Positions 1-64,000 of a DNA stretch of 64,000 bases are shown here, piece by piece; the stretch's first letter is position 1, and every line of letters starts with the position of its first letter. The position numbers and the translations under genes were made by a program. Origin of the DNA: Pyrinomonadaceae bacterium (lineage in GTDB: Bacteria; Acidobacteriota; Blastocatellia; Pyrinomonadales; Pyrinomonadaceae); the NCBI GenBank assembly GCA_026129865.1, contig JAHCHG010000006.1:186001-250000 (forward strand). Reading direction: 5' to 3'. The notes under the pieces were generated by a model, which saw nothing but the letters and a program-made list of their open reading frames with translations, ran no database searches and was not told the origin of the DNA.

Positions 1-852
1 GGATTTTTACCTTCATGGTCGCCGGACGGAAGCAGGCTTGCGTTTATGCGTTTGGAAGATTCGTCGCCCGGCATTTGGGTCGTCCGTTCGACCGGCGGTT
101 CCGAAGAAAAATTGACGCACGGCGGAATTCCATCGATCGGATATTCGGTTTCGCCGTACAATCGTATTCAAACGTTCGAGTATTCCTGGTCGCCGGATGG
201 AAATACGATCGCTTATATTTCCGACCGATCGGGCGCGCCGAACATCTGGACGGCGGCAGCTGACGGTTCGGGCGATTCACAGTTGACCCTTTTGACTGCG
301 AAAGATCGTTTAGTAAGTTGTCCGATCTGGTCACCGGACGGCAAACGGCTTGCTTATTCTTACAAGTTTACCGGTACATCGCCCAATAAAGCCGGAAAGA
401 TCGGCATTTCGATTTTTGATACTGAATCGAAAGAGGACCGAACGATCTTTGAATATGCCGGAACTTTTAGATTGATCGGCTGGTCGGAAAACGGAAATGA
501 AGTGATCTTTGCCGTTCCGTCGAAAACAAGCGTTCTTCCGGATGCGGTTGAATTGAGATCGGCGGCAATAGACACGGGCAAAACGGCGCTGATAAAAAAG
601 CTCGCCGATGCATATTATTACAATATTTTTCTTTCAGCCGATCGAAATTATGTTGCATACGCTGCGAATCGCGATCAGCGTGATAATGTCTGGACAATTC
701 CCGCGCGGGGCGGCACAGAGCAGAAAATTACAAACAACAATGACTCGAATTTATATTTTTCAAGCCTTACATGGAAACCGGATTCGACCGCAATTTATTT
801 TGGAAAACAAACTCGCTACAGTTTGATCTCCATGTTAACGAATTTTAAGTAG
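1..852 (+). CDS. TolB-like beta-propeller protein, C-terminal part (5' truncated by window)
   Basis: The reading frame is open from base 1, so the gene begins outside the window; the first in-frame ATG at 46 lies inside a repeat and is not the start. The visible 283 residues carry repeated PD40/WD40-like blades with the S/W-S-P-D-G signature: SWSPDGSRLAF at the very start, SWSPDGNTIAY, IWSPDGKRLAY and a weaker WKPDSTAIYF near the end. Such propellers in Acidobacteria usually form the C-terminal half of proteins that begin with a winged-helix or kinase domain, or belong to TolB-like periplasmic proteins. The N-terminal partner cannot be seen, so the exact role is open. The next gene follows after 12 bases and may be co-transcribed. 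Confidence 0.85.
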   Translation, partial: GFLPSWSPDGSRLAFMRLEDSSPGIWVVRSTGGSEEKLTHGGIPSIGYSVSPYNRIQTFEYSWSPDGNTIAYISDRSGAPNIWTAAADGSGDSQLTLLTAKDRLVSCPIWSPDGKRLAYSYKFTGTSPNKAGKIGISIFDTESKEDRTIFEYAGTFRLIGWSENGNEVIFAVPSKTSVLPDAVELRSAAIDTGKTALIKKLADAYYYNIFLSADRNYVAYAANRDQRDNVWTIPARGGTEQKITNNNDSNLYFSSLTWKPDSTAIYFGKQTRYSLISMLTNFK

Positions 853-864
853 AGGAGAAATTTT

Positions 865-1302
865 ATGAAAAGAAAGTCAATTTTCGTGCCGTCGATCGTT
901 TTTGCCGTTTTCGTTTTCGCTTTCAGCGCGTCGGTCAATCAAGTGAAAGGTCAAACCTGCGAAAGCAAGGACGAGGCGGCGGATGCGCAGATCGTTGAAA
1001 CCATCTACAGCAAGATCGAAGGAAATTCGAAGATCGCCGACCAGGCTTCTCATATCAACGTGGTGTCGTGCAACGCAGTTGTGAAATTACAAGGATGGGT
1101 TAATTCCGAAGACGATTACAACAAGGTTTACGATTACGCCTTCAAAACCGAAGGCGTTAAAATGGTGAATGCCAACGGTTTAGCCAAAGAAGAGCCGTCA
1201 AACGCCGCGCCGGGCGGAACCTGTCTGCCGGGAACGAAGCCCTGCAGCGATATCTGTATTCCCTCAAACGATGTCTGTAATATCAAAAACGGAAAATTGT
1301 AA
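865..1302 (+). CDS. Exported BON-domain protein with Cys-rich tail
   Basis: 145 residues. A signal peptide is visible at about 1-30 (KRK, a hydrophobic core, then VKGQ). Residues about 37-110 match the BON pattern: D-x-x-I-V-x-x-I at the start, a 'V-V-K-L-Q-G-W-V-N-S-E-D' strand-turn segment and a final 'G-V-K-M-V-N'. BON domains are periplasmic or envelope-associated and are thought to bind phospholipid or act in osmotic stress. The last 30 residues are unusual: four cysteines in C-L-P-G-T-K-P-C-S-D-I-C and NDVC, which could form two disulfides. A clear ribosome-binding site (AGAGGAGA) precedes the ATG by 7 bases. The gene ends just before a strong bidirectional terminator. BON assignment is likely; the function is unknown. 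Confidence 0.85.
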   Translation: MKRKSIFVPSIVFAVFVFAFSASVNQVKGQTCESKDEAADAQIVETIYSKIEGNSKIADQASHINVVSCNAVVKLQGWVNSEDDYNKVYDYAFKTEGVKMVNANGLAKEEPSNAAPGGTCLPGTKPCSDICIPSNDVCNIKNGKL

Positions 1303-1310
1303 AGACGCAA

Positions 1311-1347
1311 AAAAAAGCCGGCTCGAAGTTCCGTGCCGGCTTTTTTT
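1311..1347. terminator. Bidirectional intrinsic terminator
   Basis: Perfect stem AAAAAAGCCGGC (1311-1322) with GCCGGCTTTTTTT (1335-1347) around a 12-base loop. A-tract on one side and T-tract on the other let it serve both the BON gene (plus) and the convergent gene ending at 1352 (minus). Confidence 0.85.
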
Positions 1348-1351
1348 GGAA

Positions 1352-1975
1352 TTATTTTACGATTCCCATAGAATACATGATCGCCTGAAATTCATCTGCG
1401 TGATTGTCAAAATTGCTGCCTTTTGTTGAAAGCATAATATTCAGCATTTGTGTTTGTCCGCCATATTTGCGGTACGCGATCCATTGGTGCCGCTGCGGTC
1501 CGGTTTTATCTTCGGGCGACGATTCGATAAACTCAACGCCTTTTATACCGTCGATCTCGGTATATTGGACCTTTTTCACCTCGCCGTTCTTCATTCTCGT
1601 AACTGCGCCGGTATAAAATGCCTCGGTGCTCGCGTCGACGGGAAAATCATCCGCCATATTCGAGATCGAAGCGATCAGAAATGCGTTGTCCGGCGAAGCG
1701 TAGTTGAGCATCGTCCTGTCCTTTGATATTTGCTTCCAACCCTTCGGAAGTTTCCAGCTTATTCCTTGTTCTTCCCATTTCAGCGGCTCGCCGTCGAGTT
1801 TTGCCGACAGATCGGGTGTCAAAACGGCTTTTTCCGCCGAAGCTTCGGTCTTCGATGCAGGTTCCGCATTCGAATTGTTCACCGGATTAAAATCTTTGGT
1901 TCCCGTCAGTTTTTCGGTTATACCGCAAAACGACAGCGCAAACATAAAAATGCCGAGCGCCAGTAAGCTTTTCAT
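1352..1975 (-). CDS. Small exported protein of unknown function
   Basis: 207 residues from the ATG at 1975, chosen because GAGGAGG stands 9 bases upstream and a signal sequence (MKSLLALGIFMFALSFCG) starts there; the frame extends upstream to 2041 but without a ribosome site. The cysteine after ALSF resembles a lipobox, but the -1 residue is Phe, so lipidation is doubtful. A low-complexity N-S-N-A-E-P-A-S-K linker follows, then a domain of about 150 residues with W-K-L-P-K-G-W-K-Q-I, which resembles the PsbP-like or 'DUF1795-type' pattern of small lipoproteins. I do not recognise the family firmly. It sits downstream of the sigma-factor gene on the same strand (84-base gap), so regulation by or with that sigma factor is possible. 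Confidence 0.8.
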   Translation of the reverse strand: MKSLLALGIFMFALSFCGITEKLTGTKDFNPVNNSNAEPASKTEASAEKAVLTPDLSAKLDGEPLKWEEQGISWKLPKGWKQISKDRTMLNYASPDNAFLIASISNMADDFPVDASTEAFYTGAVTRMKNGEVKKVQYTEIDGIKGVEFIESSPEDKTGPQRHQWIAYRKYGGQTQMLNIMLSTKGSNFDNHADEFQAIMYSMGIVK

Positions 1976-2059
1976 AAAATAATTTCCTCCTCGTTTTTTG
2001 AAAATCGAGGGTATTGTTACGGAAAAAGCCCGATAAAGCAATTTAACGCTATTGAAAAT

Positions 2060-2620
2060 TCAGTTTGAAAGCTGCTGAAAAAGCCAGGCTTTTGCAAGGT
2101 CCCAATCGCGTCGAACGGTCGCATTGGATATCCCGAGCGCGTTTGCGGTTTCGTCGTTTGTCATTCCGCCGAAATATTTCATCTCGACGACCGCAGCCTG
2201 GCGTTGGTCAAACGATGAAAGTCTCGTAAGTGCGTCATCAAGTGCTATTAGATCGATGGAACGTTCCGCCGCGGCGGCACCGGCAGCATCGTCAAGCGAG
2301 ACCGAATTTTCAGAACCTCCGCGTTTTTCGCGCTTTTTGGAACGCGCGTGATCGACAAGAATTCTCCGCATAGCCGTCGCCGCAATGGCGAAAAAATGAT
2401 CGCGATCTTCGAATTCAACCTCGCTCTTGCCGGAAAGCTTTAGATAAGCCTCATGAACCAGCGCGGTCGTTTGCAGCGTGTGCCCGCCGCGCTCGCTCCG
2501 CAAATATGCGGACGCGCGGCGGCGGAGTTCGTTGTAAACGAAAGGAAAAAGCTCATCGAACGCTTCCTGTCTGCCGTTTTTCCATTGATGCAAAAGTGCT
2601 GTAATGTTCGCCGGTTTCAT
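2060..2620 (-). CDS. ECF-type RNA polymerase sigma factor (acidobacterial/planctomycete ECF family)
   Basis: About 187 residues. Region 2 is visible as Y-N-E-L-R-R-R-A-S-A-Y-L-R-S-E and L-V-H-E-A-Y-L-K-L, followed by 'FFAIAATAMRRILVDHAR', the hallmark of the Sigma70_ECF family (PF07638/TIGR02999) common in Acidobacteria and Planctomycetes. Region 4 is 'LSSFDQRQAAVVEMKYFGGMTNDETANALGISNATVRRDW', a helix-turn-helix that would read the -35 element. The start at 2620 (MKPAN) is chosen because GGGAAC precedes it; ATGs at 2632 and 2671 are possible. Such factors are often linked to Ser/Thr kinases, and a kinase lies 0.75 kb away on the other strand. No anti-sigma gene is adjacent. Confidence 0.88.
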   Translation of the reverse strand: MKPANITALLHQWKNGRQEAFDELFPFVYNELRRRASAYLRSERGGHTLQTTALVHEAYLKLSGKSEVEFEDRDHFFAIAATAMRRILVDHARSKKREKRGGSENSVSLDDAAGAAAAERSIDLIALDDALTRLSSFDQRQAAVVEMKYFGGMTNDETANALGISNATVRRDWDLAKAWLFQQLSN

Positions 2621-2787
2621 CTGTTCCCGCATTTTGGTTAAAAGGATATTCGCGTACCGAATTTTAGTCAAAAAAATAAATGAGCGGTTTTGTTCTCAAA
2701 TGACGCCTTTATAAGTGAGACAACGGTCGTGGGCGAAAACGTCCAATGAAGCCGCCTCAAAATCAAATCGAATCCAGGAGAAATTAT

Positions 2788-3288
2788 ATGAAGAGATCAA
2801 TATCAATTTTATTAGCAATTATGACGCTGTTTGTTTTTACAGCCTCGGCACAAGCTCAGAACGGACGCGCGGAAGACGAAAAAGCGATCAAAAAAGTGGT
2901 CGGGAACTTAATGGACGCATGGGCAGCGGGCGATGCAAAAAGTTTTGCCGACAATTTTTACGATGACGTCGATTACACGGTTTGGAACGGAATTCGGATG
3001 TCGGGGCGCGAAGAGAACATCAAAGGTCATCAGGCGATCTTCGACACTATCTACAAAGACACGCGAATGGAAGCAGAGATCGTCAAGATCCGATTTATGA
3101 CCGACGATGTCGCGGCGGTTCAGACAAAGAGCAATATCTATCGCGACGGAAAAGCGTTGGAAAATGTACCGACGGCGCTGCCGCTTCTGGTTTTTCAAAA
3201 AACCAATGGAAACTGGAAAATTGCCGTTCTGCAAAACACGCCGGTCATTAAACAAGGCGAACTCGTGGTGGGAAGAACGGTAAATTAG
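2788..3288 (+). CDS. Exported SnoaL-like/DUF4440 protein
   Basis: 166 residues from the ATG at 2788, which has CAGGAG 7 bases upstream and begins a clean signal peptide (MKRSISILLAIMTLFVFTASAQAQ). An ATG 42 bases upstream is in frame but lacks a ribosome site. The mature part has the NTF2/SnoaL fold pattern: 'AIKKVVGNLMDAWAAGDAKSFADNF', then D-V-D-Y, 'G-R-E-E-N-I-K-G-H-Q-A-I' and a C-terminal 'FQKTNGNWKIAVLQNTPV'. This matches the SgcJ/EcaC or DUF4440 group, which covers small enzymes and ligand-binding proteins, so no reaction can be named. It is exported to the periplasm. It lies between the divergent sigma factor and the kinase. Confidence 0.85.
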   Translation: MKRSISILLAIMTLFVFTASAQAQNGRAEDEKAIKKVVGNLMDAWAAGDAKSFADNFYDDVDYTVWNGIRMSGREENIKGHQAIFDTIYKDTRMEAEIVKIRFMTDDVAAVQTKSNIYRDGKALENVPTALPLLVFQKTNGNWKIAVLQNTPVIKQGELVVGRTVN

Positions 3289-3319
3289 CGAATGAAAACG
3301 CACGAAATTTAATAAAAAT

Positions 3320-3369
3320 CGGAAAAAGCATTATTATGACGGGTAAATCGTCTAAATAATCTTTTTCCG
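3320..3369 (+). promoter_or_regulatory. Hairpin abutting the kinase start codon
   Basis: CGGAAAAAG-C-ATTATT (3320-3335) pairs with AATAAT-CTTTTTCCG (3355-3369), leaving one bulged C and a 19-base loop. The 3' arm ends on the base before the ATG at 3370 and there is no Shine-Dalgarno sequence. It could occlude translation initiation, or be a weak terminator for the upstream gene. The fold is seen; the role is inferred. Confidence 0.55.
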
Positions 3370-6336
3370 ATGATCGAATGTCCGCAATGTTTGAAAGAAT
3401 CGACCGTTCGCGCCGGTCTGTGCGAAGTCTGCGGTTTCTCATTTTCCCGCGAGCTCGACGAAACAACTGGTGAAGACCGTTTTGACAAAACAGATACGAC
3501 GAAAATTCTGTCGGGAACAACAATGACACCGGAAAAATGGCAACAAATTAAAGCTTTTTTCGAAGCGGCAAAGGACGTTTCTGCCGACAAACGCGGACGT
3601 TTTCTGGAAAATGCCTGCGCCGGTGACGCCGAACTTAAACGCAGCGTCGAAAAACTTCTTCATTCGTTCGAATCTGCCGACTCTTTTCTCGAAGGTCACG
3701 CCGTCGCGGAGGCTTTAAGTCTATTTGACGAAAATAAAACAAAAGCTCTAGGAAACACGACGGGCGATATAAAAAACGGAAATTTTGTTGCCGGAACTGT
3801 TCTAGACGAACGGTATCGCATCATCGGTCTTTTGGGAAAAGGCGGAATGGGCGAGGTTTACAAGGCGGAAGACATAAAGCTCGATCAAACGGTCGCGCTG
3901 AAATTTCTTCCGGAAAAATTGGCGAAAAACGCCGAAGCATTACGAAGATTTATCGGCGAAGTAAAAACGGCGCGGCAGGTTTCTCATGCAAATGTCTGCA
4001 AGGTTTTCGACATCGGCGAGATCGACGGACGACATTTTCTTTCGATGGAATTTATCGACGGCGACGATCTTTCGCAGCTGCTAAGAAGGATCGGGCGTCT
4101 GCCGTCCGACAAGGCGGCGGAAATTTCGCGGCAGATCTGTTTCGGTCTTCACGCCATCCATGAATCGGGCATTCTTCACCGCGATCTGAAGCCCGCGAAC
4201 ATTATCATCGATTCAAACGGCAAGGCGCGAATTACCGATTTCGGGATTGCCGGCATTGAAGCCGACATTTCCAAGGACGAAGCCCGCGTGGGAACGCCCG
4301 CGTATATGTCGCCGGAACAGATCGCCGGTCGCGATGTTACGACACGAAGCGACCTTTACTCGCTCGGGCTGCTTTTATACGAGATCTTTACCGGCAAACA
4401 GGCGGTCGAGGCGGATTCGTTCGATGAATTGATCGAAAAGCAACGAACGACGACGCCGGAAAACCCTTCAAGAATAGTCGAAAACATCGACCCAATCGTT
4501 GAAAAAACGATCAACCGCTGCCTTGAAAAAAAACCTGACGACCGTCCCGCATCGGCGCTCCAGGTCGCGCTTTCGCTTCCGGGAGGAAATCCTTTGGAAG
4601 CCGCGATCGCCGCGGGTGAAACACCTTCGCCGGAAATGGTCGCCGCCGCGCCGAAAAAGGGAGCGTTGACGCCGGTTGCAGCATTGGGTTTTGCCGCTGC
4701 TTTCTCTGTTCTTTACTTTGGAGCGTTGCTATTTGGACAGACATATAAAGCTTTTAGTCTTACGCCATTTGAAAAGCCGCCGGAAGTGCTTGCGGACAGG
4801 TCGAAGCAAATAATTCAAAAATTTGGTTACGGCGAAACTCCTGTTGATACTGAATATGAATTCGTCCAGGATAATTCGTTCCTAAAAGTTCACGATTCGT
4901 TGGTGTTCGGAGACAGTAAATTCGGGCATTCTTACCGCGAAATGATCCGCGCCGGGCAGCCTTATAACATCTATTTTTTATATCGCCAATCCCCGGATTA
5001 CCTTGAACCTGTCGATAGTATTAAAGTTTCGGAAAGTGAACCCCCGTTAACGCGTCCCGGAATGGCAAATGTCAAACTCGATACTCGCGGACGCGTACTC
5101 GAGTTCGTCACAGTTCCGGAAAATGAAACATTGCGACGAGATTCTGCGGACGTGCACTGGGAAGATGTTTTTACGGAGGCGGGGTTGGACCTGGCGAAAT
5201 TCGAAGAAATAGAATCAAACACCATTCCACCAGTTTTTGCCGACAGAAGAAGAACCTGGACCGGAGGTTTGGCGGATTTTCAAGATATTCCGATTCGGAT
5301 CGAAGCCGCCGAATTTAATGGTAAACCTGTCTATTTCAAGGTTTTTGCTCCGTGGGATCTGGAATCGCGCGAAACCGCGGGCGGGCAAACCGCATCGAGA
5401 AAATACGGTACCGTCATCATTATTCTGTGGGTTTTTATCGCCATTATCGGTTCGATATTTTTTGCCTATCGAAACCTGAAAGCCGGACGCGGCGATCTGC
5501 GCGGCGGTTTGAAACTGTCAATGTTCCTATTCGCCGTCGCTTTCTCAAGCCAACTTATTTCTGCCGACCACGTCCCGACGATCTGGGGTGAATTGTCGAT
5601 AGTTTATGAAGCAGTAAGCTTCGCTGTGATCTTAGCGATCTCAATCGGTCTTTTATATATTGCGCTCGAGCCGTTTATCCGCCGTTCGTGGTCGGAAGTG
5701 CTCATTTCCTGGTCGCGAATTATGGCGGGTGATTTTCGCGATCCGATGGTCGGACGTGATGTTTTAATCGGCGGGCTGCTTGGTTTGGGACACACGATAG
5801 GAATATCTGCCGGACTGCTTCTGGTTCAGGTTTACAACGGTAATTTTGATCTGGTAACGGACGCTTTTGCCCTGGAAGGAATAAACGGAGCGGGAGCCCT
5901 GACCGCAAGTTTGCTCTTTCAGTTGGTCAGCCAAATCTTTCAAAGTTTTGCAATGCTGTTTTTGGCGTACTTACTTTATCGTCTTACCGGTAATAAGTTT
6001 ATCGGTATTTTGCTTGTCGGATTTGTGTTTTTCTTCATTCAATTTTTATTTTTTGCGATCACGGTTCACTGGCTCCTGACTGTTTCAGCTCTGATAAATT
6101 CCGTTTGTATGGTGATCGCCTTGTACCGTTACGGTTTGCTCGGGCTGATCGCTTTCTGGTTTTTCTTTATTTTGACTTATTTATATCCGGTAACTTTTAA
6201 CGGCTCTGATTTCTACTTTCCGACCTCGATGCTGACCGTCATCGTTACTCTTACCGTCATTTTCTACGCCGCCTATATCTCGAGCGCGGGAAAAGCGGTT
6301 TTGGGGTATAAATTTCGCTCTCAAGTTGTCGATTAG
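3370..6336 (+). CDS. Zinc-ribbon Ser/Thr protein kinase with multi-pass membrane C-terminus
   Basis: 988 residues. An N-terminal zinc ribbon (C-P-Q-C at 4-7, C-E-V-C at 18-21) is followed by the acidobacterial pre-kinase segment 'TPEKWQQIKAFFEAAKDV' (about 52-69). The Hanks kinase domain runs about 148-415: GKGGMGEV loop near 155, VALK lysine near 178, HRDLKPAN near 270, DFG near 290 and an APE-like SPE. All catalytic residues are present. A transmembrane helix lies near 432-455, a periplasmic region of about 220 residues follows, then a helix near 682-702 and about seven further helices. The tail contains 'EPFIRR-SW-E-LISWSR' and 'DFRDP-VGRDVLIGG', which I recall from other acidobacterial kinases but cannot name. 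The ATG at 3370 is the only possible start after the upstream stop. Substrate unknown. Confidence 0.93.
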   Translation: MIECPQCLKESTVRAGLCEVCGFSFSRELDETTGEDRFDKTDTTKILSGTTMTPEKWQQIKAFFEAAKDVSADKRGRFLENACAGDAELKRSVEKLLHSFESADSFLEGHAVAEALSLFDENKTKALGNTTGDIKNGNFVAGTVLDERYRIIGLLGKGGMGEVYKAEDIKLDQTVALKFLPEKLAKNAEALRRFIGEVKTARQVSHANVCKVFDIGEIDGRHFLSMEFIDGDDLSQLLRRIGRLPSDKAAEISRQICFGLHAIHESGILHRDLKPANIIIDSNGKARITDFGIAGIEADISKDEARVGTPAYMSPEQIAGRDVTTRSDLYSLGLLLYEIFTGKQAVEADSFDELIEKQRTTTPENPSRIVENIDPIVEKTINRCLEKKPDDRPASALQVALSLPGGNPLEAAIAAGETPSPEMVAAAPKKGALTPVAALGFAAAFSVLYFGALLFGQTYKAFSLTPFEKPPEVLADRSKQIIQKFGYGETPVDTEYEFVQDNSFLKVHDSLVFGDSKFGHSYREMIRAGQPYNIYFLYRQSPDYLEPVDSIKVSESEPPLTRPGMANVKLDTRGRVLEFVTVPENETLRRDSADVHWEDVFTEAGLDLAKFEEIESNTIPPVFADRRRTWTGGLADFQDIPIRIEAAEFNGKPVYFKVFAPWDLESRETAGGQTASRKYGTVIIILWVFIAIIGSIFFAYRNLKAGRGDLRGGLKLSMFLFAVAFSSQLISADHVPTIWGELSIVYEAVSFAVILAISIGLLYIALEPFIRRSWSEVLISWSRIMAGDFRDPMVGRDVLIGGLLGLGHTIGISAGLLLVQVYNGNFDLVTDAFALEGINGAGALTASLLFQLVSQIFQSFAMLFLAYLLYRLTGNKFIGILLVGFVFFFIQFLFFAITVHWLLTVSALINSVCMVIALYRYGLLGLIAFWFFFILTYLYPVTFNGSDFYFPTSMLTVIVTLTVIFYAAYISSAGKAVLGYKFRSQVVD

Positions 6337-6353
6337 TTCGGTGAAACCGTTCT

Positions 6354-6385
6354 GTTTAGCGCGAAAAATCGCTTTCGCGCTAAAC
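6354..6385. terminator. Perfect inverted repeat after the kinase gene
   Basis: GTTTAGCGCGAAA (6354-6366) and TTTCGCGCTAAAC (6373-6385) form a 13-bp stem around a 6-base loop, 18 bases after the kinase stop. There is no T-tract, so it is either a 3'-end stabiliser or a factor-dependent terminator. In the rest of the 6337-6645 gap I see only a short GGCGCAAGCGCC palindrome near 6503 and no convincing gene. Confidence 0.5.
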
Positions 6386-6645
6386 TCTATGCATCAACAA
6401 ACCACTTCGCACACGTCATCCGCGCCGGAAAATGAAAGTAAATGATGATCGAACTTGAGTGCCTAAATAAGCGTTTTCGCATTTATTGCGCCCCTACTTA
6501 AAAGGCGCAAGCGCCGTGAAAACTCTAGTTATCGAAAAGAAAGATCACGAGTTTATCGGAAAGGCATTGGAACTTCGTCAGACCCGAAGCTGGTTTCTAA
6601 CAGAGATCCGCTTGATAACTACTGCACCGATCTGTCGCCGACGGC

Positions 6646-7098
6646 TCAATCCCATACATACCGCTCGTCAAAATCGATCGAATATTTTGTCAAAAATGAT
6701 CGATATTCTTCCTTGAAGTCTTTATCTTTATGATGTTCTTTCTGGCTGGCAATATAGTTTTCTACAACCTCGATCTCGGTTTGCCCGACCGAGAATGCGC
6801 CGTATCCCCGCTGCCAGTAAAAATTTTTGGGATTAATGTTTTGAGATTTGATCCAGCGGGAACTCGCGCGCTTGATGTCGCCGATAAGCTCCGGAATATC
6901 GATCTTCTTCGGCAGAGAGATCAACAGGTGAATATGATCCGCTGCTCCGTTCGCAATAATAAGATGAGCGTTGTTGTTTGCGGCGACTCCATGAATGTAC
7001 CCAAAAAGACCTTTTTCAATTTCAGGAGCGATCAGTTTTGCACGGTTTTTTGTAGAGAAAACAATATGGACAAAAATCCTGGAAATTGATTGAGGCAT
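6646..7098 (-). CDS. IS200-like/REP-associated HUH tyrosine transposase
   Basis: 150 residues, typical of the single-domain Y1 transposases (PF01797). The metal-binding HUH motif is D-H-I-H-L-L-I (H55, H57). The nucleophile is Y115 in 'VVENYIASQKEHH' with Q119, and the conserved W-Q-R-G-Y-G-A-F-S-V segment lies at 95-104. Such enzymes nick single-stranded hairpin DNA. No TnpB-like gene is adjacent. The 5' side of the gene opens directly into about 1 kb of palindromic repeats (7159-8125), which is the arrangement of RAYT genes with their REP sequences. A plain IS200-type element is the alternative. The gene appears intact, with the catalytic residues in place. Confidence 0.9.
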   Translation of the reverse strand: MPQSISRIFVHIVFSTKNRAKLIAPEIEKGLFGYIHGVAANNNAHLIIANGAADHIHLLISLPKKIDIPELIGDIKRASSRWIKSQNINPKNFYWQRGYGAFSVGQTEIEVVENYIASQKEHHKDKDFKEEYRSFLTKYSIDFDERYVWD

Positions 7099-7268
7099 AA
7101 GCGTTGAAAGTTAATGAGATCTAATTTTTCAAAAGTTCTTATGAAATATTCAATTAAATTTGCGGACGATGTTCGGCAAGTATCGAAGCTCAAAATTTGT
7201 CCGCGAACTGGCTCGATTGAAGTTCGTTAACACAATGCATCAAGTCGCCAAAGGCGACAAACATATAG

Positions 7269-7856
7269 TTTTGCGAACAATGTTTGGCATCTATCGAAGT
7301 ACGAATATGTCCGCAAATGGGTTCGAAAGAGATCCGTTAACACAATGCATCGAGTCGCCAAAGGCGACAAACATATTAGCCTAGCGAGAATCGCTAGGTA
7401 AAGTGAAAACAAGCCGCCGTCGCTGTAAGCGACGAACAATGCAAATGTTTTGTTGGTCGCCTTCAGCGACCGGATTCTGATGATCGCCGGACCTATGGTT
7501 TCGGCGAAACGCCTTCACCATAGGCTAATATGTGTGTCGCCTTTGGCGACCGGATTGTGACGTTCGTCTGCTGAGTCTCAAGCGTAGACAATAATATAGT
7601 TTTGCGGACACTGTTCGGCATGTATCGAAGTTCAAAATATGTCCGCGAACGGGTTTGATCGAATTCCGTTAATTCAATGCATTATGTCGCCAAAGGCGAC
7701 AAACATATTAGCCTAGCGAGAATCGCTAGGTAATGAGAAAAAAAGCTGCCGTCGCTGAAAGCGACGAACAATGTAAATGTTTTGTTGGTCGCCTTCAGCG
7801 ACCGGATCTTAATGATTGTCGGACTTATGGTTTCGGCGAAACGCCTTCACCATAGG
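7269..7856. repeat. 332-bp higher-order direct repeat
   Basis: The ordered block of dyads (GTCGCC, CCTAGCGA, GTCGCT, GGTCGC, CCTATGG types) occurs twice with a constant offset of 332 bases: 7354/7686, 7380/7712, 7419/7751, 7455/7787 and 7492/7824. A shorter 110-bp unit containing 'tttgcggac...gttcggca...tatcgaag...gttaa...caatgcat' is seen three times, starting near 7159, 7269 and 7600. The array therefore grew by duplication of whole blocks, not by independent insertion of single palindromes. Confidence 0.85.
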
Positions 7857-8125
7857 CTAATATGTTTGTCGCTTTCAGCGACGGGACGGTAAATGATCGT
7901 GGGACCTATGGTTCCGACGAAACGCCTGCACCATAGGCTAGTATGCGTGTCGCTTTCAGCGACTGGGAATTAAATGATCGTCGAACCTATGGTTCCGGCG
8001 AAACACCTTCACCATAGGCTAGTATGCGTGTCGCTTTCAGCGACTGGGAATTAATTGATCGTCGAACCTATGGTTCCGGCGAAACGCCTTCACCATAGGC
8101 TAGGATGTGTGTCGCTTTCAGCGAC
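7824..8125. repeat. 81-bp tandem repeat, about four copies
   Basis: The CCTATGG...CCATAGG hairpin recurs at 7824, 7905, 7986 and 8067, and the GTCGCTTTCAGCGAC hairpin at 7868, 7949, 8030 and 8111: both have an exact period of 81. The units are nearly identical, so this expansion is recent. Each unit would give two stem-loops if transcribed. Confidence 0.9.
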
Positions 8126-8328
8126 AACATCAATTATTCGATCATTCCCGGCGATGAATCGGCGGGCTATTGACTTTTGTCGCTGCGGGGCATTTTGAAA
8201 TGGCTCGGTTTTCAGTTGGAAAATTCATTGGATATAGCGTGCAATCCGTGTATTGCCGAACTAAATCTGTAATTTCTGCGTTGTAATTGCAGATACACAT
8301 ACAAATCGATTAAAAAAATATGGAAATT

Positions 8329-10044
8329 ATGAGAACAAGAAAAATACTCGGATTTTTGTTTATTTCGCTGATGGCGGCGTCTGCGGCGGTTGCGCAGGAC
8401 AAGGTTCAGAAGATCGATGAGCTTTTGAAGACTTATCACGATTACGGGCAGTTTAACGGTGCGGCGCTGGTGGCGGAGAACGGTAAGGTCATTCTGAAAA
8501 AAGGTTACGGCAAGGCGAATATGGAATGGGACATTCCCGTTCAGACGGACACGAAGTTTAGGATCGGGTCGGTGACGAAACAGTTTACGGCGGCTCTTAT
8601 TTTGCAGATGGTCGAAGAGGGCAAGATAAAGCTCGACGGCAAGCTGACCGATTATCTGCCGGATTATCGAAAGGATACGGGCGACCGGGTAACGATACAC
8701 CAGCTGCTGAATCACACGTCGGGAATTCCGAGTTATACGAACGCGAAGTTTTTTAGAGAAGACAGCCGCGATCCTTATTCACCGGCGGATTTCGTCAAGA
8801 AATTTTCAAGCGGCGATCTGGAATTTGAACCGGGGACGAAGTTTGCTTACAACAACTCGGCTTATTTTATACTCGGCGCGATCATTGAAAAGATCTCGGG
8901 AAAACCTTATGCGCAGGTGCTGAAAGAGAAAATTCTTGACCCGCTGGGAATGACGAATACGGGTTACGACGTTCACGGAACGATCATTAAACATCGCGCG
9001 GCAGGTTATCAAAAAACGTCGGACGGTTATGAGAATGCGCCTTATTTGGATATGTCGCTGCCATATGCGGCGGGTTCGATGTACTCGACCGTAGAAGATC
9101 TTTATAAATGGGATCAGGCGCTTTACGAAGACAAGATACTGTCGGCGGAGAGCAAGGCGAAAATGTTCACGCCGGGGCTCGAAGGTTACGGATATGGTCT
9201 GTTCATGGAAGACGAACAGCACGGAAAGGACGGATTGAAGCTGAAAGTCATCCAGCACGGCGGCGGCATTAACGGGTTTAATTCGCTTTTTACCCGCTAT
9301 CCGGAGAAAAAGAATCTCGTGGTTTTGCTCGACAATGTCGGGATGGGTCGCTTTCACGGAGCGATCACAAAGTCGATCAGCGCTATTTTGAACGGTCAGC
9401 CTTATGAAATGCCGAAACGTTCGATCGCCCAAACGCTGACACCGGTCGCAATGCAGAAAGGCGCGTCGGCTGCGATCGCGGAATATAAACGTCTGAAAAC
9501 GGAAAAGCCGAACGATTACGATTTTTCGGAAAGCGAGGTAAATTCGCTCGGGTACGCGCTGCTTGGAAAAGACAAGACGGCAGATGCGATAGAGATATTT
9601 AAGTTTAATGTCGAACTTTTCCCGGCGTCGTTCAACGTTTACGACAGTCTCGGCGAAGCTTATTTGAAAGCCGGCGATAAAAAGCTCGCGCTTGAAAATT
9701 ACAAAAAGAGCCTTGAGATAAAACCGGACAGCGCGACGGGAATTCAGGCGGTGCGCGAGATAGAAGGAAAGGAATTCAAGATCGATCCTAAAATATTGAC
9801 GGAATACGCAGGTCAATATGAACTCGCGCCGAATTTTATTCTTACGGTAACTATCGAAGGCGAAAAGATTATGACGCAGGCGACCGGTCAATCGAAGATC
9901 GAGATCGTTCCCGTAACCGAAACGCTTTTCAACGTTCCGCAGGTTCGGGCGAACATTACGTTTGTCAGAGACGAAAGCGGGAAGGTTACGAGTTTGATAC
10001 TCGATCAAGGCGGACGAAAAATGCCGGCGAAGAAGATCAATTGA
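8329..10044 (+). CDS. Exported beta-lactamase-family serine hydrolase with TPR tail
   Basis: About 571 residues from the ATG at 8329 (GGAAATT upstream; the ATG at 8320 is in frame and would add three residues). A signal peptide ends at SAAVAQ. The class C/penicillin-binding-like domain has S81-V-T-K84 as nucleophile motif, Y174-N-N176 and H310-G-G in place of K-T-G. Residues about 398-470 form TPR-like helices ('FPASFNVYDSLGEAYLKAGDKKLALENYKKSLEI'), and the C-terminal 80 residues form a beta domain seen in similar proteins. Such proteins are periplasmic esterases or D-aminopeptidases; a role in beta-lactam resistance should not be assumed. It stands alone, downstream of the repeat array and followed by a hairpin. 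Confidence 0.92.
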   Translation: MRTRKILGFLFISLMAASAAVAQDKVQKIDELLKTYHDYGQFNGAALVAENGKVILKKGYGKANMEWDIPVQTDTKFRIGSVTKQFTAALILQMVEEGKIKLDGKLTDYLPDYRKDTGDRVTIHQLLNHTSGIPSYTNAKFFREDSRDPYSPADFVKKFSSGDLEFEPGTKFAYNNSAYFILGAIIEKISGKPYAQVLKEKILDPLGMTNTGYDVHGTIIKHRAAGYQKTSDGYENAPYLDMSLPYAAGSMYSTVEDLYKWDQALYEDKILSAESKAKMFTPGLEGYGYGLFMEDEQHGKDGLKLKVIQHGGGINGFNSLFTRYPEKKNLVVLLDNVGMGRFHGAITKSISAILNGQPYEMPKRSIAQTLTPVAMQKGASAAIAEYKRLKTEKPNDYDFSESEVNSLGYALLGKDKTADAIEIFKFNVELFPASFNVYDSLGEAYLKAGDKKLALENYKKSLEIKPDSATGIQAVREIEGKEFKIDPKILTEYAGQYELAPNFILTVTIEGEKIMTQATGQSKIEIVPVTETLFNVPQVRANITFVRDESGKVTSLILDQGGRKMPAKKIN

Positions 10045-10071
10045 TCGAAATGTCTTTTATCGTTTTTGAAT

Positions 10072-10104
10072 TGCCCCGTGCGACCGCCTGGTTCTCGCGG
10101 GGCA
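10072..10104 (+). terminator. Possible terminator hairpin
   Basis: TGCCCCG (10072-10078) pairs with CGGGGCA (10098-10104) around a 19-base loop, followed by TTTATCG. It lies 28 bases after the serine hydrolase stop. The T-tract is short, so it is a weak candidate. Confidence 0.45.
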
Positions 10105-10185
10105 TTTATCGTTTGAACTATGGACAAATAGTTGTTGTCAATTAAAACCGCTATAGAATATGATTAGGACTCAATAAAAAGCCTG

Positions 10186-10566
10186 ATGAAAAAGCGTTTT
10201 GCGGCAATTATCTTATTAAATGTTCTCGCGGGATTACTATTTTCCTGCGGCGAAAGCGTTCGGCTGCTGCCGTTTCCGGGCGGTGAATTGCGCGGATATT
10301 CTGCGTCACAGCTGAAAGAAACCAGCAAGATTCCGTATCGGCACAATGTTCTTCGGTTCGAAAGCGTTCAGCCAAAACATAAGACAGAAGCCGGGCGCGT
10401 CGATCTCCGGAAATTTTATTCTTCCGGCACGATGCGTTTTCCGGATGCTGTTCGACGTTTTACCGTTCCGATTTTTTCGGCAGCCGGACACGATCGAAAA
10501 ATTCCTTTCCGTTCGCTGTTTTTGACGGGTTCAAAGGGCAGCCGACCCCCGCCGGAATTCTCCTGA
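10186..10566 (+). CDS. Putative small lipoprotein, unknown
   Basis: 126 residues. The N-terminus (MKKRFAAIILLNVLAGLLFSC) looks like a lipoprotein signal with a lipobox-like L-F-S-C. The remainder is basic, rich in Arg and Phe, and matches no family I know. No Shine-Dalgarno sequence precedes the ATG. The signal-like start argues for a real gene; the low-complexity basic tail argues for a chance frame or decayed gene. The 118 bases to the next gene contain no recognisable feature besides its ribosome site. Confidence 0.4.
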   Translation: MKKRFAAIILLNVLAGLLFSCGESVRLLPFPGGELRGYSASQLKETSKIPYRHNVLRFESVQPKHKTEAGRVDLRKFYSSGTMRFPDAVRRFTVPIFSAAGHDRKIPFRSLFLTGSKGSRPPPEFS

Positions 10567-10684
10567 AAATATTTGATCACCAAATTGAATATTGGTCGAG
10601 GATTTAGGCAGTTAGAAAAAGATCCTTGACGCGTTTAAGGTGCATCCGCTTTTAACAATGCGCTAAAACAATAGGAGAACAAAA

Positions 10685-12724
10685 TTGCACACACCCGTTT
10701 TATTTGCCGATCTTTTAATAATTTTTCTGGTTTCTGTGCCGGTCGCTTTTTTGTGTATTCGTGCAAAATTGCCGCTGCTGGTCGGGTTTATGATCACGGG
10801 CATTATGATCGGACCGTACGGATTAGGATTGATCGAAGAACTGGAAGCGATCGAGATCCTGGCTGAGATCGGCGTTGTTTTGCTGCTGTTCACCATCGGA
10901 TTGGAATTTTCTTTGAGGCGACTTCGCGAAATGCGGAGACTTGTTTTGATAGGCGGCGGTCTGCAGGTCGGTTTGACGATCGCTGCGACTGCCGTTGTCG
11001 TCAGTCTATTCGGGCGAAGTTTGAACCAGGCGATATTTTTCGGCTTTTTGATCGCGCTTTCGAGTACGGCGATCGTATTGAAAACCTACGCCGACCGAAA
11101 CGAGATCGGCGCACCGCACGGTCGCGCCGGCGTCGGAATCTTGCTTTTTCAAGATATTTCAATCGTTTTGATGATGCTGCTGGTTCCGATACTCGGCGGA
11201 AAGAACGCGACGTCTCCTTCCGAAGTTCTGCTATCTCTGGGAACATCGCTCGCGGCGCTCGTTGTGATAATTATCGGCGCGTGGTTTTTCGTTCCGGTTC
11301 TGCTGAAACATGTAACCAGTCTTCGAAGTCCGGAAGTTTTCCTCCTGACGGTTGTTCTTTTAAGTTTAGGAACGGCGTGGGTTACATCGCAGTTTGGCTT
11401 GTCGCTTGCGCTCGGTGCATTCATTGCCGGAATGGTGCTTGCAGATTCCGATTACAGTCATCAAATCACCGCCGAGATCTTGCCGTTTCGCGATGTATTT
11501 AACAGTATCTTTTTCGTTTCGATCGGTCTGCTTCTGTCGCTCGGCGCGCTGATCGCAAATTTTCCGACCGTGCTGCTTTGGGTCGGGTTAATGTTCATCG
11601 GCAAATTGATCATCGTTTGGGCAGTCGTCAGAATTCTCGGATATCCGCAGCGCGTTGCCGCGATGACGGCACTCGGGCTCGCGCAGATCGGTGAATTTTC
11701 CTTCGTACTGGCAAAGGTCGGACGAGGCGAAGGAATGCTGCCCGATTCCGATTATCAGAGTTTTCTTGCCGCGTCGATCATTTCAATGATCGCGACACCA
11801 TTCCTTATCTCGGCGGCGCCGAAATTTGGCTATTTCGTTCAATCGGTTTTAAGCGACGGAGACGATTCGGACGCCGAAACGTCGCGTGAAGAAGATATCC
11901 ACGTTACATCGAGCGGCGGATTGAACAATCATGTCATCATCTGCGGCTACGGATTGAACGGAAAAAACCTTTCACGGGTTTTGCGCGCAGTTCTGGTGCC
12001 GTACACGATCCTCGAACTAAACGCCGAGGTCGTCAGGCGAATTAAAGATAAAGGCGAAAAGATCAATTTCGGCGATGCAACGCGGCGTGAAGTTTTGAAA
12101 CACGCCGGGATCGAACAGGCATCGGCGATCGTTGTCGCCATTTCCGATCCGCAGGCGGCGCGACGCGTCGTGATGAATGCGCGCCAGCTGAACACGGACA
12201 TTTTTATAATTGTTCGAACGCGCTACATTACCGAAATTACAGAACTTCTTGAACTTGGCGCGGATGATGTAATTCCCGAAGAATTTGAAACGAGCATCGA
12301 GATCTTTTCGAGAGTTCTGGAGCGCTACGGCGTGGCGCGCAAGGTCATCGAAGATCAAACCGAAAAGATCCGCGGGCAGGCGTATATGATGCTCCGTTCT
12401 CAGGGACAATCGCCCGGCATTAAAATGTCCAATCTAAATTCGGCGCTTCATGCGGCAACCACCGAAACGTTTCGCTTAAAAGGAAATTTTGCGGCGATCG
12501 GCAAGAGCCTTGCCGAGCTCGATCTGCGCGGAAAGACCGAGGTTACGATCATCGCGGTTCTTCGGGACGGCAAAACGGAAATAAATCCGGGCGCGGATTA
12601 CCGCTTTCGGGAAGACGATCTGATAATTTTACTGGGCGAATCCGAAAAGATGAAAATGGCTGAAAAGCTGCTTTCCGGCGGAAAAAAACAAGGAGAATCC
12701 GATTCTAGTGTTGCAAAATACTAG
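10685..12724 (+). CDS. CPA2-family monovalent cation:proton antiporter with TrkA-N and TrkA-C domains
   Basis: 679 residues starting at a TTG with AGGAGAAC at good spacing (10673-10680). About 12 transmembrane helices fill residues 1-390, with the Na+/H+ exchanger-family pattern 'LLFTIGLEFSLRRLREMRR' and 'FLIALSSTAIVLK'. A Rossmann TrkA-N/RCK domain begins near 416 ('HVIICGYGLNGKNL', with a later acidic E at the strand end), and a TrkA-C domain occupies about 585-665. This is the KefB/KefC/YbaL architecture: inner-membrane K+ or Na+/H+ exchange gated by nucleotide binding to the RCK domain. No KefF/KefG partner is nearby, so glutathione gating is not implied. It converges with the esterase gene. 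Confidence 0.93.
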   Translation: MHTPVLFADLLIIFLVSVPVAFLCIRAKLPLLVGFMITGIMIGPYGLGLIEELEAIEILAEIGVVLLLFTIGLEFSLRRLREMRRLVLIGGGLQVGLTIAATAVVVSLFGRSLNQAIFFGFLIALSSTAIVLKTYADRNEIGAPHGRAGVGILLFQDISIVLMMLLVPILGGKNATSPSEVLLSLGTSLAALVVIIIGAWFFVPVLLKHVTSLRSPEVFLLTVVLLSLGTAWVTSQFGLSLALGAFIAGMVLADSDYSHQITAEILPFRDVFNSIFFVSIGLLLSLGALIANFPTVLLWVGLMFIGKLIIVWAVVRILGYPQRVAAMTALGLAQIGEFSFVLAKVGRGEGMLPDSDYQSFLAASIISMIATPFLISAAPKFGYFVQSVLSDGDDSDAETSREEDIHVTSSGGLNNHVIICGYGLNGKNLSRVLRAVLVPYTILELNAEVVRRIKDKGEKINFGDATRREVLKHAGIEQASAIVVAISDPQAARRVVMNARQLNTDIFIIVRTRYITEITELLELGADDVIPEEFETSIEIFSRVLERYGVARKVIEDQTEKIRGQAYMMLRSQGQSPGIKMSNLNSALHAATTETFRLKGNFAAIGKSLAELDLRGKTEVTIIAVLRDGKTEINPGADYRFREDDLIILLGESEKMKMAEKLLSGGKKQGESDSSVAKY

Positions 12725-12849
12725 AATAAAATTTCTCCAAAGAGTGTAGTAGATTTTCGTGTTTCTGAAAAAAAACACTCCGACGATGTGGCAAAACTGA
12801 GTATATGCTATTCGCCCGCGAAAAGCCAAACTTTTTTATTTACAAGCTT

Positions 12850-13515
12850 TTATGAACCTTTGCCGGATTCGGTCAACTTTTGCGTTAGCCATTCGCGGAC
12901 ATCGGACAAACTTTCCGGCGAGATCTCGTGCGCCATCGGATATTCTCGATATTTTAAGTCCACTGGAAGATTTTCGAGCAGTTCCTTCGTTGCGCGACCG
13001 TTTTCTATCGGAAGAAGCGGATCGTTAATTCCGTGCGTTACAAAGATCGGAAAATCTTTCAGCGCGTCCGGATCTTTATTTTCAGGCAGCATTTCGGGCA
13101 TTGCGCGACCGCTCATTGCGACGACGCCGGCGAATTTTTGAGGTTCGGAAAAAAGAGCGCTCATGCTCATCATTGCGCCCTGGCTGAATCCGCAGAGGAA
13201 AACACGGTTTTTATCGAGGTCATGTTCTTCCACGATCTCGTCAATAAACTGCAGGATCTTCAACCGGCTTTGTTCAAATTGTTTGATGTTGACGCCGATG
13301 TCGTCGGGACCGATGATCAATTCGAACCAGCCGAAACCGCCATAAGGCAAATTATACGGCGCGCGTGCGCTGGCGATAAAAAATCTATCATCGAGATACG
13401 GAACGAGCCCGAAAAGATCGTTCTCATCGGCACCGAGACCGTGAAGAAGCAGTAAGAGCGGCGATTTTTCATCGTTTTTTGAGTTTGAAAGTTTATAGCG
13501 GTATTCAAGTGTCAT
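12850..13515 (-). CDS. Phospholipase/carboxylesterase-family alpha/beta hydrolase
   Basis: 221 residues, the usual length for the PF02230 family. The catalytic triad is visible: S111 in G-F-S-Q-G, D165 in H-G-I-N-D-P-L-L-P and H196 in Y-P-M-A-H-E. An H-G-L-G segment (25-28) would form the oxyanion hole. There is no signal peptide, so it is cytoplasmic. The family hydrolyses carboxylesters, lysophospholipids or thioesters; substrate cannot be read from sequence. It lies 58 bases upstream of nothing obvious and downstream of uvrC on the same strand, so the two may share a transcript. Confidence 0.92.
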   Translation of the reverse strand: MTLEYRYKLSNSKNDEKSPLLLLLHGLGADENDLFGLVPYLDDRFFIASARAPYNLPYGGFGWFELIIGPDDIGVNIKQFEQSRLKILQFIDEIVEEHDLDKNRVFLCGFSQGAMMSMSALFSEPQKFAGVVAMSGRAMPEMLPENKDPDALKDFPIFVTHGINDPLLPIENGRATKELLENLPVDLKYREYPMAHEISPESLSDVREWLTQKLTESGKGS

Positions 13516-13572
13516 AATCTATTTTCGAGTACCAATTCGCTGATCAAAACGCCGCGAATTAAGTGCGATTGT

Positions 13573-15453
13573 TTAATTTCGTTTATTGTTGGGCGCGGAT
13601 GAATCGGAATTTTTTCCGGCAGCGCCAGCCAATTTTCTTTGTCTATCGAAATGTTCGACAATATCTATAGCAGCTTTTTTTCCGACGAACGGGGAAAGTT
13701 CGTCTACCGTCGCCTGCGCGATCCTTTCTATCGATCCTAAATTTCTTAATAACTTCATTTTTCGCTTTTCGCCGACTCCCGGAATGGCGGTCAGTTCGCT
13801 TGTAAAGTCGCGCATTTCGCGTCGTTTGCGGTGATATGAAACGGCGACGCGGTGCGTTTCGTCGCGGATCTGCTGAACAAGACGAAAGACAGGACTTTTC
13901 GGATCGAACTCGACCGGATGCGATTCGTTACCGAATTTCAAAAGATGCGAGATCTCGTTATGTCTTCGCGGCGGTTTAACGAGCCCGACGATCGGGATCA
14001 TCTCCAGATCGAGTTTCTGCATTGCCGCGGCGGCGGCAGAGATCTGACCTTTTCCGCCGTCAATGAAAACCAGGTCGGGAAGCGGTTTTTCTTCCTCAAG
14101 CTGCCGCCGGTAACGTCGGAAAACCGCTTCGTGCATCGATGCGAAATCGTCCGCGCCTTCGACGGTTTTGATCTTATAACGGCGATATTCGGCGCGATTC
14201 GGTTTGCCGTTTTCGAAATGGACGATTCCCGCGACGTTTTCCGCACCTTGAATATTCGAAATGTCGAAACTTTCGATGCGTTCCGGAAAATAGGGAAGTT
14301 CAAGAATTTCCTGCAATTCGCCGAGCATCTTTTTCGTGTCGGATTTCAGTACGCGGAAACGCTGTTCGAAGGCGATCTTGGCGTTTGTTTCGACAAGCGC
14401 GATCATTTCGGCTTTCTGTCCGCGTTTCGGTTCATGAATTAAGACGCGGCGACCGCGGCGTTCGGTCAAAATTTGTTCAAGCGTTTTCCGGTCGTCGAAA
14501 TCGTGCGGGACGTGAATTTCGAGCGGAACATAATCGGTCGAATAATACTGCGCGAGAACTTCGCCTAAAAATTCGGACTGATCGAAGACTTCTTCGGATA
14601 GATCTTCCCAGAAAAATTCGCGCCGCCCGACGATCTTGCCTTCGCGCATTGTAAAAAGCTGCAGCGCGAGCCGCGCGCCTTCGCGGTAATATCCGAACAT
14701 ATCGACATCGCGGTCGGGCGAAGTCGCCATTTTCTGCCGTTCGTCGAGCGCGAGAACAGTCTTGCGAAGATCGCGATATTTTGCAGCGAGTTCGTAGTTG
14801 TGGTTTTCGGCAAAATGCCACATTCGCTTTTCAAGATCGCCGGCGAGCTGATCGTTCTTTCCGTCGAGAAGAAGTTTTACGTCTTCGACCGCTTCGCGAT
14901 ATTCCTCCGGTTTGCAGAGTTCGCGAACGCATGGCGCGAGACATCTTTTCAAATGATATTCAAGACACGGTCGCGGAAGTTTTCCGTCGATCTCAATGCT
15001 GCAGGTGCGAAGCTGAAACGTCCGGTTGACCAGATCGATCGTCCGCCGGGCAAGCGCAGCGGGCAGGAACGGACCGTGATATTTAGCGCCGTCGCGCAGT
15101 ATTTTCCGTGTTATGACGATCTTCGGATATTCTTCGTTCGTGATCTTGATATGCGGATATTGCTTGTCGTCTTTTAAAAAAACGTTGTAACGCGGCTTGT
15201 GCTTTTTTATCAGGTTCGATTCGAGCACGAGCGCTTCGGCTTCGGTGTCGACGACGATAAATTCGAAATCGTCGATCTGCGAAACGAGCCTCCGCGTTTT
15301 GCCGTCCATGTTGCGCGACGATTGAAAATAATGGCGCACGCGGTTGCGAAGATTTTTCGCCTTTCCGATGTAAATTATCTTGCCGGCTTTGTTCTTATGA
15401 ATGTAAACACCGCAGCCGACAGGTAAATTTTTGAGCTTTTCCGCAAGCGACAT
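13573..15453 (-). CDS. uvrC: UvrABC excinuclease subunit C
   Basis: 626 residues, full length. The N-terminal GIY-YIG nuclease (G15-V-Y17, Y28-I-G30, R36) makes the 3' incision. A UVR motif that contacts UvrB lies near 200-235. The central Cys cluster 'C-L-E-Y-H-L-K-R-C-L-A-P-C' is present. The RNase H-like 5' nuclease has 'FDISNIQGAENVAG' and 'LVFIDGGKGQ', and the C-terminal helix-hairpin-helix pair includes 'IPGVGEKRKMKLL'. UvrC acts in cytoplasmic nucleotide excision repair with UvrA and UvrB, which are not in this window. The ATG at 15453 lacks a clear ribosome site but fits the family N-terminus. Confidence 0.97.
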   Translation of the reverse strand: MSLAEKLKNLPVGCGVYIHKNKAGKIIYIGKAKNLRNRVRHYFQSSRNMDGKTRRLVSQIDDFEFIVVDTEAEALVLESNLIKKHKPRYNVFLKDDKQYPHIKITNEEYPKIVITRKILRDGAKYHGPFLPAALARRTIDLVNRTFQLRTCSIEIDGKLPRPCLEYHLKRCLAPCVRELCKPEEYREAVEDVKLLLDGKNDQLAGDLEKRMWHFAENHNYELAAKYRDLRKTVLALDERQKMATSPDRDVDMFGYYREGARLALQLFTMREGKIVGRREFFWEDLSEEVFDQSEFLGEVLAQYYSTDYVPLEIHVPHDFDDRKTLEQILTERRGRRVLIHEPKRGQKAEMIALVETNAKIAFEQRFRVLKSDTKKMLGELQEILELPYFPERIESFDISNIQGAENVAGIVHFENGKPNRAEYRRYKIKTVEGADDFASMHEAVFRRYRRQLEEEKPLPDLVFIDGGKGQISAAAAAMQKLDLEMIPIVGLVKPPRRHNEISHLLKFGNESHPVEFDPKSPVFRLVQQIRDETHRVAVSYHRKRREMRDFTSELTAIPGVGEKRKMKLLRNLGSIERIAQATVDELSPFVGKKAAIDIVEHFDRQRKLAGAAGKNSDSSAPNNKRN

Positions 15454-15537
15454 AAAACAAGTTTATCGTTTTGAAGAAAAACCTGAAAGAAGCCGGCAAT
15501 CAATACCTCGATTAAAGCACCCGTCAGAGTATCGCCT

Positions 15538-17049
15538 TCAGGCGATAAACTCGTTCTCGCGTTCCGCAACCGCATTCTCTTTTCCCGAACGCGGTTCAAG
15601 CCCCGGCGGAATTGCCGGTCGCGAAGGCGCCGGCGCCGACCACGAAGCGTTTCGCGTCATCGTGCCCCAGCTCGCATCTGTTTTTAAGACCCATTTAACA
15701 ATTCCTTCCAGACGCCAGAAAGACATCATTTGCCGGTAACCGAAATTCTCGATAAACGCACCGAAAATAAGCTTGATCAGGTCTTTACGCCGGCGATATG
15801 TTCGAAAAGTAATTTCTTCGAGAAAAATTGATGAGACGGAAAGCAGAAATCCCGTGCCGAATGAAAGCAGCATAAATGCGAGCGCGCCTTCGCCGCTGAT
15901 CAGACCGAGAAAATAGCAGATCAGGAAGAATAAATGCCCGGCGACCTCGATCACCGGACTGATTCCTTCAAGGAAAAGCAAAAACGGGAACGACGTCCAG
16001 CCGACCGGTCCGCCTTTTGGATGAAACATCAGACGCCGATTTTCCCAGAGACAATCGAAAAGCCCGCGCTGCCACCGGACACGCTGTTTTTTCAAAACGC
16101 TCAGCGTTTCCGGCGCTTCGGTCCAGCAAACGGGATCGACGACGAAATCTAACCGATAAGGTTTTTGATTGAGCCTGTAATGGCGGTGAAGGCGCAGGAC
16201 CAGATCCATGTCTTCACCGAGCGATTTATGGCTGTATCCGCCGACCTCGATGACGGCTTCTTTTTTGAATAGCCCGAACGCGCCCGAGATAAGCGGCAGC
16301 GCGTTGAAGTAATTCCAGCCGACACGTCCGCTTAAAAAGGCGCGCGTATATTCCAAAACCTGAAACATCGCAAGCCAGTTTTTCGGCAGCCCCACGCGTG
16401 TAAGCTGACCGTCTTCGACCTCACAGCCGTTCAAAATTCTCACGTTTCCGCCGACGCCGACCGTGTCCGGGTTGAGCAAAAACGGCTGAACCATCAATTT
16501 CAAACAGTTCCTTTCAAGGATCGTATCGGCATCAAGCGGCATAAATAGACCGAACTTCGCCCCGTTGATTCCGGCGTTAGAAGCATCGGCTTTGCAGCCG
16601 CCGTTCTCCTTGTCGATAACGCGAAGATTTGGATGAATTCGCGATTGATAGATTTGTTTTACCGGCTTATGCTCGATCCTCTGGCGAAACGCAACGGGCA
16701 AGACCGCAAGGTCAAACTCCTCGGTCAGAATCTCCATCGAACGATCTTTTGAGCCGTCGTTGACGATAATGATCTCATATTCCGGATATTCGAGCTGGAG
16801 CAGCGCGTGAATCGTCGGAACTATAACGGCTTCTTCGTTGTAAGCTGTAACAACCAGTGAAATTGGGGGTTCGAATCCGGTTTCGATCAGCGGAAAATCG
16901 TGAATCGATTGCCGTTCGATAAAACGCGGCAAAACCCCGAGCGAAATTATCGTTAAAACAAGATAAATTCCGTTCAAGGCAATGAAATAAACCAGGAAGA
17001 ACCACTGAACTACCTGGACAAAATTAAAGACGATGGTCTCGTATAACAT
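15538..17049 (-). CDS. Processive family 2 glycosyltransferase (inner membrane)
   Basis: 503 residues. Two helices at the N-terminus (about 8-40), then a GT2 domain with D98 (N-D-G-S), D173-A-D175, E279-D280 and Q322-R-V-R-W326: the D, D, D, Q-x-x-R-W signature of processive synthases such as those for cellulose or poly-GlcNAc. Several helices follow at about 345-440. The last 40 residues are Pro/Ser/Glu rich. Its start overlaps the HEAT gene by 40 bases, so translation is probably coupled. With a YaiO-like barrel and a response regulator in the same unit it most likely makes an exopolysaccharide. In E. coli the YaiP glycosyltransferase is likewise next to YaiO. No PilZ domain is present. Confidence 0.9.
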   Translation of the reverse strand: MLYETIVFNFVQVVQWFFLVYFIALNGIYLVLTIISLGVLPRFIERQSIHDFPLIETGFEPPISLVVTAYNEEAVIVPTIHALLQLEYPEYEIIIVNDGSKDRSMEILTEEFDLAVLPVAFRQRIEHKPVKQIYQSRIHPNLRVIDKENGGCKADASNAGINGAKFGLFMPLDADTILERNCLKLMVQPFLLNPDTVGVGGNVRILNGCEVEDGQLTRVGLPKNWLAMFQVLEYTRAFLSGRVGWNYFNALPLISGAFGLFKKEAVIEVGGYSHKSLGEDMDLVLRLHRHYRLNQKPYRLDFVVDPVCWTEAPETLSVLKKQRVRWQRGLFDCLWENRRLMFHPKGGPVGWTSFPFLLFLEGISPVIEVAGHLFFLICYFLGLISGEGALAFMLLSFGTGFLLSVSSIFLEEITFRTYRRRKDLIKLIFGAFIENFGYRQMMSFWRLEGIVKWVLKTDASWGTMTRNASWSAPAPSRPAIPPGLEPRSGKENAVAERENEFIA

Positions 17050-18155
17050 AACAGCCGTTTTTCGGCTAAAACCTGCTGCAGAATGTCGCGGGCAAATTCA
17101 TTCGGCAGCGTTTTTGACAGTTTTTCGATCTCGCTTTCACCGATCGAAGGCATCGACATCAGCGCCATAGCAGACCTGTAACGCACCCACCAATCGAGAT
17201 CGTTCAAAGCGGAGATTATGCGTTTAATGTCTTCCGCATGACCGAGCCGACCGAGCGTTTGAACGACCTGAAGCCGAATCTCCCAACGCTCGGATCTGAG
17301 CAGTTCTCTGATTCGCGGAAGCGATTCGCCCGAATTTACTATCCGCAAACAGGCAATTATTACTTCCGTTTCATCGCTTTCCAGCAAAATTTTATGGATC
17401 AGCGACGCGAAGGAACTGACATGGATGATAGTTAAATATGAGATCACGCGGGAGAGCGGTCGCTCGCCGATCTTTTGGTCGTAAGCTTTTCTTACAACTT
17501 CAACCAGCGGTTCGGAAATGAGGTCTTTGTCGAGTTCGAGCAGAACTTTTACAACAAATGTCGGCGACCAATCTTCCCGAACCGCGATCAGGCGCAAGTG
17601 TTTTTCAAGCGTTTGATCGAAATCGATTCGAAAAAGAGCGCGCCAAGCCCAAATTGAAACGATCGGATCGTTGCTGAACGCAAGTTTTTCGATCTTGTCA
17701 TAAGAACGCTGATCGTGAAGATTTCCAAGCGTGTTGATCGCGAGGATCTGTCTTTTGACCGAAAAGCTGTCGAGCATTTTTGCCGCGTTCTTATCGATGT
17801 CAAGGATCGAGGCAAGCGAATTGAGATTGTCTTTGGAAGACCCGCGCAGCGATTCGTGCAGATAATTCCAGAGGAAAAGGAAATCGGGAAGTTCGTGTTC
17901 GGGAAGCGGTTCGACAGGATCGAACCTGCCGTGTTCATTAAGTGAGAAAAGAAGATTCTTTTTCTCGTTTTGGGTCAGTTTATGCGCTTTCTGCCCCTGC
18001 GAGCGGACTTTTTCCGGCGGATCAAAAGTAACTCGGTTCAAAGCTTCGAGCCATTTCTCACTTGCGCGCTCGCTCTGCATTTTTAAATAGAGCGACCTTC
18101 CGCGAAGGCAAAACATTGTACCGATGCAGAAAATGCTCAAAAAGGTGAACAGCAA
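17010..18155 (-). CDS. Membrane-anchored HEAT-repeat protein
   Basis: 381 residues from a TTG at 18155 with GGTGGA upstream; no ATG or GTG is available further up in frame. An N-terminal transmembrane helix (about 1-20) is followed by a charged linker and helical HEAT-like repeats from about 125 on: 'AINTLGNLHDQRSYDKI', 'VSIWAWRALFRIDF', 'EIRLQVVQTLGRLGHAEDI' and 'WWVRYRSAMALMSM'. HEAT proteins are scaffolds. In this operon it probably holds the glycosyltransferase or the export barrel at the inner membrane; this is inference from context. It is 31 bases downstream of the YaiO-like gene and overlaps the glycosyltransferase gene. Confidence 0.82.
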   Translation of the reverse strand: MLFTFLSIFCIGTMFCLRGRSLYLKMQSERASEKWLEALNRVTFDPPEKVRSQGQKAHKLTQNEKKNLLFSLNEHGRFDPVEPLPEHELPDFLFLWNYLHESLRGSSKDNLNSLASILDIDKNAAKMLDSFSVKRQILAINTLGNLHDQRSYDKIEKLAFSNDPIVSIWAWRALFRIDFDQTLEKHLRLIAVREDWSPTFVVKVLLELDKDLISEPLVEVVRKAYDQKIGERPLSRVISYLTIIHVSSFASLIHKILLESDETEVIIACLRIVNSGESLPRIRELLRSERWEIRLQVVQTLGRLGHAEDIKRIISALNDLDWWVRYRSAMALMSMPSIGESEIEKLSKTLPNEFARDILQQVLAEKRLLCYTRPSSLILSR

Positions 18156-18186
18156 ACCGGTCCACCATGCAAGCGTAACTGTTAAA

Positions 18187-19017
18187 TTAAAAGCGATAGC
18201 GCGCTCCCACGGTCATCCCGCGGCGGTAATAGATGTCGCCCTGACGATGCAGAGTGCCGTCGAGACTGATCCCGAATTTTTGAGTAACCCAATGCCGCGC
18301 CGAAAGGCTAAGGCTCCACGTTTGGCTGCGGAGAATTCCGAGCCGAGGTCCGAGGTTTTCATGCTCTTTTCCAAACGTAAATGCAGCGCCGAGAGCGTTT
18401 ACGCGCTCACCATAGTACCGGTTATATTGAAAACGATGAGTCGGTGCCGTTCCCGCATTGCTCAAATTTGTGATGTACATCGTATAAGCAGCCCGGTTCG
18501 CACCCCAGTATTTTTCAACCAATCCGTAGCCCGTGATCGCATTGACCGAGTCATATTTCGTAAACCGTGCGCCGCCGTGAACGACATATCCTTTGGACAA
18601 TACCTTTTCGGCTTCTCCCATAACGGAAAATTTTCCCACGTATTTATGCGACGGGCTGTACATTGCTTCGGCGGTGATCGCAGTTTTGTTACGGAACGGT
18701 TTGTAAATTCCGCCGACAAATTCCTGGTCGCGGTTTCCGTTGCGGTCGCTGATCCGGTACGTACCCCAAACGATCTGTTTATTTTCGAATTTTCGCTGGA
18801 AATATACCGTTCCGATCTTCCATGTGCCGAGATCGCGCGACAGCGAATCAACCGAAAGATAAACGTGCGCTTCATATTTTTCCGAACTGTTCAGGCTCGA
18901 ATCTTGTGTCTTTTTGTCTTCCCGCGCTGTATCGGCGTCCGTTTGCGAAAATGCAGCGATCTGCGCCGCAAAAGTTAGAACTAATGCAAAAAATATCGCT
19001 AAAACTAAATTTTTCAT
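18187..19017 (-). CDS. YaiO-family outer-membrane beta-barrel protein
   Basis: 276 residues. A signal peptide ends near 'TFAAQIAAFSQ'. The rest is alternating amphipathic strands ('VYFQRKFENKQIVWGTYRI', 'SLSARHWVTQKFGISLDG') ending in Phe (G-A-R-Y-R-F), as expected for a BAM substrate. The pattern 'GYGLVEKYWGANRA.YTMY' and the final strands match the YaiO barrel (TIGR04390). The gene starts 5 bases after the response regulator stop and precedes HEAT and GT2 genes, supporting a polysaccharide export or modification role. Proof of the export role is lacking even for E. coli YaiO. Confidence 0.82.
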   Translation of the reverse strand: MKNLVLAIFFALVLTFAAQIAAFSQTDADTAREDKKTQDSSLNSSEKYEAHVYLSVDSLSRDLGTWKIGTVYFQRKFENKQIVWGTYRISDRNGNRDQEFVGGIYKPFRNKTAITAEAMYSPSHKYVGKFSVMGEAEKVLSKGYVVHGGARFTKYDSVNAITGYGLVEKYWGANRAAYTMYITNLSNAGTAPTHRFQYNRYYGERVNALGAAFTFGKEHENLGPRLGILRSQTWSLSLSARHWVTQKFGISLDGTLHRQGDIYYRRGMTVGARYRF

Positions 19018-19021
19018 GGCT

Positions 19022-19414
19022 TTATCGCAAAAAGCGATTTATTCTGACCATCAATTCGCCGGGCTGGAAAGGTTTTGTGATGTAATCGTCGGCACCCGCT
19101 TCGAACGCGCGAACGACGTTGAATTCCTGCGTTTTCGAGGTCAGCATGATTATCGGGATCTTTTCCCATCCTTGTGTCGAACGGATCTTTGTCAAAACTT
19201 CAAATCCGTCAGCGAACGGAAGCATAATATCGAGCAAGATCAAGCTTGGCGGACTTTTTACGTCGAGGTTGTCGATCGCCTGGCGTCCGTTTAACGCAAT
19301 GTTGACGGAAAAGCCGCGCTGAACAAGCATATGCCGGAGCAGTTTTGCAACGATCCGATCATCCTCGATCAGCATTATTGACTTCGCCGCTTGGGAGGCG
19401 GTTGCGTTTACCAT
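19022..19414 (-). CDS. Single-domain response regulator
   Basis: 130 residues, one receiver domain and no output domain. Acidic pocket E17-D18-D19, phosphorylation site D62 (L-L-D-I-M-L-P), T92 (M-L-T-S-K) and K114 (T-K-P-F) are all present. An N-terminal tail of about 11 residues precedes the domain. It is the first gene of the unit with the YaiO-like barrel (5-base gap), so it probably controls activity of the polysaccharide machinery by protein contact, as CheY-like regulators do. No histidine kinase is adjacent; the partner is unknown. AAGAG precedes the ATG. Confidence 0.93.
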   Translation of the reverse strand: MVNATASQAAKSIMLIEDDRIVAKLLRHMLVQRGFSVNIALNGRQAIDNLDVKSPPSLILLDIMLPFADGFEVLTKIRSTQGWEKIPIIMLTSKTQEFNVVRAFEAGADDYITKPFQPGELMVRINRFLR

Positions 19415-19557
19415 AAACTCTTTTATTGAACTTCCGGGTTGTTTCTGAGATGTCTGAGGCTGGTTTGTGCTCGTGGAAGAAGACGTTCTAAAGATAGCAT
19501 AGATCGCCTATAACGCCAACTAGTTTTTGTTGTTATCAACAATGTTTAGCAAAATTG

Positions 19558-20496
19558 ATGGACACGATATTGACGAGATCAGCCGCTGAGGCGGCACAGA
19601 TTCTTAAGCGCGGCGGGCTTGTAGCATTTCCGACCGAAACCGTTTACGGACTCGGCGCGAATATTTTCGATGAAAAAGCTGTGAGTAAGATATTTTCGGC
19701 AAAACGCCGTCCGGCGGATAACCCGATGATAGCACACATATTTGACCGCTCTCAGCTGCCGCTTTTGGCAAAGGAAATAAGCCGCGATGCCGGGCGGCTC
19801 GTTGAGGCGTTTTTTCCCGGTCCGCTGACCATTGTTTGCCGGAAAACCGAGCGCGTTCCGATGAATGCGACCGCCGGTCTTGAAACGATCGGAATTCGCA
19901 TGCCGTCGCATGATCTTGCCCGTGAGTTTTTGAAAAATTGTGAAACTCCGGTCGCCGCGCCGTCGGCAAATTTATCCGGACGCCCGAGCCCGACGACGTG
20001 GCGCGCTGTTGCAGAAGATCTACAGGGTCGGATCGATTGTATTTTGCAGGGCGACGCGACCGAGATCGGGCTTGAATCGACGGTTGTCGACTGCGCTTCA
20101 ACCGTCCCGACGATCCTCCGTTTGGGTTCGGTAACCTTCGAACAAATTCGAGAAGTTATTCCGGAAACAGAGGTTGTGAGCGAGGTTTTAAAAGACCCGG
20201 CAAAAAGTCCGGGTTTAAAACATAAACATTATGCGCCCTCAGCAGCGGTTAAGCTGGTTTCCGCGAACGAAAATTTTGGCGGAGAAAATGCGGCTTTCAT
20301 CGGAATTACGGAACCTGCGGGGACTTTTGTATTAAAAAGGATCTGCGATACTACGCAAGATTATTCACGCGAGATCTTCGAGTTTTTCCGCGAGTGCGAC
20401 CGGCAAAAGATAAAAACGATCTATTGCGAAACTGTTGAAAACACGGGCATCGGCGCTGCATTGATGGATCGTTTGACGCGCGCTGCTAAACGGTAA
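19558..20496 (+). CDS. L-threonylcarbamoyladenylate synthase (Sua5 type)
   Basis: 312 residues from the ATG at 19558; a TTG directly before it is in frame. The YrdC domain occupies about 10-200 with 'GGLVAFPTETVYGLGANIFDEKAVSKIFSAKRRPADNP' broken by the substrate-binding K-R/R-P residues, 'T-A-G-L-E-T-I-G-I-R-M-P' and 'P-S-A-N-L-S-G'. The extra C-terminal 100 residues are the Sua5 domain, so this is the two-domain Sua5 form. It makes threonylcarbamoyl-AMP from Thr, bicarbonate and ATP for tRNA t6A37 modification in the cytoplasm. The gene is monocistronic and ends 4 bases from the convergent GT39 gene. Confidence 0.95.
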   Translation: MDTILTRSAAEAAQILKRGGLVAFPTETVYGLGANIFDEKAVSKIFSAKRRPADNPMIAHIFDRSQLPLLAKEISRDAGRLVEAFFPGPLTIVCRKTERVPMNATAGLETIGIRMPSHDLAREFLKNCETPVAAPSANLSGRPSPTTWRAVAEDLQGRIDCILQGDATEIGLESTVVDCASTVPTILRLGSVTFEQIREVIPETEVVSEVLKDPAKSPGLKHKHYAPSAAVKLVSANENFGGENAAFIGITEPAGTFVLKRICDTTQDYSREIFEFFRECDRQKIKTIYCETVENTGIGAALMDRLTRAAKR

Positions 20497-20500
20497 TTTA

Positions 20501-22006
20501 TTAATTTGGCTCTGCTGCTGCGATCGCAAGTTCGGAATTTCGGTCGAGAACTTCGACCTTTAGATCACGCGAATTTTCGAGTTCCGCAAGAAATTCAAGC
20601 GGAACAAGTACAAGTACAGACTTTTCCGAAGTTCGATTCAGATAATCGCGCACTTCCAGATCACCCAAAAATTTGCGGATCTTGCCGCCGTCGGCGCGAA
20701 CGATCCTGCCGGGAGCGTAAAACTCCGCGTTGTGCGAGACAGTATGGAGATTGATCAATTTTTGCTCGCGGAATCCTCGTTCGTTGGCGGTCTTCATCAA
20801 ATACTTCGTCGTGTCTTCGGCAACAAAATTGGGTACGACAGCCTGCAGCAAAATTACAACGACGGCAAACGTTCCGAAAGCAAGTCCCTGTACGGCGACA
20901 ACGCGGAGTTTCGATCTCTGGACAAATTTATAGACATAATTTCCCGTTAAAACAAGAGCCGCAGGCAGCGCCGGCAGAATATAACCGGGAAGTTTCGATC
21001 CGGAAAGCGAGAAAAAAACAAGCGGAACAAGAAGCCAGGCAAAGCAGAACAGCGCCAGCGGTGATATTTTTTCCTCACTTTGAACGCGAAACTTTGAAGT
21101 TTGAACTTTCAGGAAATTCCAAGCCGACGCAGCAAAAAACGGCAGCCAGGGGATTGTCATCAGCGGCAGAACGACCCAGAAAAACCATATCGGCTGGGGA
21201 TGCTGGTATTTGTTCGACGTATATCGCTGGAAATGATGCTGAATGATAAATTCATCGATAAATTTCCAGCCGTTTAGCTGATACATCGGCACGTACCATG
21301 TCGCGGCGACAAGCAAGGCAAGCGGAATTCCCCAGATCAGGCTAAAGCAAAATTTTGCGCTCGGAACGAGTTCCCATTTTAAGACGTGGTAAAAGGTAAC
21401 GATCGCAAACGGGAAAACCACGCCGACCAATCCTTTTGCAAGCAGCGCAACGCCGACGAAAAAATAAAACACAAAGAGCAGAAAATAGAGCGTCCACCCC
21501 GAAAAGGCAGACCTGCGGTCGAATAGGAAGTACGCGACGAGTGCGGCGGTGATCGGAAAAGTAAGGATGATGTCAAAGCTTGCTCCGCGCGAAAACGCGA
21601 TTAAACCGATCGAAGACGCCGCAATCAAAGCCAGCCAGTTTGCATATTCCGTCGAAGATCTTTCATCGCCTTTTTCGTTTTGAATTAAGCCGAAGCGCCC
21701 GAGAAGCCAGACACTTGCAACCGTTCCCAATCCGAATAGCGCCGAGCCGAACCGGGCGGCGAACTCGTTGACTCCGAACAATTTATAAGAAGCGATCTGA
21801 AGCCAGTAAAGCAGTACAGGTTTTTCGAACCAATCAAAACCGCCGAGTTTCGGCGTTATCCAATCACCGCGTTCGTACATTTCGCGGGCGATCTGCGAAT
21901 ATCTCGGTTCATCCGGACCGACAAGCGGAATCGTCAAGCCGAACAGATATACGGCGACGATGAGCAATGCAAACGTGATCCAAATAAATTTACCGGTCTT
22001 TGTCAT
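20501..22006 (-). CDS. ArnT-like family 39 glycosyltransferase
   Basis: 501 residues, polytopic. The first periplasmic loop has the GT39 signature 'G-P-D-E-P-R-Y-S-Q-I-A-R-E-M' followed by 'W-I-T-P-K-L-G-G-F-D-W-F-E-K-P-V-L-L-Y-W', as in ArnT and PMT enzymes that use undecaprenyl-phosphate sugars. About ten more hydrophobic helices follow up to residue 400, then a soluble C-terminal region of about 90 residues. The enzyme should act at the inner membrane, adding a sugar to lipid A or another envelope glycan; the donor sugar cannot be deduced. There is no adjacent arnC or lipid A gene. It is divergent from the Gfo/Idh oxidoreductase gene with a 57-base gap. Confidence 0.9.
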   Translation of the reverse strand: MTKTGKFIWITFALLIVAVYLFGLTIPLVGPDEPRYSQIAREMYERGDWITPKLGGFDWFEKPVLLYWLQIASYKLFGVNEFAARFGSALFGLGTVASVWLLGRFGLIQNEKGDERSSTEYANWLALIAASSIGLIAFSRGASFDIILTFPITAALVAYFLFDRRSAFSGWTLYFLLFVFYFFVGVALLAKGLVGVVFPFAIVTFYHVLKWELVPSAKFCFSLIWGIPLALLVAATWYVPMYQLNGWKFIDEFIIQHHFQRYTSNKYQHPQPIWFFWVVLPLMTIPWLPFFAASAWNFLKVQTSKFRVQSEEKISPLALFCFAWLLVPLVFFSLSGSKLPGYILPALPAALVLTGNYVYKFVQRSKLRVVAVQGLAFGTFAVVVILLQAVVPNFVAEDTTKYLMKTANERGFREQKLINLHTVSHNAEFYAPGRIVRADGGKIRKFLGDLEVRDYLNRTSEKSVLVLVPLEFLAELENSRDLKVEVLDRNSELAIAAAEPN

Positions 22007-22063
22007 TTCCTTCAGGGTGGCGGAAAATGTAAAGTATCGCTGAAATAAATTCGAGATTCAATT

Positions 22064-23047
22064 ATGCAAAATAAGAACGACAGCAAATTAAGAACTGCCG
22101 TCATCGGCGTCGGCAGTCTCGGGCAGCACCACGCGCGAAACTTTTCCGAGCTGTCAGAGGAAGGAAAAGGCGAATTTGTGGGAGTTTGCGACTTAAATCC
22201 AGAAAATGCGCGGAAAATTGCCGAACAGAATAATTGTGAACATTTTACCGATTGGCGCGAACTTTTGGATAAAGTCGACGCCGTTTCGATCGTTACACCC
22301 ACGGAAACTCATTCGGAAATCGCCTGTGAGTTTTTGGAAAAAGGCGTTCACGTTCTGGTCGAAAAACCTTTTGCGAAAACTCTGGAAGAGGCAGATCTTA
22401 TGATCGCTTCGGCGCAGAAAACCGGCGCGAAACTGATGGTCGGACATCTCGAACGTTACAATCCGGCGATGGTAGCGCTGCGTCCGCACGTAACGAAACC
22501 CCTTTATTTCGAAATTCACAGAGTTTCGCCTTTTCCGAATCGCTCATTGGATGTTGATGTTGTTTTAGACGTTATGATCCACGACCTCGACGCAGTCCAA
22601 TGGCTTGTCGGCGAAACGGTTGAGGTTTCTGCAATACACGCCGTCGGAATTCCGGTGATTTCCGACAAAGTTGACGCGGCAAATGCAAGAATAGAATTTG
22701 AAAACGGCGCGGTCGCCAATATTACTGCTTCACGGATCGGCACGGAAAAAATTAGAAAGACACGGTTTTACCAAACGAATTCCTACGTTGTTTTAGATTA
22801 CGGGACGAAATTTGCGTCGCTAACTTCGCTAAATCCCGAAGCCGCGCATCCGCTTCTTGGAATTTCGATCAATCGTCTTGAGGTCGAAGATATTGAGCCT
22901 CTTAGAGCCGAACTTTTGGCGTTTTTAGACTGTGTGATAAATGACACTGCACCGCCGATCAACGCACACGACGGTCGCCGCGCTTTGAGTTTGGCACTCG
23001 GAGTTCTTGAAAAAATAGAAATCCATCGAAATCGTTTGAATGTTTAG
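22064..23047 (+). CDS. Gfo/Idh/MocA-family NAD(P)-dependent oxidoreductase
   Basis: 327 residues. The Rossmann motif is V-I-G-V-G-S-L-G (G15, G20), the conserved E100-K101-P102 holds the catalytic lysine, and H-D-L-D (near 173-176) supplies the usual His/Asp. The segment 'VGHLERYNPA' at 126-135 is common in nucleotide-sugar dehydrogenases of this family. The protein is cytoplasmic. A link to lipid A or surface-sugar synthesis is possible because the divergent neighbour is an ArnT-like transferase, and GnnA-type UDP-GlcNAc oxidases share this look, but nothing here proves the substrate. Confidence 0.92.
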   Translation: MQNKNDSKLRTAVIGVGSLGQHHARNFSELSEEGKGEFVGVCDLNPENARKIAEQNNCEHFTDWRELLDKVDAVSIVTPTETHSEIACEFLEKGVHVLVEKPFAKTLEEADLMIASAQKTGAKLMVGHLERYNPAMVALRPHVTKPLYFEIHRVSPFPNRSLDVDVVLDVMIHDLDAVQWLVGETVEVSAIHAVGIPVISDKVDAANARIEFENGAVANITASRIGTEKIRKTRFYQTNSYVVLDYGTKFASLTSLNPEAAHPLLGISINRLEVEDIEPLRAELLAFLDCVINDTAPPINAHDGRRALSLALGVLEKIEIHRNRLNV

Positions 23048-23054
23048 GAAGAGT

Positions 23055-23120
23055 TTAAACACATAGGCACATAGAACACATTAGGATTTTTCTATGTTTT
23101 CTTTGTGCCTATGTGTTTAA
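23055..23120. repeat. 66-bp intergenic dyad repeat
   Basis: TTAAACACATAGGCACA (23055-23071) and TGTGCCTATGTGTTTAA (23104-23120) form a perfect 17-bp stem, extended inside by CATAGAA/TTCTATG. It fills the gap between the oxidoreductase stop (8 bases before) and the next start (7 bases after). It could act as transcript-end hairpin or be a small mobile palindrome. Confidence 0.85.
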
Positions 23121-23127
23121 GAATAAA

Positions 23128-24306
23128 ATGAAAAGCGAGCAAATTTCCGAATTTTTACAATACCGAATCGAAGCGAAAGATTTTCCGTCAGCCGTTTATC
23201 TCGTTGCGGAAAAGGGCGAAATCGTTTTGCAAGATGCGCTCGGTTTTGCGGTCGTTGAGCCTGAAAAGATAAAGGCACGAGTCGATACGATCTACGATCT
23301 GGCAAGTTTGACGAAAGTTTTGGCGACAGGTTTATTGAGCGCGAAGCTGATCGAATCGGGACAGATAAATCTAAATGACAAGATCGCAAAATTTTTCAGT
23401 GAATTTGATACTGAAGAAAAGCGGGAAATCACAATTGAAGATCTTTTGACGCATACTTCGGGATTTGTTAATTGGAAACCGTTTTATTTAATCACAAATT
23501 CAAAATCTAATATTCCAAATATTATTGCTTCCGAACCGCTGGCGAATAAGATAAATTCGACGGTTGTTTATAGCGACTTGAACTTTATTCTTTTAGGTTT
23601 TGTAATAGAGAAAATCTACGGAATAGCTCTAGACGAAATTGCTGGCAAAGATATTTTTGAACACTTAAAACTGCAAAATACATTATTTAATCCTTCGCTT
23701 ACTTTGCGTCCGAAAATTGCCGCTTCAGAATTTGGAAATTTTTATGAAAGACAAACCTGTCTTGAATTGGGTTTTGACCTTGAAATGCGCGACCAACGGG
23801 ATTATAAAATGTGGAATGAATTAGGTTATGACGTTCCAATTTACGGTTGGCGCATTAATCAAATCTGGGGCGAAGTTCATGATGCAAACTCCAATTTTAT
23901 GAACGGCGTTTCGGGACACGCCGGACTGTTTTCGACAGCGGAAGAAACCTTTAAGATCGCGCAGCAGTTTTTGGCTGGTCAAACTACTTTGTTAAAATCG
24001 GAAACCTGCCAACTATTCCGCGCGAACTTTACAAAAGGATTTAACGAAGCACGTTCGATCGCGTTTCAACTTGCCGAAACGCCTGAATCTACGGCTTCTG
24101 CTGCGCTTTCAAAAGACAGTTTCGGGCATTTAGGATTTACCGGAACTTCGCTTTGGATTGAGCCGGAAACGGAACGCATTTTTATACTTTTTACAAATCG
24201 GACTCACGCTCGTGCTCTTCCTTTTGAAAACATCAACGCCGTTCGAAGGAAATTTCACGAATTGGCGGTTGAATTTCTGAACGATCGTCCAATTCAAATC
24301 CAATAA
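23128..24306 (+). CDS. Cytoplasmic beta-lactamase-family serine hydrolase
   Basis: 393 residues from the ATG at 23128; a GTG at 23113 is in frame but lies inside the dyad repeat. No signal peptide is visible. The catalytic motif is S60-L-T-K63 (L-A-S-L-T-K), the second is Y148-S-D150 with Asp instead of Asn, as in EstB-like esterases, and an H-A-G segment occurs in 'GVSGHAGLFSTAEE'. The C-terminal 'FGHLGFTGTSLWIEPE' replaces the K-T-G box. Esterase or amidohydrolase activity is more likely than beta-lactam hydrolysis. No linked gene reveals the substrate. Confidence 0.9.
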   Translation: MKSEQISEFLQYRIEAKDFPSAVYLVAEKGEIVLQDALGFAVVEPEKIKARVDTIYDLASLTKVLATGLLSAKLIESGQINLNDKIAKFFSEFDTEEKREITIEDLLTHTSGFVNWKPFYLITNSKSNIPNIIASEPLANKINSTVVYSDLNFILLGFVIEKIYGIALDEIAGKDIFEHLKLQNTLFNPSLTLRPKIAASEFGNFYERQTCLELGFDLEMRDQRDYKMWNELGYDVPIYGWRINQIWGEVHDANSNFMNGVSGHAGLFSTAEETFKIAQQFLAGQTTLLKSETCQLFRANFTKGFNEARSIAFQLAETPESTASAALSKDSFGHLGFTGTSLWIEPETERIFILFTNRTHARALPFENINAVRRKFHELAVEFLNDRPIQIQ

Positions 24307-24391
24307 TTTTTGCAACGAAAATTGTCGAATCTTAATCTCAACGTCGGTCTCTTCCCGAAACTACGCAGTCAACAAACCCGGAGAATTTTAA

Positions 24392-25609
24392 ATGAAGAGA
24401 ATCGTTGCCGCATTAATTTTTACAAGTCTATTCGGGATCTCGGTTTTCTCACAGACCACAAAAAAAACACGCCCGAGAATAATTCAAAATCCTGCGCCCC
24501 AGCAGCAAAATGATCGCAATAAGCCCCCTGTTTTGGTGGACAAGAACAGCACGTCGGTTTACGACGACGAAGAACCGCCGCCGCCGATCGTTCTGCCGCC
24601 GGTTGAAGACGACGAGATCATCAAGATCGAGACCAACTTAGTCACGATGCCGGTGACGGTGCTCGATCGGAACGGTCGGTTCGTCTCAAATCTTCAGCAG
24701 CGCGATTTTCAGATATTCGAGAATAATGTCGAGCAGCAGGTCGGGTTTTTTCAACGCGTCGAAACACCATTTACGGTAATTTTGATGATCGACGTTAGCC
24801 CGTCAACCCAATATAAGATCGATGAAATTCAAAACGCCGCGATAACATTTGTTAATCAGCTGCGCCGCGACGACAAGGTGATGGTTATTGCGTTCGATGA
24901 ACGCGTCAACATTTTGAGCCGCGCGACAAGCGACAGAAACCAGCTAAGACGGGCGATTCAACAGGCGCGATTTGGCGACGGGACGAGTCTTTACGACGCG
25001 GTCGATCAAGTTGTAAACCGGGAATTGCGCTACATCGACGGTCGAAAGGCGGTCGTTGTTTTCACCGACGGCGTTGACACCACATCGAAACGCGCGACAT
25101 ATCAATCGGCGGTCCGCGAAGTCGAAGAAGTCGACGCCATTTTTTACCCGATTCGCTATGACACGTTCAAAAGCTATTCGGGCGGCGGATCAAATCAACC
25201 GACGTACCCGAGACGACGTCGCAGCAGCGGCGGTTGGGGGGGAATTCTCGGCGATATTTTGGGCGGCATTGTGATCGGTGGAACGAATCCGACCGGCGGC
25301 GGAGGCGGAGTGCCTGCCGGCTCGACGCGCGGCGAATACGAGACCGGTAAACGATTTTTAGAAGATCTGGCGAGAAACAGCGGCGGTCGAAATTTTGAGG
25401 CGAATACGACGTATAATCTCGATTCGGCTTTTGCAGGGATCGCGGAAGAACTTCGTCAGCAGTATCAGATCGGCTATTATCCGAGTACTATCGGTCGAAC
25501 CGGGGACCGTAAAAGCATCCGCGTTCGCGTGATGCGTCCGAATCTGGTAGTTCGCGCGAAAACGAGTTATATCGTCGGCGAGAACGCAAGCAGTTTTGCT
25601 GGAAGATAA
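24392..25609 (+). CDS. Exported VWFA-related acidobacterial-domain protein (copy 1)
   Basis: 405 residues with a signal peptide ending near 'ISVFSQ' and GGAGAA 8 bases before the ATG. A disordered Pro/Asn-rich segment (about 25-65) is followed by 'VTMPVTVLDRNGRFVSNL-Q-RDF-IFENNVEQ', the entry motif of the acidobacterial VWFA family (TIGR03436). The MIDAS motif is D-V-S-P-S, with T in 'GDGTSLYDAV' and D in 'VVFTDGVDT'. A Gly-rich loop of about 45 residues (around 262-308) is inserted in the VWA domain. It should be periplasmic or secreted and metal-dependent in adhesion; the partner is unknown. It is followed by an intrinsic terminator and a paralogue. Confidence 0.92.
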   Translation: MKRIVAALIFTSLFGISVFSQTTKKTRPRIIQNPAPQQQNDRNKPPVLVDKNSTSVYDDEEPPPPIVLPPVEDDEIIKIETNLVTMPVTVLDRNGRFVSNLQQRDFQIFENNVEQQVGFFQRVETPFTVILMIDVSPSTQYKIDEIQNAAITFVNQLRRDDKVMVIAFDERVNILSRATSDRNQLRRAIQQARFGDGTSLYDAVDQVVNRELRYIDGRKAVVVFTDGVDTTSKRATYQSAVREVEEVDAIFYPIRYDTFKSYSGGGSNQPTYPRRRRSSGGWGGILGDILGGIVIGGTNPTGGGGGVPAGSTRGEYETGKRFLEDLARNSGGRNFEANTTYNLDSAFAGIAEELRQQYQIGYYPSTIGRTGDRKSIRVRVMRPNLVVRAKTSYIVGENASSFAGR

Positions 25610-25635
25610 TACTTAAAAATTATTGATCCTTTTTC

Positions 25636-25662
25636 GGGCGCGGAGAGTTTCCGCGCCTTTTT
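25636..25662 (+). terminator. Intrinsic terminator
   Basis: GGCGCGGA (25636-25643) pairs with TCCGCGCC (25649-25656) around GAGTT and is followed by six T. It ends the first VWFA gene, so the second copy probably has its own promoter in 25663-25725. Confidence 0.88.
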
Positions 25663-25725
25663 TCGTTTTGGCATCTTTCGAAAGTGATAAACGCATCGTA
25701 CGATCATTAGAACTGTTGAAAGATC

Positions 25726-26844
25726 ATGAAAAAATACAGAATAATTTTGCCGTTGGTCGCGTTTCTGTTCGTAATCGCCGGATTTTCAACGTTTGCTCAA
25801 ACGCCGACCGTCGATTCTATCAATAAAAAAACAAATCGCCGACCCCCGCAAACCGCGGAAACGCCGCCGGAGAATGCAGATGACATATCAGCGGTGGAAG
25901 ACCCGGACGTTTTGAAGATCGAAACCGAGATCGTAACTACAACTATCAAAGCGGTTAATAGGAAAGGTAAGTTCATCACCGGTTTGACGAAGGATGATTT
26001 TTCCGTTTTTGACAACGATGTCGAACAGGAGATCGCATTTTTTTCGGATGAGGCGCAGCCCTTTACGGTCGCGCTCGTGCTGGACATGAGCTATTCGAGC
26101 ACGTTTAAGATCGGCGAGATCCAATCGGCTGCGGTCGAATTTATTAATCAATTAAAGGAGAACGACCGTGTCATGGTCGTTATGTTTGACGGCGAGGTCA
26201 GCGTTCTTTCGGAGCCGACCAATGACAGAAAGAAGCTGACGGCGGCGATCTACCGAGCCAGGCTCGGTTCGGGAACAAGCGTTTACGATGCGATCGATCT
26301 TGTTCTAAACAGAGAACTGAAACGTGTAAAGGGCAGAAAAGCGATAGTTCTTTTCAGTGACGGCGTCGATACGACGAGCCGAAACGCACTAAAGCAAACC
26401 AACATTTACGACGCGACCGAGGCAGATGTCGTCATTTTCCCGATCCAATATGATACTTTCAGCGAAGTTCAGCGAATAAAAAATCAGCCGGTCATCGTAA
26501 GCCCGATTCCGTCTCCTGTTCCTTCCAGAACGGGAATACCTATGCCGGCGCCGCTGCCCGGAGTCGCGAATGAAGCCGGAACATCGCCGGAAGATTATAA
26601 GACTGCTGACGAATACCTAAACGATCTTGCATATCGGACCAACGGTAAACTATATCTGGCACAGTCGACGAGCAAATTGGCGAACGCGTTCGCCGACATT
26701 GCCGAAGAGCTCAGAACGTATTACAGTCTGGGATTTTATCCGTCCGAACGGGGAAAGCCGGGCGACCGGCATAAGTTAAAGATTCGTTCAAAGCGCGACA
26801 GCGTGTCGGTTCGCGCACGCGACAATTACGTGGTTCCAAAATAA
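25726..26844 (+). CDS. Exported VWFA-related acidobacterial-domain protein (copy 2)
   Basis: 372 residues, same architecture as the preceding gene: signal peptide ending near 'STFAQ', Pro-rich linker, entry motif 'TTTIKAVNRKGKF-TGL-KDDFSVF', MIDAS D-M-S-Y-S, 'GSGTSVYDAIDLVLNREL' and 'IVLFSDGVDTTSR'. It lacks the long Gly-rich loop of copy 1 and has instead a Pro-rich stretch near 258-285. The two are diverged paralogues from a tandem duplication. Role unknown beyond metal-dependent protein binding in the periplasm or outside the cell. Confidence 0.92.
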   Translation: MKKYRIILPLVAFLFVIAGFSTFAQTPTVDSINKKTNRRPPQTAETPPENADDISAVEDPDVLKIETEIVTTTIKAVNRKGKFITGLTKDDFSVFDNDVEQEIAFFSDEAQPFTVALVLDMSYSSTFKIGEIQSAAVEFINQLKENDRVMVVMFDGEVSVLSEPTNDRKKLTAAIYRARLGSGTSVYDAIDLVLNRELKRVKGRKAIVLFSDGVDTTSRNALKQTNIYDATEADVVIFPIQYDTFSEVQRIKNQPVIVSPIPSPVPSRTGIPMPAPLPGVANEAGTSPEDYKTADEYLNDLAYRTNGKLYLAQSTSKLANAFADIAEELRTYYSLGFYPSERGKPGDRHKLKIRSKRDSVSVRARDNYVVPK

Positions 26845-26846
26845 AA

Positions 26847-26874
26847 AGCGCCGCAAAAAAAATCTTGCAGCGCT
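26847..26874. terminator. Terminator-like hairpin between convergent genes
   Basis: AGCGCCGCAA pairs with TTGCAGCGCT, with one mismatch and an A-rich loop. It lies 3 bases after the VWFA stop and 22 bases before the end of the convergent nuclease gene. It has no good T-tract on the plus side. Confidence 0.5.
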
Positions 26875-26896
26875 CAGGAAAAGAGATCTTAGTCGT

Positions 26897-28276
26897 TTAT
26901 TGTTTCTTCAGACCGATCTCGGCTTTTACCTCTTCCTCGGCATACCGATCGAGTCCAATTTCATCATCCTCGATTAGCTGAGTATCGACAACGGATTCGA
27001 TCGATGCCTGAATCGAAGTGGGAACCATCGAAAAGAAATCGTATCCCGTAAGCGATTCAACATAATCGGTGCTGTACCGAAAAGTTCGCCAATCGGAACT
27101 GATGCCGTTTTGATTCGGAATCACAACAGCGATCAATCGGGTTGAAGTCGATACACGCGAAACGTCGTTCGAGCCGCTCGGAAGTACCATTATCACTTTC
27201 CAGGTGTACGTCGGAACCGCGACCTTTCCGGAGGCGATAAAACCGCTTGTTCCGTATCCGCCTGAAATTATATAGAGCTCGTTTCCCTGACCCGCCAAGG
27301 TTCTGCAATAACTTTCCAACGATGCCCAGCTTTGCTGATTATTGTTCGGAGCCTGGGCTATCATGTTTGTCATTAAAAACGTTGACGAATTGTCTGCGAT
27401 GGTCTTGGTCCGGTCACCCGAAGGGCACATATGTCCACGGTCGTAGCCGCTGCCGGAAAAATCCGTTGCCTTTACCTGATACCATCCCGACGGCAGCGAA
27501 GTGTCGGGACGAAAATCGTCCTGCCGCGGCGTTGAGCCGATCCAGCCCGAATCCAGATGCCATGAAACCCAGTTTGGTCTGCCGTTATCGCGATGATACG
27601 ACATTGCATACTGAGCTTTTTCCATTAAGTAATTGGTCGGAAAGTTTGCGTTTGTCGCTGCGTTCGACGGGTTGCCCATCGTCAAATGTACGCTTGAAGA
27701 AGGCGGCGGGGTAGAAGTCGGGGTTGGAGTCGGAGTTCCGGATGAGTACGACGTCACGGAAATGCTGTCGAAATTGATCCGATTCGAACCGCCGCTCGTT
27801 TTCCGCAGTTCAAATCGGCATGCTCCCGATGAATTAACGGTAAAATTCGCAGTTTTCAGCGTGGTTGAACTGGTCGTTATCGTCGATCCGACTTTTGACC
27901 AACTCGCTCCGCTGTTTGAAGATTTCCAAAGTTCCCAGCTGCTTGATCCGTCTGAGCCGTATTTAGCGTGGCTGACAGAGAAAGTGCCGGCGCTCGAAAG
28001 GTCGAAGTTCATTCGAACGGTTCCGCTATTTCTGACACGTGCAGAGTACGATCCCTGCTTTCGATCGCCCGACGTATTTCCGGTAAGTGCGTCGTTCAAA
28101 TACCAGCTGCCCGAACCCAGCGTAATGTTTGCCGCGGCGTATGCGGATTTACCGCCGCTTTCGAATCCCTCGCTAAGTGTTGTTGATGACTGCATCGAAG
28201 CTGAGAACCAGCCTGACGCGATGAAAAGACAGGAAAACAAAACTGCCGAATAGATCAATAGGCGTTTCTTTTGCAC
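26897..28276 (-). CDS. Secreted DNA/RNA non-specific endonuclease (DRGH type)
   Basis: 459 residues from a GTG at 28276 with AGAGGA upstream. Signal peptide or anchor at about 5-28, then an N-terminal beta-sandwich rich in Ser and Gly (about 35-185) resembling a carbohydrate- or surface-binding module. A Thr-Pro linker (T-P-T-P-T-S-T-P-P-P) near 187-197 follows, then the nuclease domain. The D-R-G-H motif has the general base at H282, followed by 'TNMIAQAPNNNQQSW' with the Mg-binding Asn and the downstream E-S-Y. This is the NucA/Serratia nuclease fold. It is exported and should degrade extracellular DNA and RNA for nutrients or defence. No immunity or inhibitor gene is adjacent, and no toxin-delivery domain is seen. 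Confidence 0.93.
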   Translation of the reverse strand: MQKKRLLIYSAVLFSCLFIASGWFSASMQSSTTLSEGFESGGKSAYAAANITLGSGSWYLNDALTGNTSGDRKQGSYSARVRNSGTVRMNFDLSSAGTFSVSHAKYGSDGSSSWELWKSSNSGASWSKVGSTITTSSTTLKTANFTVNSSGACRFELRKTSGGSNRINFDSISVTSYSSGTPTPTPTSTPPPSSSVHLTMGNPSNAATNANFPTNYLMEKAQYAMSYHRDNGRPNWVSWHLDSGWIGSTPRQDDFRPDTSLPSGWYQVKATDFSGSGYDRGHMCPSGDRTKTIADNSSTFLMTNMIAQAPNNNQQSWASLESYCRTLAGQGNELYIISGGYGTSGFIASGKVAVPTYTWKVIMVLPSGSNDVSRVSTSTRLIAVVIPNQNGISSDWRTFRYSTDYVESLTGYDFFSMVPTSIQASIESVVDTQLIEDDEIGLDRYAEEEVKAEIGLKKQ

Positions 28277-28442
28277 ATTTTTATCCTCTTTTAGTTGAAT
28301 TTAACTTCTAAATCGTACTGTCCAAAAACGAATACAATTATTCAATCAAGCTGTTGAATAATACTTGAGACTTGAAATCCAGTTGAGGCGGGGACTCCAC
28401 ATTCACCGTAAATCTTCAATGGAAATATAGAGTCGGATGAAA

Positions 28443-29738
28443 TTAAACCACAGTTCCGTCCGGAATAACAGCGTCTTTCGGTACAAGAATTATTCCTTCG
28501 CGGATGTAATAACTTCCGTCGGGAGCGTCAAATTCCTGGCGATTTTCGGAGTTAATTAATCTGACATTTTTACCGATCCTGACGTTTTTATCGACTATCG
28601 CGCGGCTAATGACGGAATTTGAACCGATTCCGAGATGCGGCAGCGAATTTTCTTCGTTTTTCCGTATCTCTTTATAAGTTTCAAAAAAATCGGCGCCCAT
28701 AATTATGGAATCTTCTATTCTGGTTCCCGGATCGATCCGGCTTCGAAGACCGAGGATCGAACCGACGGCATTGACGCCGTTCAATATACAGCCTTCGCTG
28801 ACCATTGAATCTGTCACGTCGCAATCGTGCATTTTCGAAGGCGGAAGATATCGGCTGCGCGTATAGATCGGCGACGACGTGTCGAAGAAATTAAATTTTG
28901 GAAGCCGTGAAGCGAGATCGAGATTTGCATCGTAAAACGCACGAATTGTTCCGATATCTTCCCAGTAACCCTTAAAAAGATGGGCTTGCACGTTTGACGA
29001 TTCGATCGCAGCCGGAATAACCTCGCGACCAAAATCGACCCAGGAATTATCCTTTTCCAAAAATTCAGTCAGTTTTTTGTAATTAAAAACGTAGATTCCC
29101 ATTGAAGCGAGAAACGGACGGTTTTCAGATTCTTCTTTCGATAAGCCGAAACGTGTTGTGTCGACCCGCATTTTTTCGAGTGCTTCGCCGGACGGTTTTT
29201 CCTTAAATTCAATGATCCGCCCGTCGCCATCCGTTTTTAGAAGCCCGAAACCTTCCGCCTCTTCGCGCGCACTTGGGATAACGGAGATCGTAACATCGGC
29301 ATCCGTCGAAAAATGACGTTTTAGAAATTTTCGGTAATCCATTCGATAAAGATGGTCGCCGGAAAGTATCAAAAGCGTGTCGATTCGCCAATCGCGGATG
29401 TGCGGAAGCATCTGTCGAACGGCATCGGCAGTACCCTGAAACCATTCGTCGCTGTCTTTTGTCTGTTCGGCGGCAAGCACTTCGACAAAGCCTGTGGAAA
29501 ACGACGAGAACCGATAAGTTCGCGAAACGTGCCGGTTTAACGAAGCCGAGTTGTACTGCGTGAGGACAAATATTTGCGTGATGTTCGAATTGATGCAATT
29601 TGAGATCGGAACATCGACAAGGCGATATTTTCCACCGAGCGGAACCGCGGGTTTTGACCGTTCGCGCGTCAAAGGAAACAACCTGGTGCCCGCTCCGCCG
29701 CCTAGAATTACCGCTACAACATTTCCGTATTTTGACAT
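28443..29738 (-). CDS. glgC: Glucose-1-phosphate adenylyltransferase
   Basis: 431 residues. Nucleotidyltransferase motif G-G-G-A-G-T-R-L near 13-20, '[19 protein letters not shown]' typical of ADP-glucose pyrophosphorylases, '[10 protein letters not shown]' with the metal-binding Asp, and a C-terminal left-handed beta-helix (from about 300) that holds the allosteric site. It looks like the plant/cyanobacterial branch (N-terminal and C-terminal lengths). It makes ADP-glucose for glycogen in the cytoplasm. The other glg genes are not in this window. It is divergent from the B12 locus, so its promoter must lie in 29739-29940. Confidence 0.96.
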
Positions 29739-29939
29739 AATAGATAATTTTCTAAGCCCGGTTTATGTGCGCGGCTTCGGTAAATGAAAAAAGGATTACG
29801 TTTAGAATAGCGCTTAAACCGGTTTAATTTCAAGGTTTATTTCCAGAAAGCCTGTTGTCTTTTGACTTTTCCCGCATTTGCGTGATACTTTGCCTTTCAC
29901 TCAAAGAAACGGGTTCGCCCGGTCTTTGAACAGTTCTTT

Positions 29940-30110
29940 TCAGCCTAAGATACATCGGAATTTTTAAGGGAAGTCGAGTGAAATTCTCGCGCGGTCGCGC
30001 CACTGTGAAACGATCTTTAACCGGTAAAATTGGATCTGGTTTTAAAAGAACTCTAAGATCCAAAATTTTTTACCGAAGATCGAAAAGTCAGGAAACCTTG
30101 TCCGAATTTT
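29940..30110 (+). promoter_or_regulatory. Cobalamin (B12) riboswitch
   Basis: Conserved elements appear in the right order and spacing: AAGGGAA (29966-29972), GTGAAATTC (29978 on), CGGTCGCGCCACTGT (29992-30006) and AAGTCAGGAAACC (30085-30097). These are the core of the B12 aptamer, and the AGTCAGGA 'B12 box' is intact. The exact 5' and 3' limits are approximate. It precedes btuF-btuC-btuD-TonB receptor and would reduce their expression when adenosylcobalamin is abundant. Between the aptamer and terminator (30111-30183) lie a CGCTT...AAGCG hairpin and the near-palindrome ATCAAAAATTTTGAT, candidates for the antiterminator side. Confidence 0.92.
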
Positions 30111-30183
30111 TTGAGCCCAAAAACGCTTCGCGTCAAAGCGTCCGGCTAAATAGGTTTTTCCATCAAAAATTTTGATCTAAGAG

Positions 30184-30230
30184 TCCTGTTTTTCCCGACC
30201 TTTTACCGCGGGAAAACAGGATTTTTATTT
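30184..30230 (+). terminator. Riboswitch-controlled terminator covering the btuF ribosome site
   Basis: TCCTGTTTTTCCCG (30184-30197) pairs with CGGGAAAACAGGA (30209-30221), one T bulged, followed by TTTTTATTTT. The last arm contains AGGA, the only plausible Shine-Dalgarno for the TTG at 30230. Folding would stop transcription and also hide the ribosome site. Confidence 0.85.
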
Positions 30231-31141
30231 TGTCGGAAGTTTTAATTCAATTAGTAAAATTTATCTCGTGCTTGAGCATTGTCTTCGCGCTGCTCTGTTC
30301 CGGATGCTCGGACAGATCGGTTGAAACCGAGTCTGGGAATGGCACACGAACATTCACCGACGATCTCGGACGGCAAGTTTCTTTGCCGGAAAAGGTGGAT
30401 CGCGCGATCTCGCTTGCACCGAACTTGACCGAGATCGTTTTTGCCGTTGGAGCCGGCGACAGACTTGTCGGCAGAACGAGTTTTGATAATTTCCCGCCTG
30501 AAGCGGAAAAGATTCAAACGGTCGGCGACACTCTAAATCCGAATATAGAAAATATTATCGCATTGAAACCTCAGGTTGTTTTGGTTTCAACTGCGTCGCA
30601 GATCGAAACTTTTACGAAAACGCTTGAAGGTCAGGGAATTACGGTTTTTGTAACCAATCCTAATTCGCTGGACGAAATTTATAAGAGCATTGAAACGATC
30701 GGCGAAATTTTCGGAGAAAAAGACAAGGCAAATGCTGTCGTCGAAAGCTTAAAAAAGCGCGTCGAAAAGGTCGAAGAAAAAACGCGAAACGTCGAAAAAG
30801 TAAAGGTTTTTGTGCAGATCGACAAATCGCTCTATACGATCGGTAAACAGTCTTTTTTGACGGATCTGATCGAAAAGGCGGGCGGAATTTCGGTTACAAA
30901 AGATATCGAATCCGCGTATCCGAAGATCAGCAAGGAAACCGCTCTGGCTTTGAATCCCGAAGTGATAATTTTGTCCGACAGCGCGGATAATAGTGAACCG
31001 AATGAAGTTTTGGTAAATTCTGCGGCGGTAAAAAGCGGCAGAGTTTACAAAATAAACGCCGATATCTTATCGCGCCCGGCGCCGAGAATCGTTGACGCGC
31101 TTGAGGAAATTGCGTCCAAATTGCATTTGGAAAATAACTGA
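30230..31141 (+). CDS. btuF: Cobalamin ABC transporter substrate-binding lipoprotein
   Basis: 303 residues from a TTG at 30230 (AGGA upstream inside the terminator stem; another TTG near 30272 is possible). Lipoprotein-like signal with L-L-C-S-G-C. The mature part has the helical-backbone periplasmic binding fold (PF01497): 'RAISLAPNLTEIVFAVGAGDRLVG', 'NIENIIALKPQVVLVS' and a Glu-rich helix linking the lobes. Iron-siderophore binders share the fold, but the upstream B12 riboswitch and the following permease, ATPase and receptor genes make cobalamin the likely ligand. It acts in the periplasm and delivers B12 to BtuCD. Confidence 0.9.
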   Translation: MSEVLIQLVKFISCLSIVFALLCSGCSDRSVETESGNGTRTFTDDLGRQVSLPEKVDRAISLAPNLTEIVFAVGAGDRLVGRTSFDNFPPEAEKIQTVGDTLNPNIENIIALKPQVVLVSTASQIETFTKTLEGQGITVFVTNPNSLDEIYKSIETIGEIFGEKDKANAVVESLKKRVEKVEEKTRNVEKVKVFVQIDKSLYTIGKQSFLTDLIEKAGGISVTKDIESAYPKISKETALALNPEVIILSDSADNSEPNEVLVNSAAVKSGRVYKINADILSRPAPRIVDALEEIASKLHLENN

Positions 31142-31255
31142 AAAATTTAACCGCAGAGACGCAAAGACACGGAGATCTCACATTGGCGAATGAGAACACG
31201 GAAAAAAATAGATAAAAAATTCTCCACGTCCCTGCGTCTCGGCGGTTTATTTTTT
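31141..31255. repeat. Dyad repeat overlapping the start of btuC
   Basis: The left arm 31141-31175 contains AACCGCAGAGACGCAAAGAC; the right arm 31221-31255 contains GTCCCTGCGTCTCGGCGGTT. They are near-perfect reverse complements over about 34 bases. The right arm lies inside the btuC reading frame (codons about 11-22). Such dyads look like small palindromic intergenic elements. Confidence 0.8.
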
Positions 31256-32170
31256 GCTCTGCTGGTTTTAGCCGTTTTGGCGGCAATATATTTCGGCAGC
31301 GAAAAGCTTGCGTTCTTTGAATTAAGCGGATCGGACAAAGCGATTCTATTCGACATCCGCCTTCCGCGAATTCTGCTCGGCGCAAGCGTCGGTGCGGCTC
31401 TGGCATTGGCGGGTGCGAGCTTGCAGTCGCTTCTTCGAAATCCTCTTGCGGAACCTTATCTTTTAGGAGTTTCGAACGGCGCAGCTCTGGGAACGATGCT
31501 CGCATTCGTGTTTTTCGCGCAGTTTGAATTTGCACGTCCTGTGATGGCATTTACCGGTGCTTCGCTGGCAACATTCGTCGTTTATCAAATGGCAAAATCG
31601 CCCGCCGGAATGAACGTCGAACGGCTGGTTTTGTCGGGCGTCATCGTTACAACGTTCTTGTCGTCTATCATCGTACTTTTCACCTCGCTGTTGGACGCGA
31701 CAAAGCTGAGAAGTTTTACGTTTTGGCTTCTCGGCGATCTGTCGCAGGCGACCTGGAACGGATTTTACTTAAGTTTCGGCGCAGTACTCGTCGGCATATT
31801 GGTTTTGCTGAAAAATGCGCGGGCGCTCAATTTGATGATGATCGGCGAGCGCGATGCTTTCGATTTCGGGGTCGAGGTCAATAAAACAAGGCTTGCGGTC
31901 TTTGCAACGTCGAGTTTGCTTGTCGGAACTGCCGTTGCGGCGAGCGGTTCGGTAGGATACGTCGGGTTGATAATACCGCATATCGTGCGGCTTGCTATCG
32001 GCAGCGATAACCGGCTTGTAATTCCGTTTTCTGCACTTGCGGGTGCGATCTTTGTGGTTTCGGCGGACACGGTTGCGCGGGTCGCGATCGCTCCGCGCGA
32101 GTTGCCGGTCGGTGCGATCACGGCGTTGATCGGCGCGCCGATGTTTATTTATCTGCTGCGCAGAAGTTAG
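31190..32170 (+). CDS. btuC: Cobalamin ABC transporter permease (FecCD/BtuC family)
   Basis: 326 residues with about ten hydrophobic helices. Family motifs include 'R-L-P-R-I-L-L-G-A-S-V-G-A-A-L-A-L-A-G' (about 58-76), 'R-N-P-L-A-E-P-Y-L-L-G-V-S-N-G-A' and the coupling-helix sequence 'LGEAV..FG' equivalent 'ERDAFDFGVEV' near 218-229. The inner-membrane dimer carries B12 from BtuF. It is 49 bases downstream of btuF. The first 25 residues are basic and partly encoded by a dyad-repeat arm; the ATG at 31190 has no strong ribosome site, so the N-terminus is less certain than the rest. Confidence 0.92.
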   Translation: MRTRKKIDKKFSTSLRLGGLFFALLVLAVLAAIYFGSEKLAFFELSGSDKAILFDIRLPRILLGASVGAALALAGASLQSLLRNPLAEPYLLGVSNGAALGTMLAFVFFAQFEFARPVMAFTGASLATFVVYQMAKSPAGMNVERLVLSGVIVTTFLSSIIVLFTSLLDATKLRSFTFWLLGDLSQATWNGFYLSFGAVLVGILVLLKNARALNLMMIGERDAFDFGVEVNKTRLAVFATSSLLVGTAVAASGSVGYVGLIIPHIVRLAIGSDNRLVIPFSALAGAIFVVSADTVARVAIAPRELPVGAITALIGAPMFIYLLRRS

Positions 32171-32298
32171 CGGTTCATTGATTTTTGGTATCGTCGCCGA
32201 ATTTACGATGAGAGAGATTTATTCGGAATAAGTGAAAAGTGACAGGTAAAACTTATCACTTATTGCGAAACGAAAAATTTGAAGCACAACGTGCAAAA

Positions 32299-33069
32299 AT
32301 GCTGGAAATTCAAAACATCACGATCGGTTACGGCGTTTGCGAAGTTGTTCGCGACGTTAGTTTTTCGCTGAAAGATGGCGATATTCTCGCGATCGTCGGC
32401 GCGAACGGCGCAGGGAAAACTACGCTTTTGAAATCATTGAACGCGACTCTGCCGTTGATGAACGGCGGGATCTTACTCGAAGGAAAGCCTCTGGAAAATT
32501 ATTCGCGGCGCGAGATCGCGCGAAAGATAACGGTCATCGCGCAGGAAAACGAAACAAAATTTCCGATCAGCGTTTTAGATTTCGTGCTTGCGGGACGCTT
32601 CGCACACGGCGGAAATTTCGGTTGGGAAAGTGAAAGAGATATGCAGATCGCGCTGGATTCATTAGAAATCTGCGATCTGCAAAATTACGAAAGCCGCGTG
32701 ATGAACCAGCTTTCCGGCGGCGAACGGCAGCGCGTGATCTTAGCGCGCGCGCTGGCGACCGAGGCGCAAATTTTATTGCTCGACGAACCGACGACGAATC
32801 TCGATCTGTCGCACCAGGCGCTGATGTTCCGGCTTGTTAAGGAAAGATGCAAGGGCTGCGGATCGGCGGCGATCGTTATAACGCACGATCTGAACCTGGC
32901 TTCGGAATTTGCCGATGAGGTTTTGCTTCTTAAACGCGGTCAAATGATCGCAAAAGGCAATCCGGCAGAGATCTTTACCGAAGAAAATTTACAAGAGATC
33001 TTCGGAATAAGGGTTTTACTGGATGAAAATCCGATCAGTAAAAACGTAAGGATTACAACGATCTACTAA
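32299..33069 (+). CDS. btuD: Cobalamin ABC transporter ATP-binding protein
   Basis: 257 residues from the ATG at 32299; the frame extends 60 bases upstream to a GTG, but the extra residues do not look like this family. Walker A is G34-A-N-G-A-G-K40-T, the signature L-S-G-G-E lies at 138-142, Walker B ends D162-E163 and the switch His is in 'VITHDLN'. This is the BtuD/FhuC/HemV type. It powers B12 import with BtuC at the inner membrane. The 129-base gap after btuC holds no promoter I can recognise, so the operon is probably continuous. Confidence 0.93.
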   Translation: MLEIQNITIGYGVCEVVRDVSFSLKDGDILAIVGANGAGKTTLLKSLNATLPLMNGGILLEGKPLENYSRREIARKITVIAQENETKFPISVLDFVLAGRFAHGGNFGWESERDMQIALDSLEICDLQNYESRVMNQLSGGERQRVILARALATEAQILLLDEPTTNLDLSHQALMFRLVKERCKGCGSAAIVITHDLNLASEFADEVLLLKRGQMIAKGNPAEIFTEENLQEIFGIRVLLDENPISKNVRITTIY

Positions 33070-33087
33070 CTTAGCGCGTTGAGAGTA

Positions 33088-33279
33088 ACGGCTTCAGCCG
33101 CGAGTACAGAGTAACGGCTTCAGCCGTGAGCACAGAGTAACGGCTTCAGCCGTGAGCACAAAGTAACGGCTTTAGCCGTGAACGGATTCGAACGGATTTG
33201 CCGTTCGAGTAGATGTTCGAATAGCAGCGATTCTCACGCCTAAAGGCGTAACTCTGAACAGAGTAACGGCTTTAGCCGT
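33088..33279. repeat. REP-like palindromes ACGGCTTCAGCCGT
   Basis: Palindromic 14-mers ACGGCTTCAGCCG(T/C) or ACGGCTTTAGCCGT occur at 33088, 33114, 33140 and 33166 with an exact period of 26, and again at 33266. A related ACGCCTAAAGGCGT is at 33236, and ACGGATTTGCCGT lies between. The T/C variation falls in the loop. The cluster separates btuD from the receptor gene. The other part of 33070-33425 holds A/T-rich spacer and a heptamer array. Confidence 0.88.
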
Positions 33280-33356
33280 GAAGAATTAACCATTAATAAT
33301 TAACAATCATTACGTAAAAGTTATGCGGAAACAGCAATGAAAAATATCGTTAAAAT

Positions 33357-33405
33357 CCGATAACCGATAACCGATAACCGATAACTGATAACTGATAACT
33401 GAAAA
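33357..33405. repeat. Heptamer tandem array
   Basis: Seven consecutive heptamers: CCGATAA four times, CTGATAA twice and CTGAAAA once. It ends 20 bases before the receptor start codon, directly next to its ribosome site. Similar short tandem heptamers are known in cyanobacterial genomes. Confidence 0.9.
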
Positions 33406-33425
33406 GCCGGGAACCAGGAGGAAAG

Positions 33426-35843
33426 ATGAAATTTTTCGCAACATTAATATTCACATTATTTTTGACGGCAGCCGCGTCGGGGCAGCCCGGCGGCGTGGTC
33501 AGCGGAGTCGTCGAAAAAAGCACTCGGAACGCCTTGGCGGGCAAGGTCTCGCTCATCTCGTCGGACGGGCAAACGCGGGAAACGAGGGTCGATTCTTACG
33601 GAGTTTTTCGCTTTGCAAGTGTAAAAAGCGGAACTTACACGATAATTTTCGAGATCGACGGCGAACGCAAGGAAGAAAAGATCGAAGTCTCCGGCAACGC
33701 TCCGGTCAGCGTCAATTACAACACGGCAAACTGCGCATGCATTACCGTTTTGCGCGGTGCGGGAATTTCAGAGGTCGTGCGCGTTTCCGCCGGAACCTCG
33801 CAGCCGATCGCCGAAGTTTCGAAAACCGTTAACATCATCGATCAAGCTGAGATAAACGACCGCAACGAGATAAATTTGACCGGCGCGCTTTCGACCGTTC
33901 CGGGTTTTCGCGTGCAGCAGCTCGGCGGATTCGGCAAAACGGCGAATATTAAAACGCGCGGTCTGAGAAATCAGGATACCGCGGTTTTGATCGACGGCGT
34001 CAGGTTTCGCGACGCTTCGTCAATAACCGGCGACGCTTCGGCATTTCTTTCCGATCTTGTGTTTACGAACACGGCACGGGTTGAAGTTCTTCGCGGTTCG
34101 GGAAGTTCGCTTTACGGAACGAACGCTATCGGCGGTGTTATAGATCTACGGACGCAGGAACCCGGAACCGGAACGCACGGATCTTTCACAGGCGAAGGCG
34201 GAAGTCTCGGGTTGAGGCGATTTTTCGGAAATTTGACGAACGGAACCGACAAATTCGGTTTCACGTTCGGAGCTTCGCGAACCGAATATACAAAAGGGAT
34301 CGACGGCGAAGACGATGCAAGCAATACGACCGCAAACGGGCGCGTCGATTATCGACCGAACGGAAAAACGAATATTTCGGGTAGATTTTACGTTACAAAC
34401 GCTTTTGTCCGGTTAAATTCAAATCCGGACACCATCGGCGATTTGCCGGCTTCGAACCGGACGATCATTAACGCCGTTCCGCTTTCCATCGCACAATTAA
34501 ACCAATACGCCGCCGGTCAGCCGATTACCGATCGACAGCGAGCGACCTTCATTCCCGATGTAAACGATCCGGACAATTTTCAGCGATCGAAGTTTTTCAA
34601 CGGACAGATAATGCTGACGCAGATCTTATCGCGAAATCTGACGTTTCAGGCATATTATTCGGGTTTGCGTTCGTCGCGCGAAAACGATAACTCAACGCGC
34701 GGCGTCGGTTTTCAGAGCGCTTCGACAAGTGTTTTCGACGGCACGATACAGACCGCAAATGCGCATTTCGATTGGACACCGGCGCGCGGAAACCTGTTTA
34801 CGGCGGGTTACGAATATGAGCGGGAAAAATACGGCAACGACGGTTTTACGCCGTCCGGAAACGGGAACTTTTCGGCGCGCGCAAAACAGTCGAGCAGTAC
34901 GTTTTATGCGCAGCATCTTGCCGGATTCTTAGGCGACCGTCTGCAGATAGCAGGCGGAGTTCGCGCGCAGTTCTTTAGTCTGAAAAATCCGGCGTTCAAC
35001 GTCAGCAATGCGCCCTATCAAGACGCAACATTGGACGATCCGCCGACGGCATACACGTTTGACGGTTCGATTTCGTACTTTTTCGCCCGGACCGGAACGA
35101 AGCTGCGCGCGCATATCGGCAACGGTTACCGTGTCCCTTCGCTTTATGAGCGGTTCGGCACGTTTTACAGTTCGTTTTCGCAAAACTTCATCGCGCTCGG
35201 CGCGCCCGGTCTGAAACCGGAACGTTCGATCGCCTATGACGGAGGTATCGATCAAACGTTTTTTAAAAACCGCGCGCATGTGTCGGCGACATATTTTTAC
35301 ACGCATCTTATCGAGACGATCGGTTTCGGAAATATCGTGCCGAACATCGGAACGACGACGCGACCGTTCGGCGGTTACATCAACACAAAAGGCGGAATCG
35401 CACGGGGCGCCGAATTTAGCGTCGACGTGAAACCGTCTCGTTCGACCGGCATTTTCGCATCATACACCTTCACGAACAGCGACCAGCGCGAGCCGCAGGT
35501 TTCGGGCAGCGGCATTATCGAAACGCTCGGAATTCCAAAGCATCAATTTTCGTTCGTCGCGACGCAGCGGATTAAAAATCTGACGCTGAACTTCGATTTT
35601 CTCGCGACCGGTCGATATCTTGCGCCAATTTTCAGTAACTCGACATTTTCGACCTATGTTTACCGTTTCGACGGCAACCGCAAAGGCGATCTGACGGGAA
35701 GCTATGAGGTTCCGCTGCGAAGCGAAAATGTTCGTTTACGCATTTTCGGCACGTTCGGGAACATTTTCGATCACGATTATTACGAAAACGGTTTCCGCAC
35801 CGAGGGCAGAACCGCCCGCGGCGGTCTCGGGTTGAGTTTTTAA
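33426..35843 (+). CDS. TonB-dependent receptor, probably for cobalamin
   Basis: 805 residues with AGGAGGAAAG before the ATG. Signal peptide ends near 'AASGQP'. Residues about 25-100 form a carboxypeptidase-regulatory-like beta-sandwich ('VSGVVEKSTRNALAGKVSLIS'). A possible TonB box 'EVVRVSA' lies near 116, then the plug ('LTGALSTVPGFRVQQLGGFG', 'VEVLRGSGSSLYGTNAIGGVID') and a 22-strand barrel ending in G-G-L-G-L-S-F with terminal Phe. It is last in the riboswitch-btuF-btuC-btuD series, so BtuB-like B12 uptake across the outer membrane is the best guess. The two intergenic repeat clusters upstream may separate its expression from btuD. Confidence 0.9.
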   Translation: MKFFATLIFTLFLTAAASGQPGGVVSGVVEKSTRNALAGKVSLISSDGQTRETRVDSYGVFRFASVKSGTYTIIFEIDGERKEEKIEVSGNAPVSVNYNTANCACITVLRGAGISEVVRVSAGTSQPIAEVSKTVNIIDQAEINDRNEINLTGALSTVPGFRVQQLGGFGKTANIKTRGLRNQDTAVLIDGVRFRDASSITGDASAFLSDLVFTNTARVEVLRGSGSSLYGTNAIGGVIDLRTQEPGTGTHGSFTGEGGSLGLRRFFGNLTNGTDKFGFTFGASRTEYTKGIDGEDDASNTTANGRVDYRPNGKTNISGRFYVTNAFVRLNSNPDTIGDLPASNRTIINAVPLSIAQLNQYAAGQPITDRQRATFIPDVNDPDNFQRSKFFNGQIMLTQILSRNLTFQAYYSGLRSSRENDNSTRGVGFQSASTSVFDGTIQTANAHFDWTPARGNLFTAGYEYEREKYGNDGFTPSGNGNFSARAKQSSSTFYAQHLAGFLGDRLQIAGGVRAQFFSLKNPAFNVSNAPYQDATLDDPPTAYTFDGSISYFFARTGTKLRAHIGNGYRVPSLYERFGTFYSSFSQNFIALGAPGLKPERSIAYDGGIDQTFFKNRAHVSATYFYTHLIETIGFGNIVPNIGTTTRPFGGYINTKGGIARGAEFSVDVKPSRSTGIFASYTFTNSDQREPQVSGSGIIETLGIPKHQFSFVATQRIKNLTLNFDFLATGRYLAPIFSNSTFSTYVYRFDGNRKGDLTGSYEVPLRSENVRLRIFGTFGNIFDHDYYENGFRTEGRTARGGLGLSF

Positions 35844-35890
35844 TAAATAATTTTCGCGTAATTCCGCGCTTTCTGCGGGTAAATTTTATT

Positions 35891-36528
35891 TTTCCCGCGG
35901 AAGGCGCGGAACACACGGAAAATTTCTCGGATTTTTGCCCGCGAAATACGCTAAAAGGCGCGAAAGGTACAAGACATTAAATTCCTTTAGCGTCCTTTCG
36001 CGTTTTTAGCGGGCAAAATCTGAAAACGTTCCGCGATTTCCGCGTGTTCCGCGGGGGAAATTATTCTTAACCTTTCGCATTATGTTGCAGCTTCCATGTC
36101 AATGGCGGGCAATTTCTGTATTTCCCGCGGAACACGCGGAACACGCGGAATACACGGAAAATTTGGAAGCATTTTGCCGGCGAATACGCGCTAATAAACG
36201 CTAATTTTTATAAGAATGAAAATATTAGCGTCCATCCGCGTAAATTAGCGGGCAAAACCTCCGAACCTTCCGCGATTTCCGCGTGTTCCGCGGGGAAAAT
36301 TATTCTTAACCTCTCGGATTACTTTGCAGCTTCCATGTCATTGGCGGGCAATTTATGTTCTTCCCGCGGAAGGCGCGGAATACACGGAAAATTGGGAAGC
36401 ATTTTGCCCGCGAATACGCGCTAATAAACGCTAATTTTTATAAGAATGAAAAATATTAGCGCCCATTCGCGTAGATTAGCGGGCAAAACCTCCGAACCTT
36501 CCGCGATTTCCGCGTGTTCCGCGGGCAA
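35891..36528. repeat. Three tandem copies of a long two-tier hairpin repeat
   Basis: Copies begin at 35891, 36121 and 36360 (spacing 230 and 239). Each has an outer pair (TTTCCCGCGGAACACGCGGA against TTCCGCGTGTTCCGCGGGGA) and an inner pair (TTTTGCCCGCGAATACGCGC against ATTAGCGGGCAAAA), with a short A/T-rich centre. Copies 2 and 3 are almost identical; copy 1 is diverged in the inner arms but still paired. Half-units flank the cluster at 35850-35880 and 36545-36570. The whole 35844-36640 gap is filled by this family and holds no gene. Confidence 0.9.
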
Positions 36529-36640
36529 AAACTCTTAACCTTTCGCGAGATTCGCGCTTTCTGCGGGTAATCTTTTCTTTTTCCCGCCGGGAAGATCGGT
36601 GTTATTATTGATCTAAATAATTTACCGCGAGGAAACGATC

Positions 36641-37195
36641 ATGAAATTTAAGATTTTCTTTCTGATGTTTGCGATCTTGGCGCTTTGTTTCACGGCTTTT
36701 GGTCAGCAAAAGGCTAAACGGACGATCACAAATGCCGATCTCGAAAAATTTAAGGTAAAACGTATCGCAGCCGAGCGCGATCTTCGTGAAAATTATGAAA
36801 AACTCGGGTTTCCTTCGCCCGAAGAGATGGAAAGACGCCGCAAAACCGCGGATGAAGAACTTGAAAAGCTTTCCGAAAAGCTTCTCCGCGAGCGGCTCGA
36901 ACGCGAACGTGTCATGTTTGAACAGCAGTTTCTTCAATCGCAGAGCAACCCAGACGTTTTCTTTATCAACAATAACTCGAACGACACCTATCGACCGTTG
37001 ATATATTCCGGTTCATTTTATCGTTACCCGCGATATTACCGTTACAAAAACTACGGCAATGTAACACTCGGCGGCGGATATTTTTATCCCAATGCCAACC
37101 CGAACCAAGGCGTCAGGATCAATACCGACCCGATCAGAATAAACACGACCGGTCCGGTTCGTCCGCCGGTCAGGATCAGAGCGCCGCGAAATTAG
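36641..37195 (+). CDS. Exported coiled-coil protein of unknown function
   Basis: 184 residues, with GAGGAAACG upstream and a signal peptide ending near 'TAFGQQ'. Residues about 30-105 are strongly charged and helical ('ERRRKTADEELEKLSEKLLRERLERERVMFEQQF'), suggesting a coiled coil. The last 80 residues are Tyr-, Asn-, Arg- and Pro-rich, without Cys. I do not recognise a family. It stands alone between two repeat clusters. Confidence 0.72.
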   Translation: MKFKIFFLMFAILALCFTAFGQQKAKRTITNADLEKFKVKRIAAERDLRENYEKLGFPSPEEMERRRKTADEELEKLSEKLLRERLERERVMFEQQFLQSQSNPDVFFINNNSNDTYRPLIYSGSFYRYPRYYRYKNYGNVTLGGGYFYPNANPNQGVRINTDPIRINTTGPVRPPVRIRAPRN

Positions 37196-37201
37196 TTTGA
37201 T

Positions 37202-37900
37202 GGAGCGTGCCGACGCTCGCAGTCGCGCGGACTCTTGAGACCGCGAATGGTCCGCACGCTTGCTAGCGCGCGCGTTTCTGCCCTAATCACAAACGGCAGA
37301 AACGCGACCGCTAGGGAGCGTGCCGACGCTCGCAGTCGCGTGGACTCTTGAGACCGCGAATGCTCCGCACGCTTGCTGGTGCGCGCGTTTCTGCCCTAAT
37401 CGGAAAGGGTAGAAACACGACCGCCAAGGAGCGCAAGGGATGGGAGGCATTACACTCGCCTTCTTCGATCGAAAAATAGTTGATACAATCGAACCGACGC
37501 GAGGATTTGGGAGAGACTGGTTGCTGTGAGAATGGAAGTTTGAGGCGTCTGGTGTTCACTTTATGTTCTTTGAGTTCGTTTGAGAGTAATAATGCGGGAA
37601 TTTAGCACGCTCCCTAGCGGTCGTGTTTCTGCCCTTTTTGTCGCGCCGCAATTCATTTAGAGTAATGTGAGAAGGAGATCTACAAAAGCTCTGCATCTTT
37701 TGCGTTTAAGGTGAATTTAGTACGCGAAGAAAGGCACGCTCCCTAGCGGTGGCGTTTCTGCCCTTTTTGTCGCGCCGCAGGTCATTTAGAGTAAGGGGAG
37801 AAGGAGATCTACAAAAGCTCTGCATCTTTTGCGTTTAAGGTGATTTTAGTACGCGAAGAAAGGCACGCTCCCTAGCGGTCGCGTTTCTGCCCTTTTGGGT
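37202..37900. repeat. Intergenic repeat cluster with GGCACGCTCCC/GGGAGCGTGCC elements
   Basis: A 30-base element (GGCACGCTCCCTAGCGG followed by TCGCGTTTCTGCCC) and its reverse complement recur through the gap: forward at 37605, 37733 and 37862 (the last two 129 bases apart as part of a repeated unit that includes 'agatctacaaaagctctgc'), reverse near 37295 and a decayed copy near 37408. The left part is a 113-bp direct repeat ('ggagcgtgccgacgctcgc' at 37202 and 37315). No gene is visible in 37196-37925. The same element family reappears at 44352-44691. Confidence 0.88.
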
Positions 37901-37925
37901 GTTCAGCATTTTTTGAAGTGGAAAT

Positions 37926-39398
37926 ATGAAAGAAGGTTGGGAAGCGGTTATTGGAATGGAGATCCATGCTCAGTTGAAGACTGAGACGAAGATCTTTTGC
38001 GGGTGTGCGGCGAATTTTGGGGATGAACCGAATGCGAATACTTGTCCGGTTTGTCTGGGTTTGCCGGGCGCGCTGCCGGTTTTAAATGAAAAGGTCGTTG
38101 AATTGGGCGCAAAGGCTGCGCTGTCGCTGGGTTTGAATATTAATGAAACGTCGATCTTTTCGCGGAAAAATTACTTTTATCCCGATCTGCCGAAAGGGTA
38201 TCAGATATCGCAATTCGACAAGCCGTTTTCATCGAACGGAACGCTCGAGGTTTTGACGGCGGAGCGCGACGAATCGGGGCATGCGAAGGATTGGAAACCG
38301 ATAAAGATTCATATCGAGCGGATGCATCTCGAAGAAGACGCCGGAAAGAACGTTCATGAAGGTTTGCCGGATGTCGATAAATATTCCTACATCGATCTGA
38401 ACCGCGCGGGAACACCGCTCGGCGAAATTGTAACCGGACCGGATTTTCGCACGTCTTGGCAGGCTTACGATTATGTAAATCATGTAAGGCGCGTTCTGCA
38501 ATGGGTCGGCGCTTCGGACGCGGACATGGAAAAGGGAAATCTGCGCTGCGAAGCGAACGTTTCCGTCAGAAAGGTCGGCGAGGAAAAGTTTAGAAACAAG
38601 GTCGAATTAAAGAATCTTAATTCGGTTCGTTTTATGCAGAAAGCGATCGAATATGAGATAGAACGCCAGATCGAAGCGCATGAATCTGGCGAGGGCGTAA
38701 ATCAGGAAACGCGTCTTTGGGATGAAAAGAACAACAAGACAAAGGTGATGCGTTCGAAGGAAGACGCGCACGATTACAGATATTTTCCCGAACCCGATCT
38801 GCAGCCGCTGAAGGTTTCGACGGAATTTATCGAAAAGATAAAAAGCGAAATTCCGGAGCTGCCCGATGCGATGCTCGCGCGTTTTCAGCGCGATTACGAT
38901 CTGACGTTCGCGGATGCTTCACAGCTTGTCGGCGACATTTCGCTTGCGGCGTTTTACGAAGCGACGGCGGCGGCATCGAAAAACGCCAGGGCTTCGGCAA
39001 ACTGGATCCTTTCGGAACTGCAGCGCGAATGGAACGCGGCGGGGAATTCGGCAGCGGATTCGCCTGTGTCGGCTGAAAACTTGGCGGAATTGATCCGCTT
39101 TCTCGACGAAGAAAAGATCAACGGCAAACAGGCAAAGGAAGTTTTGATCGAGATGTTTGCCAGCGGCAAGAGCGCAGCGGATGTCGTTAAAGAGCAGGGT
39201 TTGGAGCAGATATCGGATTCGGGCGCGATAGAAAAGATCGTAGAAGACGTGATGGCGGCAAACGAAGGTCAGGTCGCGGCTTACCGCGGCGGCAACGAAA
39301 AACTTCTCGGCTTTTTCGTCGGTCAGGTGATGAAGGCTTCGAAAGGTCAGGCAAATCCGAAAATGGTTAACGAGGTTCTTTTAGAGAAATTAAAATAG
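37926..39398 (+). CDS. gatB: Asp-tRNA(Asn)/Glu-tRNA(Gln) amidotransferase subunit B
   Basis: 490 residues, full length. 'VIGMEIHAQLKTETKIFCGC' at the N-terminus, zinc-binding cysteines in C-G-C and C-P-V-C-L-G, 'FSRKNYFYPDLPKGYQISQF' and the C-terminal YqeY-like tail domain ('NPKMVNEVLLEKL') are typical. It acts in the cytoplasm with GatA and GatC to turn misacylated Glu-tRNA(Gln) or Asp-tRNA(Asn) into the amide form. Subunits A and C are not adjacent, so the gene is unlinked here. AGTGGAAAT precedes the ATG. Confidence 0.97.
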   Translation: MKEGWEAVIGMEIHAQLKTETKIFCGCAANFGDEPNANTCPVCLGLPGALPVLNEKVVELGAKAALSLGLNINETSIFSRKNYFYPDLPKGYQISQFDKPFSSNGTLEVLTAERDESGHAKDWKPIKIHIERMHLEEDAGKNVHEGLPDVDKYSYIDLNRAGTPLGEIVTGPDFRTSWQAYDYVNHVRRVLQWVGASDADMEKGNLRCEANVSVRKVGEEKFRNKVELKNLNSVRFMQKAIEYEIERQIEAHESGEGVNQETRLWDEKNNKTKVMRSKEDAHDYRYFPEPDLQPLKVSTEFIEKIKSEIPELPDAMLARFQRDYDLTFADASQLVGDISLAAFYEATAAASKNARASANWILSELQREWNAAGNSAADSPVSAENLAELIRFLDEEKINGKQAKEVLIEMFASGKSAADVVKEQGLEQISDSGAIEKIVEDVMAANEGQVAAYRGGNEKLLGFFVGQVMKASKGQANPKMVNEVLLEKLK

Positions 39399-39583
39399 AT
39401 CCTAAATATTAAAAATCTTGACCAAACCGCGAAAACGGTTCAAAATCAAGCTGAACATTACCCTCTAACACGATCGGGCTTGTGCGGCTTTATTTTTTCT
39501 ACCGAGCCGGGCTTACCCCGCGATTTACTACTCAAAAGGTGTTGTCGTACATTTGCAGCGACGCGAAAACTCGGAGGTCATCA

Positions 39584-40552
39584 ATGCAGCAGCAACCGTA
39601 TTCGAAAAAAAGTATCTGGAAACTCTTTTTTGCGATCCTGCTGGCAGCGATGGTGACATTTTTTCTTGCAGAAAGACCGCTGGCGCAGAAATCGACCGAA
39701 TTGGTTTCGCCGACTCCGACCGAGAGGCAGGCAATGCAAAATTTGATCGACGAACGCGATCGGACGACCCGGCGGTTGGAAAATCTTAGACGCACACCAA
39801 AGTCCGTAGAAGAACGACGTGCTACCGCGCGCAATTTACAAACGATTCGAAATTTTTACCGCGATCTGACAAGGGATGAAGAAAAATTGCTTGAACCTTC
39901 CGCTGACGATCTCAACTCAAACAAAGCTTTTCTCAGGAAAAAAGACACAGGGTTGACCCGGTTGATCCTGGATAAAGGCTGCAACGACAACGGAATTGTC
40001 GTCGTCGCATCCGCGGACTGTCTGACCTATTCAATGCCCGGCGGCGGTTCGTCGTTCTCGTTTCGAACAGATCAATATCGGATCAGGCGTTTGGCAGATC
40101 TGACATATTCTGACAACCGGTTTAAAACGCTGGGCGTTTTGCTGCAGGGAATAATCGTCAGGCTCGGCGATGTACCGATGGAACAAGTATCAAGTGAAAC
40201 TCCGGGAATCGGATTTTTATTAGAATTTGAACCGTCCGAAGATTTTCAGGCGGCGAAAATAGCCGATCTCGAATTTATTAACGGAAAGTCGGTCGACGGG
40301 TTTTACTATTCACGTTCAACCGATGCTTTGAACGACACAACCTATGCGCTTCGTTCTATTGCTTACAAAGGCAGCGTTTTTCGTGCCTATGAAAACATCA
40401 CTTATGACGAGCTCGAGTTTGATAAAAGAAAAGACGTAACCGTCGTATTTAGAATTGTCAGCCGCGATGAAAACGGAATTACGATCCTCTGGCGAAAGAT
40501 CGACAGCCGGACTGCTCCGAAAATATCGGTTAACGAAAAAACTGAGAAATAA
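39584..40552 (+). CDS. Exported protein, unknown triplicated family (copy 1)
   Basis: 322 residues from the ATG at 39584, which has GGAGG 8 bases upstream; the frame is open 102 bases further up but without a ribosome site. A signal or signal-anchor helix spans about 12-33. Shared family segments: 'IRNFYRDLTRDEEKLLEPS', 'FLRKKDTGLTRL', 'VVVASADCLTYSMPGGGSSFSFR', 'RLADLTYSD..FKTLGVLLQGI', 'TYALRSIAYKGSV' and 'YDELEFDKRKDVTVVFRIV...GITILWRKI'. Two conserved cysteines lie in 'D-K-G-C' and 'A-D-C', possibly a disulfide. I recognise no known domain. First of three tandem paralogues. Confidence 0.85.
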   Translation: MQQQPYSKKSIWKLFFAILLAAMVTFFLAERPLAQKSTELVSPTPTERQAMQNLIDERDRTTRRLENLRRTPKSVEERRATARNLQTIRNFYRDLTRDEEKLLEPSADDLNSNKAFLRKKDTGLTRLILDKGCNDNGIVVVASADCLTYSMPGGGSSFSFRTDQYRIRRLADLTYSDNRFKTLGVLLQGIIVRLGDVPMEQVSSETPGIGFLLEFEPSEDFQAAKIADLEFINGKSVDGFYYSRSTDALNDTTYALRSIAYKGSVFRAYENITYDELEFDKRKDVTVVFRIVSRDENGITILWRKIDSRTAPKISVNEKTEK

Positions 40553-40580
40553 ACAGCTATATTTTTAACCATCAAATGCT

Positions 40581-41537
40581 ATGACATTACCAATTTTCCG
40601 AGATCAGAAGGTAAAGCTCTGTTTGTTTTTAATGCTGACGCCGGTCTTATTTTCACTCGGGTCGGGCGCTAATGCGCAGGAACCGGCGCCGACGGCGACC
40701 CCGACGCAGGCTCAGATCTCGCGCGACGATCTAAATCAAAAATCTGCCGGGTCCAGACGATTTGAATCGCTCAGCGATATTGGGATGGGACCGCGCCGCC
40801 GGATCGATATAATTCATTTCCAGACGATCAGAGATTTTTACCGCAAACCGACAAAAGACGAGCAGGAGATACTTCAGCCTTCAAAAGAAACCGCTGCAAA
40901 ATATGCTGAATTCTTAAAAAAGAACGACACCGGATTAATTAAACTTTTCAACGACCGCGGCTGTTCAGATCATTCTTTCGTCGTTGTCGCTTCCGAAGAA
41001 TGTTTGAAATATTCAATGCCCGGCGGCGGTTCTTCATATTCGTTTCGTGCCGACACGTACCGCATTTGGCGGCTTGCCGATCTGACCTATTCGGGCGGGA
41101 AATTTCAATCGCTCGGTGTTTTGCTGCAAGGAATTCTGGTAAATATCGGCAATATTCCGCTGGAAGCTGTTTCGAATTCTTCTCCAGGTATGGATTTCCT
41201 GGCTAAGTTTGAACCCCCGACCGAATTTGAAGAAGCGAAGGAAACCGATGCCGAGTTTATGCAGGGGAAAATTGTCGGAGATCTAACCTATGCCCGGACT
41301 GTTGCTGCCGCGAGCAGATCGACATATATTTTGCGCTCGATCGCCTACCGCGGAAAGGTTTACCGGTCTTACCAGGGAATCAATTATAACGAACTCGAAT
41401 TTGATAAACGCCGCGACGTAACGGTCGCGTTTCGCATTGTCGATGCAGATGAGGAAAGCGTCACTATACTCTGGAAACAGATCGAAAGCCGCGACGCGCC
41501 CAAGATAAAGGTGCCGAAAATGGAGTTTAAGGATTAA
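40581..41537 (+). CDS. Exported protein, unknown triplicated family (copy 2)
   Basis: 318 residues; closest to copy 1, starting 28 bases after it. Signal peptide ends near 'GANAQE', then a Pro/Thr linker. Shared segments are 'IRDFYRKPTKDEQEILQPS', 'FLKKNDTGLIKLFNDRGC', 'VVVASEECLKYSMPGGGSSYSFR', 'LADLTYSGGKFQSLGVLLQGI', 'TYILRSIAYRGKVYRSY' and 'NELEFDKRRDVTVAFRIV...VTILWKQIESRDAPKI'. Both cysteines of copy 1 are kept. Function unknown; likely periplasmic or outer-surface. Confidence 0.85.
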   Translation: MTLPIFRDQKVKLCLFLMLTPVLFSLGSGANAQEPAPTATPTQAQISRDDLNQKSAGSRRFESLSDIGMGPRRRIDIIHFQTIRDFYRKPTKDEQEILQPSKETAAKYAEFLKKNDTGLIKLFNDRGCSDHSFVVVASEECLKYSMPGGGSSYSFRADTYRIWRLADLTYSGGKFQSLGVLLQGILVNIGNIPLEAVSNSSPGMDFLAKFEPPTEFEEAKETDAEFMQGKIVGDLTYARTVAAASRSTYILRSIAYRGKVYRSYQGINYNELEFDKRRDVTVAFRIVDADEESVTILWKQIESRDAPKIKVPKMEFKD

Positions 41538-41570
41538 AGCATTTGTGAAGCTGAGTTCAGGAGCAAATTT

Positions 41571-42536
41571 ATGAGATATGTTTTTGTTTTCGCTTTTCTG
41601 TTTTTGTTCATTATTGACGCGTCTGCGCAAACGCTGCCGGAAGCACCGCGCGATCCGCGAAATCCGCTGCCGGATTTTGTCTACCGAAACGACGAAAAGC
41701 GCCGCGAACTTGAACGGAATATCGAGCGCGGGGACGCCGCGATCCCTTCAACGCCGATAGACCTTCGTTCCGGCAGAGAGGCTCGCAGACGCCAGAATAT
41801 CGCAGACGAAGAACGCAAACGGATCGACGCTCTGGTCGAACCTAATCCCGAAGACTCCTCAAGGTTCAGCGAGTTTTTGAAGCAGAAAAAGACCGGTATC
41901 ACGAGATTGTTCCCCGAGTTAAACTGCCAGAATAGGGTTATTATCTATGCCGAAGGTGAATGCGCGGGCGCGGTGCCGAACGGTTCGCAGTATTCGTTCA
42001 GGCTCGAAGATTACACGATCGCACCGGAATGGAGCGATCTGCGTCTTGACGGTAAGTCAATTTTCGCCGACGGGTTTTTAACTCAGGCGATCCTTGTTTC
42101 GCTGGGCGATGCGCCGATCGAAACGATTTCCGAGATGGCTGAAGGTTTTGCATTTCTGAATAATTTCGCGCCTGCGCAGACGCTTTCCGGCGCGCGTGCT
42201 CAGAGCGCCGAACTGGCTAGGGAAATTGAAAGCTCGGGGTACAAATATGCGAACTTTGCAGCCGTCAAACTCAATGAGACCTACGCGCTGCGGGCGATCG
42301 CTTATAAAAGCGACGCAAAAGTCGAGAGTAAACATGTGAACGGGAAACTGTCCTGGAACGGCGATCCGAGATTTATAAATCTCAAACTCGACACACGCCG
42401 CGACATTACAGTTGCATTTCGGGTAATCCGAATCGAGGAAAACGGCGGGATAACGATAGTCTGGAAGGAATTATCGCGCCGCGATGCCCCAAAACTGCAG
42501 ATCGCGAAACGCGAGCGTCCCACAGATATCAGATAA
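41571..42536 (+). CDS. Exported protein, unknown triplicated family (copy 3)
   Basis: 321 residues, AGGAGC upstream, signal peptide ending near 'DASAQT'. The most diverged copy: it has 'NPEDSSRFSEFLKQKKTGITRLFPELNC' and 'IYAEGECAGAVPNGSQYSFRLEDY', replacing the S-M-P-G-G-G-S-S loop by V-P-N-G-S, but keeps both cysteines. It also has 'ADGFLTQAILVSLGDAPIETIS', 'TYALRAIAYKSD' and 'RRDITVAFRVIRIEENGGITIVWKEL.RRDAPKL'. The three genes are in one direction with gaps of 28 and 33 bases and are probably one transcript. Confidence 0.83.
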   Translation: MRYVFVFAFLFLFIIDASAQTLPEAPRDPRNPLPDFVYRNDEKRRELERNIERGDAAIPSTPIDLRSGREARRRQNIADEERKRIDALVEPNPEDSSRFSEFLKQKKTGITRLFPELNCQNRVIIYAEGECAGAVPNGSQYSFRLEDYTIAPEWSDLRLDGKSIFADGFLTQAILVSLGDAPIETISEMAEGFAFLNNFAPAQTLSGARAQSAELAREIESSGYKYANFAAVKLNETYALRAIAYKSDAKVESKHVNGKLSWNGDPRFINLKLDTRRDITVAFRVIRIEENGGITIVWKELSRRDAPKLQIAKRERPTDIR

Positions 42537-42575
42537 CATTTGCAACTTTCGAGCGCATATTGAAAAATTGACCTC

Positions 42576-43292
42576 ATGGAATTAAACGATAAAGTTGCGA
42601 TAATCACGGGTGGTTCAAAGGGCATCGGGTATGCGATCGTCGAAGCGATCTTGAAAAACGGCGGGACGGCGTTTATTTGCGCACGCGACCGCGGGGAACT
42701 CAAAACAGCCATAGAATCCTTAAGCGAATTCGGCAGAGTCGACGGCGAGATCTGCGATGTCAGAAGCGAATCGCAGGTAAAAATGATGCTCGACGAAGCC
42801 GTCCGAAAGTTCGGCGGCGTCGACATTCTGGTAAACAATGCCGGCGTCGGGTTTATGGGCGAAACGGTGGAAGAAATGGCGCCGGAAAAATTTGTTCAAA
42901 CCCTGGAAACCAATCTTTTCGGCGTTTTTTACGCGTGTCATCACGCAGTTCCTCTTATAAAGAAACGCGGCGGCGGCTATATTTTCAACATATCAAGTCT
43001 TGCGGGACAAAATGCTCATCCAAAAATGGCGGCGTATAATGCGTCGAAATTCGGACTCAACGGATTTTCAGAAGCCCTGATGCAGGAAGTTCGCCAGGAC
43101 GACATAAAGGTAAGCTATATCTGCCCCGGTTCGGTAAACACATATTTCGGCGGCGATACGCCGGATGAATCGAAATCATGGCAGCTTCAGCCGGCGGACA
43201 TCGCCGAAGTTGTTATCGACCTCTTAAAAATGGACGCGCGAGCGTTGCCGAGCAAGGTCGAGATCAGACCGAGCAAGCCGCCGAAGAAATAA
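42576..43292 (+). CDS. Short-chain dehydrogenase/reductase
   Basis: 238 residues. Cofactor motif T11-G-G-S-K-G-I-G18, N-N-A-G near 87-90, catalytic S140 or S141, Y154 and K158 (Y-N-A-S-K). This is the classical SDR family, and similarity in style to 3-oxoacyl-ACP reductases is high, but many other alcohol/ketone substrates are possible. R37 after strand 2 suggests NADP(H). Cytoplasmic. It follows the exported triplet by 39 bases on the same strand. Confidence 0.92.
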   Translation: MELNDKVAIITGGSKGIGYAIVEAILKNGGTAFICARDRGELKTAIESLSEFGRVDGEICDVRSESQVKMMLDEAVRKFGGVDILVNNAGVGFMGETVEEMAPEKFVQTLETNLFGVFYACHHAVPLIKKRGGGYIFNISSLAGQNAHPKMAAYNASKFGLNGFSEALMQEVRQDDIKVSYICPGSVNTYFGGDTPDESKSWQLQPADIAEVVIDLLKMDARALPSKVEIRPSKPPKK

Positions 43293-43312
43293 CAATATAA
43301 AATTAAAGGAAT

Positions 43313-44293
43313 ATGAAAATTACGATCACTCTAATCGCACTCATTCATCTGTGTTTGATCGGCGCCGCGGCGCAGACCGGCGACCAGAACGAGCTAAACC
43401 GGCTAAACGTCGAAACCGTTGAAAGATTTAAGAACGGCGATCACAAGGCTGCGCAAAAGACGGCTGAAGCCGCGCTGAAGCTTTCGATCGAACTTAACGG
43501 TCTCGGCGACAGCAAAACCGCCGACGCGTTTTATAATCTGGCGCAGATCCACAAGGTACGCGAAAATCACGGCGCGGCGGTATTTAATTACAAAAAGGCG
43601 CTTGAAATTTACGAACGCGACGCGGGACGTTTCGACGAAAGAATAATAAAACTCTACGATTCGCTGGTCGCAACGCTTGCGGTCGATTCGAAGAAAACCG
43701 AAGCCGAACGTTATTTGAATAAACTTCTCGAATCCGCCGAGAACAAATACGGCGCTGAAAGCAGAGAGCTTTTGAAATACCGAATCGCGGCGCGAGATTT
43801 TTATATTTATTCCAAGCAGCCGGAAAAGGCTGAGGAATTTTTTGTAACAATCTTAAAATCATCAGCGGCAATTTACGGCACCGAAAGTCCCGAGGTGGAA
43901 AAAGTGCTCAGCGATTTCGAATTCTTCGCGATGAGTTTTCCCGGTACCGAGGGGTTTGAGAAAAACCTTGAGTTTCGGCGAATTCTGCCCGGCAAACTGC
44001 CTGCTTCCGAAGATGGATTAGGCTCCAAGACGATCAACGGCGGAGTAATTAATGGAAAAGCGATTTCGCTTGTAAGTCCGAGATTGCCTTATGCGCCGGG
44101 TTACCGCGGCTCGGTTTCCGTCCAGGTCTTGATCGATGAAAACGGTAAGGTTGTGAATGCAAAGGCGATCAGCAAGGGCGACCCCGTTATCGCACAAGCC
44201 TGTGAAGAAGCAGCACTGCGGTCGCGGTTCCAACCGACCGAACTAAACGGACAAAAGGTAAAGGTCAGCGGAATAATTACCTATGCTTACTGA
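43313..44293 (+). CDS. Exported TPR protein with C-terminal TonB domain
   Basis: 326 residues. A signal peptide or short anchor at 1-21 (ending 'GAAAQT'), tetratricopeptide-like helices over about 25-195 ('ADAFYNLAQIHKVRENHGAAVFNYKKALEIY'), and a TonB C-terminal domain at about 240-326: 'SVSVQVLIDENGKVVNAKAISKGDPVIAQACEEAALRSRFQPT' (interrupted) is the standard PF03544 pattern. It lacks the Pro-rich spacer of a classical TonB. It could couple ExbB/D energy to receptors, or be a periplasmic adaptor. It starts 20 bases after the SDR gene. Confidence 0.88.
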   Translation: MKITITLIALIHLCLIGAAAQTGDQNELNRLNVETVERFKNGDHKAAQKTAEAALKLSIELNGLGDSKTADAFYNLAQIHKVRENHGAAVFNYKKALEIYERDAGRFDERIIKLYDSLVATLAVDSKKTEAERYLNKLLESAENKYGAESRELLKYRIAARDFYIYSKQPEKAEEFFVTILKSSAAIYGTESPEVEKVLSDFEFFAMSFPGTEGFEKNLEFRRILPGKLPASEDGLGSKTINGGVINGKAISLVSPRLPYAPGYRGSVSVQVLIDENGKVVNAKAISKGDPVIAQACEEAALRSRFQPTELNGQKVKVSGIITYAY

Positions 44294-44351
44294 GACAGGA
44301 TGTAGGAAATAATTTTATGTTTGCGGCGGCTGTCGATGTATTCGAACCGAT

Positions 44352-44691
44352 GGCAGAAACGCGACCGCCAGGGAGCGTGCTGTTGATTCTTTTTGCTATC
44401 GTTTCTTGAGTTTAGAGAGATCAAGGGTGCGGACGGTTCTCGGGGGCAATTATCTATTGCGGTGCGAGAGTTTTGGCACGCTCCCTGGCGGTCGCGTTTC
44501 AGCCCTTAATTCTTCGAATTTTCGACGTCAAGAAAGGCAGAAACGCGACCGCTAGGGAGCGTGCTGTTGATTCTTATTACGATCGTTTCTTGAGTTTAGA
44601 GAGATGCAAGAGTCGCGGACGTTCTTATGCGGCAATTATCTTTTGCGATGCGAGAGTTTTGGCACGCTCCCTAACGGTCGCGTCTCAGCCC
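44352..44691. repeat. Second cluster of GGCACGCTCCC/GGGAGCGTGC elements
   Basis: Two units about 184 bases apart. Each opens with GGCAGAAACGCGACCGC...GGGAGCGTGC (44352, 44536) and closes with GGCACGCTCCC...GGTCGCGT-TC-AGCCC (44475, 44661). The arms are reverse complements about 30 bases long and the interior is conserved ('gttgattcttnttncnatcgtttcttgagtttagagagat'). It is the same element as in 37202-37900. The 44294-44786 gap has no gene. Confidence 0.88.
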
Positions 44692-44786
44692 TTTATTCTT
44701 CGAACTTCCGCATATAAACAGATTTAATAAATTACCAACAAAAATCTAAACAATGCGCATTGCTGAACAGGGCTTAGTTTTCGCAT

Positions 44787-47570
44787 TTATGCGCTCAACC
44801 GTTTTATCGCGTCGACTAGATATGCGTCCTCAAACGGTTTCGACAAATATTCCGAAACGCCGAGTTCGACGGCTTTCATTCTGTGTTTTTCGCCGGCGCG
44901 GGATGTGATCATGACAACCGGAATATGTTTCAGCTTGTCGTTTCGCTTTAGCGACGCGAGCAGTTCATATCCGTCCATCTGCGGCATTTCAACGTCGGTT
45001 AAAATAACGCACGGAAGTTCACGCGAATTCTGCAGAATTTCGAGAGCCTCCAATCCGTCTTTTGCGACGACCGGCAGCCAATCGGCATTTTTGATAACTT
45101 TCGAGGTTAGATGGCGCACGCTCGGGCTGTCGTCGACGATCATCACGCTGGTCTGCGGTTTTATCTCGATCTCCGTCTGAATGACCGGCTTTTTCGCGTT
45201 CAGATTTCTCGTCGTCAGCAGATACATGAGATCCAGAACCGGAACGACGCTGCCGTCCCCGAGAATCGTTGCGCCGAGAAGTTCCGACATCGATTTCAGC
45301 GGATTGCCCAAAGGTTTGACGGCGATCTCTTCAGGTCGAAGAATTTGATCGACGATCATTGCGCAAGGTTTTTCGCTGGTTTCAATAAGAAGCAGCGGCA
45401 CATTTTCTGCGTTTGTAACCGGAATTGAAGGCATGCCGAGCATTTCGCTCAGATGAACGACGCGGTAAACGGTATCACCAAGCTGAATCGAACGTTCACG
45501 CGTAACTTTGTTCAAATATTCCGTCGGACATTCGCAGATATGTTTGACCAGACGAAGCGGAAACGCAAACGTTTGCTTATCGGCTTTGACAAGCAAAGCG
45601 CGCGTAACGGCAAGCGCCATCGGCATTCTGATCGTAAAAGTTGAGCCTTTCTGCGGCTCGGTATGGATCAAAACCGTGCCTTGATGTCGTTGGATCTGCG
45701 TTTTGACGATGTTCATCCCGACGCCGCGTCCGGAAACGTAATTTACGTCCTCGGCGGTCGTGAGACCGGGAAGAAAGATCAGCGAAAGCGCATCTTCGTC
45801 GCTCATTTCTAACGCTTCTTCATTCGTCAAAAATCCTTTTTCGACCGCTTTCGATTTCAACACGGAAGCCGAAATTCCGCGACCGTCATCGCTGATGGTA
45901 ACGACGATATGCGTTCCTTCGCTGACCGCGCGGATAACGATGCGACCCGATTCGGGTTTTCCGACCAAGCGGCGCGTTTCCGGTGCCTCGACGCCGTGTG
46001 CTATCGCATTTCGGATGACGTGAAGCAGCGGTTCGACGAGTGAATCGAGGATTTGCGTGTCGACTTCAAGATTTTCACCTTCTATCGAAAGTTCGGCAAA
46101 TTTGCCCTCTTCTTCGGCGGTTACGCGAACCGTCCGCTGCAGACGCGGAAGGAGCGAACCGAATTTAACCATTCTTAGACGTAAAAGTTTTTCCTGCATT
46201 TCATCGATCAAACCGCGCTGTGTGTCGAACAAAGTTTCGAAATTGCTTTGCAGAATATCGAGCTTGTAGTTGATCGCAGCCGTATCAGCCGTCGTTTCAA
46301 TCAGTTCGCGAGTCGTTTGGTTAAAATCGGTGTAATTGTCAAATTCCAGCGAATCGAACGAATTTGCGTCGGAAACGGAGGTTTGGCTGAACCGCGAAGG
46401 GAAATTACCAAAACCCGTGATCTGCGGCTGAGTTCGCATTCGAGAATTATTCGCGGCAAGCAGATCAGCCTGAAAATCGGTTTCGAGCTTGGTTGTTGAC
46501 GTTTGCAGACGACGCGTTGAATTGCTGAGTTCGGCGATCTGCTGTTCGAGTTCGGAAAGTCTCTGTTCAAATACCGAGCGGTTGATGACCATTCCGCTGA
46601 CGATCTTGACAAGGTCGTCGAGTTTTTCAAGCGACACGCGGACGATCGAACGGGTTTGATTAGCCGAAACCTGGGGCGTCGGTTCGCCGGATTCGACAGG
46701 AGCGGGAACTTCGCGTTTCTCGATAACCGGGACTTCGACATTTGTCGATTGTCCGGTCAGCATCGCCATTATGCTTTCGAACGTTTTGTAAATATTTTGA
46801 ACCTTTTCGCTGGATTCCGGCGATGTTTCGCTGATCGTAAGCGATCGGAAACAATCGGTTGCGCTCGAAAGAAAATCAAAGATCAAACGGCTGCCTTCAA
46901 TGTTGTTGTCCGATATGTGATCGAGAAGATCTTCTACCTTATGCGCCGTTTCGGAAAGCTTTTTCAGACCGACGATGCCCGCAGAGCCTTTCAGCGTGTG
47001 CGCGTTGCGGCGAATTTCAAGCAATGCTTCGCGGTTGTTCGGCGCATTTTCGAGAAGGTCGAGATTGGCGTTGATATTTACCAGCAGATCGTCCGCTTCG
47101 ACGGCAAAGATCTCGAGCATTTCCTCGTCGATCTCAAATTCTTCAAAGCTGTCGAACGAATCTTCCGTAGACCTTTCGTTTTCGTCGGCGCCGACCTGGA
47201 GCGTATCGAACGATTCGTCGACAAAATCGGCTATGCTGTCCGGAAAATCATCGACGCTGAAAAGAAGCTGAGCGATCGCTTCTTCAAGTTCGGAAAGTTT
47301 ATCCAGCAGATATCGCGACTGTTCGTCGGAAATAGGGCTTTTTGAAACGGAGAACAGTTTGAGTTCGCGTTCGAGTTCGCCGGCGACATTTTCGATCGGG
47401 GAAAGTTCGATCATCGCGGCGGCGTTCTTGATCGTTTGAATATGAGTTAAAGAAGTTTTCAGTTCGGAATTTCCGTTCACTTCCTGAGTGCTTACCAAAA
47501 TTCCACTGCGGATGGAGGGCAAATAACTCTCTACTTCTTCTATAAATCCCTGCAATAATGTGTTGTCCAT
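44787..47570 (-). CDS. Hybrid CheA-type histidine kinase with receiver domain
   Basis: 927 residues. The first Hpt-like helical bundle (1-110) is degenerate: the phospho-His position is Q45 in I-Q-T-I-K. A second Hpt carries H191 (A-H-T-L-K-G-S-A-G). After a Pro/Glu linker come a CheA dimerisation region (about 310-460), HATPase with 'LLHVIRNAIAHGVEAPETR' and 'ISDDGRGIS', a CheW-like regulatory domain (about 650-780) and a C-terminal receiver with D859 (T-D-V-E-M-P). This is the PilL/ChpA-like arrangement. It would phosphorylate the receiver proteins in response to the two MCPs encoded upstream. Last gene of the unit; 79 bases after the MCP. Confidence 0.95.
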   Translation of the reverse strand: MDNTLLQGFIEEVESYLPSIRSGILVSTQEVNGNSELKTSLTHIQTIKNAAAMIELSPIENVAGELERELKLFSVSKSPISDEQSRYLLDKLSELEEAIAQLLFSVDDFPDSIADFVDESFDTLQVGADENERSTEDSFDSFEEFEIDEEMLEIFAVEADDLLVNINANLDLLENAPNNREALLEIRRNAHTLKGSAGIVGLKKLSETAHKVEDLLDHISDNNIEGSRLIFDFLSSATDCFRSLTISETSPESSEKVQNIYKTFESIMAMLTGQSTNVEVPVIEKREVPAPVESGEPTPQVSANQTRSIVRVSLEKLDDLVKIVSGMVINRSVFEQRLSELEQQIAELSNSTRRLQTSTTKLETDFQADLLAANNSRMRTQPQITGFGNFPSRFSQTSVSDANSFDSLEFDNYTDFNQTTRELIETTADTAAINYKLDILQSNFETLFDTQRGLIDEMQEKLLRLRMVKFGSLLPRLQRTVRVTAEEEGKFAELSIEGENLEVDTQILDSLVEPLLHVIRNAIAHGVEAPETRRLVGKPESGRIVIRAVSEGTHIVVTISDDGRGISASVLKSKAVEKGFLTNEEALEMSDEDALSLIFLPGLTTAEDVNYVSGRGVGMNIVKTQIQRHQGTVLIHTEPQKGSTFTIRMPMALAVTRALLVKADKQTFAFPLRLVKHICECPTEYLNKVTRERSIQLGDTVYRVVHLSEMLGMPSIPVTNAENVPLLLIETSEKPCAMIVDQILRPEEIAVKPLGNPLKSMSELLGATILGDGSVVPVLDLMYLLTTRNLNAKKPVIQTEIEIKPQTSVMIVDDSPSVRHLTSKVIKNADWLPVVAKDGLEALEILQNSRELPCVILTDVEMPQMDGYELLASLKRNDKLKHIPVVMITSRAGEKHRMKAVELGVSEYLSKPFEDAYLVDAIKRLSA

Positions 47571-47649
47571 AAAATTGAATGGCGTTTGTTAGGGAGAACT
47601 GATGGGGTAGATCGAATCAACAAAAACGTTCCGGTTGTGAGTGAAAGTT

Positions 47650-49173
47650 TTAGTTGACGTATGAATTACCGCCGGCATTGAGCGGTTTTCGTGGAAGATT
47701 TTTGTCTTCCGGAAGTTTGAACGGAGCGATCGAACCGCGGAGTTCGTCCGAAAGCGCAACCAGCATTTTTACCGAATCCGCCGCGCGGTTCGATCCGACG
47801 TTGACGAGTTCGGTAACTTTTGAAATGTTCGACATCGCGTTTGAAATATCTTCAGCACTTGTCGCCTGGCGTTTGGCGGACTCGGAAATTGATTGGATAA
47901 GCTCCGCGAGCCGGGTCGAAACCTGTTCGATCTCGACAAGCGCGCTTCCGGCTTTGTCGGCTAGGGTCGAACCGACGACTACTTCATGGATCGTTTCTTC
48001 CATCGAAGCGACTACTTCTTTCGTTTCAAACTGGATCGTTCGCGTCAGATTTGCGATCTGCTGAGTCATTCGATTTGAGCGTTCGGCAAGTCTTTCAACT
48101 TCCTCAGCTACGAATCCGAAACCGATGCCCGCTTCGCCGGCGGCTGACGCTTGAAGCGAAGCATTGAGCGCGAGCAGACTCGTTCTGTCCGAGAGGTCGT
48201 CGATCATTTGCACGATCTGGCTGATCTCCTGTGAACGTTCGCCAAGCTTTTTGATACGTTTGGCGGTTTCCTGCACCTGATTGCGGATACCGTTCATTGC
48301 GTTAATATTGTCCTGCATCGCCTTCGATCCGTAGCGCGCGTTGTTTAACGAATCGCCGGCAACCTGTGCAGACAGCGATGCGTTGTTCGAAACTTCCTGA
48401 ATCTGGATCGCCATATTCGAGATGGCAGCAGTCGTCCGCGTGATCTGCGAAGCCTGCGCCTCGCTTCCTTTTGCGAGCTGTTCGGTGGTGTCGTTGATCG
48501 AATTTGCCGAAGAACTGACCTGAAACGTTACGTCCTTTACCTGTTTGATCAGCGAACGAAGCTCTTTTGTCATGTGGTTGAAGGCTTCGGCGATCTCGCC
48601 GGTCATTTCGGAGGAAACCTCAGCCTGAACGGTCAGATCGCCTTCGGCAACTTCGGAAACTTCGCGCAAAAGTTTAAGAATAGCGTGCTGAAGACGATCG
48701 CGTTCTTCTTCTGTCTGAACGAGTAGTCGAAGTTTATCGATCATGTTCTGCAGAGACTTTCCGAAAACGTCGGTTTCGGATCGAAGTGCGACCGTTACCG
48801 AAAGATCTCCGGTCGCGATCTGATCGACCTTCAAAGCCTTGCTATGGAGATAATCCGAAATTTCCCGAAGCGACAGGATCAGATCGCTGCCCGGTTCGAT
48901 ATCTTCGCCGAGCAGTTCGCCGTTCGCTATCTGATGAGCCAGTTCCGATGCTTCGGATAACTGGCGGTTAGATTTGAAGTTTGCAACGGTCAACGCTGCG
49001 AGCGAAAAAACTCCAAGAATGGCGCCGACGACAATGCAGGCGGCACCGCTCAGCTGCACAGCGCTTTTGTTCACGAATGCCGCAGCGGTCATAACGCCGC
49101 CGGCAATGAGTAGAAAGATCGCGAGGAGCGAAGTAAGTTTTGTGATCAGATTTAAGAGCAAATTTTGCTGCAT
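47650..49173 (-). CDS. Methyl-accepting chemotaxis protein, PilJ-like
   Basis: 507 residues, GAGGAT before the ATG. Two helices at about 10-70 are separated by almost no periplasmic part, so it probably senses through the membrane or cytoplasm. HAMP-like segments follow ('SELAHQIANGEL', 'DQIATGDLSVTV', 'VSEVAEGDLTVQ'). The signalling tip 'SDRTSLLALNASLQASAAGEAGIGFGFVAEEVERLAERS' (interrupted) is canonical. Second MCP of the unit, 18 bases after the first one. No CheR or CheB is encoded here, so adaptation by methylation would need genes elsewhere. Confidence 0.94.
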   Translation of the reverse strand: MQQNLLLNLITKLTSLLAIFLLIAGGVMTAAAFVNKSAVQLSGAACIVVGAILGVFSLAALTVANFKSNRQLSEASELAHQIANGELLGEDIEPGSDLILSLREISDYLHSKALKVDQIATGDLSVTVALRSETDVFGKSLQNMIDKLRLLVQTEEERDRLQHAILKLLREVSEVAEGDLTVQAEVSSEMTGEIAEAFNHMTKELRSLIKQVKDVTFQVSSSANSINDTTEQLAKGSEAQASQITRTTAAISNMAIQIQEVSNNASLSAQVAGDSLNNARYGSKAMQDNINAMNGIRNQVQETAKRIKKLGERSQEISQIVQMIDDLSDRTSLLALNASLQASAAGEAGIGFGFVAEEVERLAERSNRMTQQIANLTRTIQFETKEVVASMEETIHEVVVGSTLADKAGSALVEIEQVSTRLAELIQSISESAKRQATSAEDISNAMSNISKVTELVNVGSNRAADSVKMLVALSDELRGSIAPFKLPEDKNLPRKPLNAGGNSYVN

Positions 49174-49191
49174 TTGGTTATCCTCGGAAAA

Positions 49192-50760
49192 TTACGTTGC
49201 AAATGTCGTTTCAAACTGCGGAGCTTCAAGCGGTTCGGTTTCTTCCATTTCAGCCGTGATCTGCTGCTTCGCTGGTGATTTAAAGCCTTCGACCGAAAAT
49301 TGGAGATTTTGCAGAGAATTTGATGCGGATTTTATCTTCGTTTCGGTCTGACGGAGCATTTCTACGATGTTTTCGTTTTCGCTGATCGATTGCGAAAATG
49401 TCGCGAACGCCTGATCGGTTTCTTCGGATTTTTCTTCGGAAATTGCGAAGATCTTTGCCTGCAGATTGAGAATCGTACCGACGTATTTTTCGAGCTCGCT
49501 CAAGGCATCGCCGGTTTCGATCGCAAATTTTGAAAGATTTGCGACCTCACCGACAGTTTTTTGCAGCGATCGTTCGACTTCGTTGATCTCGGCGGTGATC
49601 GTTTTGTTGATCTGCGAAACGTGCTTTTTAGAATTTTCCGCGCGGGTTGCAAGCCGTTCGACCTCCTCTTCGAGGATCGCAAATCGTTTTCCTTGTTCCG
49701 TAACTTCGCCTGCCTGGATCGACGCGTTAAGTGCGATCATATTCGTCCGCTGCGCCAGATCGCCGACTGCTTTTGCGACCTTTCCGATCTCCTGCGAACG
49801 TTCGTTCAAACGCCCGATCTTGCGGACGCATTCCTGCAAAAGTTTTCGAAGCTCGCCGACTGCCGCCAGGTTTTCCTGCGCCGTGTTCGATCCGTTTCTG
49901 GCTTTTTCGATCGACGATTTTGCGGAAACCACCGATCCGGCAAGCTCGGCGACAATGCGCTGAACGCTTTTCGGAATCTGGCTCAGAGGAAGCTGCGCCT
50001 GCGTCATTTTATACGCCGTCAGTTCGCTCTGTTCGATCATCATTCCGATAAGGCGCTGTGAGTCAGATGTCGAATCCTGCGCCAGGTGCGAATAATTTCG
50101 AACCGTTTCGCTCAACATGCTGATCTGATCAAGAAGGTAGCGAAGTGTTTCGGAAATTTCCTTTGTCTGTTCAATTCCTTCGGAGATCTCAACCGAAAAA
50201 TTGCCGTCTTTTACATTTGAAGTTTCCGAACTCATTCGCGCGAGCGCCGATTCGAGCCGTTCGAGTTCCTGTTTTGCATTGATAGATTCGGTCACTTTTG
50301 CGAGGAGCTTCTTAAATGAGTTGCTTAAACGGTCCGAATTTTCGAGCGGCGCGAGTGCAACGTTAAGGTTTCCGTTCGCTACCTTGTCCATCATGCCGAC
50401 AAGGTTTTGGATCTGCAGGTTGTTGCGATGTAGCGATTCTAAAAGCTCATCGGTTTCGGTCGATCCGGAAGTTTTCGGCATACTCGTCGATGAACCGCGT
50501 TCGAGACTTTTTGCCAGCAGAGAAACTTTCTCGATCGGGCTGACGACTTCGTTGGAAAGCCACCATCCGAAGATCATTACGGTAAACGACAAAAACAGGA
50601 ATGGTATGAAAACGGCATAGAACGTTTCTTCTATCACGAACGAAACGCCGAGGTACGAAACCATGCCGAAAGCGCTGATGAAAAACGCCAAAGCGCTGGT
50701 AGCGAGCCAGATCTTGCCTTTCAGCGAATTAAGTAAAGAATTTGCAGATTGTCGAGCCAT
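49192..50760 (-). CDS. Methyl-accepting chemotaxis protein
   Basis: 522 residues, GGAGAACA before the ATG. Two helices (about 15-72) with a tiny loop, HAMP (about 67-150) and signalling domain. The tip 'DLAQRTNMIALNASIQAGEVTEQGKRFAILEEEVERLATRAENS' (interrupted) deviates from the usual A-G-E-x-G-x-G-F: the glycines are replaced by V-T-E-Q, and V-A-x-E-V by I-L-E-E-E-V. It might be a specialised or less active receptor that forms mixed arrays with the neighbour. The pair look like duplicated and diverged PilJ-like receptors. Confidence 0.93.
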   Translation of the reverse strand: MARQSANSLLNSLKGKIWLATSALAFFISAFGMVSYLGVSFVIEETFYAVFIPFLFLSFTVMIFGWWLSNEVVSPIEKVSLLAKSLERGSSTSMPKTSGSTETDELLESLHRNNLQIQNLVGMMDKVANGNLNVALAPLENSDRLSNSFKKLLAKVTESINAKQELERLESALARMSSETSNVKDGNFSVEISEGIEQTKEISETLRYLLDQISMLSETVRNYSHLAQDSTSDSQRLIGMMIEQSELTAYKMTQAQLPLSQIPKSVQRIVAELAGSVVSAKSSIEKARNGSNTAQENLAAVGELRKLLQECVRKIGRLNERSQEIGKVAKAVGDLAQRTNMIALNASIQAGEVTEQGKRFAILEEEVERLATRAENSKKHVSQINKTITAEINEVERSLQKTVGEVANLSKFAIETGDALSELEKYVGTILNLQAKIFAISEEKSEETDQAFATFSQSISENENIVEMLRQTETKIKSASNSLQNLQFSVEGFKSPAKQQITAEMEETEPLEAPQFETTFAT

Positions 50761-50805
50761 ATTGTTCTCCGAAATGTTCCGGTTTGCGGAACCAACCGCT
50801 TTGCG

Positions 50806-51336
50806 CTAAAAGTCGAGAGCGAAAAGTTTCTGCGCGTCGATCAGGTGAATTTCCGATGATTTGTGAGTTGCTTTTGCGTAAACGCCGGGCAGTGCGTGAT
50901 CTGAAAATCGTTCGATCTTGTCGTCGGCGATCGTCACGATCTCGCTGAATTTATCGATAATTACAGCGATCAAAGATGAGTCGGTTTCCGATCGGACAAC
51001 GACCAATTTTGCTTTCGGCGAAACCAAAAGCGCGTCGTTGTTCCAAAGTTTTTGAAGATCGACAACAGAAATAATGTCGCTGCGAAAATTCGTTATCCCG
51101 AGCAGCCACGGCGGTGTGTTCGGCAGCGAAGTGATCGCCAGCGGCTGAAAGATCTCGGCAACCTGACGCGAAGGGATCGCGCATGTGCCGGAATCGATAA
51201 CAAAAACGATAAACTTCTCGCCCTGAACTTCGACCGCCATGTCGTCCGGAAAGAACGGATCGCTCAGGTCAAGCAGATCAAGCGACGAGAGGTCAAATTT
51301 GGCGGAATTTTCGTTTGGAAGTTCGATCATCGTCAT
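50806..51336 (-). CDS. CheW-like coupling protein
   Basis: 176 residues from the ATG at 51336; a TTG at 51393 would add 19 residues, and neither has a clear ribosome site. The CheW domain spans about 35-170: 'KFIVFVIDSGTCAIPSRQVAEIF', 'PPWLLGITNFRSDIISVVDLQ', 'AKLVVVRSE' and 'IAVIIDKFSEIVTIADDKI'. A 30-residue acidic N-terminal extension is present. It should link CheA to the two MCPs (PilI role). Operon position between the TPR-receiver gene and MCPs supports this. Confidence 0.9.
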   Translation of the reverse strand: MTMIELPNENSAKFDLSSLDLLDLSDPFFPDDMAVEVQGEKFIVFVIDSGTCAIPSRQVAEIFQPLAITSLPNTPPWLLGITNFRSDIISVVDLQKLWNNDALLVSPKAKLVVVRSETDSSLIAVIIDKFSEIVTIADDKIERFSDHALPGVYAKATHKSSEIHLIDAQKLFALDF

Positions 51337-51463
51337 AAAGGAATTGCAGATGTGATTGATGAGAGGATTTAGAGAAAATTCAGGGCTTTTCAATCGTCGG
51401 ATGAAATTGCGTTTGATTGAAAAGCCCGATTATTGAGCGCGAATAACTTATTTTCCCGGCAAG

Positions 51464-53554
51464 TTATTCGATGTACGCTTCGACCGTTTTCATCAAGGTT
51501 TCCGGTCCGAACGGCTTGGTAATATAACCGGTGGTTCCAGCCATACGACCGCGAACCTTGTCGAAAAATCCGTCTTTTCCTGAGATCATTACGACCGGAA
51601 CGTCCTTTGTCGCTTCGTTTCCGCGGATCAATTTACATACCTGATAACCGTCCATGCGCGGCATTGTGATGTCAAGCAGGATCAGATCCGGAATGCTTTC
51701 ATTGATCTTCTCAAGAGCATCCATTCCGTCGACCGCGCAGATCACGTCCAGCCCGCATTTTTCAAGCTTGCCGGAAACAAGTTTTCTAACCGTCGCGCTG
51801 TCGTCGACAACTAAGATAGTCTTATTTTCCGGGATTGAAATTGTCTGCGTATCTTTCGATTCGATCTCGGAAAGCCGGATCGCGAGCGAATTTACGTGCG
51901 AACTAAGAACGACGTCGTTCGGGTCAAGATTCGAAGCTTCCTGAAGAAAATCGAATCCCTTCTTAAACTGTTTCAGATTCAACGCCCCGATTCCCAGAAT
52001 CTTCAGCGTTTCGACAGATCTTTCGACACTTGCCGTTTCGGCTTCGAGCCGATCCAGTTTTTCGCTGATGATCTCTTCGTCTGCGTCCTGATACGCCAGC
52101 ATCATTTCGACATCGGAGATCGTTGTCATCGCCCGGCAATTGCCGCAGATGATAACGTGCTGGTCATTTTCAACTCCGCAGAAACCGCATTCGACCATGA
52201 CTGCCGCCGGTTCGGAATTGTCTTCGGCGCCGCCGAGTATTGCGTCCGGCAGCGGGATCGGTTCCGGAGCTTCCGGTTCTTCTTCCATTACCTCGACCGG
52301 CGCGGGTTCGGCTTCTTCGGTTTCTGCAAAAACTGCTTCTTCGACCTCGGTTTCTTCGAAATACTGATTTTGTTCTGCTTCGAACGACTGCGATTGTTCG
52401 ATCACCGTTTCGTATGACGGCACATCGAATTGAGAATAATCTGCAAGCGGTTCGGACGGAGCTTCAATGCCATTCTGGATTTCCTCAAAAACTTCGCTGT
52501 CAGCCTCAGCTTCGACGGTTTCTTCAACTTCTTCAACCGGTTCGTCGACTGTTACAGCTTCCGGTTCCGGTACGGCTTCTTCTTCGGCGACCGTTTCCAT
52601 TTCTTCGGCGACCGTTTCCGTTTCGGGTTCCGCCGGCGCGTCTGTCAGGTCGAGCAAACTGTTGCTCTCTTCAACCGGTTCGGGTTCCGGCAACGGCACC
52701 ATCGGAGCCTCGACGGCTTTCGATTCAGCCGGATTCGGCATTGTAAATTCCAGCACGCTGCGCAGAGCTTCGAGTGCTTTCACCGCATTGCCATGATCGG
52801 GTTCGATCTCGACAGCTTTTTCAAGCGATGAAACCTTTTCCGCAAACGAATCCGTCAAATGAGCTTTCAGAACCCATGCATCAGCGATATCGGTTGACGA
52901 TTTCATCAATTCGGCAAGCATTTTGGATGCTTTGTCAGGATTGCCGCCGACAGCTTCTTCCTGAGCCGCGCGAAGTTTTGCAGCGGACATTTCACTCATT
53001 ATCGCCTTAAGCGATTCTTTCGCAGTTTCGTTTTCCGGATTGAGTTTTAAGACCTTGTGAAGATGAGATTTCTTTTCGTCGACAGATTCCGAGATCGATG
53101 CCAGCCAGAGCCAAGCCATTTCGTTCTTGTCGTCATGAACGATCGCCTGAAGAAAGCATTGCTTCGCGAAATCGGCTTGTGAGTTTTTCGAAGCTTCAAT
53201 ACCGCGTTGAACAAATGTTTTCGACAAGAGTGCCTTCGTCGATTTTTCCCATTCAAGTGCACGCTCGTTTGTCGGATTGATGCGCAGAACATTGTTAAGA
53301 AATATCAATAATTCTTCCGGATACTCGCTTATCGACGCGAGCCAAAGCCACGCATTTTCATTTTTCGGTTCGAGTTCCGTCGCCTGCATGAGCAGATTTC
53401 GCGCTTCGGACCGATTTCCTTCCTGAGCAGACTTGATGCCTTTTCTAAGCAAATCGCCAACTTCCGACGATCCGTTTGCCGAATGTACGTCGCTTGAAAG
53501 TTCCGGATTGTTCATTAACTTTGACGAAGAATCGTTTTCCATTTGTAGTTTCAT
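51464..53554 (-). CDS. TPR protein with zinc ribbon and C-terminal receiver domain
   Basis: 696 residues. TPR-like repeats at about 30-290 ('EARNLLMQATELEPKNENAWLWLASIS' and similar), a very acidic Glu/Pro/Val linker (about 290-450), a zinc ribbon with C-G-F-C and C-G-N-C near 455-475, a short helical TPR pair and a receiver domain (about 575-696) with D628 (L-L-D-I-T-M-P), T/S in 'VMISGKDG' and K in 'Y-I-T-K-P-F'. No DNA-binding part is present, so it probably acts by protein contact, as PilG/PilH-type regulators do. It heads the chemosensory unit. The architecture TPR-ZnR-TPR-REC is uncommon. Confidence 0.9.
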   Translation of the reverse strand: MKLQMENDSSSKLMNNPELSSDVHSANGSSEVGDLLRKGIKSAQEGNRSEARNLLMQATELEPKNENAWLWLASISEYPEELLIFLNNVLRINPTNERALEWEKSTKALLSKTFVQRGIEASKNSQADFAKQCFLQAIVHDDKNEMAWLWLASISESVDEKKSHLHKVLKLNPENETAKESLKAIMSEMSAAKLRAAQEEAVGGNPDKASKMLAELMKSSTDIADAWVLKAHLTDSFAEKVSSLEKAVEIEPDHGNAVKALEALRSVLEFTMPNPAESKAVEAPMVPLPEPEPVEESNSLLDLTDAPAEPETETVAEEMETVAEEEAVPEPEAVTVDEPVEEVEETVEAEADSEVFEEIQNGIEAPSEPLADYSQFDVPSYETVIEQSQSFEAEQNQYFEETEVEEAVFAETEEAEPAPVEVMEEEPEAPEPIPLPDAILGGAEDNSEPAAVMVECGFCGVENDQHVIICGNCRAMTTISDVEMMLAYQDADEEIISEKLDRLEAETASVERSVETLKILGIGALNLKQFKKGFDFLQEASNLDPNDVVLSSHVNSLAIRLSEIESKDTQTISIPENKTILVVDDSATVRKLVSGKLEKCGLDVICAVDGMDALEKINESIPDLILLDITMPRMDGYQVCKLIRGNEATKDVPVVMISGKDGFFDKVRGRMAGTTGYITKPFGPETLMKTVEAYIE

Positions 53555-53996
53555 ATTTTCTGCGGAATGAAATTTCTAAATTTTGGGGTGTTTGAGATTC
53601 GTGATTAAGGGGCACGCCCGGGTAAGATTTAAGCAAAACAGGTGCCATCCCTGACCGGCGACCCGAAACAGTCGAGCAATACTGCTAAACAGCAGCAAAT
53701 GCAGGATAAACGCGGCGTTTCCGCCTGTTTCAGAGACTCCGGTTTTTGAGATCAAATTCATCAGCGTGACAAAAAGTGGCATCCGAAAAATGACAAAAAT
53801 TTGTATTTTCCGGCGGATCGAACAAGCGGTTCGCCGCCAAAAAAGGATCAGTAGTGAGGTAATATCGGAAGATCAAGGGAGTCGAGACCGGTCTTTTGAC
53901 CTGTCCGAATTTCCACGAAGCAAAAACGGTGCCACTTTTAATGTTTTGATCCGCTCCCATTGACGGATCGAAGCTATGCGATAAGAATAATTTTAT
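53555..53996. other. Intergenic region without recognisable gene
   Basis: The 442 bases before the flavoprotein gene hold only low-quality frames without signal or ribosome sites. Similar phrases 'aaaacaggtgccatccctg' (near 53636) and 'aaaaacggtgccacttttaa' (near 53924), together with 'gtgacaaaaagtggcatcc' and 'atgacaaaaatttg', suggest decayed repeats or a remnant of a mobile element, but no terminal repeats or transposase could be traced. It should contain promoters for both flanking divergent units. Confidence 0.5.
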
Positions 53997-54911
53997 ATGG
54001 AATATGATGTTGTCATCGTTGGCGGCGGTCCCGCGGGAATGTCGGCGGCTCTCTGGTGCCATGATCTCGGAATGAACGCGGCATTGCTCGAAGCTGAAAA
54101 AGAGTTTGGCGGACAGCTTCTTCGAACGTATAACCCTGTCGAGAATCACCTTGGAAAACGTGCGGAAAACGGCGTCGAACTTCGGGACCGTTTTGCCGAA
54201 CAGATAGAAGATCGCAAATTTGCGCGAATCTTTCAGGCTTCGGTCGAGTCGATCGATCCGGCAAATTTATCTGTAAAGTTGGCTGACGGCAGAAATTTTT
54301 TCGGGAAAAGAATCATCATAGCTGCGGGTGTCGGCAGGCGAAAGCTGGGCGTGCCCGGCGAAATCGATTTTGCCGGAAAAGGAATGCTCGTTTCCGGAAA
54401 GCTGGACGCGGATAAGGCTGCGGGAAAGATCGCTGCAGTCGTCGGCGGCGGCGATGCGGCGATCGAAAATGCTCTTATACTTTCGGAACACGCAGAAAAG
54501 GTCTTTTTGATCCATAGACGAAAGGAACTTTCGGCGCGCCCGGAATTTCTAAAACGTTTGCGGACGTCCGTGAATATCGTTCCTGTTTTTGACGCAGTCG
54601 TGAAGCGCATCGGCGGTGTAACAAAAATAGAATCGATCGATCTTGAGCACACAGAAACCGGTGAACTTCGCCGATTGATGATCGACGTTTGTTTGGTCAG
54701 GATCGGCGTGGAACCGAATTCCGGATTTCTTAAAGACACGGTACAACTTGACGAAAACGGTTATGTTCTCGTTAACCGTCTCTGCCAGAGTTCGGTGCCT
54801 GAAATCTTTGCGATCGGAGATATCGCGAATCCGATCTCGCCGACCGTTAGCACTGCTGTCGGTATGGGTGCTACTGCCGCAAAAGCTGTCCGCTGGTCGT
54901 TAAGTGATTAA
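53997..54911 (+). CDS. Thioredoxin-reductase-like FAD/NAD(P) oxidoreductase lacking the CxxC pair
   Basis: 304 residues. FAD motif G-G-G-P-A-G (9-14), 'GGQLLRTYNPVENHLG', NAD(P) motif V-V-G-G-G-D-A-A near 147-154 with 'HRRKELSARPEF' giving NADPH preference, and C-terminal 'IFAIGDIANPISPTVSTAVGMGATAA'. In bacterial TrxB a redox C-x-x-C lies just before the NAD(P) motif; here the segment is 'GKGMLVSGKLDADKAAGK' without cysteine. It is thus better placed with ferredoxin/flavodoxin-NADP reductases of the TrxR fold, or other thiol-independent flavoproteins. It stands alone, upstream of the large receptor gene. Confidence 0.9.
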   Translation: MEYDVVIVGGGPAGMSAALWCHDLGMNAALLEAEKEFGGQLLRTYNPVENHLGKRAENGVELRDRFAEQIEDRKFARIFQASVESIDPANLSVKLADGRNFFGKRIIIAAGVGRRKLGVPGEIDFAGKGMLVSGKLDADKAAGKIAAVVGGGDAAIENALILSEHAEKVFLIHRRKELSARPEFLKRLRTSVNIVPVFDAVVKRIGGVTKIESIDLEHTETGELRRLMIDVCLVRIGVEPNSGFLKDTVQLDENGYVLVNRLCQSSVPEIFAIGDIANPISPTVSTAVGMGATAAKAVRWSLSD

Positions 54912-55141
54912 CTGTGCTATAATTACCGCGTTTTCAACCATAAATCTGAATTTTATTCATAGAAATGAGCAGCCATTGCCGGTTTTCTAACTGGCAGGCT
55001 GTGATCTTACCAAGTATTTTTCGAGGTTTCGGGTCGTTTGACCTGAACGGAACGGAAAATGCGTCGAAAACTTTAATATCTGATCAGTGCTGACTTAAAG
55101 GTCATTATTTTCTATTTCAAAAACAAGCTAAAGGAGGCACT
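54912..55141 (+). promoter_or_regulatory. Promoter and structured leader of the large receptor gene
   Basis: TATAAT at 54918-54923 is a perfect -10 hexamer; the -35 region (about 54895-54900, inside the upstream gene end) is poor. About 210 bases of leader follow, with one hairpin (AGCCATTGCC...GGCAGGCT, 54971-55000). AAAGGAGG at 55131-55138 is a full Shine-Dalgarno for the ATG at 55142. No known riboswitch pattern fits. Confidence 0.45.
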
Positions 55142-58100
55142 ATGAATTTAAATCCACTAAGGGCAAGGGTTTCGATTTCCTTGATGGCATTAATACTGTC
55201 GGTTTTCGCCGTCGGAACAGCCAATGCCCAGTCGGGTATTTCGAGGATAATTGGAACCGTTACCGATCAAGCCGGCGCGTCTGTTCCGGGAGCAACCGTC
55301 GAACTGACCAACCCGAGCACCGGTTTTAAAAGAACGGTTATCTCGGGCGATGACGGAAGTTACAGTTTTCCAGGGCTTTCGCCCGCTACCTACCGCATCG
55401 AAGTAACCGCGCCGAACTTTAAGAAAGCAGTTGTGCGCGAGGCTTCAGCGCTCGTCGATAACACGTTGACCTTAAATGTCGCGCTTCAGCCGGGGGAAGT
55501 AACTGCAATTGTTGAAGTTACGGCGAACAACATTGAAGCTGTCATTAACACGCAGGATGCAACGATCGGAAATAATTTCACTCCGGAACAGATCACGCAG
55601 CTTCCGACCGATCTTCGCCGAGTAAATGACCTGCTTGCATTGCAGCCGGGCGTTACGCGCGACGGTTATGTTGCCGGCGGTCGCAGCGATCAGGCGAATA
55701 TTACGCTTGACGGTATCGACATCAATGACCAGCAGACCGGTGGTCGATCGGGACAGTTCGATACTTCTCAGGGATCAGCGCTTCGCGCAACAACGGAATC
55801 TGTTGAGGAATTTAGAATCACAACTACCGGTGCCAATGCAAATCAGGGGCGCTCGTCCGGTGCTCAAATTTCTTTGATCACGAAAAGCGGAACCAACAAT
55901 TTCCGCGGCGCAGCATTTTATTTTTATCGCCCGACATTTGGTTCGGCGAACACCTTTTTCCGCAATCTTGCAGGCGTTGAGCGTCCGAGCCTGGCGAGAA
56001 ACATTTACGGCGGTGCGATCGGCGGACCGATCAAGAAAGATAAATTCTTCTTTTTCTATTCGTATGAAGGTCAGTATCAAAAAGAAGACGCGCAGGTGAA
56101 TCAGGTTGTTCCCTTGGCGCACATGGGACAGGGTTCGCTGAAGTTCCGTGGAACTGGACCGGCAGGATGTACTGGCGGCAATTGCACGCTGACGCAGTCG
56201 ATCCTTAACAATGTATATAACGAAGTAGGAATTAACCCGGTAGTGGTTGCGCTGTTTGGTGGTGTTACTTCGCGGTATGCTTCAAACAATACGATCGTCG
56301 GGGACGGTTTGAACACGGGTGGTTTTCTTTTTAATGCTCCGACAATAACAAAAGAAAACACGCATATTGTCAGATTTGACTATAACGTGACGGACAAACA
56401 GCAGTTGTTCTTCCGGGGAAATTATCAGTGGGATAACCAGGCAGGAGCATCTGCATTTCCGGACACTCCGGCAACGTCATCGTGGAGTCATCCGACGGGT
56501 TTTGTTGTGGGACATAACTGGACTATCAGCTCCAATAAGATCAACAACTTCCGGTATGGTTTGACACGCCAGGCGTTCAGCGTTCAGGGCGATTCGTCGG
56601 ATCCTTCTATCACATTTCGTTTCGTTTACTCGCCGCTATTTTATGCGCGCACGCTCAGCCGGATAACTCCGGTAACGAACATTACGGATGATTTTACCTG
56701 GATCAAAGGAAATCACACGATCCAGATCGGCGGAAACGTTAGAATCATTCGCAACCAGCGAACGGATCTCGGAAACGCTTTCGACGATGCGGTTACAAAT
56801 CCTTCGTTCTACAACCTGTCCGGTGCGGTCGTTACAAACGTTTTGACGAATGCCGGTTACAACATTGACGGCGGCGATATTGCGTCCGTTCAAGCTGCGG
56901 CAACCGCGCTTATCGGTCGTTTTTCGCAGTATTCCGGAAACTTTACTTTCGATAAGGACGGATCGGTTTTAGATGCAGGAACTCCAACGTTTAGAAATTT
57001 CGCAACCGAAGAGTATGACATCTACGGTCAGGACATTTGGAAACTACGACGAAATCTTACATTGACGCTCGGTCTGCGCTACGCGCTCAGCCGACCGGTT
57101 TATGAGAAGAACGGATTTCAGGTTGTTCCCGATGTTCGCTTAGGTACACTTTTCGAGCGCCGTGTTCAGAGCGCGCTCAACGGTGTTCCGTACAACGAAC
57201 TCGTCAACTTTGAACTCGCGGGACCTGCGAACAACGGACAGGGTTTTTACAGCATGGACTGGAACAACCTCCAGCCGCGCGCTGCTATTGCCTGGTCGCC
57301 GAGCTTCAAAGACGGTTTCTGGAACAAATTGCTCGGCGATGAAGGCGATTCGACCTTCCGCGGCGGCTTTTCAATTACCAACGATTATTTCGGCGGTCAG
57401 CTTGCAGTTTCGTTTGACGGGCTTTCGAGCATCGGATTTACGAGCAGCAATACGATCTCCGCAAATACGTATGACGTAACAAATTGCGGTTCGACCGGAC
57501 CGACCGGGCTCCCGCGATGTGCTCCGCCGTTCACCGGATTTAACCAGAATATCCGTGCATTACCGGGAATTCCTGCGCCGACGCAGCGTTTCAGCACTCC
57601 GGCGGATGAAGCAACAAGAATCGAAGTTTCACTCGACGGAAACATCGTTTCTCCGACGCATTACAGTTGGAATGCTTCCTACGGTCGAAGACTTCCGAAA
57701 GGAATGTATTTCGAAGCTTCGTATATTGGACGGAGAGCCCGAAACTTATTCGCCACTCGCGACGTTCTCGCTCTGAATAACTTAAAAGATCCGGCTTCGG
57801 GATTGGATTGGTACACTGCTGCCGGCATGTTGGTCGACGCACGAGATGCAAACATGCCCATTGCGAGCGTTGGAGCGATTCCTTATTTCGAGAATCTTTT
57901 CCCCAATGCCCGAGCTGCACTTTCAGTATTTGGAATTGTAGCAAATAACAACACACAAGCTATTTATGCATTGCTTGCCCGCGACTGCGCAAACAACGCG
58001 CCACGGGATGTAAATGGCATGTGCACTGGAGGAGCATTAGACATTGGGGGCTTCGACATTGCCGATTATACTTTCGTACAACTGATAATCGATGATGCAA

Positions 58101-58984
58101 CTGAGTTTGGACTTCCGGTTAATCCCGGTCTCTACCCGAATATGTTCTTCCATCCGCAATATGCAGCGTTTTCGTCTTATGGAACGACGGCGTATTCGAA
58201 CTATCACGGCGCAACATTTACGCTTCGTCAGCGGCTCGGCGAGACACTCAGCTATGACATCAACTACACGTTCTCAAAATCGCTGGACAATGCTTCAGGT
58301 CTTCAAACCGGAGGCTCATACGGTTCGCAGTTCATTTTGAATGCATTGCGTCCGGATGATAACTATGCGGCGTCGGATTTTGACACCAGACATGTTGTGA
58401 ATTCAAATTTCCTTTTCGACATTCCCATCGGGCGTGGAAAATCGTTCTTTTCGAATATGGGAAGAGTTGCAGACGCGTTTATCGGCGGATGGGCGCTTAA
58501 CGGCATCTATCGCTGGAATTCGGGTCAGCCGATTTCTGCACCGTTCGATCAGGCACAATGGGCAACCAATTGGAATGTACAATCGAACGGAGTTCGAATT
58601 CGACCTGTTAATTTTGGGGTTGTTAGAAACACGCAGAACGTCTTTACGAACCCGCAAGAGGCGTTTCAATCATTCCGAAATGCTCGCCCCGGAGAAACCG
58701 GAGAACGGAACACGTTCCGCCTGCCGGGTTACCAGGTGCTCGACCTTGGATTGTCGAAAACGTTCGATATGCCTTGGAGCGAAGCTCACAAGTTCACGTT
58801 TAGATTTGAAGTTTTCAACGTAACAAATGTTCAATACTTCAACGCAGGCGGTGCATCACGATCGAGTTACGGACTCCCGCAGGACCCGTATACCAGACAA
58901 GCACCTTCGAATTTCGGTAAACTTTACAACGATATTCAAGGAAATCCGCGACGTATCCAATTCGGTTTCCGTTATTCGTTCTAA
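55142..58984 (+). CDS. Oar-like TonB-dependent receptor with carboxypeptidase-regulatory-like domain
   Basis: 1280 residues, strong ribosome site AAAGGAGG. Signal peptide to about 'GTANAQ' (30). A carboxypeptidase-regulatory-like sandwich at about 35-115 ('IIGTVTDQAGASVPGATVELTNPSTGF') precedes the plug (about 130-255: 'LPTDLRRVNDLLALQPGV', 'NITLDGIDINDQQTGG') and a very large barrel ending G-F-R-Y-S-F with terminal Phe. Such proteins are very numerous in Acidobacteria and are related to the Myxococcus Oar adhesin. They may import oligosaccharides or move proteins; ligand unknown. No linked carbohydrate-active gene is present. An ideal terminator follows. Confidence 0.93.
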   Translation: MNLNPLRARVSISLMALILSVFAVGTANAQSGISRIIGTVTDQAGASVPGATVELTNPSTGFKRTVISGDDGSYSFPGLSPATYRIEVTAPNFKKAVVREASALVDNTLTLNVALQPGEVTAIVEVTANNIEAVINTQDATIGNNFTPEQITQLPTDLRRVNDLLALQPGVTRDGYVAGGRSDQANITLDGIDINDQQTGGRSGQFDTSQGSALRATTESVEEFRITTTGANANQGRSSGAQISLITKSGTNNFRGAAFYFYRPTFGSANTFFRNLAGVERPSLARNIYGGAIGGPIKKDKFFFFYSYEGQYQKEDAQVNQVVPLAHMGQGSLKFRGTGPAGCTGGNCTLTQSILNNVYNEVGINPVVVALFGGVTSRYASNNTIVGDGLNTGGFLFNAPTITKENTHIVRFDYNVTDKQQLFFRGNYQWDNQAGASAFPDTPATSSWSHPTGFVVGHNWTISSNKINNFRYGLTRQAFSVQGDSSDPSITFRFVYSPLFYARTLSRITPVTNITDDFTWIKGNHTIQIGGNVRIIRNQRTDLGNAFDDAVTNPSFYNLSGAVVTNVLTNAGYNIDGGDIASVQAAATALIGRFSQYSGNFTFDKDGSVLDAGTPTFRNFATEEYDIYGQDIWKLRRNLTLTLGLRYALSRPVYEKNGFQVVPDVRLGTLFERRVQSALNGVPYNELVNFELAGPANNGQGFYSMDWNNLQPRAAIAWSPSFKDGFWNKLLGDEGDSTFRGGFSITNDYFGGQLAVSFDGLSSIGFTSSNTISANTYDVTNCGSTGPTGLPRCAPPFTGFNQNIRALPGIPAPTQRFSTPADEATRIEVSLDGNIVSPTHYSWNASYGRRLPKGMYFEASYIGRRARNLFATRDVLALNNLKDPASGLDWYTAAGMLVDARDANMPIASVGAIPYFENLFPNARAALSVFGIVANNNTQAIYALLARDCANNAPRDVNGMCTGGALDIGGFDIADYTFVQLIIDDATEFGLPVNPGLYPNMFFHPQYAAFSSYGTTAYSNYHGATFTLRQRLGETLSYDINYTFSKSLDNASGLQTGGSYGSQFILNALRPDDNYAASDFDTRHVVNSNFLFDIPIGRGKSFFSNMGRVADAFIGGWALNGIYRWNSGQPISAPFDQAQWATNWNVQSNGVRIRPVNFGVVRNTQNVFTNPQEAFQSFRNARPGETGERNTFRLPGYQVLDLGLSKTFDMPWSEAHKFTFRFEVFNVTNVQYFNAGGASRSSYGLPQDPYTRQAPSNFGKLYNDIQGNPRRIQFGFRYSF

Positions 58985-59007
58985 AGACGAACTCGGAAGT
59001 TAAACTC

Positions 59008-59044
59008 AAAAAAGGTCAGAGCCGTTCCGGCTTTGACCTTTTTT
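59008..59044. terminator. Bidirectional intrinsic terminator
   Basis: AAAAAAGGTCAGAGCCG (59008-59024) pairs with CGGCTTTGACCTTTTTT (59028-59044) around TTC, one G-T pair. It can serve both the receptor gene and the convergent phosphatase gene ending at 59062. Confidence 0.9.
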
Positions 59045-59061
59045 GCTTGATCGGGACTTAA

Positions 59062-59715
59062 TTATTTCGCAGCGAAGGCGTCGTTTCCGGAAATCTCGGT
59101 TAGGTGGCGCGTGTCGTTTATCGCCATCGCGCGGATGTTCTTTCTGCCGCGGATCTCGAAGCGGTTGACGCCGCAGTTTGAAGTCACAAGCCACGGTGTC
59201 GTTTGAGTCTTTCGATGGATCGCGCCGAGAAGATGCAGCGTCATAAAACAGATCGTTCCGGTATGGGAAAAAATGACTATCTTTTCACCGCGATGAATTC
59301 GCAGGATCTCGTGAAGCGCACCGGTTGTTCGTCTAAGCAGCTGGCGGTAACTTTCGCCGCCGGTAATAACATGCGCGATGTCCCGTTTTACCAGCGCGTA
59401 ATAGTCGTTCGGATACTTTTCTTTTGATTCGTCGAATGTTAAGCCTTCTAAAACTCCTATCTTGCGTTCGCGAAACGCGGTCGTTTTTATGATCGGAATA
59501 TCGAGAAGTTCTGCGAGAGGTTCCGCTGTTTGAACGGCTCGGCTAAGATCGCTGGAATAGATCGCCGAGATGTTCTCGCGGGCGAAATGCTCTGCTGTCA
59601 TCTGCGCCTGCTTTTTACCGAGCTCGGACAAAGGAGTCGGCGAATGCCCGCCGAAACGCCCCTCGGCATTCCCGGCAGATTGTCCGTGCCTGATCAGATA
59701 AAGTCGCGTTACCAT
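59062..59715 (-). CDS. Histidine phosphatase family protein
   Basis: 217 residues, phosphoglycerate-mutase-like fold. R9-H10-G11 holds the phospho-accepting His, R59 (D-L-S-R-A) binds phosphate, 'F-R-E-R-K-I-G-V-L-E-G' carries the acid, and H151 (F-S-H-T-G-T) completes the site. Substrates in this family include sugar phosphates, alpha-ribazole phosphate (CobC) and others. A CobC role in B12 synthesis is possible but not supported by context. The gene is separated from prfA by inverted nonamer arrays. Confidence 0.9.
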   Translation of the reverse strand: MVTRLYLIRHGQSAGNAEGRFGGHSPTPLSELGKKQAQMTAEHFARENISAIYSSDLSRAVQTAEPLAELLDIPIIKTTAFRERKIGVLEGLTFDESKEKYPNDYYALVKRDIAHVITGGESYRQLLRRTTGALHEILRIHRGEKIVIFSHTGTICFMTLHLLGAIHRKTQTTPWLVTSNCGVNRFEIRGRKNIRAMAINDTRHLTEISGNDAFAAK

Positions 59716-59722
59716 ATATTTA

Positions 59723-59991
59723 GTCTCGTGAGTCTAGTGAGTCTAGTGAGTCTAGCGAGTCGAGCGAGTCTACTGAGTCTCACGAGTCTCTGTTTCAAAT
59801 CGCGTCCAATGTAAACAATTCGGAGAACTTTGAATTCTCACTGAATTATGGAATCTTCAAACTCGGAGCTTCGCAATTGGTAAATCAAAAACTCGTACAA
59901 CCTAAATGACTCGAAAAACTCGAATGACTCACTAGACTCGTTAGACTCGCCAGACTCACTAGACTCGCTAGACTCACCAGACTCGTAAGAC
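59723..59991. repeat. Two inverted nonamer tandem arrays
   Basis: 59723-59785 holds seven nonamers of consensus GTCTAGTGA; 59911-59991 holds nine of TCACTAGAC, its exact reverse complement, ending 3 bases before the prfA stop. About 125 bases of A/T-rich spacer lie between. Units vary at positions 5-8. The arrays could fold into one giant hairpin. This is all that the 279-base gap contains. Confidence 0.92.
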
Positions 59992-59994
59992 TCA

Positions 59995-61071
59995 TTACGC
60001 CGAAACCGTTTCCGCTTTGAGTTTTTCAGTTTGGTAGTGTGTTGTCAGAGCGTTAACGAACTCGTCCAGATCGCCTTCCATAACGGACTCAAGCTGGTGC
60101 GTCGTCAAACCGATCCGATGGTCCGAAACGCGGTTTTCCTTAAAATTATATGTTCTGATCTTTTCCGAACGGTCGCCGCTGCCGACCATCGATTTTCGCT
60201 CGCTTGCCAGCGCATCGTGCTGTTTTTGTTCTTCAATTTCCTGCAGGCGTGCGCGTAAAACGCGCATAGCTTTTTCGCGATTCTTTATCTGCGATTTTTC
60301 GTCCTGCATTGAAACCACGACATTAGTCGGAAGATGCGTGATTCGTACAGCCGAATATGTTGTGTTAACCGATTGACCGCCGGGACCGCTCGAACAGAAA
60401 GTGTCGATCCGCAGATCGTTTTGATCGATCTGAACATCGACTTCTTCGGCTTCCGGCAAAACGGCAACGGTGATCGCCGATGTGTGAATTCGTCCCGAAG
60501 TTTCCGTCTGCGGCACGCGCTGAACGCGGTGAACGCCGGATTCGTATCGCATTTTGGAATAGACGTTATCACCTTCGATCATAGCAATGGCATCTTTGAT
60601 GCCGCCGACTCCCGTGTCGGACATTTCCATGATCTCCATTTTCCAGCCCTGTCGTTCCGCATAGCGCGCATACATCCGCAAAATTTCAGCCGCAAACAGC
60701 GTCGCTTCGTCCCCGCCGGTTCCGGCGCGAATTTCGAGAATTACGTTCTTTTCGTCGTTCGGATCTTTTGGAATAAGCAGGAACTTCAATTTTTCCTCGG
60801 CGGCTTCGAGGTTGTTTTCGAGTTCGTCTATCTCTAGTTCGGCGAGCTCACGCATATCGGCGTCGTCGGTTTCCGAAAGCAGCTCTTTCGCGCCGGCAAG
60901 CTCTTCTTTCATCTTTTTGACATCGCGGTACTTTGCGACGATCTCGCCGAGCGAAGCATGTTTTTTCATCAGCTTTGTATAAGCCGAAATGTCCGAAGTG
61001 ATATCGGGCGAGGACAGCTGGCGATTCAGATCCTCATAATTTTCTTCAATTTGTGCAAGTTTTTCCAACAT
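59995..61071 (-). CDS. prfA: Peptide chain release factor 1
   Basis: 358 residues, full length. The GGQ motif that triggers peptide release is at 231-233 ([10 protein letters not shown]). The stop-codon reading tripeptide region fits RF1: '[19 protein letters not shown]' with the P-x-T equivalent inside the preceding loop. RF1 reads UAA and UAG in the cytoplasm. It is the third gene of an rpmE-yqhQ-like-prfA series, an order seen in many bacteria; prmC is not directly downstream here because the nonamer arrays and phosphatase follow. Confidence 0.96.
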
Positions 61072-61143
61072 AACGGTTTCTCCGCGTTAAGCGCATAAGT
61101 CAATTAATAAATAGGTTTGAGAGATTTCAGGCGAAGAACGACG

Positions 61144-62352
61144 CTAGACGACTACTTCAAGTTCGCGGTCGAATGCAGGAACTTCTTCCGCATCGACCGG
61201 CTCAAATTTCAGCGATTCCTTCAAAGCTTCGATCGCGACCTCAAGCTGTTCGCTGTCCGGTTCCTGAGTTGTAATGTTTTGAAGCCAGATGCCGGGAAGT
61301 GTTATTAATTTAAACACTGCGCTCGACTCTTTCTTTGCCGCGTAGCGGATGATCTCGTATGAAAGTCCGGCTACGAGCGGCATCAAAATTATGCGAACCA
61401 AAAGGTTTAACCAGAGCGCGTCAAATTTGATCACCGAAAACAGCACGATCGCAACGAGCATTACGACCATCAGGAACGAAGTTCCGCAGCGCGGATGCTG
61501 GCGTTTTTGAACATGAGCGTTTTCGGGCGTCAGTTCCGCGCCTTTTTCCCATGCGAATACGGTTTTATGCTCCGCTCCGTGATATTCGAAAACTCTTCTG
61601 ATGTCCTTCAAATAAGACATCGAGAAGATCATTACGACAAAGAAAAACATTCGAACCAAACCGTCGATCAAATTAAAAGCTACCCATGAATGCGGTTTTA
61701 CTTCCCAAATATAGGCTTTGACCATTTCGAACCAACCTGCGTTCGCGAGAATTGCCGGCGCTTCAGCCCAGCCGAGAGCGATGAACAGAACGTTTGTCAA
61801 AATAAGCGGTGCAACGATAAAAAGAAGCACGTTAAACCCGAGTGCAAAAATTATCGAACCGACCGCACCGGCGGTTTGCGCCTGCTTTTTTTCTTTCTTT
61901 TCGGGCATTACCACTTTCGGCTTTGCCTTTGTAAAATTTTCGTCGAAGGTTCCTTCAGCTAGAACAGGTTGGGTTTGGAGTTCTTTTGCCTTTTCCAGAG
62001 CTTCCTGTTCTTCCATGTCTTCATGGGCGATCTGCGCCGAAAAATTAAGCGCCTTAATGCCCAGAGCCATCGATTGAATTAGGGTCGCGCCGCCGCGGAG
62101 GATCGGAATGTTAAGCCATTTATACTTATCGCTCCATTTCGGCAGGCTCTCTGCTTTTTTAATGATCGAACCGTCAGATTTTCGCACTGCGATCGCATAA
62201 GCGCTCGGTGTTCGCATCATAACGCCTTCCATCACGGCTTGTCCGCCGACGATCAGATCGCGCTGAACGGCAAACAGAGTATGGAGTAAATTGATCTTTC
62301 GAACTGAATTTTTCTTGTTCATAGCTGTCGCTTTTGATTTCAAATCAATCAT
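61144..62352 (-). CDS. DUF1385/YqhQ-family membrane protein
   Basis: About 402 residues from the ATG at 62352 (GGA upstream; the ATG at 62322 is the alternative). The hallmark '[28 protein letters not shown]' (interrupted) is near the N-terminus, and '[15 protein letters not shown]' with 'HPRCGTSFL' in the second half are family-conserved His/Cys segments facing the membrane. About five helices are present (for example around 165-200 and 285-330). Family role is not established; it is often next to prfA and rpmE, as here. The 157-base gap after rpmE has no feature of note. Confidence 0.92.
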
Positions 62353-62509
62353 CAAAGATGTCCAATCAGGCTTTCATTCAAATAAAAATAACGCCGATGC
62401 TTTTTGGGTTTGCTGCCGATCGGGAAGTTTTTACACTCCGAGCGATCGACGCGCGAAAAGCGTCGGCGTTAGATTTTATCGGGCTAATAGTTTAAAAAAT
62501 TCAAATGGT

Positions 62510-62734
62510 TCATTTTTCCGTGGCTTTAACGGCGCCGCGGGCATAACGCTTATTGAATCTGTCAACACGTCCGGCGGTATCGACCAATTTTTGCTTACCG
62601 GTAAAGAACGGATGACATTCCGAACAAATTTCAATATGGAGATCTTCGCCCATCGTCGAACGAGTTTTGAAATTGTTTCCGCATGCGCAAACAACATCGA
62701 TCTCTTGGTAATTAGGATGTATTTCTGGTTTCAT
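62510..62734 (-). CDS. rpmE: 50S ribosomal protein L31 (zinc-binding type)
   Basis: 74 residues. Zinc-type L31: C16-x-C18 and C37-x-x-C40 are present, with 'M-K-P-E-I-H-P-N-Y' at the start and '[20 protein letters not shown]' as conserved core. GGGGG precedes the ATG (62748-62752 region). It is the first gene of the set with yqhQ-like and prfA genes. The zinc-free paralogue is not in the window. Confidence 0.96.
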
Positions 62735-62850
62735 TGATTTATATTTACCCCCTTGTTAGAGTCTCGCATCAAATGCAAACTAGCATAATACAAGCCGAGT
62801 GCTAAGCGCGTCAAGCAAAGCCTTAACTCGGCGGCGACCATATTCCGCGA

Positions 62851-64000
62851 TCACTTTTCGCTTCGCGTCAGCGGAACGATGAAAACAGGACACGGAGTTT
62901 TCTGAACGACACGATCGGTTACGCTTCCTAAATGGATGTTCGCGCGTTCGGTTCCGCCGCGACCGTGCGACGCCATCATTATCAGATCGACGTTTTCCTC
63001 TTCGCTAAGCGCGACGATGGTGCGCGCAGGTCCCGATCCGGCAACGAGCGTTATTACATCTATCCCTTCTTCTTTTAACGTTTCGGCAATATCGTCTAAA
63101 TACTGCTGGATCCTTTCGCTGTAGTTCTCAGATTCCGACCCCTCGGGCACCGAGAACAGCAGAACTTTGCTGCCGAATTCATTGGCAAATTTTCTGATGT
63201 ACGGCAAGACCTTTTCTGCCGCTTCGGAACCGTCGAGCGCGACCAAAATTCGTTTGAACTTCGACCGTCGGCTGCGCCAGTTATCCGTCGGTCGGATCAG
63301 AAGCGTCGGCGTCAAAGTCTTTTTAATAACCCGCTGCGCGATGCTGTCGGTCATTATCGAATCGACGGAAAATTTTCCGCGCGTCGTCATGATTATCAGA
63401 TCGGCGCCTGTTTCCTGAGCGTAAGAATCGATCCCGGTCGAAGGATCGCCTTTTCGAATTTCGATGTCAGATTCCAGTCCGTCGCTGTTGATCAAGCCGG
63501 AAACCATTTCTAAATATTCGGTCTGGTCTGTTTCGTCATACTTATCTTTTTCGTCGATCGCTATCAATTTCAAGGTCGACCCGTATGAACGCGCAAATGC
63601 ACGGGCGATCGGTAAAACCTGCTCGGCGAGCGAGTTGCCGCTCAGCGGAACGATTATGTTGTCGAAAGCTATCTCGCCCGGTGCGGTCTTTTGCAGCGTC
63701 AACGGCAGATACCTCTGTTCGGAAATTATCGAACCTAGACGATCTTCGACCGAAGGCGGCTTGCCGAGTTTGTTTCGATAGTATGTAAAGCCGACGTAAA
63801 GCAGCGGTACGAGTATCAGATAAGCCCAGGCGCCTTCGAAAAACCGCTCTTCAAAGATGATGAATGTCGCAAAAGACGTCAGCAGCGCCGCGATAGCAGT
63901 TCCGAGTAGAGAAAAGAGTTTTCCTATGCCGAACCGTTCGCGCATTTCCCGAAAAAGACGTTTCGACGCTGCCCATCCGGTCATACTCAGCAAGATGAAA
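62851..64000 (-). CDS. APC-family permease fused to two universal stress protein domains (5' truncated)
   Basis: The frame is open to the window edge, so the N-terminal part of the gene lies beyond base 64000; 383 residues are visible. The first 75 hold two helices and the segment 'FFEGAWAYLILVPLLYVGFTYYRNKLG', typical of the end of APC-superfamily amino-acid or K+ permeases. Two USP domains follow (about 112-240 and 248-380): 'NIIVPLSGNSLAEQVLPIAR' and 'RILVALDGSEAAEKVLPYIR', the second with the ATP-binding G-x-x-G-x-G-type 'MASHGRGGTERANIHLGSVTDRV'. The first has 'TTRGKFSVDSIM' in that place, so ATP binding may be limited to the second. The USP part may gate transport. Confidence 0.85.
   Translation of the reverse strand, partial: FILLSMTGWAASKRLFREMRERFGIGKLFSLLGTAIAALLTSFATFIIFEERFFEGAWAYLILVPLLYVGFTYYRNKLGKPPSVEDRLGSIISEQRYLPLTLQKTAPGEIAFDNIIVPLSGNSLAEQVLPIARAFARSYGSTLKLIAIDEKDKYDETDQTEYLEMVSGLINSDGLESDIEIRKGDPSTGIDSYAQETGADLIIMTTRGKFSVDSIMTDSIAQRVIKKTLTPTLLIRPTDNWRSRRSKFKRILVALDGSEAAEKVLPYIRKFANEFGSKVLLFSVPEGSESENYSERIQQYLDDIAETLKEEGIDVITLVAGSGPARTIVALSEEENVDLIMMASHGRGGTERANIHLGSVTDRVVQKTPCPVFIVPLTRSEK

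Follow-up and report, generated by a model that had tools for sequence, protein, structure and literature searches.

A cluster of probable REPIN-like six-hairpin mini-elements beside a subclass 1.2 Y1 transposase gene in a Pyrinomonadaceae genome

The window analyzed here, a stretch of 64,000 nucleotides from a Pyrinomonadaceae genome, carries a tnpA gene at positions 6646 to 7098 on the minus strand and an array of palindromes from position 7159 to 8125. The first-pass annotation had recognized an intact HUH tyrosine transposase, and this is borne out. The uninterrupted reading frame encodes a 150-amino-acid Y1 HUH-tyrosine transposase, as judged by its Pfam match (Y1_Tnp, PF01797, E=6.5e-29), its motifs, and a structure model. 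The motifs are DHIH, WQ, and Y115-x3-Q-x2-HH (YIASQKEHH). Residues H55, H57, Y115, Q119, and H123 are unchanged in an alignment of 34 homologues, nearly all of the 115 homologues fetched carry Y-x3-Q-x2-HH, and the closest named homologues are from Pyrinomonadaceae.

Subclass 1.2 of the TnpA-Y1 proteins, as delineated by Quentin et al. 2018 (PMC6006769), is characterized by DH[IV]H, WQ, and Y-x3-Q-x2-HH motifs and a length of about 148 amino acids. Judged by its motifs, the window protein fits this subclass, and its length and the low copy number and divergence of tnpA within one genome agree with the subclass as well. Six copies of tnpA are present in the genome, and the other five are 32-63% identical to the window copy. 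With the best paralogue at 63% identity, near-identical copies of the type seen for insertion sequences are absent. Three Y1 paralogues in this genome (L003, L005, and L006) are accompanied by distinct dyad families, for example one in which GTCGCGATAGCGAC alternates with CCGTGGGTTTTAACCCACGG.

The first-pass annotation also described the locus as REP/RAYT-like. A classical system of that kind would pair a class 2 TnpA-REP enzyme with dyads that are GTAG REPs arranged in BIMEs, and the behavior of the locus does resemble this, in that tnpA is low-copy and divergent and inverted palindrome pairs are dispersed between genes. The protein itself points elsewhere. It scores 28.6 bits with the NCBIfam REP_Tyr_transpos (RAYT) model, which is below the cut-off of 80, and 81.2 bits with the NCBIfam IS200/IS605 model, which is above the cut-off of 55. 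It has Y-x3-Q-x2-HH rather than the Y-x3-NP of class 2. An AlphaFold2 model (pLDDT 89) has the HUH-tyrosine TnpA fold of the IS200/IS605 family and finds ISDra2 TnpA as its closest structure (VIA Z 14.1, 108 residues, rmsd 2.5). The TnpA proteins of ISDra2 and IS608 match at Z values of about 13-14, and the E. coli RAYT (4er8) follows at 10.8. Furthermore, the palindromes described below have three hairpins per half, not one, and no GTAG foot was found at their hairpins, where the feet instead read (T/A)AGC ahead of B and AAC following C; the GT[AG]G foot that defines REPs is thus missing. We therefore regard a classical REP/RAYT assignment as very unlikely. The earlier description holds as far as a transposase-linked palindrome system is concerned, and it fails on membership in the REP/RAYT group.

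The array contains 12 GTCGC-N5-GCGAC dyads at 7244-8125, compared with 0.16 expected in the 64-kb window, and none of 100 shuffled sequences reaches this number. Its direct repeats measure 110, 332, and 81 bp, the organization that had been noted at first sight. Two 110-bp units on the plus strand (7159..7378; direct repeat family D3) each consist of an 85-nt filler and an A dyad (7244-7258 and 7354-7368), and the second of these dyads opens a first element. This element (7354..7550, plus strand) comprises six hairpins, which are A (7354-7368), B (7380-7398), C (7418-7434), C' (7455-7471), B' (7492-7524), and A' (7536-7550). A third 110-bp unit (7601..7710, plus strand; families D2 and D3) forms, together with the second element, the second copy of the 332-bp repeat. 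The second element (7686..7882, plus strand) again has hairpins A (7686-7700), B (7712-7730), C (7750-7766), C' (7787-7803), B' (7824-7856), and A' (7868-7882). Both elements are 197 bp long, are 91.9% identical, and are laid out as A-B-C, a linker of 20 nt, and C'-B'-A', such that one 332-bp repeat amounts to one mini-element plus its 110-bp flank. When folded as single-stranded DNA, the first element reaches -61.4 kcal/mol (z -10.7).

Three tandem 81-bp B'-A' units on the minus strand complete the array (7883..8125; A' at 7949-7963, 8030-8044, and 8111-8125), and these were also reported by TRF with a period of 81 and 89% matches. In these tandem units, the A hairpin of one unit doubles as the C hairpin of the next. 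Near-identical units and recent growth had been proposed for the array, and this is true only of the last two 81-bp units, which are 95% identical. Identities among the other 81-bp units begin at 80%, the two elements agree at 92%, and the 85-nt filler units agree at 55-82%. No Rfam family matches the array in a search of the whole window, in which the only match is a cobalamin riboswitch (RF00174, 29921-30118, plus strand, 35.8 bits).

Other repeats in the window were also recorded. Tandem repeats at 37202-37433, 37605-37896, and 44352-44704 share a GGCAGAAACGCGACCGC...GGGAGCGTGC-like sequence, and a similar string in L203 of another genome hints at a possible further dispersed repeat family. 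At 33082-33181, AGAGTAACGGCTTCAGCCGTGAGCAC, a 26-bp unit that contains a palindrome, is present in 3.8 copies. At 59722-59994 there are tandem repeats of 9, 18, and 27 bp (AGTCTAGTG-like) in two blocks that lie about 110 bp apart and are seemingly mutually inverted.

The unit of the array is a three-hairpin module, A-B-C, of about 80-97 nt. In relatives, the A hairpin has a 6-bp stem and a 3-nt loop and is followed by an AT-rich spacer of about 12 nt that ends in AGC where B starts. The B hairpin has a stem of 7-8 bp and a loop that is either short or holds an inner stem, and about 20 nt separate it from C, whose stem is 7 bp. In genome G032, C is followed by AACA in 14 of 17 modules and by AAC in 16 of 17. 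The view that A, B, and C are three unrelated dyads was dropped: in the tandem units a single hairpin serves as A of one unit and as C of its neighbor, so A and C are one hairpin type.

A covariance model of the module, designated R1, was used for searches of genomes and individual loci. Within the window it matches the first element at 7354-7434 (plus strand, 84.1 bits) and 7455-7550 (minus strand, 58.6 bits), and the second at 7686-7766 (plus strand, 86.1 bits) and 7787-7882 (minus strand, 55.3 bits). The match at 7244-7325 is weak, and those over the 81-bp units lie at window positions 7867-7963, 7948-8044, 8029-8125, and 8110-8192. In relatives, tnpA stands between inverted copies of the module, in the order A-B-C-tnpA-C'-B'-A'. 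Between two facing modules there is either tnpA or else a linker about 16-40 nt long. Because the tnpA genes of relatives are flanked by the same modules, the array elements look like derivatives that lack tnpA. In the window elements B is short in the left half and long in the right half, as is also the case in the tnpA-bearing element at C4 (L002), which suggests that the mini-elements may descend from an element of this kind that lost its tnpA.

The window tnpA gene differs from its relatives in that the R1 search finds no hairpin module directly at either of its ends. Counting outward from its start codon, the first A dyad is reached after about 150 nt and the first full element after about 250 nt. 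As a result, the gene's own element looks worn, and this copy may not be mobile as a unit. In close relatives at L034, L036, L065, L066, L071, L074, L075, and L083, the hydrophobic residue of the HUH motif is G, S, or D, giving variants NHGH, NHSH, DHSH, DHGH, and NHDH across the L034-L083 set, and modules are nonetheless present.

Base changes within the stems had been read as compensated and as a sign of selection for pairing, and this pattern extends more widely among relatives. In an alignment of 20 modules, 15 of 21 pairs have changed on both sides, and the covariation score is 0.56, compared with 0.165 for shuffled alignments and at most 0.061 for slid ones. The modules of alignment A1 were selected for good stems, so its figure of 99.8% paired is biased, although the kinds of compensation are unbiased. 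The distance between A stems tracks the distance between TnpA proteins (Mantel r 0.52; 0/2000 permutations). In the aligned sequences, change in the stems is compensatory and in line with the phylogeny of the transposase.

If the array belongs to a mobile system, then copies should exist elsewhere in the genome, and R1 finds them. There are 26 modules in the genome at E <=0.015, and these include eight facing pairs whose members are 18-24 nt apart; two of the pairs lie in the window and six elsewhere. Besides the tandem units, modules occur close together in no other orientation. The six dispersed elements are intergenic, with no ORF of at least 120 aa overlapping them. In G032, four of six elements tested partly overlap a predicted ORF, which is not necessarily a gene. 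A BLAST search of the genome with the array returned nothing beyond the C4 paralogue and a single weak site, and the dispersed pairs emerge only with the covariance model. The plain GTCGC-N5-GCGAC pattern occurs at 33 places in the genome, compared with 10 for a reversed control, and those outside of tnpA loci look like mostly chance occurrences.

The dispersed pairs bear directly on whether the locus is simply a typical insertion sequence of the IS200/IS605 type, at which slippage copied the end hairpins locally and no mini-elements are mobilized in trans. Slippage fits the tandem 81-bp units well, and the NCBIfam score noted above favors the same family. Such an element would not account for six facing pairs without tnpA elsewhere in the genome, nor for the dispersed pairs in other genomes, and the low identity among tnpA copies (32-63%) also argues against it, as does the IS608 layout, which differs from inverted three-hairpin ends. 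This explanation is therefore unlikely.

Modules are found in 46 of 60 genomes of the family, with a maximum of 72, and the numbers of tnpA genes and modules per genome rise together (Spearman 0.80 across the 60 genomes, uncorrected for phylogeny). Genomes without a close tnpA mostly have zero modules, and those with modules despite no detected tnpA are G078 (13), G030 (7), and G066 (5). The expectation, set out at the start as a potential refutation, that dyads accompany the transposase in relatives is thereby upheld, since module and tnpA numbers go together from genome to genome. In a second lineage, the G050 tnpA locus yields about 190-200 matches each in G050 and G054, mostly to its dyad array, and both genomes carry tnpA. 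G046, from the same genus, lacks tnpA, and among the matches listed it has none to the G050 array. At the level of gene order, an element at one gene junction of G032 is absent from the corresponding junction of G076, a difference that is consistent with gain or loss. Base-level empty sites were not found in sister genomes, where identity is about 70-84% and the spacers do not align.

Some elements occur within larger structures. Loci L184, L185, and L186 (G032, contigs C3, C12, and C1) are three near-identical larger cassettes that open with A-B-C and have a common insert that is not tnpA. At L154, L156, L159, and L168 (G000, contigs C19, C21, C21, and C16), six-hairpin elements are nested in the terminal inverted repeats of another MITE (GAGGCTGTCTGAAAAGTCCTTAAA).

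The hairpins are not a peculiarity of this family. At 72 of 115 subclass 1.2 loci (a set that counts at least three loci twice because one genome is in two collections), a hairpin of one flank is copied in the other, compared with 0 of 218 pairs of distal control windows. The best cross-flank match is inverted at 60 loci and direct at 28, and the direct matches are due in part to tandem arrays; these arrays also dominate whole-flank comparisons, in which direct and inverted similarity is mixed. Among 67 loci outside of Acidobacteriota, an inward-facing module lies immediately upstream at 38, immediately downstream at 39, and on both sides at 29. Hosts in which this one covariance model finds modules include Acidobacteriota, Bacteroidota, Planctomycetota, Calditrichota, Desulfobacteraceae, and Thiotrichales. 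Modules occur in 14 of 15 genomes from other phyla, with up to 122 in one Thiotrichales genome and 80 in one Desulfobacteraceae genome. The facing pairs there have gaps of 20-40 nt, and the pairs checked show close spacing in no other orientation.

These searches also speak to whether the dyads might be cis-regulatory RNA structures, such as terminators, attenuators, or processing sites, that are independent of the transposase. They are stable intergenic hairpins, and transcription of some is probable, with possible effects on neighboring genes. In other phyla, R1 yields 117 matches in tnpA-proximal sequence (46.9 kb) and 20 in more distant sequence (419.6 kb), an enrichment of about 50-fold, whereas it finds no match at 27 Y1 loci outside of subclass 1.2. 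Given this enrichment, the fixed geometry of the facing pairs, the tracking of TnpA phylogeny by the stems, and the lack of an Rfam match, a regulatory origin is extremely improbable. Mobilization by another transposase is also hard to sustain. Four sites in the genome (C21:81255, C21:182113, C19:143084, and C16:213131) do have common outer repeats and lie inside the terminal repeats (GAGGCTGTCTGAAAAGT...) of a different MITE. The outer repeats are missing at the window array, at C12 and C1, and in G032, and the modules flank tnpA itself in many phyla, which makes this alternative highly unlikely.

Thus, we conclude that the array is most probably a cluster of non-autonomous, REPIN/MITE-like mini-elements of a subclass 1.2 Y1 transposase. 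The TnpA proteins of IS608 and ISDra2 bind hairpins that lie subterminally in the single-stranded ends, and a guide tetranucleotide sets the cut sites (PMC6006769); E. coli TnpA-REP processes its cognate single-stranded REPs (PMC8266576). By analogy with the TnpA proteins of IS608 and ISDra2, it is reasonable to infer that TnpA folds onto the A, B, and C hairpins on single-stranded DNA, that its tyrosine would cut at or near the outer A hairpins, and that the element would be moved as single-stranded DNA. Elements bearing tnpA would be moved in cis, and the mini-elements, perhaps arising by loss of tnpA from A-B-C-tnpA-C'-B'-A', would be moved in trans. For the tandem growth of the array, duplication and slippage are the simpler explanation: the 332-bp repeat of the window would be a duplicated mini-element plus flank, and the 81-bp repeats may have formed later, by slippage between A hairpins or by unequal exchange at them, and are probably not products of transposition.

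More broadly, we lean toward the view that subclass 1.2 Y1 transposases constitute a widespread mobile system of their own, parallel to yet separate from REP/RAYT. Each enzyme would recognize both the A/C and the B type of hairpin within inverted modules of three hairpins, and would spread six-hairpin mini-elements, to more than 100 modules per genome at most, in many phyla without a known REP family. Subclass 1.2 was published as REP-free, which left its role open, and it can now be assigned a cognate repeat that is conserved and shows strong compensatory change. The subclass might thereby represent a second, independent case of co-evolution between a domesticated Y1 enzyme and a palindrome, and the module offers a defined substrate for work in vitro. 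The covariance model provides an annotation route for a repeat class for which no earlier description was found in the open literature searched; most subscription papers lay outside of that search, and one may exist elsewhere.

Among published repeats, the CGTC REPs (PMC3733652) were considered since C reads CGTCGC, and they were set aside because in those repeats CGTC forms an unpaired foot, the stems are 8-9 bp long, and a transposase is lacking, while in the present hairpins CGTC is part of the stem. MITEs of Thiomargarita, which have a 19-bp inverted repeat, were also rejected, as their layout differs in the part of the source available (PMC4853749). TIRtrons and TIRYTs (Di Nocera et al. 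2013, PMC3733652) are closer: their Y1 gene is bounded by long inverted repeats, of which some are double palindromes and some are dispersed, and they are known in Acidobacteria. However, TIRYTs are mostly of subclass 2.1, and many of their repeats carry a GGGGWSAS motif. PATEs likewise are MITE-like derivatives of an IS200/IS605 Y1 element that lack tnpA; they are known from archaea, some cyanobacteria, and Salmonella, and the accessible portion of that report mentions no six-hairpin layout (PMC4853749).

IS608 and ISDra2 share with the present system the protein fold, the HUH and tyrosine residues, and hairpins at both ends. The ends of IS608-type elements have small subterminal hairpins, whereas an inverted three-hairpin module forms each end here and the copies in one genome have diverged from each other. 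Subclass 1.2 was described as having no REP, as generally lacking terminal secondary structures, and as residing mostly in Cyanobacteria and Bacteroidetes (PMC6006769). The key motifs including WQ, the length, and the low-copy, divergent genes agree with that description, but the genes here are flanked by modules and occur in Acidobacteriota and several other phyla. The flanking hairpins at 72 of 115 loci correct the published description of the subclass, not membership in it.

The strongest resemblance in behavior is to REPINs and RAYTs (PMC3116915), which likewise feature facing intergenic palindrome pairs, a low-copy Y1 transposase presumed to move them in trans, and tandem clusters that include flanks and adjoin the transposase. 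In Pseudomonas, tandem clusters of REPINs plus flanking sequence have been described, some adjoining RAYTs (Bertels and Rainey 2011, PMC3116915), and flanks with multiple dyads are common in subclass 1.2. The first-pass annotation had regarded the tandem, multi-dyad organization as unusual, which it is not. The mini-elements share with REPINs a structure of two inverted palindromic units dispersed between genes. RAYTs differ in being class 2 enzymes (Y-x3-NP) whose repeats have one GTAG-footed hairpin per half, whereas the system here pairs subclass 1.2 with three hairpins of two types. Because the behavior is REP/RAYT-like, yet the transposase subclass and the repeat are different, we consider this a REPIN-like system and not a member of the REP/RAYT group.
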